Origin: Aotearoamyces nothofagi
Lineage: Eukaryota > Ascomycota > Leotiomycetes > Leotiales > Tympanidaceae
Reading direction: 5' to 3'
DNA: 64,000 bases
NCBI GenBank assembly: GCA_015345905.1
Contig: JADDTR010000013.1
Location: 1 to 64,000 of the forward strand
Positions 1-64,000 of the stretch are shown here, piece by piece. Below the pieces are notes generated by a model that saw only the letters and a program-made list of their open reading frames with translations, was not told the DNA's origin and did not search any database. Made by a program: the position numbers and the translations under genes. How positions within the stretch are numbered: the stretch's first letter is position 1; every line of letters starts with the position of its first letter.

Positions 1-660
1 CTTCCTAGGAATAGGAGCGTACGCTTCCTAGGAATTGGGTGCATACGCTCCTAGGAATTGAGTGAATTGGGTGTACACCGCTTCCTGGGAATAGGAGCGT
101 ACGCTCTCCAGGAATTGGGTGCGCGCACGCTCTCCAGGAATTGGGTGCCTGTATACTCAGGCAACCCCATTCAGGAATTCGGTGCGCACGCTCCTAGGAA
201 TTGGGTGGTGCACGCGACCGAAGAACAGGCAATTCCAGGAACTAAACACATGAATAACTCAACAACCATGGTAGGTACACTAATTCTGAGAGCGGCANAA
301 TTGGGTTCCTACGCTCCTGTAAATTGGGACCCTACGCTCTCCAGGAATTGAGTGAATTGGGTGTACACCGCTTCCTGGGAATAGGAGCGTACGCTCTCCA
401 GGAATTGGGTGCGCGCACGCTCTCCAGGAATTGGGTGCCTGTATACTCAGGCAACCCCATTCAGGAATTCGGTGCGCACGCTCCTAGGAATTGGGTGGTG
501 CACGCGACCGAAGAACAGGCAATTCCAGGAACTAAACACATGAATAACTCAACAACCATGGTAGGTACACTAATTCTGAGAGCGGCATTGAAACCGCACG
601 ATTGAGTATATTCAGGCCCTAAATTCTAGGGCCTGTAGGAGCACTTTGAAATTCTTAGGG
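1..660. repeat. Minisatellite with an exact 245-bp duplication around an N
   Basis: The first 600 bases are built from variants of a ~25-bp unit containing AGGAATTGGGTGC and ACGCTC. On top of this, 53-297 and 343-587 are identical over 245 bases (offset 290), with an ambiguous base N at 298 between them. Reading frames across the block are by-products of the repeat, not genes. The N between two identical copies means the duplication could be an assembly join rather than biology. Confidence 0.85.
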
Positions 661-774
661 TTATTGGTATTACGGCGTAATACCGTTGGGTGCCTGCACG
701 GACCACACCTTAAATCTCCCATAGTAAAAAATTGGTATTACAGCGTAATACCAGAGCACTAGTGTTAGGATAGT
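517..774. repeat. Dispersed repeat, less-decayed copy
   Basis: This segment is repeated at 3669-3927. It contains two near-palindromes of the form GGTATTACGGCGTAATACC (around 667 and 735) and the inverted piece GGCCCTAAATTCTAGGGCC. This copy keeps its CpG and CpA sites, whereas the other has them turned to TpA. The paired palindromes might be ends of a small mobile element, but I see no coding capacity or target duplication to support a family. Confidence 0.7.
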
Positions 775-1085
775 GTATACAACCCTCAATATACACCTAG
801 ACACCCTGGTAAAGAACGTCGGTAGGAAGAGCATAGTTAAAGACATAAATGCCTGGTATGAAAAATGGGACAACTACAGGGTCATATATCTTTTCAGGTA
901 TACCAAGCCTAAATCCTATCTGCACCTATACCAAGACAGGGTGTCGATGGCAGAGTATATTGCAGGTCCTAGTGTAAAGCTATAGTATCTTTGCCATTTA
1001 CTCTACAACATCATCTTTGAAAAGGAGACCAGAGTGCAGCTTGTTGTCGACCTGCCTATAAACCAGTAGTAAGTTTGTACCTTTG
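775..1085. other. Spacer with possible helicase-derived sequence
   Basis: An open frame at 773-985 (70 codons, beginning after ATAGTGT) has a protein-like composition but I cannot assign it. It lies just before the palindrome array and the helicase relic and may be an upstream piece of that gene. No splice or start signal makes a convincing model. Confidence 0.3.
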
Positions 1086-1342
1086 ATAACTGCAGTTATA
1101 GGGGCCTGCCTTCTATAACTGCAGTTATAAGACCCCTCTGCCTTTGATAACTACAGTTCTAAGAGCCTGCCTTCGATAACTGCAGTTATAAAAGCCGAGC
1201 CTGCCTTCTATAACTGCAGTTATAAGAGCCTGCCTTCTATAACTGTAGTTATAAGAGCCTACCTTCTATAACTACAGTTATAAGAGCCTGCCTTCTATAA
1301 CTGCAGTTATAAGACCTCTCTGCCTTTGATAACTGCAGTTAT
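1086..1342. repeat. Tandem array of a 14-bp perfect palindrome (array 1)
   Basis: Nine copies of ATAACTGCAGTTAT or one-base variants are spaced about 30-33 bp apart, separated by AAGAGCCTGCCTTC-type linkers. The core equals its own reverse complement. The same core recurs in a second array at 2684-2872 with different linkers, so the palindrome is conserved while the linker is not. Confidence 0.9.
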
Positions 1343-1378
1343 AAGAGCCGGCTTTTTGACTAACTAGTATATAGGGTC

Positions 1379-1951
1379 TTAGAAGCTTTCTTTACAAACC
1401 TCGGACTTAATGTCCTTAGTCTCTGCTCTGTACACTTGTAAATTGATCGACGCGAGACGATCCGAATATTCAATGACCTGAAGGCACCAGTAGATGTTCT
1501 AGTTACAAATTTCCAAACCAGCTCACTAGGTGTTAATCTACAGGGGGCATGCTATTATACTATTATCATGGACATGGCCAATAATATAAATACAATCCTA
1601 TAGACGATTGGTCGGATCTATCGCTTGGGGCAGACAGAAGTTCAGAATGTCTATATCCTGACCTACAACCATTTATATAACCAGGTATTACAGGCAAGAG
1701 CTTCTGTCAAGATGGTTGCCCAGCTTGCCGGAGAGGCAAGGTTCAAGAGCAAGGTTGTAGAGGAGATATCAAGCAATGCCGAGGAACTGGTGAGGAAGAT
1801 GCTGGACCAGCGATGCTCCTGTATAAAATGGGGCAGCCTAGACTTGTATACCAAGGATAAGCTGAAGCAGGGTAGTACTTGTTTAGAGAAGGACAAGGGC
1901 CTAAAGGCAAACGAGACAACCGCTACTACTAAGACTAGCACCACCGAATAG
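1379..1951 (+). pseudogene. SNF2-family helicase C-terminal domain, decayed
   Basis: One frame reads through a recognisable helicase C-terminal lobe of the SNF2 ATPase family. It contains VDVLVTNFQTSSLGVNLQGA (motif V region, about 1491-1550) and TIGRIYRLGQTE (motif VI, from 1604), with the invariant Arg and the RLGQ turn. A basic/polar tail follows to 1951. Two in-frame stops (TAA at 1439, TAG at 1601) interrupt it; both sit where Gln codons are expected and fit C-to-T change of CAA/CAG. The N-terminal ATPase lobe with the Walker motifs is not seen upstream, where the palindrome array lies instead. Such proteins remodel nucleosomes or unwind DNA; this copy is presumably inactive. Family assignment is solid, the exact subfamily is not. 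Confidence 0.75.
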
Positions 1952-2057
1952 GCAAAGCAGGCAGAGGCAATAGAGAAGAGAAGAATAGCGACTCTAGGAG
2001 GCGAAGAAGGTAGGTCTATTAACTGCAGTTTATATAAGTAGGGTAATATATTGACTA

Positions 2058-2513
2058 GTGTTATTAGACGTTGTAATAAAGGATGCAGCAGAAGAGCCTG
2101 TTGTTGCTGGCCCTGCTGCAGCAGAAGAGCCTATTGTCGCTGGCCCCGCTACAGCAGAGGAGCCAGTTGTCGCTGGCCCAGCTGTAGCAGAGGAGCCTCT
2201 TATTGCTGGCCCTACTACTGAGGTCGAAGAGCTGCATGTTGTTGGCCTTGCTGCTGAGGTCAACCAGCTCGGTATTGATGTCGCTGGTAGTGACATCGAA
2301 GACCTCAATAAAGCTGTTGCTGATGATGATGATAAAGAGGTTGGTTCCTTACTTTCGAGCCCGCTCTCTGACCTACCAGATTCAGATACCAAGATGGCAG
2401 AAGGCCCAGCCTTAGAGGAGGCAGCTGAAGAGGCAGATGAGAAACGGAAGAGGCCTGCAAGAGCAGTGTACAGTATAGCAGAGAGTGAGCCTTCTCCAAA
2501 AAAGAGGTAGTAC
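2058..2513 (+). CDS. Acidic repeat protein fragment, possibly the helicase C-terminus
   Basis: A 150-codon open frame has no ATG at its start, so it is probably a 3' exon or a remnant. Residues 11-60 are four to five copies of a ten-residue unit of the form AEEPVVAGPA. They are followed by an acidic stretch (VADDDDKEVG) and a basic end (EEADEKRKRPARAV, then SPKKR), which resembles a nuclear protein tail. It lies 100 bases after the SNF2 relic in another frame, so a spliced connection is possible but I found no phase-correct intron. Unlike the AT-rich DNA around it, this stretch keeps many GC-rich codons. Function unknown. Confidence 0.4.
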
Positions 2514-2683
2514 ACCAGTTGTAAGAATATAGAATAGTGTATTGAAGTAGAGAGAGTAAGTTGTTTTATAAATGGCGTTATAGATTAGAAGTTGGCTGTT
2601 TTAGACGTTGTTAGATATCTATTTGGCTTTTAGACAATCGATTTTTTGACTCTAATATAGAGAGAGTACCTACCTGACATGTA

Positions 2684-2872
2684 ATAACTGCAGTTATAAA
2701 GTGCCTACCTAATGTATAATAACTGCAGTTATAAAGTGCCTACTAGACGTGCTATAACTGCAGTTACCAAGAGCCTATTCGATGTACTATAACTGCAGTT
2801 ACCAAGTGCCTATTCGACGTGCTATAACTGCAGTTATTATATGCCTATATATTATACTATAACTGCAGTTAT
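2684..2872. repeat. Tandem array of the 14-bp palindrome (array 2)
   Basis: Six copies of ATAACTGCAGTTAT or close variants (some ending TTACC) occur every ~35 bp with linkers such as AAGTGCCTA...GACGTGCT. This is the second array; it lies on the other side of the helicase relic from array 1. Confidence 0.88.
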
Positions 2873-2956
2873 CAAGTACAGTATACTATAGAGATATAGC
2901 AAAGGAGTGAATTATAGGACCAGCAGCAATTGATCTTTGCTAAGAGTCTAAGTATT

Positions 2957-3085
2957 GTATATAGTATCTTACAGTAGGTTATTGTAATATACAGTATCTT
3001 ACAGTAGGTTATTGTAATATACAGTATCTTACAGTAAGTTACTATAATATACCGTATCTTACAATAGGTTATCGTAATATATCGC
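2957..3085. repeat. 30-bp minisatellite
   Basis: About four copies of a 30-bp unit containing ACAGTATCTTACAGTAGGTT and ATTGTAATAT. A degraded relative lies at about 3275-3340. The open frame on the minus strand here is a product of the repeat. Confidence 0.8.
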
Positions 3086-3668
3086 ACTCTACTAGGTAAA
3101 TCTTCGAAGTAATTCGATGAATTGAAGTATATAGACTACTAGGGTTTCAATATATATACTTGTAAATATCGAATAAGTCGTGTAAAATGTATTACTTAAG
3201 CAAATTATATAGATTGCAATGTATATAGTCCTTAGAATTGTATATATTCTATAACTGTAGTTATTCTCGCTGTACCTTACAGTAAGTTACTGTAAGCTAT
3301 TGTAATATACAGTAAATTACAATAAGATACAGTACTTTAATATATACTACCAGGTAAATATTTGTTGTAATTCGATGAATTGAGTTGTTTAAGGATGGAC
3401 ACTGCTGGAGATTCAAGGTGTATACTTGTAAATGTCGAAGAAGTCGTGCAAAGAGTGTTACTTAGGCAAATTAGGTAGATTTGGGTATATATACCTCCTT
3501 CGAATTTCATGTACCCGATAAGTGCCAAGACCTTTGTATTACCTTATGGTAACTTACTATAGCATTTGTGTATAGATCCGATGTAATGTACTAGCGGCTG
3601 TATATACACCAACATTTTTTGTATAGGCCTTGGTGTAGATTATATATAATCCGCTGGGTTATAGAGAT
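3086..3668. other. AT-rich non-coding stretch
   Basis: Two related ~90-bp segments (from ~3085 and ~3342), each with CAGGTAAAT or TAGGTAAAT then AATTCGATGAATTGA and ACTTGTAAAT, show another decayed tandem duplication. No gene is supported. Confidence 0.5.
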
Positions 3669-3927
3669 AGGCAATTCTAGGAACTAAATATATAAATAAC
3701 TCAACAACTACTATAGATATACTAATTCTAAGAGCGGCAATGAAACTGTATAATTGAGTATATCTAGGCCCTAAATTCTAGGGCCTATAGAACCATGTTG
3801 AAATTCTTAGGGTTATTGGTATTATAGTATAATACCAATAGATACCTATATAGACTATACCTTAAATCTCCTATAGTAAAAAATTGGTATTATAGTATAA
3901 TACTAGAGCACTAGTATTAGGATATTA
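3669..3927. repeat. Decayed copy of the 517-774 repeat
   Basis: Colinear with 517-774, but nearly every difference is C-to-T or G-to-A giving TpA: for example ATTACGGCGTAAT has become ATTATAGTATAAT. This is the pattern left by RIP acting on both strands. Confidence 0.8.
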
Positions 3928-5950
3928 ATAAGTCAATTGAGAAGAGAGAGAGAGATATTATAGTAGAAGTAGAGATATCAAAGGACAAGGTAGATATATT
4001 AGATCTACCTTTTATACAGCAAGTATTACAACAAATACAGAGGATAGGAACATTAATACTAAAACCAAGATAAAAGAGGGCATTAGATAATAATCAGAGT
4101 ATAGACAAATTAAGTCCTATAAAGAGCTAGACAACTTAGTAAAAAAGAGTTTAGAAGTCTAATAGTTTAGAAGTCTAAGATATAGAATTGTAATTTTAAA
4201 TATAATTGAAATCGAATAGTGTTACTATTGAATGTTATTGTCTATATACCTCAAGTAATATAATTGAAGCTTCTAGTATTACTATAAAGTATTACTGTCT
4301 ATATAACTAATAAATAGTCTAGACTGAACTAAACTGGACTAGACTATTATTTATAGTTCGATCTCAAGCTATATAATATAGACTGTTTTTCAAAGTAGTC
4401 TAGACTGAACTAGACTATAAATACTAGTCCAGTCTCAAGGACTATAATATAGACTGTTTTTTAAAGTAGTCTAGACTAAACTAGACTGTAAATATTAATC
4501 TGGTCTTAAGGACTATAATATAGACTGTTTAAAAATCAAGATACTCAAAGACTAGACTAGACTACTTTTTATAGACCAATTTGGTCTAGACTATTTATTT
4601 ACAGTCTAGTCTAACTAGTCTATATTTAATACTCTACTATCATTTAGAGTTGGTTAGATATAGATAATAAATACTATATCTACTAGTCAACAACTCTTTC
4701 TAGTAGCTATAAGTTCTTCTAAAATAGTAGCTAGCTCTAGTAAAATTCTATCAAAGCTTAGTACTTTAATCTTCTAAGCTAATCTTATTACTAGATTAGA
4801 TACTTAGTTTAGATCAACTTGGTCTTATATTCTAGTTTAGACATTGATAGAGCTTATAATAGAGTTTCTTTAATTGGATAGTATAGATATAGTATTCTAT
4901 TTCTTAGCCTTCTCTCTTTCTAATTCTATTTTCACCACCTTGCCAAAGGTTAAACTATTCTATATTGGCAATATAGAGAGTAGTCAAAGGCTACTAAGAA
5001 GAAGTATAAGATAATGAGAATACTAAATAGATAGAATTATCTTATTAATATTCTCTAGTACTTAAATAGATAAATTAGTATCTAGTTCTATAATTGTCTC
5101 TCTCTTTAGTATAGCCAATAATTCAAAGCTTTCTATACCAATATCTGATCGCCAAGGTAGCAATAGTATATTAGACTGATGAAAACTCTATTCTAAGGTT
5201 GATAAATTATCTAAAGTTAATCTAATATTGCTAGATTTTGTCTTTGATCAGAATCTAATATATCTATAAAATATTTTTATAGTCTCCCTTAAAGGAATTA
5301 TTTCTAATAAGTATATAAACAATTTATATCAACTTTAGTCATTTTAGTTGGATCTAAAATTGGCTCTCGTTTTGCTAGATTCAAGGCCTATAGAAGATTT
5401 ATATACCTCTTTTGACTTGAAACCCTGTTTAGAAACAGTTACTCCAAAAGAAATAGGTAGTATTTACAAACAATATATAAATAAATAATTCAAGTCTAAT
5501 CTCTTAAGAAGATAGTAGAGTAAAAAATCTAATATCTGTCTCTATATACTAAGATATACTATATTATAAGACAAATTTATAGTTTTGGAATTATAACTTT
5601 TTTCTTAGTAAATCTATAAAGTTGCTATTGATATTTCAATTACTTTAGTTATTTTTTCTTAAAGTGAGTATTTAGCAATATAAAAAGGATTATAGTTGGT
5701 TGTACTATCGACTATCTTAATCAGGTCTCTAGTTGCTGTTTCGACTATACCCTCCTGTTTATCTACAACAATTAAAGTCTGTTCTAAATTTGGAGCAATT
5801 AGAGAAATGTTCTAGTGTATAAGGATATAGCTCTAAGTTTTGAAACATTTAAAGAAAGTAATAATGAAGTCCAAGAGTTACTCTAGTATAAGGAGAGATA
5901 TACAAATGCTATATACTTTAGTTTCAGAGTTCAAAGCTAATAAGCGAGTA
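3928..5950. other. AT-rich, RIP-like ruins
   Basis: About 2 kb with very low GC and TAG/CTA-rich words. It contains arrays of TAGTCTAGACTGAACTAGAC-type sequence at 4314-4620 that match the less-decayed repeats at 12.7-13.2 kb. No frame longer than a few tens of codons survives and no protein domain can be recognised, so the original element family is not named. The change to normal base composition occurs near 5930-6070. Confidence 0.7.
4500..4620. repeat. Decayed copy of the 13080-13200 repeat
   Basis: Aligns without gaps to 13080-13200 (offset 8580). Where the right copy reads GACCGGACCGGACCGC this one reads GACTAGACTAGACTAC; differences are almost all C-to-T or G-to-A. Both copies point the same way. 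Confidence 0.85.
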
Positions 5951-6229
5951 TTGATTGGCCTAAATCTGCCTGATCAAATGATACCATAAAACTGATGCCT
6001 CAGGCACTAAGATTCAGGTGTAGCTGAGACTATAGAAATTTTCTTCCTAAGGCCTACAGGCACAAACTTTTAGATGATCCGGCCCGAGCCGGTGACGCGA
6101 TCTAGCTGATCAGGCAACCAACTAGAAGGGCAAAGACCCTCCTCTGAACATTCACAAGTTGCTCACTTTCATCATCTTACCACGATAAGGCCTCAACCAA
6201 ATAAAGCAACCCCAGCAGCAATACCCAGT

Positions 6230-6513
6230 ATGACTGACTCCCATTGGAGTGCCAGTACCGCGGAGGCAGAGCAGTACGAAGTAAGTATAGAAGTCATCCA
6301 TCAGTGAGGGTGGTTCTAACCGTTTCGCAGGCAACAGTTGCTGTGAGTGGTAAAGCAAAGGACCTGGCGGCTACGATCTCATCTGGAAAAAGCGCCCAGA
6401 ATGAGCGGGAGACAAAGCGGAAGGCGAGAGAGGAGAAAGAAAAGGCAGCGAAGGAGCAGGAATGGAAAGAGCGACAGGACAGAGAAAGAGAGAAAGACAA
6501 GGACAAGGCATAG
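6230..6513 (+). CDS. Small charged two-exon protein, unknown
   Basis: Exons 6230-6280 and 6331-6513 give a 77-residue protein. The 50-nt intron has a GTAAGT donor, a TTCTAAC branch site and a CAG acceptor, and phase is kept, which argues for a real gene. The first 17 residues (MTDSHWSASTAEAEQYE) are polar. The middle is ATVAVSGKAKDLAATISSGK. The last ~38 residues are almost only Lys, Glu, Arg, Asp and Gln, predicting one long charged helix or coiled coil. No signal peptide or membrane segment. I do not recognise the family. It sits at the left rim of an undecayed island between two RIP-like blocks, 51 bp from the 3' end of the convergent phosphotransferase gene. Confidence 0.6.
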
Positions 6514-6564
6514 GACTGGATAACCAACATCTATTTGGGCCGGTGCTTCTATCAAAGTGCAGTC

Positions 6565-8180
6565 TTAGCTACTAGTCTCTCCCTCTGTAGAGAGGCCTGC
6601 CGTCCCGTCAAAGAGAACTTGTAACTGTTTTACATATTCTTCCTGCTCAGCGACCTTTCTGCTAGCAACCATAGAAGAACCCTGACACCAATACTGTGAG
6701 AGTATTCCTTCGGACTCTGCAGAGAGGCGAAGAAATCTAGGACCGATATGATCGTCGAATAACGACCACGAGGCATTCACGGATGTAATGCAATGCCAGA
6801 ACCATACTGCTCCAGATTTCCAGCTGTCATGCATGATTCGTGTAATTGTAGGCGGAATCGTCGGCGACATCTTGATTTCCTCGTCCTCAAATATATTCAT
6901 AAACTCTTGATGAACGACTTCAAACTCATGAAAGTTCTCTTCCGTTATATTATCGATAGCGCACCCGGTAAGCCAATACGGCACAGAAAGCATTTCGGCA
7001 GGTAGTGCACAAACCCATTCATGGTCAATGAGACATGTGATGTTCCAGTCTTTATCGACGAAAATGTTACTCGCATGGAAATCGGTGAGCTGAAGACGAA
7101 ATGGCCCATTGCGGGTTTCGCGCTGAATATAGTGATGCGAAATTGCTCTGAGCAATGTTTGAGAAGCCATTTGTCCAAGACAGTCTCCCATACTTGAAAC
7201 AGCGCGTGGATTGCTCAGGAAGAAGTCGTCATGGAATGTAAGCATATCTCCAACAAAAGGCTCTATAGAAGTGTATGTTTCATTTCTCGATATCGTTCTC
7301 GGGGCACCACCATTTTCTAATATAATCATGGAGCAAGGCAGGGGTCGGTTTGTCAATGTGACAGTGCCGTTGTTATGAAATTCGAATGAGCCTATTCGAG
7401 GCTGAGGAACACGAGCTAAAGACAGGATCAAGCGCGCCATGCCTCGAAAGAGATTCTGTCTCCGGACTGGGTCTTCTCGCTGCTGATTCCAGGTCTCTGA
7501 GAGCATTTCGCCTCTTTCGGGGCCAATATACTCAAATAGCATATATGCGGTAGACAAGCGCTCGCCAGTTGGATTGGAAACATATTGAGACAGAGTTGGG
7601 TATCCAAGGTATTTGCGGAATGATCGCTGGAACATGCGCCAAAAGCGGAAATAGAAAGGCATTCGTTTTTCGTGTGTAAACTATACAATAAGCCATAGTG
7701 TTAGCAATAACTTTGCAAGTGATGTAAAAGACTTACGTGTTTATGGTCAGAGAAGCCAAAGCCGTATAAATGTGGAATGGGGATGTCAGGACAAAATTCT
7801 TGCATCCATACGTAGGCCCCCACCTCGGAGCTTAGCTTTTCGTCAATGGTGCCAGGGTATTTGGCTTCAGCAAGCTTGTGTGGCATAGGACAACGAAAGA
7901 TCAGTCTCTGAATAAAGCCGGCCGACCTTACTTCCACAGGTATACACACATTGAAGCTCCCACGAACCCATTGGTCCTCGATAATACAAGCATCTCCATC
8001 GCACAGTCTCAGATGATGCCGAACAATGCCCTGGATCATTGTACGCTGATCCCGTAGCTTCTGATAAAGCAGTTTCCTTGCTGGAGGGTATGTTGCTTCA
8101 TTGAGGATATTTGCATCTTTGTGGATGGCCGATTCGTATGTAATGTGCTTCCCGTTATCGAGCTCGAGAGTAGCTGTCAT
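6565..8180 (-). CDS. APH-type phosphotransferase family protein
   Basis: Exons 8180-7737 and 7680-6565, joined by a 56-nt intron (GTAAGT..TAG, phase 0), encode 519 residues. Fungal proteins of the aminoglycoside-phosphotransferase/choline-kinase fold carry this layout. The catalytic loop is LTDFHASNIFVDKDW (about residues 350-365), where Asp and the Asn five residues later match the Brenner motif D-x4-N. CLIDHEWVCALP follows, its Asp being the metal-binding equivalent of DFG. The N-terminal part holds the nucleotide-binding lobe with VRGSFNVCIPVEV. Substrates of the fungal members are mostly unknown, and small-molecule or protein phosphorylation is inference. All motifs are intact, in contrast to the decayed flanks, so the gene may be functional. 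Two further APH-like fragments lie at 47.3-48.4 kb. Confidence 0.85.
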
Positions 8181-9290
8181 GGTAAAAGGAGCATTCCTCG
8201 CAGGCTGTTGAGAGCTTTACAATTTATTTTGCGCTCTAGAGTTGCTGCTGTGCAAGAAGAACCAGTCGAGTTGGATTTTGCTTCGTTATAGGTGTCGCGG
8301 CGTTCGCTCTTCGGAGACCCTACCAAAGATGATGTGTTAGCTTGACTTCGAAAAGTAACTGTATTTCGTATGCATAAAATGAGATGGGTACTTGCTTATA
8401 CATAGACCAGCTGTTCGTACGCTTCGGTTGGTGCTGGGAGTGTTGTTGACATAGCTCTGACATGATTGCTCGTGCTCAACAGTGCTTTGAAAACCGCTGA
8501 CTAATTATTTTATTCATGCCTTAGGCTGCAACTCTCCAAAACGCGATTTGAGTGGGCGATCTCTGGCGTGCTGATACCGTGCTCCTTTTGGCACTCCTGA
8601 AGCCCCTAACCCTAACCCTAGGCCCAAGATGAATGAGGGTTATTATCAGAGACGAGGCAGATTCTGAAGGCGAAAACTCACTTGGGAATTGGAGTTGGAG
8701 GGCCAGATATTTGAAGACCGACAGAGTTATAATCCTAGACTGTGCTGTTGTAAAGGCTAAAACGATATAAAGCGAGCTGCAGTAGACGTGTTGGAGAATG
8801 TAGGAAGAAAAACAATAATAGAACAGAGAAGAGGGGGACAGCGATGAGTTTATACTTGAGCTGGGACAGGGCTCGCGATAAGACTGGTGCCTTTTAGGTA
8901 GCTACAATGGGGCTCAGCTATATAGGCGCTATACTAGGCTTTGCAGGGTGTTGCTTATTAAGCTGCTTGATATATTGTATACCACCTCCTGCCACTTTAT
9001 CTGGATAAACCTAGCATGAAGTTACCTTACACTTCTGTTAGAGCTTTATATATTTATTTGGTAGAGATTTGAGATCTTTAAACAATGAAGTCGTTCCAGC
9101 ATATAGAGCTTTTCGCTATACAGAGATAGACGTTAATAAAATAAAGTAGAAAGAATTAATTACACTTTATCTAGTTATATTTCTTCACGCTGTAAGAATA
9201 GTATACACTCTAAAAAGAACAGAGAAGGGGATAAAAGACGGGGCAAACATAAGCTCTATAGCTATACACTCTTGGTATACTATTGAAATA
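8181..9290. other. Spacer between phosphotransferase gene and DUF3435 relic
   Basis: Contains the promoter side of the phosphotransferase gene, the interstitial telomere motif at 8604-8620, and AT-rich decayed DNA from about 9040. No gene is supported. Confidence 0.6.
8604..8620. repeat. Interstitial telomeric repeat (CCCTAA)2.8
   Basis: CCCTAACCCTAACCCTA is an exact run of the TTAGGG-type telomere repeat read on the C-rich strand. It is short, but flanked by undecayed sequence. Confidence 0.8.
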
Positions 9291-11990
9291 CTAGGAAACG
9301 GTCCTGTAGATGCTCTCCGCATGATTCTGGAGATGTTGCTTGTACTGTAGGCCTATTCGGCAGACTTTACACTGGAGCTGATCTCCTTCTTTGATGTGGG
9401 CCAGATGCTTCCGCTTGAAGTGCTTTGTTAAGTCTTCTAGACTAGCAAACCTGTAAGTACACTTTTCAAACGGCAAGCCCTGTTCCCCTAGGCAGAGGAA
9501 GCAGGTGGTAGTCCTCTTTTCAGTAAACACTAATAATATAGCATCACTCAACGCTTGCTTCTCGGCCTCGGTGGCTGTCAGCTAAGGGCTATCATTCGAC
9601 AGCATTGAACTCGTCTATCGTGTAGACGACCTTTTGTATAGTAGGGCAGCAGCTCCTCCCTCTTGGAAGTGGCAGTAGACAGCGACTGTATCAATAGCCA
9701 GATTGCGGCGGCGGAACTCTTCTTCGATGGTGGTTCCTGGGAGTGTCATCACTGTCTTCACCAAGTGCTTCTAGAGCAGGGGCATCTTATCGTTCTGGTC
9801 TAAGGTGGTCTTTACATTCTAGCTGAGCTGAAGCCCAGAGAGCTGCTGCTCGATCTCATTGACCGGGTGTTCCAGATCCCAGCGCTCTTGAACATGCTTG
9901 AGGAGTGCAGCTCTCAGCTACTGCCTGGTGTTAAAGATCGTGCAGCCGATGATCCGGTACCCAGGCTGCTAGGTCGCCCTGCCCTAGAAGCGGCGCTTCC
10001 ACTTCTCCCACTCTATAACGAGGCGGCAGACAACGGGATCTTGATTAACAGACAGGGATTCCTCAGGCGTGAGTTCTTGCAGCCGATCAGGATCGATCCA
10101 GCAAGTCATCCGACAGGCCGCCTACATCAGGTCGCGCTGAGGCTTATAGCCGGAAACGATAGCTCATGTATCAGCAGTAACCGTCCGCCGGAGGTAGTGC
10201 CTAATAAAGGTCTCGATCTTAGCGTGTTGTATCATTATATTCTAGAGGGCGTCACTTATGTCATCTATTATCTGCAGTTAGTATACTGCACTGCAGAGAG
10301 AGGCAGGGCTGCAAGAAGGGGGTCACAAGGTATACACCGCTCTAGTTGAAGGCATTGCCTACACTGTACCGGAGGGAATATAGAAGCGTGGGCAGTGAGA
10401 TCCCAGTGACTACGCCGAGCCGCTTGATCCACTTCAAGAGGGTCGTGTATAGCAATTGTTGGTCGAGCGAGATCTCCCACCTGTAGGGCGTCCTGATAGA
10501 CTTGTAGAAGACGGGAATATTCGCTAGTTCCGGCTTTAGATGTAAGGGCAGCTGCTTATAGCCAAGCGGGATTACCAGCTCACTGATCCTCTCGGCCGAC
10601 GTGAGACTCGGGGCCAAAAATGCACTGTCGGCAAAGATGAGGCCTAGGAGGGCGATGTATAGACTAAGGACCAGGGACGGATCAAAGATGATCTCAGGGA
10701 GCGGAAACGTATTCCTAGCTTCTATATAAGCTGTATGTCTCACTAGAGTAGAAGAGGGGAGGGAAGGAAAGGCCTAGAGTAAAATTTATACATCTTTTAT
10801 GCCGAGATACTTCTTCGTAAACTTGTACATGAACTCGATCAGGAGCCGATAGGGCCCTCTATTCGGGTCCTAGAGCAAGGTCACGACGATGTCGCTATAG
10901 CAGAGGTTCAAGAGCGCTGAAGGTCGGTTTGTAGAGAATATACCTAGCTGGCTATAGAGGCTGATCTCGATACAGTGCCGGCTGTAGAGGTACCTCTGCT
11001 TCATCGTCGTTAGGTTGGTCTGCAGGAGTCCTACAAGATCCTCGATGTACATCGCTACATTGTTGCACTTCTTCGTCGATAGGCGGTACTTCTTGGCCAG
11101 CTTTCTAAGGACCTGTGATAAGGATATATATCAGCCTCTCACCTACGACAATTCAGACTGGGTTAAGTAGGCAGACAAGGAACGCTACTTACCCGATGTA
11201 TATAACGGTTCATCTTCCCCTTGATCTTCTCCCCAGTTGCCCGTTTGTACACGAGCTGGAAAACCTTCTAGTATGTCCCGAGCATGTTAGCCGACCCGAT
11301 GTCGGCAAGCCTCCTCCTACCCTTCCCCTGGCGTTGATTCAACATCCATTCGAAGAAGGCCTTAAGGGTGCAGCGAGAGATAGCCTGTATCATCTAGGCA
11401 GGATCCTTTTGTATATACTTGCAGTATCTATAAAGAGAGTCAGATCAGCGATTCGATAGTAGAAGGCGGCAGGCAAGAAGGGAATAGAGTATACACTGAT
11501 AGAACTGTCCCTCGATCATATTGAGGAGGAGGAGACTACCATTGCTGTAGTCCTCATCTTCATCCTTAGGTTCGTTGGAGTTGTCCTCTTGAGCAAGGTA
11601 ATACTCTAGGGGGTAGGCGTTCTCCTCTCCTACAATCTACACCAGATCTGCCTCGTTATCTCCGCCAGTATCGGTATCGACGTCCATCAGCATGGTGTAA
11701 GTATTGTCTGAGTGAGTGAGCTACTCCAGATCTGGCAAGTCTGCCTCGTCGTCTCCGTCGACATCGGTATCAACGTCTGTTGGCTCGGTCTCAGTGTCGG
11801 TCTCCCCTTGCTCATCCCCTGTATTGAAGCAGCTCTCGATGTCTGATCCATCGCTATTAGAGGAGGAAGAGCTTGGTGTTGGCTGTTGGCGACGATGTAT
11901 ATCGACTGGATCAACTGAAGGGGACGACGGCGGTGACGATTAAAAGTAAAGAAGTAAGGCCGAAGAATGTCAAGGAGGAGCCTGCTGCCC
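9291..11990 (-). pseudogene. DUF3435 tyrosine recombinase (Starship captain family), decayed
   Basis: Reading right to left there is an acidic segment (about 11880-11560), then LFADSAFLAPSLTSAERISE and GYKQLPLHLKPELANIPVF (10650-10500). Next come LLKWIKRLGVVTGI and YSLRYSVGNAFN (10460-10350), IIIQHAKIETFIRHYLRR (about 10235-10180), and a C2H2-type zinc finger end with C-x2-C and H-x4-H around 9480-9310. This order is that of fungal DUF3435 proteins, which include Starship captains; the Arg of YSLRY, the His of IIQH and the Tyr of RHYL are candidate active-site residues. A 62-nt-scale intron with a perfect TACTAAC branch site lies near 10336-10271. At least a dozen in-frame stops break it. All but one that I read are TAG where CAG (Gln) is expected, and frame is otherwise kept, so decay was by point mutation. 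Confidence 0.8.
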
Positions 11991-12660
11991 AAGCAATAGC
12001 AGCGACCGGAGGAGGAGAGAGATAGAGCGAGGGACAGTGATGGTTAAGTATAAGAGGCTTAGAGGAAAGAAGATGGAGAAGGGAGGGAGGATAAACGAAG
12101 ATATAGGATAGCTGCTATCTTAAGCCAGGAGGGGATGGTGATAGAGGGGAGCAGAAAACGGCTCCCCTCTATAGCGTTGAATGAGAGAAGCGGTTCTCTG
12201 AATGATAACTTTGACCTACTCGCGTATTTTTGGTGTTCCTACAGTGGTCGGTCGACAAGGGTCTGTATAGTCGCGCCGCCTTGGCTGCCAGGCACGCGAG
12301 TGGTAGAGCGGCGCGAGATTTTGGCAAGTCGGCTGCAGAAAGCAGCGACTAAAACCCCTTTAAAACAGTAGCTAGTTTGCCGTCTGGTTGTTAAATAGAG
12401 TATAAATATAGAAAAGTTAAATCTAATATAAAACAACTCTCTTTTATTTTTCTATATAAAAGTAGATAGTAAATAATCTTCTATCTAATATATATAGTTA
12501 TTAATTAAAAATAGTTTATATTCTACTTGAAATTAAATACTATTAAAAGAAGATTAGATTCCTTTTATTAAAATTAATATTCTAATATTTAGTTTAAAAT
12601 TATCTAGAATTTAAAGATAGATAGTAGTATATAATACTAATCTTCTATAATTTTAATAGA
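11991..12660. other. Spacer upstream of the DUF3435 relic
   Basis: Holds a strong hairpin (12141-12172) and a second, 9-bp inverted repeat TCGCGCCGC/GCGGCGCGA at 12271-12279 and 12308-12316. GC-rich sequence stops at about 12370 and AT-rich decay begins. If the relic was a captain, the element edge would be expected on this side, but no direct repeat marks it. Confidence 0.45.
12141..12172. repeat. 12-bp inverted repeat (hairpin)
   Basis: ATAGAGGGGAGC, an 8-base loop AGAAAACG, then the exact reverse complement GCTCCCCTCTAT. No T-run follows, so it is not a Pol III or rho-like terminator. It could be an element end or a chance relic. Confidence 0.7.
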
Positions 12661-13204
12661 CTGTCTAATAGTCTAGTCTAGTCTAGTCTTAAGAGTAATT
12701 TATAGACCATTTTAAAGACTGGACCATTTAGGTCTAGACTAGACCAGACTGTAAATAAATAGTCTGGTCTCAAATAGAAAATAGAGACCATTTCTAGAAA
12801 CAGTTTAGTCTAGACTAAACTGGACTATATAGTTTGGTCTAGACTAAACTAGACTATAAAGAGCTATTCTTAGAACTCTTATAACTATTTTAAAAAAAAA
12901 GATTTTATAACTTTCTTTGTCTATATAGAACAGTAATACTCAACAGTAATACTCTTAGTATTAGAATTGTAAAAAAAGTAGTAATTAGAGTATTTAGAAA
13001 AGAAACAGTCTGAGATCTCTAGAACTGGACTAGACTGTTTCTAAATAGTTCAGTCCAGTCCAGACCATTTATTTATAGTCTGGTCTCAAGGACTATAATA
13101 TAGACCGTTTAAAAATCGAGGTGCTCAAAGACCGGACCGGACCGCTTTTTACAGTTCGGTCCGGTCCGGACCATTTATTTACAGTCCGGTCCGGCCAGTC
13201 TAGA
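12661..13204. mobile_element. Cluster of GTCCGGTCCGGACC subterminal repeats, hAT/MITE-like end
   Basis: Short motifs GTCTAGACC/GTCCGGACC and ATTTATTTACAGTC occur repeatedly in both orientations. The sequence at 12742-12775 is the reverse complement, with C-to-T changes, of that at 13168-13200. The right part (13120-13200) is undecayed and reads CCGGTCCGGACC, and the left part is AT-converted. The block stops inside the dehydrogenase gene, which shows insertion. Arrays of short subterminal repeats are usual for hAT-type DNA transposons and their non-autonomous derivatives, but no transposase or target duplication was seen, so the family is inference. Confidence 0.5.
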
Positions 13205-13978
13205 TAATAGCATCTTCCTATAATGCAGTATTGGGTTTACTGTTTCATTTGGTAGATAAAGATCCGTCTTAACAAGGCCGGGGTGTACGGCAATAGACTT
13301 GATGGCCGGATAGCGACGTGCCAACTGTTTGGTAAACAGAATATTGGCCAACTTGCTCTGGCCATACCTCGCCCAGCCTCTGCTCTTCTCCAGTGCGAGA
13401 TTATCAAATACAATTCCGCCTGATGGTGCTAGATTATATCCTTCGGAGCTGAGATTCACGATGCGGACGTCTGCACCTGGCAGCTTAGCCGTCTCCATAA
13501 GTGTTGGCAGTAGCAGCTTTGTGAGCAGGAAATGACCCAAGTAGTTTGTTCCGAACTGAATCTCGTAGCCTTCCTTTGTGGTCCCGACTGGAACAGCCAT
13601 GATCCCCGCATTTTCCATGAGGATGTCGAGGCGTTTGGACTCAGCTGTGAATTTAGTGCTGGCCTCTTTTATCGATGCCATGGAGCTGAGATCTAGCGAC
13701 AAGAAGGTGACGGATGCATTGGGTACAGCAGCGTGTATCTCGTCAATGGCAGCCTGGGCCTTGGATTGTGTTCTTGCTGCGAGATAAATGTGTGCTGGGT
13801 TGTGTTTGGCAAGTTGCAGGATGGACTCTTTGCCGAGGCCAGCACTTCCTAAGGATTATTAGCTTCTAAAAGCGGAATTTAGAGAATGATACATACCGCC
13901 GGTGACCAAGATAACCTTGCCAGAGAGGTCAGGAATGTCCTTCGCTGGATTAAACGAGACTCCTCCGAATCCGAGCAT
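13205..13978 (-). pseudogene. Short-chain dehydrogenase, 3' end lost to repeat insertion
   Basis: Exons 13978-13897 and 13848-13205 with a 48-nt intron (GTATGT..TAG) encode the first ~240 residues of a short-chain dehydrogenase/reductase of the retinol-dehydrogenase type. Visible motifs are the cofactor turn VTGGSAGLGKES, DLSSM after beta-4, NAGIM, the catalytic Ser in VNLSSEG, and YGQSK (Tyr and Lys). The usual family length is about 310-340 residues. Here homology stops after VNPILHYRKMLLSR at ~13205, where the GGTCCGG repeat begins, and the frame closes by chance at 13175. The NADP-binding core is complete but the C-terminal substrate-binding part is gone, so the product is probably inactive. 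Its promoter side faces the M20 gene. Confidence 0.85.
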
Positions 13979-14851
13979 AGTAGAGATGGTTGGTTGGTTG
14001 GTTGAGCTGTGTATATATGGTAGCAGGAGTATTCAAGTTGGTGAAGGAAGGTGCTTTAAGGGCTGTAGGGTTGGGATTCTATTGGGTGATGTTCAAATCG
14101 AAATGTTGGTATAAGTCTATATAGAAGAATCCGAACAGGAGGATGGTCTTTGACTTTATATGAATTTTACGGTATTCCGGACTCTGCAATTGCAAAGATG
14201 GCTGTTCACTGGCATCGTTGTTCGCCATAACGTATATACGTCGGTTCCCGGAGGACGGATAGATTCTGTACCCCGCCCCCAGCTTTTACGGCCGAGAGGA
14301 TAACGCCTTCACCCCGATACCAATATAGAACAGCTTTACGGCCGAGATGATGACATCTTCTAATGGAGTGTATATTTTCGATGCTATATACAATATTATA
14401 CTACTCTATCATCAATTATATAGATCCTTGACAACGTGCGAGTATATGCACGTGATATCAGGCACGTGCCTTTCTGTTGCATTTACCCGGCGCTGCACCG
14501 TTACAATAATATCTGAAGTGACCTCTTTAGGAAATCCTTCGATTCAAGGCCTATAATTCAAGAATTAGTTATAAATTACAAGTATAACCCCTTATAATAC
14601 CTCTAATACAAAGGCAGGAGCCGATTCTACATACGGTGGTTGAGCTATTGCACCTATTGACCTGGCTGTCCTCGATTTTAGGGAGGGTGGTTGTAGCGGC
14701 CTGAGGTTGCATTTACCGCTATTCTTCCTGTGGAGCCGTATGCCTCCTGTATTTTCGTGCCCCACGTTTAAGGGGACGTACGGAGTTGCACCAAGCATTG
14801 CCTTTTCTTGATCATGTTCGCTCGGCAACACCGCAATTAAGACGTTAAATT
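13979..14851. other. Divergent promoter region
   Basis: Separates the truncated dehydrogenase and the M20 gene. A direct repeat AGCTTTTACGGCCGAGAGGA / AGCTTTACGGCCGAGATGA lies at 14281-14300 and 14332-14350. No coding signal is convincing. Confidence 0.5.
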
Positions 14852-16204
14852 ATGGATAAAAACTCGAGAGTGAGCGGCACTCTGACCGACTTGCTTCTCG
14901 CCGCACCCATAAACATGGCTAAATATGAGTCACTCTATAAGCACTTCCACGAGCATCCCGAGCTCTCCTATCTTGAGGCTCAAACTGCTAGAACAGTTGC
15001 AGCCCAGCTGGCACAGCTCAAGGCTTTCAAGATCACCACCCACATCGGCGGCCATGGCCTCGTTGGCGTGTTCAAGAATGGCCCAGGCAAGACTATCCTC
15101 CTACGCGCCGATATAGATGCCCTCCCAATCTTAGAGGCAACCGGCCTCCCCTACTCCAGCACCGTCACTATGCTCGACGTTGAAGGCGTTATGCGGCCTG
15201 TGATGCACGCTTGTGGGCATGATATGCACATGACGTGTCTCCTCGCTGCGGCTGAAATGCTTGTTGAGCTAAAGCAAGAGTGGAGCGGTACGTTAATCGT
15301 GCTGTTCCAGCCAGCAGAGGAGCGTGGCACCGGAGCAAAGGACATGGTAGATGATGGCCTGTATGATAAGCACAAGATCCCTGTGCCTGACTTTGTACTC
15401 GGCCAGCATGTTATGGCGATGCGGGCGGGGAGTGTAGGGTCGAAGATGGGGACAATTATGGCGGGGGCGGATAGTATGAAGATTACACTGACTGGGCTTG
15501 GTGGCCACGGGTCACAGGTGGGTTGAAATCAAATAGTATCCATGGTTGCCGAGAGCTGACACCCGCAGCCACATCGGACGATTGACCCTGCTGTTATGGC
15601 GGCCCACGCTGTGGTCCGGCTCCAGACTGTTGTTAGCAGAGAGATCAATCCGAGTGATATTTCCGTTTTAACAGTCGGGAGTCTGCAGGCCGGTCAGACG
15701 GAGAACGTTATCGCAGACTCAGCAGAAATCGGCATTGACATACGCAGCGTGCGGCCGGAGACGCGTGAGAAGCTCCTAGCCTCAATCCGACGGGTTGTGA
15801 AAGCCGAATGTGAAGCAAGCGGTGCGACGGCCGCACCCGTGTTCAAAATGACTCGGCACTTGCCAATTACAGTGAATGATGAGTCGATGATGAAAACGTT
15901 AGTGACGAGCTTCAAGGACCATTTCAAAGACGACTTTGATGCAGATATAATGACTACTACTATTGCGGAGGATTTCTCGGTCCTCGCAGCGTCGCAGGGT
16001 AAGCCTTGTGTCTTTTGGCATTGGGGAGGAATAGAGGAGGGGCTGTGGGATCAGAAGCTGGAGGAGGGAAGGTTGGACGATATCCCTGCCAATCATACGG
16101 CGAGGTTTGCGCCGGTTATACAACCTACCATGCGGACAGGTATTAATGCTCTTTGTATTGCTGCTCTTGCTTTCTTTGACCAGAAGTTGCAACATAGACT
16201 GTAA
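14852..16204 (+). CDS. M20 family metallo-amidohydrolase
   Basis: Exons 14852-15517 and 15569-16204 with a 51-nt intron (GTGGGT..CAG, phase 0) encode 433 residues, the usual size of M20D enzymes. These hydrolyse N-acyl amino acids, such as indole-acetyl or hippuryl conjugates, using two metal ions. The metal-binding segments are HACGHDMHMT (about residue 118) and FQPAEERGTGAKDM (about 152). The dimerisation domain begins near LTGLGGHGSQPHRTIDP (about 212-228, across the intron). IAEDFSVL near residue 371 supplies a further expected ligand region. There is no signal peptide, so it is probably cytosolic. Nothing in the sequence decides the substrate. Confidence 0.9.
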
Positions 16205-16483
16205 CATTGATCTAAATCTCAGTGGACTTTCGGCTGTGATAGGGATCAGAACCCATCCACGGTCTAGTCATAGTAGTATAAGTCAGTCATGATCTTCTTC
16301 ATGGTCCATATCTTCGAGCAGGCTTTGCAAGAGTCTCTGCTAAGTGATACACTGTTCGCCATGGCCTCTAAGATCAGTCGGCGCACGCTAAAACGCGCCA
16401 TAGGTGACGACGAGCTATGGATGTGATATGACCATAACGGTACAATAAGTTGCTGTTTCATTTGTGCATAGGTCTAACTTAAA

Positions 16484-18581
16484 TTAAATCGCAAGCATCT
16501 TCCGTATATTCTCCAACTTACCCTTTGGCCCGGAAATCGATACCAAATACTGGTTCCCAAAATCCTTCCCAGCGCTGATATGAACTCCTTTCTTTTTCGA
16601 AACCTCTTTTGGAATTGTCCATTTACCACCGTCCTTTAACTTCTTCTGCGTCTCTTCCGGCACCAGTACCTGAAGAGTCCGCCATTCTCCGTCAGTGATC
16701 CCAATCGCAGGCATCTCCCACATGAAGTTGCTCTTCAAAAATCCTTTCACTGCAACCTTTATCTTTCCGGCTAACCTCCGCAAATTCTCTATATTCTCAT
16801 CTTCGTCGTTCTTGAAGGAGCCGCAGTCCAGCTGGTAGATACGCGACGTAACATTTCGAGGCGGACTTTTGGCTTGGAGCGACGCTTTCGCAAGTTTCTT
16901 CATCTTCTCCAGAAACGTCTTTGTCTCTTCGTCGAAGCAGAGTATGTACTCGAAATTAAGAAAGTCATAGTCAGTCGGCCCTGAGGTTTTGTGTCCACGC
17001 ATACGTTTCAGGATCGCACCTTTCTCGTCCGGATCCTTGGTCTTGAAGTACGACTCTGCGCCCGCGAGAGCAGTGATAGGAGCATCTTTCACGACTTGGT
17101 TGGCTTTAGCTTCCTTGAGCTTATCGGCTTCGAGGGACGGTTTGGTGAGGTCGGTTGGGACTCGAATGCCGACGGAGTGGACACGTTCGAAAAGCCAGTA
17201 CTCCTGCGTGTTCATGGTCCAGGCTCGTAGAAGTTCGAGATATGTTTGTGCCATCATCGATCGTGCTAAAGTATAAATCAGCCAGATTCTTTCCAGCGCA
17301 ATCATGGAGACCAATATACCGCCATTTGTACTGTCAACACACAAAATCCATGTGTGCTTTTGCTCTACTACCGACTGCTTGATGACCTTGGGCTTTCCAA
17401 TGCCTGCTGCCTTACCTCCATTCTTATCCTTGGTTATATTCTCGACCTTTGGTGCTGCTCCTACTTTCTTTCCAGCCTCTATCATCTTTACATTCTCCAA
17501 CCTCTCTCTCTCTACCCGGTGTACTTTCTCAGCCTTCTTTCCTTTCTTTACCTCATCCGTTGCAGCTCTCTTCAATGACTTTTGCTGGCACTTGCTCTCG
17601 CTCCTTACAGCAGAAAGAGTATTCTTGATGCTTGCTCTGGCATCTTTTTTCGCCATGCCCTTTTTCTCTAATTCTTCCACCCAGCCATTAGCACTCTTCT
17701 TCCCATCGCCTTTTCCCAATGCAACATCTTGAACCTTATCCTTTCCTAATTCCTTGAGCCTAGAAAGTCGCGAGTTAGCATATAATGATATATGAGTGCT
17801 TGTCTCCGGAGTACGATCTATCAAATTGGGAAAGTAGGAGAAGGTACTAACAGATTTGCAAGCATCGCCATGTCTTTTGCCCTCTCTAATCTCGCTTTCT
17901 CCCGCGCCTTCCTATCCTCCTCCTGACCCCTCTTCAGCTCTGCAATTTTCTCATTTAGTTTCTGCTTGTCCCTTTCAGACTTGATTTGCGCCGTTTCCTT
18001 TATATCAGTCATGATTATTGCGATTGACTTGTCGATTCCATTTCTACTCTCCTTGAAGTTGGCGAGGATACCATTGAGCTTCGGAATCGAATAGATGACG
18101 AATATGATCCTAGCTGGATCCATAACAGACAGTCGAGCTCGATTGTTGAGGACTTCTCGAGCTTCATGACAACGACTTTTGATATCTCTACAGTCGTCTA
18201 CCAACATTGACTTGCTAATAGATGATCAACGATGCGTGTGCACTAAAGCATAAAATCAAAAGAGAAGAATAATACTTGGACCCCGCCTCAAGAGGAGATC
18301 TACGTTTCCCGAACTGGTGATAGAACGTAGCTCCTCTGCTGAAAACAGGGTCCTAGACGTGACGTGAAAGAGTAGTACAAGACTTACAGATCGCTATCTG
18401 CCTGGCCCAAAGGATGATTCTTATTCTTCATCCTGGAGTCAATCACAGCAAGGAAATTTTTGGTTTTTCTGATCCCCTTTTCAATGCGTGAAAGTTCTTT
18501 ATCCTCATTTGCAAGTTTGATGGCAATGCTGAGAATAACCTCGACAGCCTTGAGAGCCTCGGGGATCCCGATTGTGGCCAT
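16484..18581 (-). CDS. Unknown 592-aa protein with phosphatase-like loop
   Basis: Four exons: 18581-18388, 18214-17852, 17759-17320 and 17265-16484. All introns are phase-correct (173, 92 and 54 nt), giving 592 residues. Residues 1-65 (MATIGIPEALKAVEVILSIA) resemble the short N-terminal helical domain seen in fungal STAND-type and related proteins. A coiled-coil, Lys/Glu-rich part follows to about 300. From about 320, WILCVDSTNGARSMMAQTYL looks like the start of a low-molecular-weight protein tyrosine phosphatase (V-C-x-x-N-x-C-R-S-x-M-A), but the catalytic Cys position is Asp328. An intron splits this loop at Ala333. A C-terminal region of ~250 residues is unassigned (SRIYQLDCGSFKNDEDEN, KGVHISAGKDFGNQYLVSI). 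A pseudoenzyme is inference; the Asp assignment depends on my alignment. Confidence 0.7.
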
Positions 18582-19392
18582 GTTGCAGGTGGAAAAGAAC
18601 CTTTAGGAAATCGTTCCAATACAGCAGTCCTGGTATGTTCTGTTAGCTAGCGACTAAATATACTATGCTGGAACAGCTTACCTGGAATGATTGTAGATTT
18701 AAGTTGAAGCTGAACGTTCCAAAGCTGAAGAGAAAGAGGGGGATCGCGAGATGGGGCGCAGCTTATCAGGTCTTCGGCAGCCAATGAAGGATTCCTATAC
18801 ATGTAAGCCGCCTCACTGTGACAAAGCACGTCAGCATACACATGCAATGATGAGTTGTGAACATGTCCGTTTCTCGATTTGCACATCTACTCAGGCCCGA
18901 TAACCAAACCTGCAAAGAAGGCAGACACGTGACCGAAGCGGCGGCTGCGGTCTGGTAGTCGGCTAGATCATAGAATCTACGGTATTTTGCAGCGCAGTTT
19001 CTAGTCGCAGTTTCTAGTCTGAATATGGTGTAGATGAACGAAGCTGGACGGCGAGCTCTATCGAGTGACCATCTAAAGGAGTGCATGATGCTAGATTGAT
19101 ATCCTGAAATTTGCTTCCGTAGAGATATCGCCGAAACCTAAAGCCGCGAGCAAAAGACCTCATCTGCACGGCCTCGTCTACATATCGGCGCCTAGAATCT
19201 AACATCCTCGTCTTCGGTACTACATGAAGCTTTATCATATGCGCCTTACTTCCCTCCATCTAAGGAAACATAATTGTTCTTGAATGCCTTCAAGACTTCG
19301 TTCATCTACATCTTTATCATCAAACTCGTTTATCATTCTAATCATCTATCCATAAGCTATAAACCAATGAGGGGTATCGAATGCATCGCAAA
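18582..19392. other. Intergenic, no gene supported
   Basis: Lies between the 592-aa gene start and the end of the thaumatin-like gene. Several minus-strand frames of 65-106 codons overlap one another in different frames, and none has recognisable motifs or a phase-correct intron chain. Confidence 0.5.
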
Positions 19393-20611
19393 TCACCAAA
19401 AACAAGCCCATGCCAATACAACAACCAAGGCACCAACACTTCCCATCTTCTCTTTCCCAACACCATGTCCAGCTCCACCCTTTTGGATAATCGTGATGTT
19501 TTGACTGTCAGCCAAAACTTGAGCCGAAACCTTGCCCGTACTTCCAAGTTCGCTCAACTCCTTTGCAAAAGTCTTCAGAATATTGGTACTTCGACCAACA
19601 GGACAAAACGTCACTTCCCATCCGCCGCCAGACGGGATAATAAAAGTGCTCGTAGTATCATCATACGCATAGCTATATGCATCCGGGCAGATAGACTTTG
19701 CTTGTGATGAGTAGAGTCCACCTGAACATTTCGAAGGGGAATTATAATCCCCTGTACAACAATCCGAAGGCGAGTTGGTCTTCGCACAAGCTGAAAGACA
19801 TGGCGAAAAGGCAGGTCGTTGGATATTATCATCCGGGTACGGATAAACGCCATCTCCAGGCTTCGTGGGCGGATCCAGTTGGAGGTCCCATGGGCACCAG
19901 CTGCTCAGGAAATCGTTCGTCGTGGTAGTATCGTAGGGAATAGGAAACGAGGCATTGGTAGATGTAGAAGCATCAGACAAAAACCCAGCCGTACCAATAC
20001 AGGCAGCGTTCACCAAATTCGGAGGTATTGATTGAGTAGTCGTATCATTGCCAGGGATATAGGTAAGTCCCATAGGAAGATTATAGCCATCGACGAGGGA
20101 AATATCGTAGAATGTTTGGGCGTTGTCGGATCCGCCAGCAAGATCAAATTCCACCAGAGTAACCGGAGTGTCCCCCTACAACCGTTAGCATCCAGCCATG
20201 ACGACACACGCATGTACATACTGTGACGACACAAGCCAATACCCCGTTACAATCGCCCGTGTCACATGCCCGGCCTCCACCATTGTTCCCATTGAGATTG
20301 CTGGCTCCAGTACCGTCAGAATTGAAGCTGCAGTTCGTTCTTCCCCAGATACGACCCTGCCAGTCTGCACTGACATAGAGATCTTTCGTAGCACCGCTGT
20401 CGAGCTCAAACCCGGTCGATTCTGGGCCAGTACCTGATTGAGAAGCAAAGGCCGGCCATATTGTGTCTCCACAGAGATTTGTAACCTTCAATGGCACCTG
20501 AGATGAAGCGCGACCTGAGATGGCTTGGGCCTTTACAGACGCGACGGCAAGGAGCAAGACGGAGCTCAAGCGAAGGGGTAGTCTCCTCCTGGAACGTCGT
20601 GACTCCCTCAT
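19393..20611 (-). CDS. Thaumatin-like protein, probably GPI-anchored
   Basis: Exons 20611-20222 and 20175-19393 with a 46-nt intron (GTATGT..TAG, branch GCTAAC, phase 0) encode 390 residues. A basic start and a hydrophobic core (LSSVLLLAVASVKAQA) form a signal peptide. The thaumatin fold follows: VTNLCGDTIWPA, then the WQGRIWGRTNCSF region, then ACDTGDCNGV and TPVTLVEFDLAGG across the splice. Next come YDISLVDGYNLPM, SACAKTNSPSDCCTGDYNSP and KSICPDAYSYAYDD with the usual Cys spacing. The last 16 residues are hydrophobic (GSVGALVVVLAWACFW) after a Gly-rich linker, as in GPI-anchored wall proteins. Fungal thaumatin-like proteins may bind or hydrolyse beta-1,3-glucan; activity of this one is not shown by sequence. 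Confidence 0.9.
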
Positions 20612-22242
20612 CGCAGCGCGCTTCCGTGGTCAACTCGAAATATCGATAGCGACAGAGCAGAGGAGGAGAATTGTGCGATATTGGCAGAGGGGGGCAGGAA
20701 TAGATAAGCAGACAGCACCGCCGTAAATCCTTCCTTGGCAGAACTGAGCTACTTGAGCGCGAAGCCACGATCGAACCCTGCACGGCGCGTCGCAAGGGTT
20801 ACTATTGTGAAGACAGGCCGCAGGACTTGGACATGACCAGCATCTCCAGGCTCGATTGATAGGCGTGACGTCGACGCAGGGACCAGAGCGGGGGACAGGG
20901 GGGGGGGGGACGGCCAAGAGGAGGCGATGCAGGCGACGATACGTGAAGCGGGAGAGAGCTGGTTATCGAGGAGATCGCTGGACACCTGGATACTTGGTCA
21001 ACGAGCGACAGAGGATCGCCAGCCACATCAATGGGCGAGCAACAAGGCTGCGACCGTCGGGCTGTGTTTGTCTGGCCTGGCACAGCGGGCAGCTGGAGCT
21101 CCGTGGTCGCTGCGGAGGGCAAGGGAGCAATCGTTCACCGCAAGGCGGGCGGGCCAGCGAAGAGGAAGACGAGACAGAGGATGGATATACAGTACGCGGA
21201 GGTGCAGAGACATAAAGATGCAGAGGGAGAGAGAGGGAGGGAGGGAGGGAGAGATAGTGTTGAGGATTCGAGGAGGAGGAGGCAGCAACAGCCGCTGGGG
21301 GTTACCGAGCCATTGTTGCTGGCCTCGCAACTTCCTCAGGTCAGTCAGTACCTCAGGTAACTAAGGTAACTAACTCAACTCTATTTACATCGTCATGAAG
21401 CTGCGGCCTGCGGCCTGCGACCTGCGACTTCCGGGGGCTGCTTAGGGCTAAACACAGGCTGCCACAGGCGGCGGCAGCCCACCGCGGCCCCTGTGGCCCG
21501 GGCGGTGTTGCTGGTTACTGGCTGCAGCGGCGGGAACGGGGGTGCCTCTTGCTGCTTCGGTCCTGTAGATGGGCCGGCCAGGCGGGCGACCTGCCTGTCG
21601 TGGCTTAGCCCGTGGCTCAGCCCGTGGCTTGGCCCGCCCGAACAAGGCTCAGGCATGCGCCATGACGCAGAGTGACGCCGTGCGCCGTCCGCCGTCCGCC
21701 GCTCGTCGCTGCCTGCTCGCTACAGTACTGTATACTCCACAGCGACAGAGGCATCGTCGGTCGCGCACGCTGACTTGGATTATCATCCTCATGTAATGCT
21801 GCTGCAGTGCCAGGAGGCATCTACTGTGCTGTGGCTGGTGCAGGGACAGCACAGCAGGTGGCCGTGACACTTCTTGCAAGTTCTGGCCTGTGGGCCCTGG
21901 GCTCTTCTTTGTTTACTCGCCCGTGTTTCATCATCTTTTGCGTCTATTCCATCCCCATCCCCACTCCCCAGCTCGCCTCAGCTCGCCCCAAGTCTTGGTC
22001 TGGTTGGTCAAGGCTTCGCTGTTCTTTCTTCTACCTTGGTTCTACCGTGCATGGCTGATCCGAGAGTACGCCCACTTTCCAATGCTCGGGCACGTGCAAC
22101 AAAATGTATCAAGAGGCCCGTCCACGCTATGCAAACAACCCCCTCACTCACTCCCATTACAAGCAATCTAATCCACCCACTCCCATTACACGCAATCTAA
22201 TCTCCATATCCGTTACTCCATGCTGATCATCCCCGTGTGCCA
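20612..22242. other. GC-rich low-complexity spacer
   Basis: Contains a run of 12 G at 20898-20909 and a GGGA-rich purine tract at 21226-21255. It also has short repeats CTGCGGCCTGCGGC.. at 21401-21428 and GCCCGTGGCTTAG-like 12-mers at 21603-21640. Many frames are open only because the GC content is high. The first few hundred bases upstream of 20611 should hold the thaumatin-like promoter. Confidence 0.5.
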
Positions 22243-23160
22243 TCACTTCTTGCCCGGCGCTTCCTCTTCATCGAAATCGCTGTCCGAGTTGCTCCCCGTA
22301 GCTCCCTCGTCCTCTTCTTCCTCCACGACAAAGTCGCCTTGGTTTTGTAGAACGTACTCTGCCTCCTGCAATATGTCGCGCAATTTGGTATTTCGTGGGT
22401 CAACGAGATCGGATGCCTTGAGCTTTGCCTTGTTGCGAATTCTGTAAATGCGAGATCAGTATTTCTTCCACCTAATCGCTTTGTAGCTCACAAAGCCGCA
22501 AGAGGTATCCGCGCGTAGACAAACCTAGGATCACTGCCAGCCTCCAACATCATCTCTATCAGAGTTGCTCCATACTCGCGATTCTCGACAGGTTGTTCAT
22601 TGACCCATCGGACAGCGCTGTGAAGAGGAGTATCTAGTTCTCTTTGATTGACAGGGTCGCATTCAAAGCCTTCCTGGTCGAGAAGAAAGTCAATTATCTC
22701 ATCTGGAACCAATACGTCAGCCGCCATATTCATACGTCTCGTCTTGGCCCCAGCGAAAACACCTCCGCAATCATCACGGCCTTCAATACTGAAGAGGAGC
22801 CTTACAGTTACCCCGACTAGCAGCTTCATGGTATGCATAATTGCCTAAAACGCTCTTCGATTCATTCAAAAGCGCTGCTGCTGCATCGGGTGTTGTGCAA
22901 CCTTCTATAATAGATGCGAGGAGTTCGACATTGTTTCTGCGACAAGCTTCGATGACGATTTCTGACGGTTTCGCACCCTATAAACATAATCAGCTTCAAA
23001 CTCACAACGTAGCGGAAGCGTAGATCTGCAAAGGGCGTTGTCATGGACAGCGGTGTCGAGAATCAACGAGGAAGATCATCAGGGTAATGCCCCGGAAGCT
23101 TATTATAGACCTTACCTCATGCTCCTGATCTTGCTCAGGGTGGCTTCTAATATCTGCCAT
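22243..23160 (-). CDS. Ankyrin repeat protein
   Basis: Four exons: 23160-23116, 22977-22812, 22702-22525 and 22441-22243. Introns of 138, 109 and 83 nt are all phase-correct; the product is 195 residues. After a short start (MADIRSHPEQDQEHE), IVIEACRRNNVELLASIIEG and HEAASRDEIIDFLLDQEG are ankyrin-type helical pairs. ELDTPLHSAVRWVNEQ carries the TPLHxA signature, and GATLIEMMLEAGSDPR with IRNKAKLKASDLVDPRN completes the last repeat. The tail is acidic (VVEEEEDEG and SDSDFDEEEAPGKK). Small ankyrin proteins of this form are widespread in fungi and similar in size to the yeast YGL242C type; the equivalence is my guess. It starts 397 bp from the oppositely directed Pol III subunit gene, suggesting a shared promoter. 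Confidence 0.8.
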
Positions 23161-23557
23161 TGTATCCACCAATAACTGCGATCAAAACCTCGAGATAGAA
23201 GCGCCAATGAGGTAGCGCGCAAGGTGAAGTCGAGATATGGGGTTCACGAGGATGCCGAAGATCGAAATTGAACAGATTCGTAAGCCGAGCCTTTGTCGAA
23301 GTTCAAGGACTCACGAAAATGTCCAAATGATGATCTCTCCCTCTTTAGAGCAGGTGAGTTGAAGACGTAATACTGGTTTGAAGCTGTAACAAATTCGCGG
23401 TCTGTGACAGCCGTTGGCGCTTGATGTAGCGTCGGTCCGGATAATCCTTCGTCGCCGGCGGGGAAGATTTTGGAGATTCCATGACTTAAAGTTTCTCAGC
23501 GGTTCCAACATTCTCAGCGTACAGACTCGAGTAAGCCTCTATCGCGCGACAACCAAG
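23161..23557. promoter_or_regulatory. Shared promoter, ankyrin gene / Pol III C11
   Basis: The 397 bp between two divergent start codons must hold both promoters. I see no clear TATA box. A GC-rich segment with CGTCGCCGGCGGGG lies around 23449-23462. Confidence 0.5.
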
Positions 23558-24034
23558 ATGCTGCTATGTGAGTTAGCCCACTACCTTTGGACTCTATCAA
23601 ATCAAACCCGGCCATGAGCTAACAGCTGCAGTCTGCCCTTCCTGCAGTAACGTCCTCACAGTATCCCAAGTCCCTAGCCTTCCCTCATCTCCCGATGACA
23701 ACGCCACCGCTGGTCAAAATCGTCTCGAATGCCTGACTTGTCCATACCAATATCTCCTCACCAAGCGATACTTTGAGCGGAAAACATTCCAACGGCCAGA
23801 ACGAGAAGACGTCTTTGGTGGCCCGGGCGCCTGGGACAATGCGCAGAAGGGTCAAGTCCAGTGTCCAAAGGAGGGATGCGATGGTGAAGAGGCGGCTTTC
23901 TTCCAGGTCCAGATTCGGAGTGCAGATGAGCCGATGACGAGCTTCTACAAGGTTAGTGATTAACAATAGACTAATGGGTTATATGCTTATTTTTGCAGTG
24001 CATGACTTGCCATAATCGGTGGAGAGAAAATTGA
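23558..24034 (+). CDS. rpc11: RNA polymerase III subunit C11
   Basis: Three exons: 23558-23567 (only 10 nt), 23632-23951 and 23999-24034. Phases close to 121 residues, close to the ~110 of yeast and human C11. The N-terminal zinc ribbon is MLLFCPSCSNVL with the second pair in LECLTCPY. The C-terminal TFIIS-like ribbon is VQCPKEGCDGE plus YKCMTCHNRWREN, and QIRSADEPMTSFYK carries the RSADEP signature whose Asp-Glu acts in RNA cleavage. C11 gives Pol III its intrinsic cleavage activity and helps termination and reinitiation. The match to the family is end to end, and the tiny first exon explains why a simple frame search would miss the start. Confidence 0.95.
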
Positions 24035-24211
24035 GTCGTTATTTCTGGAATTTAGGTGTTGGACGTTTGGATTCAGCGAGGAGTATAGGAAGAAGATGGG
24101 ATGGAATTTTGATAGACACAACCGGATCGCATCAGCGTCGACTCTATCTGGCGTTAATACCAATTGCATTTCTCTCGGCGTAGACATCTAATCATTTACA
24201 GCTTATGGCTG

Positions 24212-25578
24212 CTATCTAGCAAAATCTCCATCATTTCTCGTCCATCCATGAAGTGCTATCTGTCTGACCCCTACTTTCGTCTCAATCCTTCTCTCTAATA
24301 GCTGCGAGGTCTTAACCTGCTCATACGACTCTAAATTCAAAGCTTCCAATATGGCCGGAACGCTAGTAACGATGGCGACCTCTCGTGCTAATCTCCACAG
24401 GCTCTTCTTGCAAACCATGCTGGCTCCTTTTGGATCAAACTGCTTCCTTCCCTGAAGCACGCCTCCGATCAGGGTTTCTTCGCCAAATGGTGTCCATGCT
24501 GCAGCAAGATTACTGGGAACAACGCTCTCGGCTGGTCCAGCACTAGTTCTCCTCGAAAATTCAAATTCCACGTCTGTTGTGAGAATCTGGAACGGCTGGA
24601 ATCGATACCCTCCTTCCCAATTTTTATCCTTAACCGACGACATCCGACCGGAGTCGCTGAAAGCTCTCTCACATCCAACCTTGGAATGCTGTGAGCGTGG
24701 TAGGGTCAAAGAGCGTATGTAGACGTTCTTTGGGTGGATAAGGAGCGACGTTGTTGAAGAAAGTAGAGAGGTGCATTGCTTGAGGGATAGCTTATCAGAG
24801 CAGGATTTTGAAAGTGTTGGAGGAGCATCAGGCCTAGAAGGTTTCCGACGGACAATACCAAGTTGGGAAAAATATCCCCGTCCGTTGAGAGGTCCTTCAG
24901 CTACAAGCCCAGGATCCGCCGTTGCTCCCGAGGCCTCAGATGTCACCTCCCATGGAGTATCATCATCTTGAGCAGCGATCGTAAGCTCCATACTAGCATC
25001 ACCGCCTACAAGTTATAATCAATACACTATGCGAAGGCGGATCTCAAACTTACATGGAGCTTCTGAACAATACATATGAAAACTGACATCGTCTCTGACT
25101 GTAAACGGCTGGAAATCGGTGTCTGTAATCTCTGAACCCCTTCTTCGGCGTATATAATCGAAGGATTGCTTCTGTGAAAGTGCTAGGCTGTTGCATTCCT
25201 CAAGAAGAAATCTGTTAAAAGATCTTATAGCGACCATTTCAGCATGCCAATCATGCAGCACCATGCCACGTGCTCCAGGGATCTTGCTCTGGGGAAGACA
25301 CTTCATGCCTGTCCTAAATCAATTGTAAGTTGGTGTCCCCCTTGAGTGCATGTATCCATACCCAAGAGCTACACATTTCAGTCCATCTCTTCCTGTACGA
25401 GTTCCATCAGCCCATAAGCAAGCCGAGTAATCATAGGATATGCACCTTTAGCAACAATTCCGCTTAATGGAACCCATTCTCGAACACCACCACCTCGTAT
25501 TTGAGGCTTACGCTTTTGTGGTAATGCATTGAATTGTCGTTGGACCGCTTCGGCGATCGCATGACCTGTTATCTCCAT
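24212..25578 (-). CDS. tad1: tRNA-specific adenosine deaminase Tad1/ADAT1
   Basis: Four exons: 25578-25446, 25392-25362 (31 nt), 25313-25054 and 25005-24212. Three short introns (53, 48, 48 nt) give 405 residues. This is the ADAR/ADAT1 deaminase that converts A37 of tRNA-Ala to inosine. REWVPLSGIVAKGRDGLKC leads to the zinc site, with the His and catalytic Glu in VLHDWHAEMVAIRSFNRFLL. The Cys ligands are in CSEAPCGGDASMEL (split by intron 3) and LSKSCSDKLSLKQC. The canonical form is PCG-DAS; here an extra Gly gives PCGGDAS. The C-terminal half has the family's long variable region. It is convergent with the C11 gene, leaving a 177-bp spacer. Confidence 0.93.
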
Positions 25579-25842
25579 TTCATGGTGTTGTCCACGCGTC
25601 GATCAATCAGGTCTCGAAAGGCTGAAATGAAATGTAGCCGGGTTTTACTAGCGAGTGCCGTCATACAGTAGCCTCGTCGCGACTACTGAAATGTAAAGTA
25701 TCGAAAGGTTGGATGACAAGCGGCAACTACGATAGAAAAATTGGAACCATTTATAGTTGGCCGATCTCCCCTCCTTACCTGGCAGTATGAATCCATTAAG
25801 TACATCCATCTCTTATCATCGCAATCAATTGACGCATCAGCG

Positions 25843-27113
25843 ATGCTAATACCACAATTAGTCCCGAAGGCACGAAAGGTTTGTCTACCTTCCCCAAATG
25901 CGCCGGGACACCGCAACACCCATTGCTAACATTCAGATAGCCAAAGTTCGAATTACACCTTAAAGTTTGTCTGCCGCATCGTACCGTCATACTCCGATGC
26001 TGATATTCGCAGATCATTGACCTCAACAATGTTCCTCTTGTTTCCGGCACATCCTTCGTGAAATGGCACCTCCCACATTCCACGGCCCCAGAACATCGAG
26101 GCCGCACACAAAAGCTACCTATAAGGGAACATAAAGTGGTATGGGAGTACAAGAAAGAGCTGCCTGTGCGGCTAACAATGGACAAGACAAACATGCTGCA
26201 GGAGTGCCTCATCAGCTTCGAGGTGGTGCAGGATTATAGCTCGGGCGGCAGAGGAGAGAAGATCACACTAGGACATGTTAACTTGAACCTTTCGGAATAT
26301 GTTGAGATGCATGAGGAGGGCGAGGATGGCGTTACAAGACGGTACCTCATGCAGGACAGCAAGATCAATAGCACATTGAAGATTGGGATTAGCATGCATC
26401 AAATAGACGGCGATAGGAACTTCATCGCGCCACCACTAAAGACTGCGGCGGTCTTTGGAGGAATTACTGGCATAATGGTTTCCGAGCAGTCGGAGCAAGA
26501 TGATTTAGGCTGTGAGTCAGCGCTGGACCTAGAGACTGTCTATCACTAACAAGAAGCAGACCTTCCGGCCATTGGTCGATCTCGTGAAGCTGGTGAGCTG
26601 CAAGATATGTACCGGCATGCCCTTGCCGCATCTTGGGCAGCTCAAGCCGGCGAGCTTCCCGCAGATCAATGTATAGAGGATATATTCAGTGGCGGCGATG
26701 GATGGAAATCCAAAAACTCACAGGACAAAATCCCTAAACTACGGATGCATCGAATCCCGGGTGACCAGCACACGGACGACGAGGAATGTCCTCGGAATCA
26801 CCCTCACCACGCGCGAATTCCATCAGGAAGCAGCGTCAAGTCCAGATCGACTATCAATACTGTCAACACTACCCATAGCAAGAGTACTGCGACAGACTCG
26901 GCAAGTAAATACCCCAGAGACAGGGACCAGACGCGTGCCCGCAAGGGAGGCGTGCTCGACGAAGGAAACGCCGACAGCGTAGGTAATGGTTCATCCTCTG
27001 ATGATACTGTAACAGAACGTGGAAGACAAGGGTTCAAGCACGCCCAAGAGGTAGATGAGTTTGATATGAGGGAGGATCTGATGTCTTGGTCGTTGCCGAG
27101 TACGGCAGCGTGA
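25843..27113 (+). CDS. NT-C2 domain protein (EEIG1/EHBP1 N-terminal type)
   Basis: Four exons: 25843-25878, 25941-25964 (24 nt), 26013-26511 and 26560-27113. All phases close; 370 residues. The start MLIPQLVPKARKPKFELHLK joins IIDLNNVPLVSGTSFVKWHL. That, with HKVVWEYKKELPVRLTMDK, LISFEVVQDY and ITLGHVNLNLSEYVE, makes an NT-type C2 beta-sandwich over residues ~10-165. NSTLKIGISMHQIDGDRNF is its last strand region. The second half has DMYRHALAASWAAQAGELPADQCIEDIF, then a long Ser/Thr/His-rich disordered tail. NT-C2 domains in EEIG1 and EHBP1 contact membranes or membrane proteins in trafficking; the role of the fungal protein is not known. Confidence 0.88.
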
Positions 27114-27474
27114 TCTGGAGCCTTTCTGAAAGCTAGCGTTGGTGTTTGGTGTCCAGGACGGGGGCGCTGGGAAAATGTGATATATATACATGCATGTTAT
27201 AAGTTAAATATAATACACGGAAATGGAACCTGTAAGTGCCTGCCAGTGACGGGCAACAGCACTCCAACTGAATATACTGTCGCGACAGCAAGAAACAGAG
27301 AGTCGCAGCGGCCCCTACAGAGTCGCCCTTTCGGTGGTTTTCAGGGCTTCCAGGGTGCAACGCACGCTGCAACGTACGCCGAACCCGCCGGATGGCGCCT
27401 GGCGCAGCTACCGACCACCGACGCAGCCACGCCGAGCGACCGCCGGCACGCGGCACAGCCTCCCATCTGGCACC

Positions 27475-27544
27475 ATTTGGCACCGTTTGGCCCCGTTTGG
27501 CACTACTGGGCACTATCTGGCACAATTTGGTGCACGCACGCACT
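27475..27544. repeat. 10-bp tandem repeat, TTTGGCACCG type
   Basis: Seven degenerate units (ATCTGGCACC, ATTTGGCACC, GTTTGGCCCC, GTTTGGCACT, ACTGGGCACT, ATCTGGCACA, ATTTGGTGCA) stand in tandem with one turn of DNA per unit. Confidence 0.85.
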
Positions 27545-27646
27545 GCGCTACGGCACCCGCACTGCTCGTCGCGCCCTGTGGATAAGGCAGCGGGCAACGA
27601 GCTGACGTCCCCCTCGGTCCCCAAGTCGCAAGCTGAATAAAGCCGT

Positions 27647-27684
27647 CTTCTTCTTCTCCTCCTCCTCCTCCTCCTCCTCCTCCT
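27647..27684. repeat. TTC/TCC trinucleotide microsatellite
   Basis: Three TTC units followed by about nine TCC units, inside a probable promoter region. Confidence 0.9.
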
Positions 27685-28183
27685 TGATAAATCCCTTGCG
27701 GCCGCGTCGTGCAGTGCAAATTACGCTGCTTGGCGACTGCATCTCCCATGACTGTGGCCTTGTGTTGACCGTCGCCGAATTCGGTGCTGCATGAACAAAA
27801 GGGTTCCTGCGTCAAGGTCGCTGAGCTGAACAAAGGCAGCATCCAGCCAGCTGGCCCGTCCTGCAGCTGAGCTCGCCCGCCGCCGCAGTTCCTTCCTGGC
27901 CCTTCACTCCTCCACGCCGTCTTCTAATTTCTCCCTCACACTATCATTCTATCATCCTATCGTATTCATTCAGGCCCAGAGCAACCTGGCGACCCTTCTG
28001 CCTCTAACAGAACCGCTCTTCATTCCGCGGATTGTCCTCTAAATCCTTCCACTTCCGTTCGACAAGGCTCTCGGCTGACTGATACACGTACCTCTCCGGT
28101 CGGGATTTCAACAAACGCCATCGAGCTTGCGCTGGTCTACAAGCCCTTCGAATTCTTCTAGAGCCGCATCCGTTATTGACCCC

Positions 28184-30545
28184 ATGAACTCTATGAATGC
28201 ACGTCTAAAAGGTTTCGGCCTAGGATCAAAGCGCAAATCAACCGCAAACTCTACATTACCTCAAGAAGCGTCAGGCTCGTCGGCTCCAATCTCTGGCCGA
28301 CCGGGTCCTGGCTCTGCCACTTCCTCTGCAAACAGTATCCCAATGAACCATCCAGGTGGGCCGGGAAGGCCACCGAGCTATACCTCTGGCTATCCGCCTG
28401 GAGTTATTGGCCAGAACCGAACAACGAGTCCGCCGATGCCCCAAAGAAACTCTCGTACCCCGCCATCGCAGATGATGGGTGGTCCACCTCCGATCAATAC
28501 CTCCGCTGCTGGATATCCTCCTCAGCATCTACAACAAGGTCCTGGCGGCGGACCTCCTCCAGTACAAGCTGGAGGGCCACCGCAATACGGTGGAGCTCCA
28601 TACCCAGGACCGGGACAAGGTGGGATGGTTCCAGTACCATATGCAGCTCGAAGCAACGCGGTGGAGGTGGAAGGCGCTGGGAGAAGTAGATCACAACTGA
28701 TTGTCGGCATTGATTTTGTGAGTACTAGAGTATAGCTTCTACAGCCATAGCTGACATGTTTAGGGAACGACATTCTCGGGCGTGGCATTCGCATTTGTTT
28801 CAAACAATAACACAGAGGCAAAGGAGGACATTATTACGGAATGGCCAGGTGCAGGATCATACACGAAGCAGAAAGTTAGCATAATAAACCCGAGACTGAT
28901 ATGTTAACCTAGTGCTGATGTATTTAGATTCCAACCGTTCTCTACTATGATCAATACCAGAAAGTGGTTGGTTGGGGGCCTGACATCGCAGATGCTCTTG
29001 CCCCGACCGGCTACCCAAAGCCAGGAGTGCAAAAGGTTGAGTGGTTTAAACTTCAGCTTATGCTCTCTGGAAACACCTATATTGACCCCATAAACCTACC
29101 GCCGCTTCCTCCCGGAAAGTCAGAAATCGACGTTGCAGCGGACTACCTCTTCAAACTTCGTCAAGCGATGCGTAATCAACTCCAAAAGACCCTTGGAGAA
29201 GTTTTCAACCGTGAAGAGCGAAATATTCGATACTTCTTGACTGTACCCGCAATTTGGAACGATGCTGGAAAGGCTGCAACAAGAGCTGCTGCGATCCAGG
29301 CCGGTTTCCTGAGGGATGAGAACGACAACCGACTGACACTGATTACCGAACCAGAAGCCGCAGCAATGTTCTGTTCCAAAACCGGTCTCTTAAACCTGAA
29401 GATCCATGACGCTGTCCTTATCGTTGACTGTGGTGGTGGAACCGTTGATTTGATTGCTTATGAGGTTGAAGAGGAGTCTCCATTCACTGTCGCTGAGTGT
29501 ACCGCTGGTTCTGGCGACTCTTGTGGATCAACCGCCCTGAACAGAAATTTCAGCAATATTCTCCGAACAAAGATTCGTAAAATGAAGCTCCCAGAGGGTT
29601 CCAAGACTGCAGGCAGAGTCTACGCAAAGTGTATTATGGATTTCGAGAATAGAATTAAGGCGGATTTCCGAAACAATAACCAGAAATGGGCTGTTGATGT
29701 TGGCATTGAAGCCGAATTCCCGGAAGCCGGCATCGAAGAAGGTTATATGACCTTCACAAACGAGGAAATTTTACAATGTTTCGAGCCCGTGGTGAACAGG
29801 ATCCTGGAACTGGTACGAAATCAGATCATTGCAATTCAAGCCCAGAACCGGACTTTACAAAACGTCCTCGTTGTTGGTGGGTTTGGCGCTTCTGAGTATC
29901 TCTTCCAACAAATCAAACTTCACGTGCCACCTCAGTTCCAGGCCAAGGTTGTAAGACCTATGGATTCCGTGGCTGCTATTGTCAAGGGTGCTGTCACGGC
30001 AGGTATCTCTGAGCGAGTGGTCACCTCGCGAGTCGCCCGTAGACATTATCTCATGGCAACGTTACAACCGTTCAAGGAAGGACACCACCCGGAAGCTTAT
30101 CGTGTACCATCATTAGATGGTAAAGATAGGTGCAAGTTCACTCGTCAAATTTTTGTTCAGAAAGGCCAGAGAGTCAAGATCGGGGAGCCAGTAAAGGTCT
30201 CGTTCTTCAGACAGGTCGCCCCGGGTGCGACATTGATGTATGAGGATATCTTGTACGCATGTGACGATGATGTTTGTCCTGAATATACCAAGGATCCTCG
30301 TAAGCATGCGCTTGATTTAATATTTCCTCCGCTAACTATGGACAGGAGTCAAAGAAGTTGTAACTCTCACCTCCGATCTGTCAAGAAAGAACCTTGAAAA
30401 AGACTTTGAGCGTATGGATACCCCACAGGGCACTTTTTACCGTGTTTACTTCGATATCTACCTCACATTGGACGGTAGTGAGTTCAATGCTGAACTGGTG
30501 TGCCAAGGTGAGGTGATGGGTAGATGTACTAGTCGATTCCGGTAG
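28184..30545 (+). CDS. HSP70-like (HSP12A-type) ATPase with Pro/Gly-rich N-terminus
   Basis: Exons 28184-28717, 28764-28874, 28928-30299 and 30346-30545; introns of 46, 53 and 46 nt keep phase; 738 residues. Residues 1-165 are Pro/Gly/Ser-rich and disordered (PGGPGRPPSYTSGYPP, HLQQGPGGGPPPVQAGGPPQ). The actin-like ATPase begins at LIVGIDFGTTFSGVAF (phosphate-1). The phosphate-2 loop is LIVDCGGGTVDLIAYEV, and the adenosine motif is VLVVGGFGASEYL. The substrate-binding domain of classical HSP70 is replaced by a shorter C-terminal region (GTFYRVYFDIYLTLDGSEF). This is the divergent HSP12A-like group common in filamentous fungi. ATP binding is expected; chaperone activity is unproven. ATG 28193 is an alternative start nine bases downstream. 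Confidence 0.9.
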
Positions 30546-31098
30546 AAGGCCTGGCTGATGTGGAGCATAAATCGGGACCAATTGACATGAAGTGATGCAG
30601 ATAAACCTCTAGTGGCCAGCTGGAAGAAAAGAGATAGAGGAAGTAGAGGAGTTAAATGCTACGCATAGATTATGCGAAATTACTTCTTTTAAGCTGTTTA
30701 GCTGGATGACGGTGGGTCTCTTTTGGTCATAGGTCATCATATTATTGCAAAAATTCCGGAGGCAATACTTGAATAAGCCTGAAATGAAGAGCTTCCGTTA
30801 TCCATTAGCTCATGCTGTGTTTTATTTGTAGTGACTAAAAGGCCACGTTATTTGCCGTAAACCAAGAGTACATCGAGACGCCCCTTGCCACAGCGCCATT
30901 AAACATGGGGGTATCGTTCCTGCCATGCATAAACTCCATCCAAAATGCCACGTTTTGTGCAATTCCGTAAAACGCGGGTGATCGCATATGCCCACGCCTT
31001 CCATAAACTCCATCTTAAAGATGCCCCGCTTTTAGACTCCCGTACAATGCAAACTCTCCTAGATGCGATCGGAAATACCACAGTCCTATTGAACCGGT
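30546..31098. other. Intergenic with a degenerate direct repeat
   Basis: The words CATAAACTCCATCCAAAATGCC (from ~30926) and CATAAACTCCATCTTAAAGATG (from ~31002) mark a degenerate tandem pair. The rest is 3' flank of two convergent genes. Confidence 0.5.
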
Positions 31099-32952
31099 CT
31101 ATTCTTTGAGAAAACTGGGATGCTCCTTGCGACAATGCCCAGGCATGCCAGCCATGTAACAGCCATGAGAGCAGAAGAAGGAGTCACTCTTGCGAGTGCC
31201 GGCTTGAACTTCCTGGTCACAGATGGCACAGCAAGGGAAGCTTGGCTGGAGACGCTCGTCGCAGAACTTACTGCAGGTCTCATTCGCGCAAGGTGGGGTG
31301 GTAGCTTGTCCTTGGTTACCGGCGCGAATCTTTTCCTTGCGGTCCTTCTCGGCCTTTGCCTTTTGGTGAGCAGTCAGGCCCAACTTAAGCTCGGCGATCT
31401 TTTCGAGGAGAGGGAGCTCAGCCTTGCGCTGCTTGGCGATATCTTTCTCCATGATAGTCACAATTTCGGGGTAAGGCACCTTGGCGTCAAAGAGCTTGGC
31501 CCACTTGTCGCGGAGGAGCTTGTCTGCGCTTGTTTGATCCGCAGCGTATTCGCAGGAGATCTGCCGATAAAAGGCGTACTTCTCGTCCTCCGTCTGGCAC
31601 TGGTCGAGCTGAGATTGGCGGAAGGTGTCGGCCATGCCATGATTAGGGTCCTGGTCGATCAATTTCTGTGCTTCCTCCTCCTTGTTCTTGATGAATTCCC
31701 TAATGACAGCTTCGGGTTTCTGGGCGGCGTACATCACTGCAGCCTCCGCCTTGTACTTCTTTACCACCTCGGCTTCGTCGAAGCGGATAGTCAGTAACTG
31801 ATCAATCTTGTGTTGCTGCTTCTCTTTCTTTACGCGTGCGTGTATCTGCTGGATGCCACCACCATTATCGAACATCTTTGCGAGTTCTTTAAGATACTCT
31901 GTTGGTCGGTAGGATTCCCAGCCGCCTGACGGTGGGTTGACGTAAAAGTTCCGCCAGAGGCGTCGAACCTCCTTCGAGTGCTCTGGGCACTTTGTCGTAT
32001 CTGACTTGCACTGCTCGACGCAGAGAGCCCGAACAGCGGCCAGATCCTTGTCGATCTGATCGCTGCGCTCTCTCTGCAGCTTCGCAGTGTTGTCCTTCTG
32101 CGCCTTGGTGAGTGGGTAGGAGTTGTCCATTGTCTTCACGTGCGGCGGCGCTATGGAGAGGGGTGACTGCGGAGCTGTTTGAAGCAAAAGAATCAGTTTC
32201 TAACTACTGGAATGAGCTTCAAAGTTGACACGCACATGGGCCTAAAGAGGCAGACGTATGGGAGCCAGGGGCGGCTATGTATAAATCGCAAGTCAGTTAT
32301 CATGCATTAGCAAAAGTCTTTATTTAAGACCGTACTTACGTGCTGGTGGATGGGGTGGAGAAGGCATCGCTTCTGGTGCGACGGCAGTGGGAGCTGCTAA
32401 ATATCAAGTAGAGTCAGTCATCAGGTACGCCGTACGGACGGAGTTCCTAACTCGAAACTTACGTCGACTTTCTTGAGATGGAAGGGAGGAAGAGAGGCCG
32501 GGAACTACAGCAGTGGAGGTTGAATTAGCGATCAAGAACATCGGCGAGAGATGTTGTGGAGTTGATTGCTTACAAATCGGGTGTGCGGCGTCTATAGTTG
32601 GAAATAATCAGTCGCCAGAAAATGAGGAGGCCTTCGAGGCGACTTACCTGCCACGATGTATCTTGGCGCGAAACTGCGCGCCAATTCTCTCGTTGCCCCG
32701 CTGCGCCTAATCCCTCGAGCTTCTCGGGCAGTACTGTGCGGTATTAGAGCCTCGTTACACGTAAAAGGAGTTCGATGGCAAATGTTAACTGCAGTTACTG
32801 ATACTGCGATTTCTAGGGGGGATTGGCATTGGTACTCACCGGCCTCGCCGCAACTGGTAGTCAGCATTGTTATATGCTCGATACCAGGTCGTTCTCTCCC
32901 ACCCGCCAGGTACCGGGTCGGCTTCTTCGAACGGCCGCTTCTTGCCAGCCAT
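31099..32952 (-). CDS. Unknown 476-aa protein with C-terminal Cys cluster
   Basis: Seven exons: 32952-32840, 32733-32648, 32591-32574 (18 nt), 32504-32463, 32396-32340, 32274-32236 and 32174-31099. Every junction is GT..AG and the phases close to 476 residues, which strongly supports the model. The N-terminus (MAGKKRPFEEADPVPGGWER) is basic, followed by a Pro/Ala/Ser-rich linker. Residues ~140-420 are helical and charged, with two Cys near ALCVEQCKSDTTKCPEHSKE. The C-terminus has ten Cys in about 60 residues: CANETCSKFCDE, FPCCAICDQEV, FFCSHGCYMAGMPGHC. The His/Cys spacing suggests one or two zinc sites. No known family is recognised. The start lies 263 bp from the divergent SF3b5 gene. Confidence 0.75.
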
Positions 32953-33215
32953 TTGGGGCGCCTCTGCCTTACTTATTAGGCGGGAACTGGGTGTGGTAGG
33001 GTTAGCGCCGCTCGTGCTTCGCTCGGCACGGCGGATCGTTCCACCGATGAGAATTATCCTTGGAAGGACGAGGCGTCGGTGTTCTCAGTTGATGAGCGTC
33101 GTCGATCGAATCTCGAGGGTTGAGAGTTGAAGTTGCGAACTCTCCAGACCGAACGGAATCTACATTGAATATCCCTCCCCGTTAGCAAAGCGAAGCACGC
33201 TAAGTCTAGGCAGCG

Positions 33216-33592
33216 ATGGTAGGTCTCAATCATTAGCTAGCGTCCGTCCGCTCTCTTCACTTTCAACACTGACAATCATCCTCGCAGGCAGACAAACTGC
33301 GCGCGCAGCAGCAGCTTGAGCAGCTGCAGGCCCGCTATGTCGGCACGGGACATGCGGACACTACAAAGTTTGAGTGGACGAGCAACATCCAGCGAGACAG
33401 CTACGCCTCGTACATTGGGCATCCTCCCTTGTTGAGCTATATGGCCATTGGGATGGGAGAGTGCAAGGAGAAGGTTAGGAGTGCGATGATCGAGGTGGGT
33501 GCATTTGTGGGAGTAAGCTGGGCTCAAGTTTGCTGACAATGGCATAGAAAATGATACAGCCGGTAGGGAAGCCTCCCGAGGTTCAGGATTGA
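33216..33592 (+). CDS. SF3B5: Splicing factor SF3b subunit 5 (SF3b10)
   Basis: Three exons: 33216-33218 (the ATG alone), 33288-33494 and 33548-33592. They encode 84 residues, matching the 86 of human SF3B5 along its length. Diagnostic stretches are LEQLQARYVGTGHADTTKFE, RDSYASYIGHPPLLSYMAI, VRSAMIEKMIQP and the Pro-rich end. SF3b10 is a component of the SF3b core of U2 snRNP and packs against SF3B1 and SF3B3 during branch-site recognition. The first intron directly after the start codon hides the gene from simple frame searches. It shares a 263-bp promoter region with the divergent unknown gene. Confidence 0.95.
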
Positions 33593-34059
33593 GAGTAGGG
33601 CCGAGTTCTTAGAGCAGGTACTAGTACAATCGAGACGGGACGGCGTTTTACTACGGCGTGGGATACAGGATACGGGATTAAGGGCCTTAGAGTTTCTGGT
33701 GCAGGAAGGCCGTGAAGGGCAGAATCAGGATAGGGCATTGTGCCGGATCTGCTTGGAATGGATCGATAATCATAGCAAATAATGCTTCCACCGCTATCCA
33801 CAGACACAGCATGTGCTCTGCGCATTTACAGCAAAGCCAAAGAAGCAATGGAATTCTTACATCTGTTTTGATGTGCTAGAGTGGTGAGCATGAATTCTTA
33901 CATCTATTTTGATGTGCTATAACAGCACATCGACTTAAGCGCTAGAGCCTATCAAACGCAAAGATTGCCATCCCAGTATGGCAAAATGCATAGCTTGCTA
34001 CATGACATCCTGTGCCACAATAGTTTCATATTCCAACACCAAGAACGCCGGTATACTAT
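33593..34059. other. Spacer between convergent genes with a 41-bp repeat
   Basis: GAATTCTTACATCTGTTTTGATGTGCTA at 33851 recurs with one change at 33892. The second copy runs into a hairpin ATGTGCT-ATAAC-AGCACAT (33912-33930). No coding signal. Confidence 0.7.
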
Positions 34060-35225
34060 TCAATCATCTTCCGTTTCCACCGCCCTTCGCCTCCTGCCTG
34101 ACGATCGACCATTACTTCCCTCACCATTACGTCTGGATTCAGGTGGCTCAGATTCATCTCCAGCAGGAGCATCCACAGCGAGTCCTAGACTACTCTTTAC
34201 ACGGTCCTGAAGGTCATCAGGGGCAGTCTCACCGTAGACATCCATAACTAACCCGCTGATCCCTCTATTACCTACTTCGACCTTTCCCCTTGGCCCGACC
34301 ATCCACTCTGTAATTTCTTCGCCACCAATGTTATCCTTAAGTTTGATCAGGTATCCCTGCTTTTGCATTCTCTGAAGTACATTTTCAGTCTTGTCAATAG
34401 GCATATTTATATCGGCGTTCATGCGCTTGAGATAGCGGTCTAGTTTTGCGTCTGCGAGTCGGCCGCCGCCAAGAGATACGACGGATATGATGAGAGTGTA
34501 TAAACCAATGTAAGCAGCTTCGCTAGATGCCGTAGGAACAATGGATGGCGCGAGAATCTCTGGCGTGCAGTATGCGGAAGGAAGGATGCTGGCTAAGATA
34601 TAAGATCTGGAGGAGACAGGGGCGTGGGATGCCTTCTCGGCAGCAGCTAAGCTCTGTCAGCAAGCGTAAGATGATAATTCTCTCAACTTACCTCGTCGTT
34701 CACGAAGAGTAATCTTCTCTTTCATTGGTAATTCAACCATTTCCATGCCAAATTTAGACTGAAGTTGCTTCTGTGCCGCATCAAAGACTTGCTTAAAGGG
34801 AGTCTTGTGCTTCCCGAACACTGCGCCGGTGATTAGCAAGTTATGCTAAACCCGTGTCCTGCTAAACACACCTTTATCGCGAATGCCGTCTCGCTTTATG
34901 GGTATCCTCGAGTACTCGCAAGCTAAAGCATACCGCACTAGCTTCTTGACAAGTTGATCTTTACTACCTTCACCCCCATCGCCATTTATTTCCAGCTCCT
35001 CCAAGGCCGGCGAACCAATTTCGGCGTCGTCATCATCTGAGTTATCATCCGAGGATGCATGCCGCTTGCGTCTTTGGTTACTGCGTTGTTCTTCCTCTGG
35101 CTGTTCTTCCTCTTCTTGGGCGTCATCCACCAGCTGTACGTTGGTTAGTATGCAGCCCCAAGCAAACGGGCGTAATTGGTAGGGATTCTGCATACCATGC
35201 GGCGCTTTCTTGATACTGGAGGCAT
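34060..35225 (-). CDS. nse3: SMC5/6 complex subunit Nse3 (MAGE domain)
   Basis: Exons 35225-35196 (30 nt), 35133-34872, 34820-34692 and 34646-34060; introns of 62, 51 and 45 nt keep phase; 335 residues. After a basic start (MPPVSRKRRM) and an acidic stretch (DDAQEEEEQPEEEQ, DDNSDDDDAEIG), the MAGE winged-helix pair begins at KDQLVKKLVRYALACEYSR. It continues with IPIKRDGIRDKVFGKHKTPF, FDAAQKQLQSKFGMEMVELP, YIGLYTLIISVVSLGGGRL and IDKTENVLQRMQKQGYLIKL. Nse3 with Nse1 and Nse4 forms the DNA-binding head of the SMC5/6 complex used in recombinational repair. The end is basic and Ser-rich (GRSSGRRRRAVETEDD). Domain order matches fungal Nse3. Confidence 0.92.
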
Positions 35226-35722
35226 TTTTTGCTATCGGGAGCGTTGAACGGAATCAATGGCCCTCGACCATGACCAAGTGGTATTTTTTTTCTAGGGACT
35301 GGGGTATTTATTCCGGGAGACGCGACGACGCGTAAATGGGCAAGATCGTTTTGCCTTAGATTCAAGGCCACATATATTCATCACTGCTCTACGACGGGAG
35401 CGTTGCTCATCTTCACGTCCTTATCTTCCTCCGGGGAACTCTCTTTATTGAGGTAGCCTGTCGAATTCATGCTCTTGATATGTGTATGCTTGTCTCAGAG
35501 TATCGTTGACTATTGAAATGGGCTTGAACCCGATTTTTTAGGCCAACGCCGAATTTGTTCGGTCTTCAAATCGGCGATAGTTTCATACATTCGGTGATGA
35601 CTTATAAAGCAATGTGGGTTCCATATAATGCATCCGTGGAAAGTTTCACTCATATTTTATTAACCTAAAATAATTCCATATCCGTTGCTCTATCCTCGTC
35701 TTTCTTTCTGACTCGATCTTCC
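35226..35722. promoter_or_regulatory. Divergent promoter, Nse3 / NmrA-like
   Basis: The 497-bp spacer holds both promoters. On the minus strand an ATG-initiated 29-codon frame (35470-35381) lies in the expected Nse3 leader. Confidence 0.5.
35381..35470 (-). other. Possible upstream ORF in the Nse3 leader
   Basis: ATG at 35470 to TGA at 35381 gives 29 residues (MNSTGYLNKESSPEEDKDVK, then MSNAPVVEQ), ending 155 bp before the Nse3 start. If transcribed it would act as an upstream ORF; transcription start is unknown. Confidence 0.3.
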
Positions 35723-36664
35723 ATGGCTCCATCCTTTCTTATTACCGGCGGTACAGGTCAACAAGGTGGCTCTACAGCCAGCGTTCTACTTGCCAAAGGC
35801 TTCAAAGTCAACGCACTAGTCCGTGATCCTACAAAGCCTGCAGCTGTTGCTCTACAGTCACTCGGCGCTGTCCTCTTCAAAGGCGACCTGGATGACATCC
35901 CGGCCATCACCGCCGCGACCGCCGGCGTGACTGGTGTCTTCCTGAACACGTTTCCCAGCTTCACAGATCCAAATGGTGAAGCGAAGCAGGCGCAGAGCTT
36001 CGTCACTGCTGCACTTGCTGCTAAAACAGTGACGACTTTTGTCGCGTCGACCGTCACTAAGCCTACGACTGACATTAAGAAGTGGAACGCCAATAAGGAT
36101 ACATACCCGTTTTTGTCATATTACCACAACCAGAAAGATGGTGTCGAAGAGGTTGTGAGGAAGGCTGGGTTCCAGCATTATACGATTCTACGACCGGGTT
36201 TCCTGATGTACAACTACCTGGCTCCATACAGCGCCTACCATTTCCCAGAATACCGGACTGAGCACATTTTGACTGTCAGCTACCCACGTGACTACAAACT
36301 CGATTCCTTCGATGGGCTAGATGTGGGAAAGTTTGCTGCTGCGGCGTTCTTGGAACCAGAGCGCTTCAGTGGGCTTGAGCTGGACCTCACCAACGAGCTG
36401 TTCACATTTGAAGAGATTGCGCATCATCTGAGCGACGCTTCCGGGGTGCAGGTGGAGGTGAGATACAGGACAGATGAGGAGACTAAGGCGATTGCTTGCT
36501 CCGGTAAGATGCCGACTATTGAGAAGCAACTTTGGGAGAGGGACCACGGAGATCATCGCACTGTAAATGAGCTTCAGAAGTACGATATCAAACTCACGAC
36601 ATTCGCTGAATTTTTGGAGAGGGAGAAGTTAAGACTGCTGGACACGCTTGGCGTAAAGTCGTAG
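35723..36664 (+). CDS. NmrA-like NAD(P)-binding oxidoreductase
   Basis: A single exon of 313 residues. The start MAPSFLITGGTGQQGGSTAS is the Rossmann turn G-G-T-G-x-x-G-G of the NmrA/atypical SDR family. VNALVRDPTKPAAVALQSLG and VLFKGDLDD mark the cofactor-specificity strand and the following Asp. FVASTVTKP and YYHNQKDGVEEVVRKAGFQH replace the usual SDR catalytic Tyr-x3-Lys, and YTILRPGFLMYNYL follows, as in NmrA-like proteins. Members bind NAD(P) as redox sensors or reduce small molecules; no evidence here separates these. Length and motif order are complete. It is transcribed divergently from Nse3. Confidence 0.92.
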   Translation: MAPSFLITGGTGQQGGSTASVLLAKGFKVNALVRDPTKPAAVALQSLGAVLFKGDLDDIPAITAATAGVTGVFLNTFPSFTDPNGEAKQAQSFVTAALAAKTVTTFVASTVTKPTTDIKKWNANKDTYPFLSYYHNQKDGVEEVVRKAGFQHYTILRPGFLMYNYLAPYSAYHFPEYRTEHILTVSYPRDYKLDSFDGLDVGKFAAAAFLEPERFSGLELDLTNELFTFEEIAHHLSDASGVQVEVRYRTDEETKAIACSGKMPTIEKQLWERDHGDHRTVNELQKYDIKLTTFAEFLEREKLRLLDTLGVKS

Positions 36665-37605
36665 ACGACTGTTTGTGAAACATCTCATGAAGATGGAGCT
36701 GTGGAAATGGCTGATGCCTGAAGGACTCCCAAAGGTAGTTGGGACTCACCACATGGTCGAAATCCTTCTCATGACCGGCGTTCTGATCTCCCACTCCATA
36801 GCTGTACGAGGCAGATGCTAGGTAGACAAACCCATCTTCATACCCGACCAAGTAGCCAGTACAAGTTTCTCATTTAGCTGCATATTCTGTGTGCTGGATA
36901 TGACAGCTTGCTCGAATAAATACCAAACGGGAGTACCGAATACCACCCCATCCTGCAACCTGCCCTCTTCGCTTACACGTCGTGCATGTCGACGTTGAAG
37001 GGAGTTTGCAAGATTGGACAATTTGGACTCACATCACCCAATAAATCCTCGGCAAGCCTGGCAAGCCTCGCGAACAACGCGTCAAAAGCATCACATGAAG
37101 ACACACATGCGAAGGAATTAGGATCGAAATATGAATGGTCTAATGGATATAGATGGATCTACTTGTACAATATACTTCAATGCTGTCGCCAGGGATGTAT
37201 TCATATGTGCAATATCATTTGCCCAAGTATATGCAGAGCGAGACTGATGCGGCCAGTCCTGCATGCATAACATCTACAACGCTGCCAGTTGAATATTGAC
37301 GAGTACAATAGTGCCACGATCACCCCCTTGACGTAAATGCGGCTCTGGGGTACATTCAGAGGTATCGACATGTGCCCTTGCTGTAGATCTTATAAGTCGA
37401 GGTGGGACTTGAGAATAGTCTCAATTAGAAATTCCATAGGGACACTAGTTCGCATATTACAATCAATACCCTCAAGGCAATTCCGCTCCAAAGCTTTTAC
37501 ACAGACCCACATAGTCCTATCCGATCATAACGAAGCTAGGGCCTTATTATTTTCATACCGAAGCCTGAGTTGGTAGGGTTCTGACAGTAGGACAGATTTC
37601 GAGGT
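36665..37605. other. Intergenic, no supported gene
   Basis: Two minus-strand frames (36594-36851 and 36818-37021) have protein-like stretches but lie in different frames, with no start and no phase-correct intron I could find. A decayed or missed gene cannot be excluded. Confidence 0.4.
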
Positions 37606-39465
37606 ATGGATTCTAAAGAAAGCGCGCCAGAAGGTCCATCAACTTCCAAAAAACCCAAGTTTACATCCCAGATGAAGGAGCTGTATGCCGCGATCAAAAA
37701 TTTGAAAGGATTCGAAAAAGACGCAGAGAACTTTGACCTGTCTATCGAAGTAAGGAAGAAGCTGGAAGAGGATCTGGAGGCAAAGGTTAACGAGGTGAAG
37801 AAGATGGAGACAGAGATAGAAGCCCTCAAATCCGCCAAAGACAAAGAGATCGCGGAACTTCAATCTTCCAAAGATGAGGAGATCACTAAACTCCAATCTT
37901 CTAAAGATGAAGATATCACCAAGCTCCAATCTTCCAAGGATGAGGAGATCGCCAAACTCCAGTCTTCGAAAGATGAAGAGATCGCCAAACTCCAGTCTTC
38001 GAAAGATGAAGAGATCGCCAAAATACAGTTAACTAAGGACACGCTGTGGGAAGAGTTTCTTCGTGAGACCAAGAAGTGGACCACAGAGACTTCAAAGCTG
38101 CAAGACCTTGAAGACAAGGTTTCTAGTCTCAAAAAAGAGCTGGATGATACAAGCAGCCAATTAGTTGCTCTGAATGACAGCTATGCAGCTCTGAAAGATA
38201 GCTGCACAGCTCTGAAGCAGCAAGTAGGTGATAGAGAGACGGAGGTTGAGACCGTGCAAGCTGACTTGCGGGGTGTGGAAAGAGATTTAAAATCAAAGGA
38301 ACTTGAGCTTAAAGGGACCAGGGAGGCGCTGGAAAAGTCTGAGCTATGCCAGAAAGAAGAGAAGAGGCAGACTGGCTTGATTACACTCGACCCTCTTGAA
38401 CTGTTGAGTATCCCGGCCCCATGATATTCAGTGTACTAACTCAAATGCAGGGCTAGCAAGTTCCATGACATTGCAGAGACTTTTCATCAATTGGCCAAAG
38501 ATTTTTTTCTCACAACAATACCTAGTGACATTACTTCGGTAGGTGAATCCATGTGATCAAATTAATATATTTTGCTGAACATGTTTTAGAGCCAACTTTG
38601 GAATAGGCTACACCGCTCAAATTTCCACAGGGCAGGCTTCAAGGATGTTCCCATATCGGATACGCCACAGTCTCAATACCTTCGGATGGCTGCTGCTGAG
38701 AAGATTATCGCCGACAGCCTATGCGGGAACGTATTCCAACAATATTATCTCCCCGAATCATTTAACCAAATCACTATTCATAAGATCCTAGAGCGACTTG
38801 CAGGGAAGAATATTCGTGGCGAAGCACTATTTCGTGCACAATTGGTATACATCTTCACGCCAGATGAGCTAGAAGTGATCGAGAGGAAGACGATTTCGAG
38901 CACAGTGAAACAGATATACAACGTTGTGTACCCTTTGCTTTTTGATGAAACCATACAAAGAAGCTTTCTATTTGAGCTTGAAAAGCTTGTTCGTGAAGCA
39001 ATAAGAGTATGGAAGCCTCTCCAGAGAAGCGATATTCGAAGTCGTGTTGATAACGACCCGGGAGACGGCTGGGAGGACTATCCAGAGCACGACACTAATG
39101 TGACTCTTACGGAAGACCAGGAAATACTTGTACCAGCGCACGGACGAGCCATAGCATCACTGTTCCCTAGAGTTTTTCTGGGCGAGGAGATTGTCTCCGA
39201 TGGCTACGCTCTCTGGTCGGATCAAAACACGGTAGTTGCTGCCAATAGTGAGTATAATCAGTTGGGTGCCAATCTACCAAACGGTCAGGCGGGAAGATTT
39301 GTCAATGGAGACACGCGACGTGGTAGTAATGCACGGAGGCTCAGTATAAATATGGGAGTCCCGACATCGCCAGCAGTTGCATCATTTGCTGTCCATGAAG
39401 AGCAGCGAAATGGCGGTGTTCTTAGAAGAACTCCAAGACTATCGCCCGTAGCTCAGTCCATATGA
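37606..39465 (+). CDS. Coiled-coil protein with 11-residue repeats
   Basis: Exons 37606-38402, 38451-38538 and 38590-39465 with introns of 48 and 51 nt encode 586 residues. After a polar start (MDSKESAPEGPSTSKKPKF) residues ~35-265 form a long coiled coil. Within it residues ~75-145 are six tandem copies of an 11-residue unit of the form SSKDEEIAKLQ. The third exon encodes a helical domain (LASKFHDIAETFHQLAKDFF, YLRMAAAEKIIADSLCGNVF, FELEKLVREAIRVWKPLQRS) and a Ser/Arg-rich end. Domains of this kind follow coiled coils in many uncharacterised fungal proteins. No signal or membrane segment. Function unknown. Confidence 0.75.
37846..38037 (+). repeat. 33-bp coding tandem repeat
   Basis: Six copies of a 33-bp unit (CTCCAATCTTCTAAAGATGA then AGATATCACCAAG or variants) inside exon 1 of the coiled-coil gene. 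The copies differ by few bases, so expansion is recent or copies are being homogenised. Confidence 0.9.
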
Positions 39466-41009
39466 TTTAACTCGATCAGTAATCGGTAAGGGTACGAAAG
39501 GTGGATGTGGAACAGTCTTTTCTGGGGTGGACGAGTCGGTAATCGGGTGTGCAATTTTCAAGGTCCATTGTAGTCAGCCTAAGTTTATATCTCTATATTA
39601 GCTACATAGAATTGTGGAAATGCGAATGGTAATAGAATAGAAGCTCACAGGGGATGTTGCCCAGTAGACTGGTTGACGTTGAATCTGTCAAAACAAGGGC
39701 ACGAGCTTGCATTCCATGCCCCCACGCAAAAGAACTGCATATCCTGCTTTAGGGGCGTTTGCCTTCTACGATTATATGTCTCAGTCTTTCGGGAATCGGG
39801 AATGTCGGTATCTGACCTGCTATTAGCTGTGCGGTCCGGACCGTTTCTATATTTGCATGTTCTGTACCTATTTCTGTCATTAATTTGCCGACTTTTGGTA
39901 AAGTATATTATACTCCAGGTAAGAATAAGACCAGAGTTTAAAGATGTGCCCAATTGTATATTCAATCCGGAAGACTTTGAGTTCGGCAGCTCAAGTCCTA
40001 AAACAGCTGAGCTGTAGTATAGACTGACAACATCACCTCATCCTTGACGGAACCTAATTGCGTACACCCCACAGCCCCATACCCCATCTTTCGCTGCCCT
40101 TGCTAAGGAAGGTCCCGCTCCGTTCCAGCCTCCAGTACCGCGTCTAAGTCATGCCATCGTCACGCACCACGGATCACAACACGCATGAGCAACAACTAAA
40201 TGTTTGCAAACAGAAGCACTGGCAGGCTTAAGTTTTGGAAAGTCATTAATATTATGAAGCGATGCTATAACCCACTCCTTTGTATACGCATCAAACAAGC
40301 TTAAAAAGCGTATCTCGATATGCTCCTCGTATATTCCATTGACAGTGGCATTTGTCGGGGCATTTATCGGAAACATGTTTATACTTTGAACGGCGGTACA
40401 TTATGACAGTTCATGTTGTACAAAAGGTTATTTACACCGCACGGGAAAAGGGAGATTCGCGTGTTCTTGTTATTCCTCATGCGAACTAAGGTTTGGCGTT
40501 TTTGATAGGTTGATAGACATCTAAGCTCAATTAAAGTTGTACTAAGTCCTTCTGACAGGCGCCCCAAAGTCTAAGTCGATTAGAGATGCTTATACATGTC
40601 AGATTATTGCATTTCCAGGGTCTTTGAAATATGTACAACGTAGAGTGGGCAGAAATGTCGGAAATATATTGCATAGCCAGTAAACTGGTTGGAGAGAGCA
40701 TCACAGTCGAATATTATCAATATAACTGAATTTGATATAATGGGCTGCCTGCAAATACTAGTACTATTGTATTTATACTATCTTGGCCTTATTTCTATAA
40801 TATGTCTGGACTAGTTGCAAACGGAACGAAGACAAGCCTTCGAGAAACCTGTCTGAGATAGGATTCAAGCCACTGTAGGGAGCATTTTACTTTAGAACTA
40901 CCTCACTACGGCATATCTTGATCTGAGAGGACGGAAAAGTCCTGGCATTCTTGGATAACTATCGTCTTCGGCCCTCAAAGGAAATGAATCTTCGTAAACT
41001 GTCGTATTT
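39466..41009. other. Long spacer, nothing clear
   Basis: Moderate to low GC. Short frames at 39645-40017 and 40149-40376 lack recognisable domains. The last few hundred bases should hold the promoter of the adhesin-like gene. Confidence 0.5.
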
Positions 41010-44000
41010 ATGTCCAAACGACATCTTTTCAGAATGAGAGTATCTACAATCTGGAACGTTGCCTCTTATTTCCTTGGCCTTTCCCAAGCTCTGTTGATCA
41101 CGAGAGAAATAACAGAGGTCTATCGTGCACGCCAGAAGCGCCAAACGACAACAGGATCCACAGTACTCTTTTCCCGTCCTGCCAGTGGGGTAGATACTGA
41201 TGGTATAACCTACTTCTCATACACCAAATTTAATGCCACGTTGACTGCCAGCACAGCGCATGCCTTCTTGACCGTTACCATCCGAAATGACGCCTCGTAC
41301 TTTCGGTACGATGACTTCCTTCTCACTGCGGCCAACGAATCTGCAAATCTTCTTTCAAATCCAGGCTTCGAAGCGGGAGTACTGGCTCCTTGGTTTAGTG
41401 TAGGAGAATCAGATCTAGTAGAAGGGGGAGCGATATCAACCACTTCACCCCACACTGGGACCTACAACTTTAGGGACGGTGCTACTGGAGGGACAGATGG
41501 CTTCTCTCAAGCCATTGTAACCGTTCCTGGTACTGTCTATGCCTTGAGCTTTTGGCTCACGTTGGAAAAAACGGTTCAGCAAGGCGACACAGCTCTTACT
41601 CAGGTCATCTATAATGCTATCTTCTACCCGCCGACCGATCTTGCTTTATCCGCAGCAACGGATACCGGTAACAATAATACCGACGGGATCACTAATATTG
41701 CGCAGCCAACCCTGACTGGAAGTGTTGATTTTAAGGAGCAAGTCAACATATACGTCAATGGAACTCTTGTCGGGTCTACTACATCTAATGATGACGGATC
41801 GTTCACATACACCTTTACTAGTCCTTTAGTTTCCGGTTCTAGCACAATTACAGCAACTGCTGTTGTTGAAAATAGCGAATCCGACATTTCGAACCCTTTG
41901 GCAGTCACCTATATTCCTTCAGCTGTACAGCCAATATTAGTTCTGGACCCGTCAACAGACACTGGTATACAGGGAGATAATATTACTTCTACCAGTGAGC
42001 TCCTCCTTACAGGCACCGGAGAGCCAAATACAACTGTCGCTATATACGATGGCACGACCCTACTGGGCTCCGTCACTACGGATCAACTGGGAGCATTTAA
42101 TTTTACAACTACCGCTCTGGAAACTGGCTCTCATACGTTTACTGCGGATGAAGGTCCAGATGTGGCCGGCAACACGAGGACAACGACCCTAGTAGTAGCT
42201 ATTGTAGCTGTTCCAACGACACCAATTTTGACAGGAATTACAGCAGACACAGACACAGGAGCGAGAGGAGACAATATTACCTCCACGAGTATTGTCGACA
42301 TCACTGGTACTGCCCAAGCATATGATTTAGTCAGCATATATCAAAACTCGACCTTTTACACAAATGTTACTGCCGACAGCCAAGGCAATTTTACATTCCA
42401 AACATTGTCTCTTTCTCCAGGGCCCTATATGTTCACGGCGATATCATCGGATGAGAATGGCGATGTCTCAGCACTCAGTGCAGGACTTACAATAACAATT
42501 ATTCCTGGCCCTCCAATATTGTCTGGCATCTCTGCAGATACGGACACAGGCACTTTGGGAGATCTTAAAACTTCAATAAGACAAGTTGGGGTTACAGGAA
42601 CTTCTATTGCTAATTCCGAAGTTACACTATACGAAGGAACTATTGAAATTGGTTCTGGAGAAACAGATTCTCTAGGAAACTTTACTATCATCACAAGCAG
42701 TCTCGGAATAGGGAACAACACAATCACTGCGCAAGTTGTCGTATTGGACAGCAACAATCAGATTATTCAATCAGAGTTGAGTGACCCATTGGTGGTTTTG
42801 GTAATTGAGCCACCGATTACACCAAGCTTTTCCTCAACCCTTTCTTCCTTGACTACCTTCTCAACGTCCTCAAGTTTACTATCGTCCCAATCATCGACAA
42901 CACCAATATTTCCCAATACAAGCATCACAACTTTTGATATATCAACATCTACATCATCTTTAGCTTCATCAACATATCCGGGGGTCAGCATATCCCTATC
43001 GTCATCCAGTTCACCACTTTCAATCCTGGGTAGTTCTAGTACAACACCATTAACATCATCTTTAACGGCGTCAATATCTGTAGTATCAACATCTCCAGAT
43101 GCTAGCCTATCTCTCTCATCCAATTTATCACTTCCAATCCTAGGCAGTTCCGGCACAGCAACATCAACCCCCTACTTAACAAGTCTAGCTTTACCGATAT
43201 CTTCTGTCAAGCAGGCAGGCAAATTAACATCAGCAACATCTGGAAAATCGGCATTTCCATCCTCTTCAAGTGTGCAAACCTCTGAGCCTCTATCATCTTC
43301 TAACAGTATCATGTCGAGCACTGTCCAAGCCCAAGTCAATCCATCATTGACCTCCAGTAATGCTGCTCTGGTAACATCATTTGAAAACGTTCCATTTGCA
43401 ATCCAAGTTCAAGTACAGACCAACAACAAACGTCAAGTTCTGGGCACGTCTTACCTAGCAATGGATTCTGATAACAATCTAGCAATCGTCAACAGCTGTT
43501 TTGGTGCTCCCACGTTTATAGTTAGCAACGGTCGTCTGACCAGTGGAAGCATGGCTGTTTATGTGCCTACACCAGATATTTCAGGTCCTGGACATGCTCC
43601 AATAGTCTTTACTGAAGCACCCGGGACCGATGACATCCAAAGCGGTTTTGCAATCAACGGCCAGGACAATTTGATCTGGATGAACACAGTATTCCCTAAC
43701 TATGAAGCTAAATTTTGCATGCAGAACAGTATCCTTCAGGCTGTCTTTGATGGGGATACAACCATCATTGCAAACTGTACTCCCGTCATGCTGACTCGAG
43801 CATCTACCGGTAAACATGTTAATGCCACTGAATAACTACAAGGCTAACTGGTATCAAAAGCAATGTGTACTTCCGCTGCCACCACACCAACTACTCTCTC
43901 TTCACTACCATCTACTTCGTCCACAATTGCAGAAAACTCTTCAATAATTCCGGATCTAGCAGCTATAGGCGTTCTCGTTACAATCGAGATTTTGGTTTAT

Positions 44001-44633
44001 TCCTCTATCACAACAACACGCACTATTAGTGCCGATCTGTACGCGACGCCATCCACATACATTGAATCAAGTGCAGATGCACATGGAGTTGCAGGTACAG
44101 CCTCAGTCTCCCAAAGTAGCACTACATATTTAACAAAGATCCTAGAATATTGGACAGTCACAGTTCCTTGTGGTATCTGTCTCTATCAGAGCGCCATTGC
44201 TGGAGAAATCACTCTCTTTCAGGTATTCAAATCGTCATAGCCTTGATATAGCTTAGCCATAACCTAACCTTTATAGACAATCACAGTCTGCGACGTCTGT
44301 ACGACTGCAGGACATCTTCCCAGCACAGATGTCATCATTCCTTGCAATTCCTGCACAGCAACTACCTTTGAAGCATTATCTACTTCATCTGATCCAGTCT
44401 CGAATATTCTAGCCCAGGCGACTTCTGGTGCTACCGTCCTATCCGTGGCTTCGGAAATCGGCCAGGAAAGGACCAACACTCCACAAGCCTCGGCCATCTC
44501 ATCGTATTCTACTGCAGGTACAGGTGGCTCGGGTAGTGAAAGTGCAAGTAATGCTGTGAAATCTATATATGTAAATTCTTTTGGCCGGATTAGCTTGATG
44601 CTTATATTGTTATTATATTTTTACTTTATATAA
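41010..44633 (+). CDS. Adhesin-like GPI protein with bacterial-type Ig repeats
   Basis: Exons 41010-43809, 43861-44222 and 44277-44633 (introns 51 and 54 nt, phases close) give 1172 residues. A hydrophobic segment (VSTIWNVASYFLGLSQALLI) is a probable signal peptide. Residues ~110-205 resemble a carbohydrate-binding jelly roll (NLLSNPGFEAGVLAPW). Residues ~207-604 hold four Ig-like units of ~97 residues, three of which start near DTDTGxxGDN and all carry a G-x-F-x-F/Y strand, as in bacterial surface proteins. Then come ~200 Ser/Thr-rich residues, a globular region (TSYLAMDSDNNLAIVNSCFG) and a Cys-rich part (TVTVPCGICLYQ, TITVCDVCTTAGH, VIIPCNSC). A hydrophobic end (LMLILLLYFYFI) suggests a GPI anchor. 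Cell-surface attachment is inference. Confidence 0.85.
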
Positions 44634-44954
44634 ATTTATTATTTCACATTATTTTAAAGTCAATGAATAATGAAAACAAAATTAAATAATGTAACTTATA
44701 TAATACTAGTCCTGCTCAGCTTCCTTCAAAAACGAGAATGTGTGTTTGAAAGCATAGAACTCTCATCTCCGGGCCTAGGAGGTAATCGCCAGTGTATTGA
44801 CCACCTTCGTGAAAAGCAGCGAGGTTTTATATACACTCAGGGCTCAACTATGTGACTAGCGGTTGGAAATGATGCGGTTGAGGTGAGCTTGTGTGGGGAT
44901 TGGAGGCAAAGAGAGCCTGATATGTACTTTCTAGAATTGACTGATCTCCTGACC
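44634..44954. other. Short spacer between convergent genes
   Basis: AT-rich 3' flank with ATTTATTATTTCACATTATT after the adhesin stop. No gene. Confidence 0.5.
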
Positions 44955-46906
44955 TTATCCACCCTCTCTATCGACACGTTTTGATGTCACAAGATCAAAT
45001 TCTCTCTCCGCCCTCCACGAAAAACGACTCTCGGAAGCAAAGAGTAGATCCAAATCTTCTAGATGGCGATTTGCTGTTTCTATTTCCCAGGGATCCTAAG
45101 TCAGCATTTTAAAATAAGAGGATGAAAAAGGTATCCAAAACTGTGTGCTCACCGATGTAGAAAAGATAGATGGGAATCAACATTAGGAGGTTGACGACTG
45201 CAAACAGAATAAAGATCCAGAACCCTATAGCATTAATGAGGTATGGCACAATCTCGTTGATTATACCTCCGGCGAGGGAGAAAGCTACAGTGGCTAAAGC
45301 AACACCCTTGGCTCGACTTGCGAGGGGGAAGATCTCGGTGGGATATACCCAACTAATATAAATATCCAGATTAGTTGTAGCTGCAATAGGATATGATATA
45401 AATAGCATGCTGACTTACCAAGTAGTCAACCAAGTACTGCCGTAGAGGAACGTATACACAAAAAGCACAGCTGCAACACCACCGCCGAGACGACTGGTTT
45501 CCGCCGGATCAGAAGTCCAATTCTTGAGCACTTCGTGCGAGAGAACGCCACCGACAATTAAGACAATTCCCATAGATCCGGATCCAATCAACATCAACTT
45601 CCTACGTCCGACACGATCAATAAGGAAGATCGCTACAGCAAGACTAAACATGTAGCCGATAAGATTCCCACCGGCCAGCAGATTCGGTTTGTTGCCGACG
45701 TAACCCGCCAGGGTGAACATCTCGGGCGCATACGTGGCGATAAAATCAATGCCGGTCAGCTTCTGCATGATCTGGACACCTGCACCGAGAAGGATGCGAC
45801 GGCGCGTATGAAGGACGTCCTTGGTCGTAAGCATGCTTGTGAAGGTCTGGCACGGTGACGACGCCTCTAGGCGAATGGCGTCGTGGATCTCAAGTAGTTC
45901 TTGCTCGATTTTAAAGGGCGTTGGATCGAGGCGGCATTTCGAAAGCACGAGGCGTGCGGCATCAAGATTGCCGGTTTTGGCGAGGTGGCGGGGGGATTCG
46001 GGGTAGAAGGGGGTGAGAATGAGGATGCAGAGGAGGAAGATGACTTGGAAGGCCAGTGGGAAGCGCCATGCGAAGGGGAGGCTTTGAGTTTTGAGGCAGG
46101 CATATTCCGCCCAATAGACCCTTGATGATGGTAAGTCAATGAAGAAGTAACTAAGTCAGGATTTGAAGGGAAGGGATAGAAAGCAGGAGAGCTTTTACAT
46201 TGTAGAACCTCCGACTGCGAGGGTGAACTCAACAGCAACGAACGCACCGCGGAGGTGGGGATCTGCTAGCTCTGATGTCCAGATGGGCACGACGGTGTTT
46301 AGATGTCCACACCCCACACCGCCGATAACTCGAGCAAAGGACATCCACGTCACGTTCTGCGCTGAAGCTTGCAAAGCTGCTCCTAAAATCCCCCAAAGAC
46401 AGCCAAATTGAATCGTCTTAAGCCGTCCAATTCTGTCCGCATAATGCCCTACCATAAGAGCGCCTGGTCGGAGTGAGAGACCGAGTATTGAATTTTCAAG
46501 AGGCACAAACCTATAGCGAATCCGCCAAACCATACACTTACAAGGCCACCGACGGCTGCCGAGTCGCGATTAGAACCCCCATCGGTGCCCATCTTTTGGA
46601 GGTAATCTGGGTTCGTGTTGACGAGACTCATGACGCTGGCGTCGTAGCCAAAGAACATAATCGCACATCCGGCTAGTGCTAGGATGGCATATATCATCGG
46701 CTTTCCTCTAAGATTCACGCATCGCGAAGCAGAATATCCGCCGGGGATATATTTCGAGTATTTCCACTCTGCTTTAAGTAAAATTCAATCAGCTCGGTAT
46801 TTCCATGATGACAAAGAGATTGGCTAGTACCTTTGTAGATGTTGGTATCGCCTTCGAAGCCATATATTGATTCAATGTGTTGAGCTTGTGATTTTGCTTC
46901 CTCCAT
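44955..46906 (-). CDS. MFS sugar transporter
   Basis: Six exons: 46906-46831, 46771-46511, 46463-46199, 46120-45419, 45352-45153 and 45079-44955. All phases close to 542 residues, the normal length of the fungal sugar porter family. Twelve membrane segments are expected. Family signatures are FGYDASVMS in TM1, HYADRIGRLKTI (the D-R-x-G-R-[RK] loop after TM2) and FPESPRHL-type FYPESPRHLAKTGN before the central loop. Others are GVQIMQKLTGIDFIATYAPE in TM7, IDRVGRRKLM, and WVYPTEIFPLASRAKGVAL (PESPR and R-x-G-R-R pairs). The tail ETANRHLEDLDLLF is the usual cytosolic end. Proton-coupled sugar uptake at the plasma membrane is the family role; the sugar is not predictable. Confidence 0.94.
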
Positions 46907-47339
46907 TGTATGAGAAAAAGAACAGGATATAACTTAGAAGTAGAAGATTGGAGGCCAATGGTTTAACCATAAGGAATAAGCCAAATGAGTGAGATGGGAT
47001 GGAAGGAACAGGATTTATATTCTGTGAATGGAGTTGTTTGAAAGGCGGCGATGACCCCGCACACGGCAACTGTGGGTCTTGGGGAAGTTCGGTACAGCAA
47101 TACACGGAGAGGGCGACGATCAATCCAGAACCTTGAACAGAAACCAGGCGCAAGGCTGGCTCGTGTCAGTAACATCCGAGAAAACACAAATAACAGAGCT
47201 GATATATTTGTTAACGTCACAGTAAGCTGGTTGGAGGAATAGAAATATACCGTCAAGGGCATATAACTTGGTATGACCGCGTTGATGAAGAAATTGATAA
47301 CAACAAGACATGTATCATTGTTATCAGCTTGCAACATCA
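46907..47339. other. Transporter promoter region
   Basis: Upstream of the MFS gene start. No other gene is supported; short frames on both strands overlap. Confidence 0.5.
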
Positions 47340-47826
47340 CACATTCTATCAGAGAGGCGCAAGTTCTATAATGGTCCACAAGCACCGTTGGAGACGCCTT
47401 GTCCTTAAGTAGGGGATATATTCTGCGTGTCACTCAGCATCCTCTTCAACTGCGCGAGTATCTTTGCTTCCGAATCGGCGCTTCATTTCTCCTACCTATG
47501 TTCTGCCAGTCCACCATTGCAATACAGGCCCAGCATTTGCGAGTGAAGGCGCAACATGATTGTGGTACTGGCATTGAGGGACTTTGTGCTATGAATTCTT
47601 TAATTGATGCTTCTGGAAGGGTAAAGGGCCCTAATTTGATACAAAAGTTTGCTGTGGACGGAGATGATAGTTTCGTGACTTCAGATGACATGTTTGAGGA
47701 ATTTGACTGCTGGGTTAGGAGACGGCGCGAACGGATATTGTTGGTGCGCTGCCTCTTGGTCAATGTGTCTGATGGAAGGTCTGCCGTTGGCTGCTGAAGT
47801 CTGTTCGACAGTTCCTGAATATGCAT
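47340..47826 (-). pseudogene. APH-like phosphotransferase, N-terminal half
   Basis: The minus strand reads TVTKL-like EVTKLSSPSTANFCIKLGPF, then TLPEASIKEFIAQSPSMPVP and CAFTRKCWACIAMV. These are the N-lobe features of fungal APH-fold proteins (the usual Lys-Leu-G-P-F strand, the L-P-E-A Glu helix and the I-P-V-P/CAFT hinge). The frame then shifts by one near 47490 and continues as SEAKILAQLKRMLSDTQNIS, also typical of the family, before stops. No catalytic loop follows on this strand. The piece ends about 70 bp, head to head, from a second APH-like fragment on the other strand. It is a host gene remnant, not a working enzyme. Confidence 0.6.
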
Positions 47827-47895
47827 AAATGAACAAGAGTTAAAGGGCTACAGCCCTCGCTCATCCAGGCCGGGTACGGTTGCGCAGGCATTATC

Positions 47896-48390
47896 ATGCC
47901 AGCGAGTGATTACGTGAGGACATTATTACCTATTGCGTGGAACGCGTTCGAGAAGGGCCGGAAGAGCGTTTACAGTAAAGAGGATGGCAACGAAACTCTC
48001 TACCACCTCTACCAGATCTTTCAATTCGCCGAGAAACAGTGGCTAAACACTACACTCGATAGTGGCCCCTTTGTTTTAGTGCACGGTGACTTGAACCCGT
48101 ACAATTTGATGGTCAACGAGGATATGGATAGTGTTACTTCTATTGCATCACGTTTATGCCCGTGGTTGTTCAGGGGAGAGGCGGGGATATCCTCGATAAC
48201 AAGCAAGATCTGGGAGAACTTTGCTATAGGGAATGGTACAATCGTCCTTTTGGCTGGAACTTCTTATATCGTCTGGAAATGTATTGTCCGATATCCGTCC
48301 TCGCGCTAAATAAGATTGCCTGCTTTCCACTTTTCACCCTCTACAATTACTCAAATGCCTTCAACTCCTCAATAACCTTCACATGATCCT
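47896..48390 (+). pseudogene. APH-like phosphotransferase, C-terminal fragment
   Basis: An ATG-initiated frame (137 codons) carries YVRTLLPIAWNAFEKGRKSV and then VLVHGDLNPYNLMVNEDMD, the H-G-D-x-N-x-x-N catalytic loop of the APH fold (His-Gly-Asp and the downstream Asn). The expected metal-binding Asp segment does not follow. A different frame takes over with DNKQDLGELCYREWYNRPFG and LYRLEMYCPISVLALN, family-like C-terminal sequence, so a one-frame slip or small deletion lies near 48140-48170. The N-lobe is missing upstream on this strand. Probably non-functional. Confidence 0.6.
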
Positions 48391-49407
48391 TTTCTAATCG
48401 ATCAATAGCTCTCTAACAGATTTCGATCACTTCTTCGTGACTAAACTTAGATTTATCCTTCGCTTTGCCTCGCTTCTCCTTTGCTACTCTTGAGGACGAC
48501 TCTATAGACTCCATAGTCTCATCAGTAGATCAGTCATCGGTTAAAAAAGGTCCGCTCTTTTCATTCTCTATTCTCCTAGTAAATTCGTCTCTCTATCTTT
48601 GAGGCTTTTCAGCTCTTCAACTCGAGCATCTGATATATTCCCAGTCATTCTATATGCCTACTGCTGTTAATGCAATTTAGTTCCGATACGTTGCCAACGT
48701 TGCCTTGCCTATTGGGCCGATACGCCAGTGCTACAAGGCCGTGAGAATATACTTTCAAGGAGATTGTATTTGAGAGCGGCTAAGATGTAAAGAGAGGATC
48801 TGTAAGTGAGATGAGATATCGAACGAAACATCGTGTAACATAATCGTAATAGTAGTACATGAAGCTGTGTCTTCCCGGTTTCGAAGATACTGGATTTCCC
48901 GCTTACCACCGTCGCTCGCCTATATGAAAATTATAAGGCAAGAATCTTATTCCGATGATATGATAGAATATTATAGTTAGTAAATAGTTGGTAAACGCTA
49001 TTCATTTATACAGTTGATGACAGGCAGCATTTCATATAACAAATGCTCGTATGCTTTCGGTGGAGATAACTGCAAATCACATGACCTAGTGGGGTTCGCT
49101 AGCCTTCTCCGATCAATCGGCCGCTAAGGTTCGAAATCCGGAAGGTGTAGGCTAACACGAGCTAAAAGGTGGGGTGAACATTGCGGTAAGCATCTTTCCG
49201 GAACTCTGCCTCTCCTACTGGCAACGTCACTCTCTGGAAACGCCGGGGCAGATCACGTTACTCTTGGATACCTCTTCTATCTTCTCCCAAAACTCTACTT
49301 CCACTACATCGATGTCTTGTTGATATGCGGAGTCACACCTGCTTTACTCCCTCAAGCCTATACGGTCCTACAATTGCTGGTGGGCTACGCCCAGGATCCT
49401 CCGACTC
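48391..49407. other. Intergenic, no gene supported
   Basis: AT-moderate spacer upstream of the Zn2Cys6 gene. No domain or intron-supported frame. The last few hundred bases should be the regulator's promoter and leader. Confidence 0.5.
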
Positions 49408-51889
49408 ATGTCTACTCCCGTCTCGTCCGTGAAAGCCACCAAGAAGAGCGCGTTTTCGTGTGAGCCGTGTCGGAAGCGCAAGGTAGGCCGCCGTGTACAT
49501 CCAAGGAGAGATGGATGCTCAATAACTCTTGTCTGCTAGGTGAAATGCAGTGGGGAGCAACCCAGGTGCACTAGATGCGCCGCTCGCGATGACGGTTGTG
49601 TCTACAAGCTGTGAGTCATCCAGCTGTGCTAAGAATATAAATATCGTGTCTTGTTGTCTCGTGTCTGAGTATCTTTCAGGTCTCCGACACTTTCCTATAC
49701 ACAGAAGCTTGAAAACCGGATAAAAGAGTTAGAAGACACAGTATCACAGATGCAGACTTCCCCACAACCTCAGACCGCAGAACAGCCCGCTCCATCTTAC
49801 CGTAGCACACCTCAGTCCCTACATCCTTCTTCAGAGTTTGGCGTGCCGGAGCTTATGGACAACTTTGAGGGACTTAGGCTGGATGAGAGAGGAAGTATTA
49901 CCTATCTTGGGGCAACGAGCTTCTTTCAACTTCCAAATGCCCGTCCTCGGATCAAATCCTCGAGCGCAGAGCCAGTTGGCTCTGCATTTCTACCATTAGA
50001 AGGAGGCCGACGTAGAGAAAGGCTTATCTCAAATGCGTTGCAACAGCGAGCTCTTGAGGTCCTTTCTGAAACTCCCGTGCGTATCCTATGTTCCATTGAG
50101 TAATGATTTCCCACTGACGAGTACAAGCAACCGTTCCAGTACCTGCTAGACACCCATTGGTGCTGGATCCAACCTCTTTTCAATGTTATATATAGACCTG
50201 CCTTCACTCGTGAGTAGTCTTAGCCCACATCTTTTATAGTTGACGGCTAAATAATGTTTACAGGTGACATGGAAGTTATGGGACCATATTACTCGCATAT
50301 GCTTTTAAATACCATTCTTGCACATTCTGTCCGATGGGCTCAGAGTAATGAGCACATTCGCAGACTTCTAGAACCATATGACGGCGGAGCTTCATTCTCT
50401 CGTCAAGCCCGTACCCTGCTTTACGATGAATTAGGCCGCGGACAGAGCAAAGTACCCACAGTTCAGACCTTACTTCTCTTAAGTGCTCAGGAATGTAGTC
50501 AAGGCAATAGAACGCAGGCTTGGCTATATAGTGGAATGGCGTTTCGATTGATTGAGGATATGGGAATTTGTATCGACGGCCAAAGATACGCTGGTTCCGT
50601 TCGACTTTCTGACGAAGACATTGAGATCAGACATCGGTTATTTTGGAGCTGCTATTTCTGGGACAAGCTGATAAGCCTATACCTTGGAAGGTCACCGACG
50701 CTGCAATATTCATTAGTTAGCCCGCCGCAGATGATGCGTAAGTTAAAGTTTCACTCCTGCTTCCGAGACTGTACTGATATATCTATTGCAGTCGATGACT
50801 CCGCCGAAAATGAGCTCTGGACACCACACGGGATCGCGTTTCGCCGAGGAATGGAATACCCACCCACTCCAGCTCATTCAATATCATGCTTCATGAAAAT
50901 GTGTCAACTTTCAGTGATATTCAACCAAATTCTCATCAATGTGTATGATCCTCTTAAACAGCGTACAGAGGCGGAGATCCAGGAATGTCTTAAACGCGAA
51001 GGGACAGCCTTGAGGCAATGGCTTGATGAATTACCGGACTTTCTGCGAATTGATATAAAACACCTGCCACCACATTGTCCTCCAAGCCATATCGTTACTA
51101 TGAAGTTCGTATTACAACTGATTGCTAAATTCTCCGACTAACGTGATACTAGCTGCTTGTTCCATACCTTCAAAATTTTACTTTATCGTCCAATGCTATA
51201 TTGCCAGTCAAATACAACGGATCGAATACAACAACCTGACCCAAGTCATCTTGTAGAGTGCATCACCTCAGCAACAGCTATAATAGCAATGTTTGACCTC
51301 TTTCGCCGGTCGTTTGGGGATGATCACGTTGTTTTGGCACTATCGTATAGTATTTATACAGCGGCCTCAATATTTCTCCTACAAATACAGGCTGCAATAA
51401 CCCATGATGAGCAAACATTGCTACGAATGGAATTTTGTGTTCATGCTTTAGAGCGGATTAAGATATTAAATCCTAGTGAGTGACAATCTGTCGAACTTGG
51501 AATTACATCTACAGAAGCTCATATTCTTTGTTCCAGTTATCACTAGCCCGCTAAACCTCATTACCCAAGCTTTGTTAAAGCTTGGAATCGACATGACGCC
51601 ACCAGCTACACACCCAGCCCCCGAACCAGAAAGGGAACAATTCCAAAGAGACCAACTTCACACTCCACCTGTGATGCAAAACCACTTTTTACCATTGACT
51701 GCAACGCCACCCGGATACGTTGAACACCCATATTCCCTAGCTCAGTATGATTTTGTTGAGACGAATCATATGCCAGTTCTGGACAATTTCAACCCTGATG
51801 GATATCACATATCACCGGAGATGTTTGACGTAGTATCGTCTATTGAACCTATAAGTGCGACTATGGGAACATTGCATCATGCTGAATAA
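49408..51889 (+). CDS. Zn2Cys6 transcription factor with fungal-specific TF domain
   Basis: Eight exons: 49408-49482, 49540-49610, 49680-50076, 50128-50209, 50264-50737, 50792-51104, 51153-51475 and 51537-51889. Seven introns of 48-69 nt keep phase to 695 residues. Residues ~18-47 form the binuclear zinc cluster CEPCRKRKVKC-x5-CTRCAARDDGC, with an intron inside it after RKRK. A short coiled-coil (LSYTQKLENRIKELEDTVSQ) follows for dimerisation. From ~180 the fungal TF domain runs, with YLLDTHWCWIQPLFNVIYRP, TLLLLSAQECSQGNRTQAWL, SGMAFRLIEDMGI and RHRLFWSCYFWDKLISLYLG. Nuclear DNA-binding activator or repressor; target genes are unknown, though it is flanked by transporters. Confidence 0.93.
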
Positions 51890-52899
51890 TGTGATCCCCG
51901 GCACTCCTCCCTATCAGTAAGCCATTTAAGTCCACGAGGAGGTTCTGGACCTATCCTGACCAATATCACTCTCTACAGTTTAGTTTTAGTCGTGCTGGTA
52001 AGACCTAATGATCGGTATAAATAAATCTTTAGTGGCGAACGTGACGGATATAGCTAGAATAAGGACATCGCACACCCATCTACTCAGTTCCTCACACACT
52101 TAAGATTGTAATCCGTCAACTACTCAATTTCGGCTCGAACACGCACTTTTACACAACATGACATAGGGAGCAGACCTTGTTATTTGGAGATGACGATTTC
52201 AAAACTACTGGTCATCCATATATATTCAAAAAGACCAGAAGCGACAGCGTGAAAGATGATCTAGCGAGAGATCAAGACTTGCGAGTATGCAGCTTCAGAG
52301 CTAATATATGTGTCTCTACACAATTCGCATTAATAAGGAGTCTAGATTATAGAAACGTATTGATACCTAATATAAAAATCGGTGAGAATATACAATCTAG
52401 AGGTCGTAGTAGTCCTAGGAGTTTTCTTTTTCAGAAGTTCAGAAGACATCATATCAGAGAAATTAGAAAATAGAATGTCAATTTATCTAAATGTGCTTTG
52501 TGCTTCGGTGGTGGGAGCAAAGAAAGTGGTGATTTGGTAAAGGTAATCTGGATCTGTTGAATTTCTGCACGGCCAGTCTGTAGATTGGAGAACTATAAAG
52601 CGCGGAATACCTATGACGGTGCTGGTGATTGGATAAACGAACGCTGCAAAAGGTCAGGCATATTACTAATATACGATAGTTGATTATCTAGGCATGGATT
52701 TCAAGGGATCCAGCTTGGTAACATCCTGAAGCTGGTGCTGAAGGAACGGAGCGCATGCCGTATTCTAATCAGCATCCGGAAAGCCCGGGCAGCAGTAGCA
52801 CCTGGAGGTTGACTGAGGGGCACTTTCCTGTAAGCCACATGACACTACAACGCGCTTACGCATAGTACTTCTTAGTAGCAACTAACACAGGATGGACAA
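51890..52899. other. Intergenic, no gene supported
   Basis: A 98-codon frame at 52177-52473 starts at TTG, not ATG, and has no domain; I do not call it. Composition is ordinary. Confidence 0.5.
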
Positions 52900-53170
52900 A
52901 ACAAAAGGGAAAAGGAAAAAAGGCAAAAAATATATCTACCAAAGTAAGAGCAGGAACAAGAAGCAAAAGAAATAACAAGCCTAGGCCCGCAGAAAGAGAC
53001 TACTAACAGAAGGATGGACCGGAGTGACACGGCTAATGCTTTGGTTGCTTATTAGAGTTGAGCAGTAAGGTATTGAAGATCCGAACCCGGATCTCCAAAT
53101 GCCTCAGCCCTCACCCAGCCGAGCAACACGATGATCGAGACCGTCGACTTAACCAAGGCACGACCCAGCT
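52900..53170 (-). repeat. Candidate tRNA-related SINE or Pol III relic
   Basis: On the minus strand TTGCTCGGCTGGGTG (near 53127) resembles a Pol III A box and GGGTTCGGATC (near 53090) a B box, 39 nt apart. About 130-170 nt downstream the strand is T-rich (GATATATTTTTTGCCTTTTT), which could be a terminator or tail. The cloverleaf does not close (no anticodon arm of proper size), so it is not a tRNA gene. Without a second copy in this window the call is tentative. Confidence 0.3.
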
Positions 53171-55604
53171 AGATGGCTAAATCCCGCTTATCGGAGACTT
53201 ATGTAGTTTAGGGAGATCTGAGGAGGCAGTGAATATAGAAGAACATGGCGCTTACGCGAGCCGTCGCGCTTAACGATGGGTGAGCGTACAAAGCCTGTCA
53301 CCGTCGACGACTGCGGGCCTCGATGCACGGGGGCAATGGGGAAATCTTTGGCAAATGCCTGCCTGCTATCCCTACTAGGAGCGACATTGGGAAGGCCAAG
53401 GCTATTCCTGCGCTGCTGGTGACGGGCTACAAGTGCCTTATCGTTGCAGCTAGAAGTCTTAAACATATTGGCGTCTCTAGTGCCGGGCAACGGCCAAGTC
53501 TACCTTGGTGTTGGCCATGGCTTTTGATAAAGAGACTAGCACAATCGACGAGCTTGTGGGGAAGCTTGACGCCAGAGATGGAGATCTGGTGAAGGCGATG
53601 GCGCGGTAGGCGCGTGTAGTTAGTGGCACGCAGGGAGGGGGTAGATGATGGATGTTAACATTTCAACCACGTGACTACACGCCGGGTAACTAGCATGTCG
53701 ATGAGGCTTCTGGACTTGAGGCCAGATTCGGACCAGAGATTTTACTACTTTGCATGAGACAATTCAATCCGTGCCGTTATTTAAAGAGATGGGCACTCCC
53801 TGAGGACTCCGATAGAGGCGGGAATGCATGTGCTCTGCACGTGATCCTCAGTACTACCGGATCCCAACCGGAAGCGACATCCCAATCTGGGGTCTCTCGA
53901 GTGCGAGGTTTCTTCATGCCACAGCTGCACTTCTGGATGGGTTGGGAATAAGAGCGGTCTAGGCGAGTGATGGAGATGCGGGAGCTGCTTCCAACTTCCA
54001 AGGATAGGAGGCTGATTCTGGGGTTACAGGGTGCGGGGAGATGTCTGGGGTTGGGCCGGTGTCAAGGTGGTGTGGGAGAAAGGTAGCGTTTAGGGAGTAT
54101 AAGGGTATACAGCTGGTATATAGTTGGTATATAGTACTGTATGTAGATTAATAAAGTACTGCATATCCATCCACCTAGATATCGTAGTAAATGGCTCAGG
54201 TTGGTGTTACACGAGTACTGCCGGTGTATCATTGCCGTTGTAGTCTATAGGGGGCCAATAGAAGCGCGGGCGGTTATCAGAGCACATGGCGCCACGGATG
54301 ACGGCCGTGAATTGATAAGGCGGGAATGTGGCCAATGGATCAAGACATGCTTATCACGTCGCAGCCCAGCGTCGCATGGGGTATGAATAATACAATGCGA
54401 GCTATCTGCCGACTATTGCTGGTCCCGCCGTCCTTTGTTGCCGGGCTCGCGAGCCGGTGCAGCCTGCAGCGGCTTAGCGACTGCCGCCACCCAGATTAGC
54501 GACGGCAGGGCGTGCCGCCGGTGGCGCCGTGGCCGGGACTGGCCTCGCGGCCACCGGGCGGCACGTGAAGGCCAGACGCGAGGGCGCGCCGGCCGCTCGG
54601 CTAGGGCTCAGAAGCCCCCGTTCGGGTAAAGGCCGGGCGAGTCGAGGCCGTCTAGGGCCGCCGCGCCCTGGGTGCTCCCCGTGCTCACGTGTCGCGGTGG
54701 GCTCACAGCGTCGGGCCCGCCCGATATCGGGGGCCTGGGCAACGCTGCGCTCTGGCAGGCCGCGAGCGAGTTGCCCGTCGCGCTGGCCGTCGAGCTGGCC
54801 GTCGAGCTGGCCGTGGCACAGCGTCGCTGCTGCTTATCTGCGCCCCCAGCCCTACCCCTCGTGCCTCCCTCGCACTTGGCGTCGCACACGCGCGCACTCG
54901 CTGAGAAGCGCGGCGGCTGCGGCTGCGCTTGCGGCTGCGGCTGCGGCTGCGGCAGATATTTCCTGTGAGATCTCGAATCTGCGTCCTCGTCCGCGGACGT
55001 TTGCGGTGCGCACCCAGCAGCCACCGCACCGCACCGCCAGCACTGCCGCCCTCGTGCCAAAGGCCGTCCCGCCCGTCCGTCACCTGTCCTCCTGCATCGG
55101 CGCCGTCAGCCGTGCCTGTCGCTGCTGCCCGGCCCCCGTACCCCTACGCCCCCCTCCGGCCTAAGGCCCAAACCATCGGCCACTCGCCCTTAGAGCACGG
55201 CTACGCGAAACATTTACGTCTTAACAACTCTTTACCGACGCCTCTCCTAACTCAAAGAGTTTTTTTTTTGCAGCGCGGCAGCTACGCGGGTGCGTATGGC
55301 TGCGAGCATTCGGCCGACTTAAGCATGACTTTGTGCCGTCGGCGCGCTCCACCTGGCTGGAAGGTTTGCTAGTTCCCCGTGCTTAATCCCTCGTCCTGGG
55401 AAGAACGCCCGTGGCGTTGTTCTCTTCTCTCCTCCTTCATATATGCGTCACCTTCCCTGTGCCCGTTTCCCAGTATCAACGTCCATATTTCTCATCTCCT
55501 CGTCCGCCATTGTTCCTTTACTGCTTACCACTTGGCAATCAGTATCTCTCTGCACAGCATAGCAAGCCGTCGACATCCTTCTTCCTTCACAGCCCACACA
55601 CACA
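53171..55604. other. Long spacer, GC-rich toward the permease
   Basis: 53171-54400 has no supported gene. 54420-55180 is GC-rich with short repeats. 55180-55604 is pyrimidine-rich and probably the leader of the amino-acid permease; TTTTTTTTTGCAG ending at 55273 looks like a 3' splice site of a leader intron. Confidence 0.5.
54768..54957. repeat. Short GC-rich tandem repeats
   Basis: GTCGAGCTGGCC-type 12-mers (three units, about 54777-54815) and a CTGCGG hexamer run (about 54916-54953). The Ala/Arg-rich frames across them are artefacts of the repeats. Confidence 0.8.
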
Positions 55605-57183
55605 ATGGATAGCACCATCAGCAGTGCTCACCCAACGACCCGAGAGACGCAGGGCATGACGAACCGTGCCGAGAAGTCGTCGAAACGGCCGGACAGCATA
55701 ACTGGCTGCACCGATCACCATATGGCGAACGGCGACTCAGTGCCAGACATGAAGGAGGCAGAAGTCCTTGATCCGTTCGGCAATGAGGAGGGTGCCGAGA
55801 TAAAATGTATGCACCGCAAAGCCTGTTGCCCCTTCCTGGCTAACTTCAGCAGTTAAAACGATGACCTGGTGGCAAGGTGCGCTGGTGATGATTGCCGAAA
55901 ACATATCGCTGGGAATCCTCTCTCTTCCAGCCGTTCTGGCCAAGGTGGGCATGGTCCCCGGAGTCATCTGTATTGTAGGACTCGGCATTTTCACGACCTA
56001 TTCGGGCTATGTCTTGTGGCAATTCAAGATGCGATATCCTCAGGTATGCACCACTGTTTGAACTTTCTCTGGAGGTCAGAAACTTATTGTACTAGATTAC
56101 CAACTATGGAGACGTCGGCGAGGTCCTCCTCGGACCAATTGGGAAGGAGGTTTTCGGTGCGGCATATATTATCTACTGTGTCTTTTGCATGGCATCACAT
56201 CTTTTGACATTCACCATCGCTATGAACGTCCTCACGTCACACGCAACATGTACCATCGTATGGGGCATCGTTGGACTGGTTGTCTTTAGCGTACTGTCTG
56301 TACCCCGGACGCTGAAGAACGTCTCGTTCCTGTCCATTATCTGTAAGTAACCCACCACTCTTGCTCGTCTCGAAAGCTAACCCGCGCAGCTTTCACTAGC
56401 ATCCTCTCCGCTGTGATGATCACTATGGTGGCTCTCGGCGTTTCACCTCAAGCTGCAAGAGACGCCATGCAAGCAACTGCACACCCCAGTTTCCCTTCTG
56501 CATTTAACAGCATCTCCAACATCGTCTTCGCTTATGGCGGCCACGTCGCCTGGATCAGTTTCATCAGCGAACTCCGCGACGTAAAAGAATTCCCCAAATG
56601 CCTCATTCTCCAACAATCCCTCGATATCGTCCTTTACGTTATCGCATCCGTGGTCATCTATCGCTATGCCGGCCCTGATGTCGCTAGCCCGGCCCTTAGC
56701 AGCAACACCGCTCTCATCCGCAAAATTGCATGGGGAATCGCCCTTCCCACCATCATCATCGCTGGTGTGATCTTCGCCCACGTAACATCAAAATACGTCT
56801 ACATTCGACTCTTCGCGCACACAGAATACCTCCATAGCCGCGGTTTCGTCGCCACTAGCACGTGGATCGGACTCGCAGTCTCATTCTGGACGATTGCATG
56901 GGTCATCGCCGAAAGTATCCCCAACTTTAGCACTCTTCTCGGCTTCATCTCCGCCCTATTTGCGTCGTGGTTCTCGTATGGGCTACCGGGGATCTGTTGG
57001 TTTTATTTGAACTGGGGATCGTGCACTCGAGGTGCGATGAAGATTTGGCTCTCGGCTGTTAATATTGTGCTGATCCTTCTCTGTGTGATTATTTGCGGAG
57101 TCGGGTTGTATTCGTCGGGTTATGAGATGAATCTTGAGAGTAGCTCTGGTAGCTCTTGGTCTTGTGCTGATAATCAGCAGTAG
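55605..57183 (+). CDS. Amino-acid permease (AAAP/Slc38 family)
   Basis: Exons 55605-55806, 55853-56043, 56096-56342 and 56390-57183; introns 46, 52 and 47 nt keep phase; 477 residues. After a ~68-residue hydrophilic N-terminus the family's first segment reads KTMTWWQGALVMIAENISLG and ILSLPAVLAKVGMVPGVI, the typical opening of the fungal aromatic/neutral amino-acid transporter group. Eleven hydrophobic segments are expected; others are YIIYCVFCMASHLLTFTIAM, FAYGGHVAWISFISELRDV with the conserved F-A-Y-G-G-H, and IAWGIALPTIIIAGVIFAHV. The end is hydrophilic and Ser-rich. Location at plasma or vacuolar membrane is undecided. The zinc-cluster regulator lies upstream, but regulation of this gene by it is not shown. 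Confidence 0.92.
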
Positions 57184-57933
57184 GTTTGGACAAGGTGTTT
57201 GGGTTATATTTTGAACAGCGGCATCCTTGTACATTTATGGATATCAGCCGAGTTTTGTATATAGTTATGAATATGAATATACGAGAAGTCAAGAAGCCTT
57301 TCTTTGCTTTGGATATTTGATTTTCGCCATGTGCTAGACTATACGTTGTTGGAGTTGAGCAACCGATAGATGACGGTAATTCCTTGTTCTGCCGCATTCG
57401 GTCGGTTTTCAGGTGGAGAAAGGATGTACGAATGACAAGAAGCCAGCATAAAAACCAGCAGACTCCTCGTAATTCTATCCTGTCGCTCAAGTCAAGTCCC
57501 CAGGAGCCGATCGGCCTTCAAGCCCACGTGACTATTACTCGATGCCTGAGGCATGCACACTCTCCGCTCCCCACGGCTCCTCCCAACGCCTATGCGCCGA
57601 AGGTAGAAATCCCGTCCCGGCCACGACGCCACGGGCCCGTGTCTGGCCCAGTTCGTGATTTGGATACGTACTCAGAACTCGAGTCTAGTTGGTCAAAGTT
57701 AAAAGTTAGAACTTCAGAGTTGCAATATTTATTTTGGGGGTTTTCTAATAATTGACTGCCTACTAATTAATAATATTGAATCCATTTTTTTTTGAAAAAG
57801 AACTGAGCTAGTAACCAGCACATATTAAGTATAATTCCAGAACGCTTCATAAACTTTTAATATACTATTATCCGATCCTTAACTTGCCAGGTCCTAAATG
57901 GTCGATAATAAATGCCCACATCTAGATAATCAT
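57184..57933. other. Intergenic between convergent genes
   Basis: AT-rich near 57720-57900. No gene supported. Confidence 0.5.
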
Positions 57934-58929
57934 CTACAGCGACTTGTCATTCGCAATCTTGTGAAGGAAAGCAATGATTGCATCGCCCAGCTGCCCAACA
58001 CCAGGCTGCTCAATTGGGTAGTGCCCGGCATTCTCCAAGACCACAGTCTGGACATCTACCAGCTTGACTTTATTTAGTACAAGCTCACTGAGGTGACGAG
58101 GCGTCCATCGGTCAAGGTCAGGCTGCGTCAGCAAGATTGGACACACGTTGAACTCCTCGGGCTCCAAGGTAGGCTGGTGGTTCATGTACGAAGACAGAAA
58201 CTTCATGCTCGTTAAATTCCCAGCAGAAGTCTTATCCTTCAACATGATCTCAAGCACAGTCTTATCGTTCACGAGAGCCCACATCTTACTAGCCAGTGAC
58301 ATTGGAATCGAAAAGCGGTCGAGGAGCGGGATCGAGCCGAAGAACCCTGCAGCAGGAACGCCGACCCGGCTCATAAAAATATTTAGGCAAGTCTCGTCGC
58401 GCACCTGCTGGATTCGCTGATCAAGAAACGTCATGCCGATCACCCCAGAGACCTTCTTGTTTTGCGCTGCGGCATGGTAGGCAAGCATGCCGCCGGCAGA
58501 AAGGCCATAGAGTACGATAGGACGGGCGTCGTTCTCTAATTCGAAGTTGATGAAGTCGTCAGAGATGTCAACCCATTCGCTGTAGGCAACGTTGGCATGT
58601 GGCCTGACCTGCGTCAGGCCGTAGTTGGGCATGTCGACTGCGACGACCTCAAAGCCAGCCTTCTGAAGAGGGACTCCAAGTATCATGGACAGCTGGCGCC
58701 CGTTGGTCCCAACGCCGTGGTGCAGAATGACCCGAATCTTGGCAGCAGGGTTGCGCCAGCAGTCCAGGTGGATGTTGTGTCCGCGGTTGGACCACCATTC
58801 TTCAGTGGGCTGGTGTTCTGAGGAGAAATGGACGGAGGCAGGAAGGAACTCCTGGATCTTTTTCCAGCCCGGCTGATTGTCGTAGGTTAGGAGAGACATT
58901 TTGTGCGGTGTAGGTTGGTAATATGGCAC
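57934..58929 (-). CDS. Alpha/beta hydrolase
   Basis: A single exon of 331 residues from ATG 58929; a second ATG at 58899 would shorten it by ten residues. RVILHHGVGTNGRQ carries the oxyanion-hole H-H-G. The nucleophile elbow is VLYGLSAGGMLAY (G-L-S-A-G, Ser near residue 145), VVAVDMPNYGLT lies before it, PDLDRWTP supplies the acid candidate, and NAGHYPIEQPG the catalytic His. The triad order Ser-Asp-His is complete. The family includes esterases, lipases and lactonases; the substrate cannot be told. No signal peptide, so intracellular is likely. Confidence 0.9.
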   Translation of the reverse strand: MPYYQPTPHKMSLLTYDNQPGWKKIQEFLPASVHFSSEHQPTEEWWSNRGHNIHLDCWRNPAAKIRVILHHGVGTNGRQLSMILGVPLQKAGFEVVAVDMPNYGLTQVRPHANVAYSEWVDISDDFINFELENDARPIVLYGLSAGGMLAYHAAAQNKKVSGVIGMTFLDQRIQQVRDETCLNIFMSRVGVPAAGFFGSIPLLDRFSIPMSLASKMWALVNDKTVLEIMLKDKTSAGNLTSMKFLSSYMNHQPTLEPEEFNVCPILLTQPDLDRWTPRHLSELVLNKVKLVDVQTVVLENAGHYPIEQPGVGQLGDAIIAFLHKIANDKSL

Positions 58930-61473
58930 TGAAAGGTTTGAAGTAGAGATGCCCGAGGTGATACTGAGTCTAAACCGAGATCATTTTATCTGTTAGGGAA
59001 TAGTGCTCAATATGAGGATCCTGTGATGTTGACGTTGGCGGTGCTGACGAGTAATGTGGATGATGTTGATGATATTCTGAAATCCTGTCTTCCGAGGAGC
59101 TTCTCACTCTCTTATAACAAGAAGACTTCCGTCCTACCTCTCTACAACACCCGGACCTCCCTTCGGCAAAGCTATGATCCCAAAGTTGCAAACGCGCAAA
59201 TGCGTAAATACGTGACAAGGCCTGGCCATGCAGGATGAAAGCGTCGTAAAGCCGCAGTCAAGGCCGAAGCCTCCCTACCATACGTCCTATATAAACCCTA
59301 TCCATCCCACACAAGCTAAAAGAGAGCCGTGGATTCTGAGATATGACGGAGATGGTGGATATGATGGAGGAGGCACATTTTCTGTGTCTGTCGTTCCTGT
59401 CGTCCAGGTTGACTGTTGCGGAGAAGCTTTGACCGGGGCCGGAGAAACAGGGATCGGAGGTCGGAACCACCAATACGCTAGGGGTTAAAGGGTTTGCGGG
59501 TCGTCAGTAAGCACCTCGGCGTGCTCAGTAAGCCATTATCCCCGTCCTGCTTCACTTGATACATTCCAGCCCCTACCACTGTAAGCTTAATGCTGGAGTT
59601 TGCACTGCTCTCTGGCATGTTGTGCACTTGCCCACTCTGAGTAAATGCATTTTGCGTTTGGGGTTATAGGTAAAAAGAAGAGACACAAGGCAGCCAGCTC
59701 AAATATAAGTGCTGGGAAATACAAGACATCCGAACTAAACCTAGACTCTCTGCTAGATTTTATAGCATCTAATGCAATATAGAAATCTTTGAAGTTGGTC
59801 TAGGAATAGGACGTGGTCGACAATACTGTAATGCCAGTTGTATTTGGCGAAGTAATTTCTTACGACAATCTCGAGGTAGATATGGGAGGGCAGCGTGCGA
59901 ATAAGGCGAAGATACCTGTCTCTCAAAGCTGGTGTTAGGCACACTTATGCCTTGCATTTCAGCTGTGCACCACAGCTTCTTATACCATCGACTCCAGAAC
60001 CTTCACTTCCGACTTGGCTATTGTCGATTATAAAGCTTCCAGTAACCCCTCCGATGATTGCTGCGAAACCAAGCCAAAGGCCGCTGGATTACCAACTAAG
60101 TCGTCAATGGGCCGTGAGAGAAGGTAATATTTCTTATTTCAGGTACTTACTTTCCAGGAACGCAATTGCTATTATGTCCTTTGAACTTAGTTGACGTCTT
60201 CTTAGCCTTACTTATTGCAGTAACACATTTCGCAATTATGATCTTAAAGAGTATAAAATTGCACTTGTATGCCATAGCCGAACTTCCAATCATCCTTCTG
60301 GTATCAATAGCCTTTCTATTTCCATTTAGGTAGCGAGGTGTCTGTTGTCAGAACTAATCTCCTGCATAGTCATACCGAATGCAGAGAAAGCATTGGCAGC
60401 TCAGAGATCGACCCCTTTCAAGTAGTTCTGGGTACTTATGCTGTAATATTTTGAGAGCCCAGCCCCTTCAACTAGATATCGTTGAGCTTGGCGATCTTTG
60501 CACCATCTCCGTGAAATATCTCCTCAGCCCGATGCTTGCGTTCTAGTGGTACCCAAGCACCCCAGAATATCTAGTCTGCTCAAACCTACTCGATATCCTT
60601 GAGGTCAATCATCAAGGAGTAGTGCCATGTGGTTCGGGAACAACTAACCTAGGGATATATATCTCGACACCAAGGGCGTCTCATAGTTTGTCACTGGCCA
60701 ACGACATCTTGATGCTGCCAGATAAATGCGTCTTGAGTAAGGAAGGCGTCCGAGGCAACAAAGGAGATATGGGTTGACTGGGAAGGATGATATGAGAGAA
60801 AGGAGGATAAATACCGTGGGTATGAGTTGCGGAGTCAGAGTTGAAGCCAAAAAACAGACAGAGGCCGTGTAGCACAGACGACCTCGCACTAGCCCAGGTA
60901 GGAAAGAGGTAAAAGGGAAGATCGGGCCCCGGACCCCGGGACCCCGGGACCTCCGGAGCTTATCTCTTATCTTCCGGCGCTTTCCCAGCTCCCATGATGT
61001 CATCCATGTATGGCTGCGACGCCTGTCCAGTAGAGAAAAAGACGACGATCGAGAGCGCGTGATTTGCGAAAACTGACAATCCGAAAGTTGGACCGTGGAG
61101 TTTACCCGTTCATCCGCTCACCCCTGCCAGCATTCTCCTTTAGGCTATTCCTGGTTGCAGCCTGAGAACAAAGGCCAGCATCGCCGTTCGTGCGCCGGTT
61201 TATTGGCGCGGATACAGTGCGAGTCCTCGGATCGTGGCCTCAGGCAAATAGGGTACGTGGTCACCTCATCGGGACGCAGAACCGCTGCTCCGCTGCTGCT
61301 ATTGGCACTCCAAGGTCATACGACTCCACTCCACGTGCTTTATAACACCTCGTTGCGCTGCCGGAGCAATCGTCAACTTCGTTCTGCTTCCTCCCTCTTC
61401 GCGCAGACACAACTGAAATAGGTGTCTATCAAACCCACAATCCCGTTGCGAGAAAGAAGATTTTACCGGCAAA
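58930..61473. other. Long spacer before the transketolase-like gene
   Basis: About 2.5 kb without a supported gene. A GC palindrome block (GGACCCCGGGACCCCGGGACC) lies at about 60928-60952. Frames on both strands are short and unsupported. The final ~400 bp should be promoter and leader for the transketolase-like gene. Confidence 0.5.
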
Positions 61474-63393
61474 ATGGTCAGCGGCACTGAAGACTTCGGC
61501 ATTGATGTGCTGGGCAAGTACAAGGCCGTTGCTCTGGATCCAAGCAATCCAAAGCTGTCACCGCAGCAGAAGAGCGATCTGCTGTCCAACATCTCTCTTC
61601 TGAGAGACACAATCGTCTACTTCACTGCCACCGGAGCAGCTCGCGGAGTTGGTGGCCACACCGGTGGTCCGTATGATACTGTCCCAGAAGTGTGCATTCT
61701 GCTCGCCCTTTTCCAGCACTCGTCCGAGAAGTTCTTGCCCGTCGTCTATGATGAATCTGGGCATAGAGTCGCTACGCAATACGTCATAAGTGCGTTGCGC
61801 AAGGCCTTCCCTTTTGAGCATCTCCTCCACTACCGGGAGGCCAATGCGAAGTTGCCGGGACACCCGGAACTCGGACTCACTCCAGGCGTGCAATTCAGCT
61901 CCGGCCGTCTTGGCCATCTCTGGGGCTTTGTAAATGGAGTGTGCCTGGCTAACCCCGACAAGACTGTCTTCTGCCTGGGTTCCGATGGTTCACAGCAGGA
62001 AGGAGACGACGATGAAGCTGCCAGAATTGCGGTTGCACAGAACTTGAACATCAAGCTGCTGCTTGACGACAACGATGTTACGATTGCTGGTCACCCATCG
62101 GTCTACCTGAAGGGCTACTCGATGACAGCTTCCCTTAAAGGACATGGAATGACCGTGTTCGAGGTTCCGGGTGAGGACATTGACCAACTCTACGGTGCCG
62201 TTAGCAGTGCAGTTGCCCATAACGGACCGGTTGCTGTCGTCATCAAGAGGAAGATGGTTCCTGGAATCAAGGGCCTAGAAGGTACCACTCATGCTCACGA
62301 CGTTATCCCAGTGAAGATCGCGATCCAATATCTCGAGGAGCGTGGCTACACAACAGCTGTTGAGAAACTAAAGGCTATCGCACCTAAATCCTCAGCTTAT
62401 ACTTATAGTGGCTCCTCTGCTGAAAAGTTTTCAAACCGCGTCGTCTTTGGCGAATCTGTTGTATCGGTTCTGGATGCGTTGCCAAAGGAGGAGGCTAAAA
62501 GGAGGGTTCGTGTGATCGATTCTGACCTTGAGGGTTCCACAGGACTAAGCGTCATCCATAAAGCGCACCCGGAAGTGTTTATTTCCTCCGGAATCATGGA
62601 AAGAGGCAACTTCTCTGCAGCAGCAGGCTTCGGATCCACAAGGGACAAAGTCGGCGTGTTCTCCACCTTCTCTGCTTTCTGCGAGATGCTTATTTCAGAG
62701 ATTACCATGGCTAGACTCAACTTTGCAAATGTGCTTTGCCACTTTTCGCATTCCGGAGTCGACGATATGGCAGACAATACTTGCCATTTCGGGCTCAATA
62801 CATTCTTCGCCGATAATGGTCTAGAGGACAGTGATACGACGAGGCTTTACTTCCCAGCAGATGCCAACCAGATGAGGAAGGTCGTCAGCAAGGTCTTCTT
62901 CGACCAGGGTATCCGCTTGGTCATCTCGACCCGTGGTAAGGGACCCTTGATCTTGAAGGAGAAGTCACAAGTTCCGTACTATGGAGAAGACTACAAGTTT
63001 GTACCTGGAAAGGATGAGTTTATCCGAGTTGGATCCGCCGGATACGTCGTTGCATATGGCGATATGGTGTATCGCGCCCTAGACGCAGTCGATCGCCTTC
63101 GTAGCGAAGGCTTTGACATCGGTCTTCTCAACAAGGTCACTCTAAACACGGTGGATGAAGAGGCTTTGAAGACAGTTGGCTCATCGCCCTTCGTGCTTGT
63201 TGCCGAGACGCTGAACCAGCGCACAGGCCTGGGTTCGAAGCTGGGTAGTTGGCTCTTGGAGAGAGGTCTTACACCAAAGTATAAGTACGTTGGAACGCAC
63301 AGAGAAGGCTGTGGCGGCTTAGGCGAACAGATCGTCCACCAGGGTCTAGATCCAGAGAGCATTGCCAAGCATCTCCGGGCTCTCCTGAAGTGA
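61474..63393 (+). CDS. Transketolase-like thiamine diphosphate enzyme
   Basis: A single exon of 639 residues. ARGVGGHTGGPYDTV is the counterpart of the substrate-binding S-G-H-P-G loop. The thiamine diphosphate motif is CLGSDGSQQEGDDDEAARIA to LLLDDNDVTIAG (G-D-G-like start, N-D-N-like end, about residues 165-205). In the pyrimidine domain GIMERGNFSAAAGFGS carries the Glu that activates the cofactor (canonical G-I-A-E-Q-N), and FSTFSAFCEMLISEITMA follows. The C-terminal domain ends VGTHREGCGGLGEQIVHQGL. Core transketolase is ~680 residues and uses SGHPG and GDG; this protein differs at several of these, so it belongs to a divergent fungal group. Sugar-phosphate ketol transfer is probable but not certain. 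Confidence 0.85.
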   Translation: MVSGTEDFGIDVLGKYKAVALDPSNPKLSPQQKSDLLSNISLLRDTIVYFTATGAARGVGGHTGGPYDTVPEVCILLALFQHSSEKFLPVVYDESGHRVATQYVISALRKAFPFEHLLHYREANAKLPGHPELGLTPGVQFSSGRLGHLWGFVNGVCLANPDKTVFCLGSDGSQQEGDDDEAARIAVAQNLNIKLLLDDNDVTIAGHPSVYLKGYSMTASLKGHGMTVFEVPGEDIDQLYGAVSSAVAHNGPVAVVIKRKMVPGIKGLEGTTHAHDVIPVKIAIQYLEERGYTTAVEKLKAIAPKSSAYTYSGSSAEKFSNRVVFGESVVSVLDALPKEEAKRRVRVIDSDLEGSTGLSVIHKAHPEVFISSGIMERGNFSAAAGFGSTRDKVGVFSTFSAFCEMLISEITMARLNFANVLCHFSHSGVDDMADNTCHFGLNTFFADNGLEDSDTTRLYFPADANQMRKVVSKVFFDQGIRLVISTRGKGPLILKEKSQVPYYGEDYKFVPGKDEFIRVGSAGYVVAYGDMVYRALDAVDRLRSEGFDIGLLNKVTLNTVDEEALKTVGSSPFVLVAETLNQRTGLGSKLGSWLLERGLTPKYKYVGTHREGCGGLGEQIVHQGLDPESIAKHLRALLK

Positions 63394-64000
63394 TCTTTTG
63401 TACTGTAGCTGGGTTCGATAAGATTCTTCCGGGGCTTGCTAGAGAATAATAAGACGTTAGGAATTATGTTCTCGAATAGACCAGTCTACTCAGAATACGT
63501 GGCTAGATATCAATCTCATCTTAGATTGTCAGTTAATTCAGAATGATTGCGTTTCGATCTAATGCCGGTATAACATCATAATTCTCCTCTGAATGGCGTA
63601 AGTAGGTGAATAAAACCCATACGACACTTGGAAATTTCCCTGTAAGCATGTAAATGTAAACTGCCTGGCAATAATAATATGTGAGAGACTCTTTTAATCT
63701 GGGCGTTATCGTTATCGGCGAACCCGCATCAGTTCCATTATAGCTTTTTTTGCATTTTTTGTTTTTGCTTTTGAGCGTCTTTTTAGATAAAATTTCTTCT
63801 ATTTTGGGAATAGAGGTTGGGGCGCGGGGCCATGCGATTTATTGTGAAGAGTTGAGTGGGTGGTTGATCACCCCGGTGGACAGAGATGATTATATCAATG
63901 ACGAACTTCCTGATTCTCTTACTAAGTAATGTATATCGAATCTCTATTTCTTATATTGAAAGTAGAAGCCGCTAAAAGCTCCTTTCTTTGCTTCCAAATA
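63394..64000. other. 3' flank of the transketolase-like gene
   Basis: AT-moderate, with T-rich TTTTTTGCATTTTTTGTTTTTG at about 63745. No gene is visible before the window ends. Confidence 0.5.

Follow-up and report, generated by a model that had tools for sequence, protein, structure and literature searches.

Bacterial-family Ig domains in a predicted GPI-type surface protein of the fungus Aotearoamyces nothofagi, probably an old acquisition

Domains shared with bacteria can be built into fungal wall proteins. The PA14 domain of the yeast Flo and Epa adhesins is shared with bacteria and forms the ligand-binding head of a GPI-anchored wall protein. In the Candida Als adhesin, likewise a GPI-type surface protein, an Ig-like head is the binding part. 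The protein considered here, from the leotiomycete A. nothofagi, has something of each. With Flo and Epa it has in common a bacteria-shared domain in a GPI-type wall protein, but the fold is another one, and the domain that makes a head there probably makes a stalk here. With Als it has in common that Ig-like domains form part of a fungal surface protein of GPI type, a likeness of layout.

The closest solved structures are those of the BIg domains of SiiE from Salmonella enterica (2yn3, 2yn5). SiiE uses calcium at two kinds of site: type I lies between neighbours and is made by D117 of the preceding unit with D43 and D97; type II lies inside one unit, at D16 and D24, and is called specific to SiiE (Peters et al. 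2017, PMC5466336, in excerpt). More generally, calcium was found in the linkers of all four bacterial extender structures compared in PMC7493085, where the weight of evidence favours stiffening (in excerpt). The SiiE units and the fungal ones have fold, unit length and tandem order in common; however, SiiE has 53 of them and leaves the cell by type I secretion, and the fungal protein has four and a GPI-type end. The Pfam family concerned, Big_13, is described as a bacterial stalk domain in PMC9704523, the excerpt of which lacks the string ‘eukaryot’; the excerpt of PMC11573180 holds nothing on fungal Ig repeats, and no paper pairing Big_13 with fungi was found among the open-licence papers searched.

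One described ascomycete protein comes near. In Pyrenochaeta lycopersici (now Pseudopyrenochaeta, Dothideomycetes, by taxonomy lookup), a protein carries N-terminal bacterial Ig-like repeats homologous to SiiE (2YN3) and to the calcium-dependent adhesin 4P99 (PMC6299612, 2018, in excerpt). Here too, SiiE-like (2YN3) repeats stand in a fungal protein; they may be kin of the present units or belong to another Big family, and that protein is of enzyme type, with an SMaseD/PLD-family domain and a PLAT domain and, in the excerpt, no wall-protein end described. A. nothofagi is thus not alone. Given this precedent, and given that fungi are known to have acquired bacterial domains, the finding reported below is a moderate surprise.

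The gene and its predicted protein

The window (the whole stretch analysed) covers the opening 64 kb of contig 13, which has 806,393 bases; the genome comprises 25.5 Mb in 55 contigs. The Ig stretch is spanned by a single open frame (40998-43835, 945 residues from stop to stop), and the three-exon gene model built on it encodes 1,172 residues, or 1,164 if the second ATG is the start. The predicted order of parts is leader, N-terminal region, four Ig units (U1-U4), Ser/Thr-rich stretch, DUF7908, a seven-Cys part and a hydrophobic C-terminus (Table 1). An earlier note on this DNA had placed two introns, both outside the Ig cassette; the two predicted GT-AG introns agree with this, lying downstream of it.

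Table 1. Predicted features of the window gene, in window coordinates, with the other DUF7908 places in the genome
Feature	Position	Strand	Basis
Exon 1 (leader, N-terminal region, Ig cassette, Ser/Thr-rich stretch, DUF7908)	41010-43809	+	open frame, gene model; start maybe 41034
Leader with terminal Lys-Arg pair, residues 43-44	41034-41141	+	gene model; KR at the aligned place in the paralogue
N-terminal region, weak CBM_4_9 match at residues 112-188	41142-41627	+	Pfam; 52% identity to paralogue
Ig unit 1 (U1), four-residue loop DTGNNNTDGIT	41628-41921	+	Big_13, 50.2 bits
Ig unit 2 (U2), three-residue loop DTGIQGDNIT	41925-42212	+	Big_13, 53.5 bits
Ig unit 3 (U3), DTDTGARGDNIT	42213-42506	+	Big_13, 40.3 bits
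Ig unit 4 (U4), DTDTGTLGDLKT, diverged	42507-42809	+	38-42% identity to U1-U3; sandwich in model
Ser/Thr-rich stretch, residues 601-792, 49% S+T	42810-43385	+	composition
DUF7908 domain	43386-43799	+	Pfam, E 9.2e-19
Predicted intron 1, GT...AG	43810-43860	+	gene model from sequence alone
Predicted exon 2	43861-44222	+	gene model
Predicted intron 2, GT...AG	44223-44276	+	gene model from sequence alone
Predicted exon 3: Cys-containing stretch and hydrophobic GPI-type C-terminus	44277-44633	+	gene model
Other DUF7908 places	contig 25, 115994-116848; contig 39, 8987-10063; single places on contigs 5, 22 and 33		Pfam

Secretion and GPI-type anchoring are suggested by a hydrophobic leader (best-window value 1.72), a hydrophobic tail (2.78) and the Ser/Thr-rich stretch, all three read directly from the sequence. 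The Lys-Arg pair that ends the leader is, we assume, a possible Kex2-type cut. An RTX C-terminus or type I secretion end was also looked for: there is no RTX domain among the Pfam matches, and the frame runs into DUF7908 and then the GPI-type end. DUF7908, which we take to be a fungal family, exceeds its cut-off at eight genomic places, one of them the window gene and two of them consisting of adjacent pairs counted singly; it may thus be a module that recurs in the wall-type proteins of A. nothofagi. A Pfam scan of 43848-44237 gave no match.

The N-terminal region is harder to place. Its match to CBM_4_9 (PF02018) is partial and weak, at 26.3-28.2 bits against a cut-off of 25.9 and covering profile positions 1-76 of 136; the corresponding region of the paralogue described below scores 24.8 bits, under the cut-off. 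This weak match is the only one for the region, which had been described as ‘jelly-roll’-like, and the structure model of the region alone (pLDDT 38.7) is uninformative. ‘Adhesin’, as a label for the whole protein, is read from its architecture.

Elsewhere in the window, positions 4001-6000 have a GC content of 27%, against 47% for the whole window, and are perhaps an AT-rich or mutated-repeat island; open frames resembling transketolase (61417-63390) and HSP70 (28928-30394) have modest scores.

Family, fold and altered residues of the Ig units

The four Ig repeats reported at 41635-42822 are real, and the units now mapped begin and end near those bounds. The cassette comprises residues 207-600, in four units of 96-101 residues that are 34-43% identical to each other; for each of the six pairs, none of 500 shuffles reached the observed score. 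The opening DTDTG..GDNITS, which had been read as shared by three units, is complete in U3 alone, and the other units carry variants of it: ATDTGNNNTDGITN in U1, STDTGIQGDNITS in U2 and DTDTGTLGDLKTS in U4.

Family and fold both came out as the earlier note had supposed. Exon 1 matches the bacterial Ig family Big_13 (PF19077) over four stretches, with E 2.6e-37 and 127.8 bits, the curated cut-off being 27 bits. Scanned singly, U1, U2 and U3 stand above that cut-off; U4 alone fails to match Big_13 even at E 10, its best match being Big_3_5 at 19.7 bits, under cut-off. An NCBIfam scan gave three weak matches, every one under cut-off. An AlphaFold model of 398 residues has four beta-sandwiches, one Ig-like sandwich for each unit with the strand pattern repeated four times, at a mean pLDDT of 94.5. 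SiiE is its best solved match: in a Foldseek search of the PDB, 2yn5 and 2yn3 occupy ranks 1-5 (best E 9e-14). SiiE also heads a sequence-profile search of the PDB, at E 2.5e-22 with a mixed profile and 7.2e-11 with a profile of the four fungal units only. The alignment behind the model held 36 of 63 candidate stretches, all bacterial or from viral contigs (the paralogue and loci L018 and L019 were left out, and others dropped to limit repeats); the agreement in fold is therefore not independent of homology. The cassette, then, consists of bacterial-family Ig domains in an unusual host and an unusual architecture.

Such units occur at two places in the genome, among the best candidates: the window gene and contig 13 at 149.5-149.9 kb, on the minus strand. 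The second belongs to a paralogue (about 148.0-150.7 kb, some 100 kb from the window gene on the same 806-kb contig) that encodes a matching N-terminal region and one unit (46% identity over 295 residues), then a Ser/Thr-rich part. Its unit, here Q1, falls under the Big_6 and Big_13 cut-offs and was recognised by 48% identity to U1 over 86 aligned residues. DUF7908 has no match in the paralogue (locus L015, 2516-5152, minus strand); after its Ser/Thr-rich part come two near-identical VYTITACPATVTxCPxGSITTE repeats.

The fungal units were compared with 446 bacterial domains from 79 loci, each covering 80 or more profile positions with E < 1e-5 and taken from 737 listed; a few come from plasmid or viral contigs. 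Two positions differ. At the GxW Trp, all five fungal units have Phe, where the bacterial units have W in 358 cases, Y in 71, F in 16 and A in 1. The linker Asp after the last strand, probably the equivalent of SiiE D117, is missing from all four cassette units; a loose pattern finds it in 378 of 443 bacterial units (3 of the 446 were excluded, the tail being too short), so that 65 of 443 bacterial units lack it too, and a stricter pattern limited to the unit's own end finds it in 232 of 446. The partners of the type I site are kept unevenly: at the GTAE acid, the likely D43 equivalent, U1-U4 have D, E, Q and I; at the DxAGN Asp, the likely D97 equivalent, they have a gap, D, D and V.

The type II site presents another picture. 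In the aligned SiiE sequence, the first Asp of DSDSG and the Asp of GDN have the spacing of eight expected for D16 and D24 and are taken as these two. Both positions of this pair are Asp in U3 and U4, which have the DxDxGxxGDx loop in common with SiiE; only the second is in U1 and U2. Among the bacterial units with a readable motif, the first Asp is present in 1 of 258. U3 and U4 could still hold a SiiE type II-like calcium ion inside the domain.

With no linker Asp, the joints between the fungal units should be calcium-independent and looser; the prediction is that the fungal stalk gave up its calcium joint. Extra glycosylation sites as an adaptation to the ER were also considered and are unsupported, with 0-4 sequons in each of the five fungal units against a bacterial mean of 2.43; the four sequons of U3 exceed most shuffles, 38 of 2000 reaching four.

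Origin and age of the cassette

The reading we prefer, with a probability of about 0.62, is that a Big_13/SiiE-type stalk was acquired from bacteria long ago and later reworked in a GPI-type fungal protein. The ancestor of the window gene and its paralogue would have taken at least one Ig domain from a bacterium with Big_13-rich giant adhesins; the array would later have grown to four units in the window gene, the paralogue having one. Acquisition from bacteria had been proposed in the earlier note, and it is likely, as family, fold and nearest sequences are all bacterial; the arrival of four units as one intronless block goes beyond these results, as the single-unit paralogue puts the fusion before the duplication (unless it lost units) and silent sites are at or near saturation between all units.

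In the non-eukaryotic collections searched, the nearest sequences to the fungal units are bacterial. A tblastn search of 72,556 plasmids gave 52 records, the best from Azospirillum (35% over 383 residues); 50,697 phage records gave seven matches; viral contigs gave no relative in two scans and two loci in a third. A profile search of genome contigs, led by U1 in a mixed alignment, yielded 111 confirmed stretches, of which the best 80 were kept, from 77 loci, and the bacterial set favours U1-like units since it was gathered with this query. Among those best 80, Xenophilus sp. AP218F and Chromobacterium supply the units closest to U1 (50-52% identity over 76-77 residues).

For the whole cassette, the five best loci fetched are all from Azospirillum, at 36-38% identity. 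Clade searches were run around three reference genomes (those of Azospirillum locus L031, Chromobacterium L024 and Calothrix L036). In the order of Azospirillum the cassette was matched at 1e-15 in 32 of 82 genomes, and U2-U4 at E <= 1e-24 in 13 of 82; at that same strict threshold, which leaves weaker matches unlisted, U2-U4 were matched in none of 369 genomes of the class of Chromobacterium and none of 386 of the phylum of Calothrix. Whole-cassette matches in the Chromobacterium and Calothrix reference genomes score lower, at 8.1e-16 and 1.0e-19.

Genomes of the Azospirillum order (loci L018 and L107-L115) carry Big_13-type arrays in open frames of up to 6,651 residues. The arrays of these giant proteins are the nearest to U2-U4 and to the cassette as a whole, and many of their frames run to 3,700-6,651 residues; by contrast with the fungal protein, the stretches read contain no fungal N-terminal region, DUF7908 or GPI-type end. 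Since very long arrays offer more opportunities to match well, this is a donor lead and not proof. Azospirillum-like and Chromobacterium-like sources are the best matches now sampled.

Trees of single units, proposed earlier as a check, were built from 84 and from 39 of the 446 bacterial units together with the five fungal ones (89 and 44 rows, 98-99 columns, fungal rows from this genome only); both are unrooted and have long fungal branches. In each the fungal units fall among bacterial ones, but the two disagree on whether they descend from one bacterial unit or from two subtypes. That several subtypes were taken up as one array, U1 with its four-residue loop from one and U2-U4 with their three-residue loop from another, is a special case of an old acquisition and quite possible, if short of what we would back. 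The 44-row tree, made from another alignment, parts them: U1 and Q1 join two Phycisphaerae rows (98/89), whose letter composition was flagged as odd, and next a pair of Chromobacterium-type rows (91/79), and U2-U4 form a clade (96/91) adjoining Azospirillum units, weakly (79/70). In the 89-row set, holding U1 and Q1 with Chromobacterium-type rows raises the log-likelihood by 15 over the free tree (AU p 0.706).

Mixed arrays do exist in bacteria: of the 48 bacterial loci with readable loops, 16 combine three- and four-residue loops, Azospirillum among these (212 of 446 units have no readable loop). However, in the free 89-row tree the five fungal units make up a single clade (100/80) next to an Azospirillum subtype; the 44-row set does not reject a single fungal clade (AU p 0.275; p 0.138 for U1-U4 without Q1); the Phe and the missing linker Asp are common to units of both loop lengths; and the paralogue has a single unit. 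Naming a donor from one unit tree was dropped, as the 89-row and 44-row trees conflict and the first free tree is beaten by 15 log units.

The second rival would take the whole history further back: the Ig units would belong to a fungal or eukaryotic family that is old, widespread and passed on by vertical descent, with any transfer long before this lineage. Several observations are what it would expect. The paralogue has the same fusion of N-terminal region and unit, and unless it has lost units, the fusion predates the duplication. Silent sites are at or near saturation, both between units and between paralogues. At identical residues, 9 of 51 four-fold silent sites match between the two N-terminal regions (against 0.26 for unrelated sequences), 7 of 28 between U1 and the paralogue unit (0.28 expected) and a fraction of 0.24-0.39 between the cassette units (0.25-0.31 expected), the highest being U3-U4 at 9 of 23; over eight comparisons the range is 0.18-0.39, with 0.25-0.31 expected if unrelated. 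Fusion and repeats are thus old, and conserved amino acids beside nearly random silent sites point to copies that are old and under selection.

Base composition is native as well, GC3 being 0.37 in the cassette and 0.31-0.46 across the remaining exon. A recent transfer is ruled out by these two results. SiiE-like repeats joined to other domains in Pseudopyrenochaeta (Pyrenochaeta) lycopersici would also be expected of an old fungal family (PMC6299612, in excerpt). Against vertical inheritance stand the mere two places with such units among the best candidates of this genome; the position of the fungal units amid bacterial ones in both unrooted trees; and the identity of U1 to some bacterial units, which is higher (50-52% over 76-77 residues, in a set gathered with U1) than to U2-U4 (34-40%). 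We regard vertical inheritance as unlikely.

A spacer in a new secretory route

Under an old bacterial acquisition, the protein might work as follows. A secreted precursor would be cut after Lys-Arg, exported through the ER and given a GPI-type anchor; the four-Ig stalk would be a spacer above the Ser/Thr-rich base, holding the CBM_4_9-like region off the wall to bind sugars. The paralogue would present a similar head on one unit, and the Ig part would then be a spacer of variable length. Transfer and its direction, anchoring after ER export and the spacer role are each inferred.

That the Ig units are instead the binding part is improbable, more so than vertical inheritance. In SiiE the conserved Trp may contact glycostructures, and the C-terminal part mediates adhesion (Peters et al. 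2017, PMC5466336, in excerpt); but every fungal unit has Phe at the GxW Trp (if this is rightly equated with SiiE W74), bacterial tandem arrays act as extenders (PMC7493085, in excerpt), and the N-terminal CBM_4_9-like region is the better candidate binder. A chimeric gene, made by bacterial contamination or by a faulty assembly join, can be dismissed: the N-terminal region, the cassette and DUF7908 share one unbroken frame, the cassette does not differ from the remaining gene in GC or GC3, and the paralogue, about 100 kb off on this contig, shows the same join.

A bolder form of the preferred reading, an old bacterial acquisition, takes in the altered residues. A calcium-stiffened bacterial stalk would have been acquired, multiplied from one unit to four and rebuilt to be independent of calcium; the Asp would have been lost since export through the ER makes calcium-driven type I secretion unnecessary, and every unit would have exchanged its Trp for Phe. 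We offer this tentatively, as something more likely wrong than right in its full form.

If it is true, it would show that the eukaryotic secretory route can take in a modular bacterial extender, with the Trp and the calcium joint that goes with type I secretion as the features dropped on the move. That the stiffness of the fungal stalk is independent of calcium is a prediction of this account, and the paralogues with one and with four units, on one contig, would be a natural comparison.
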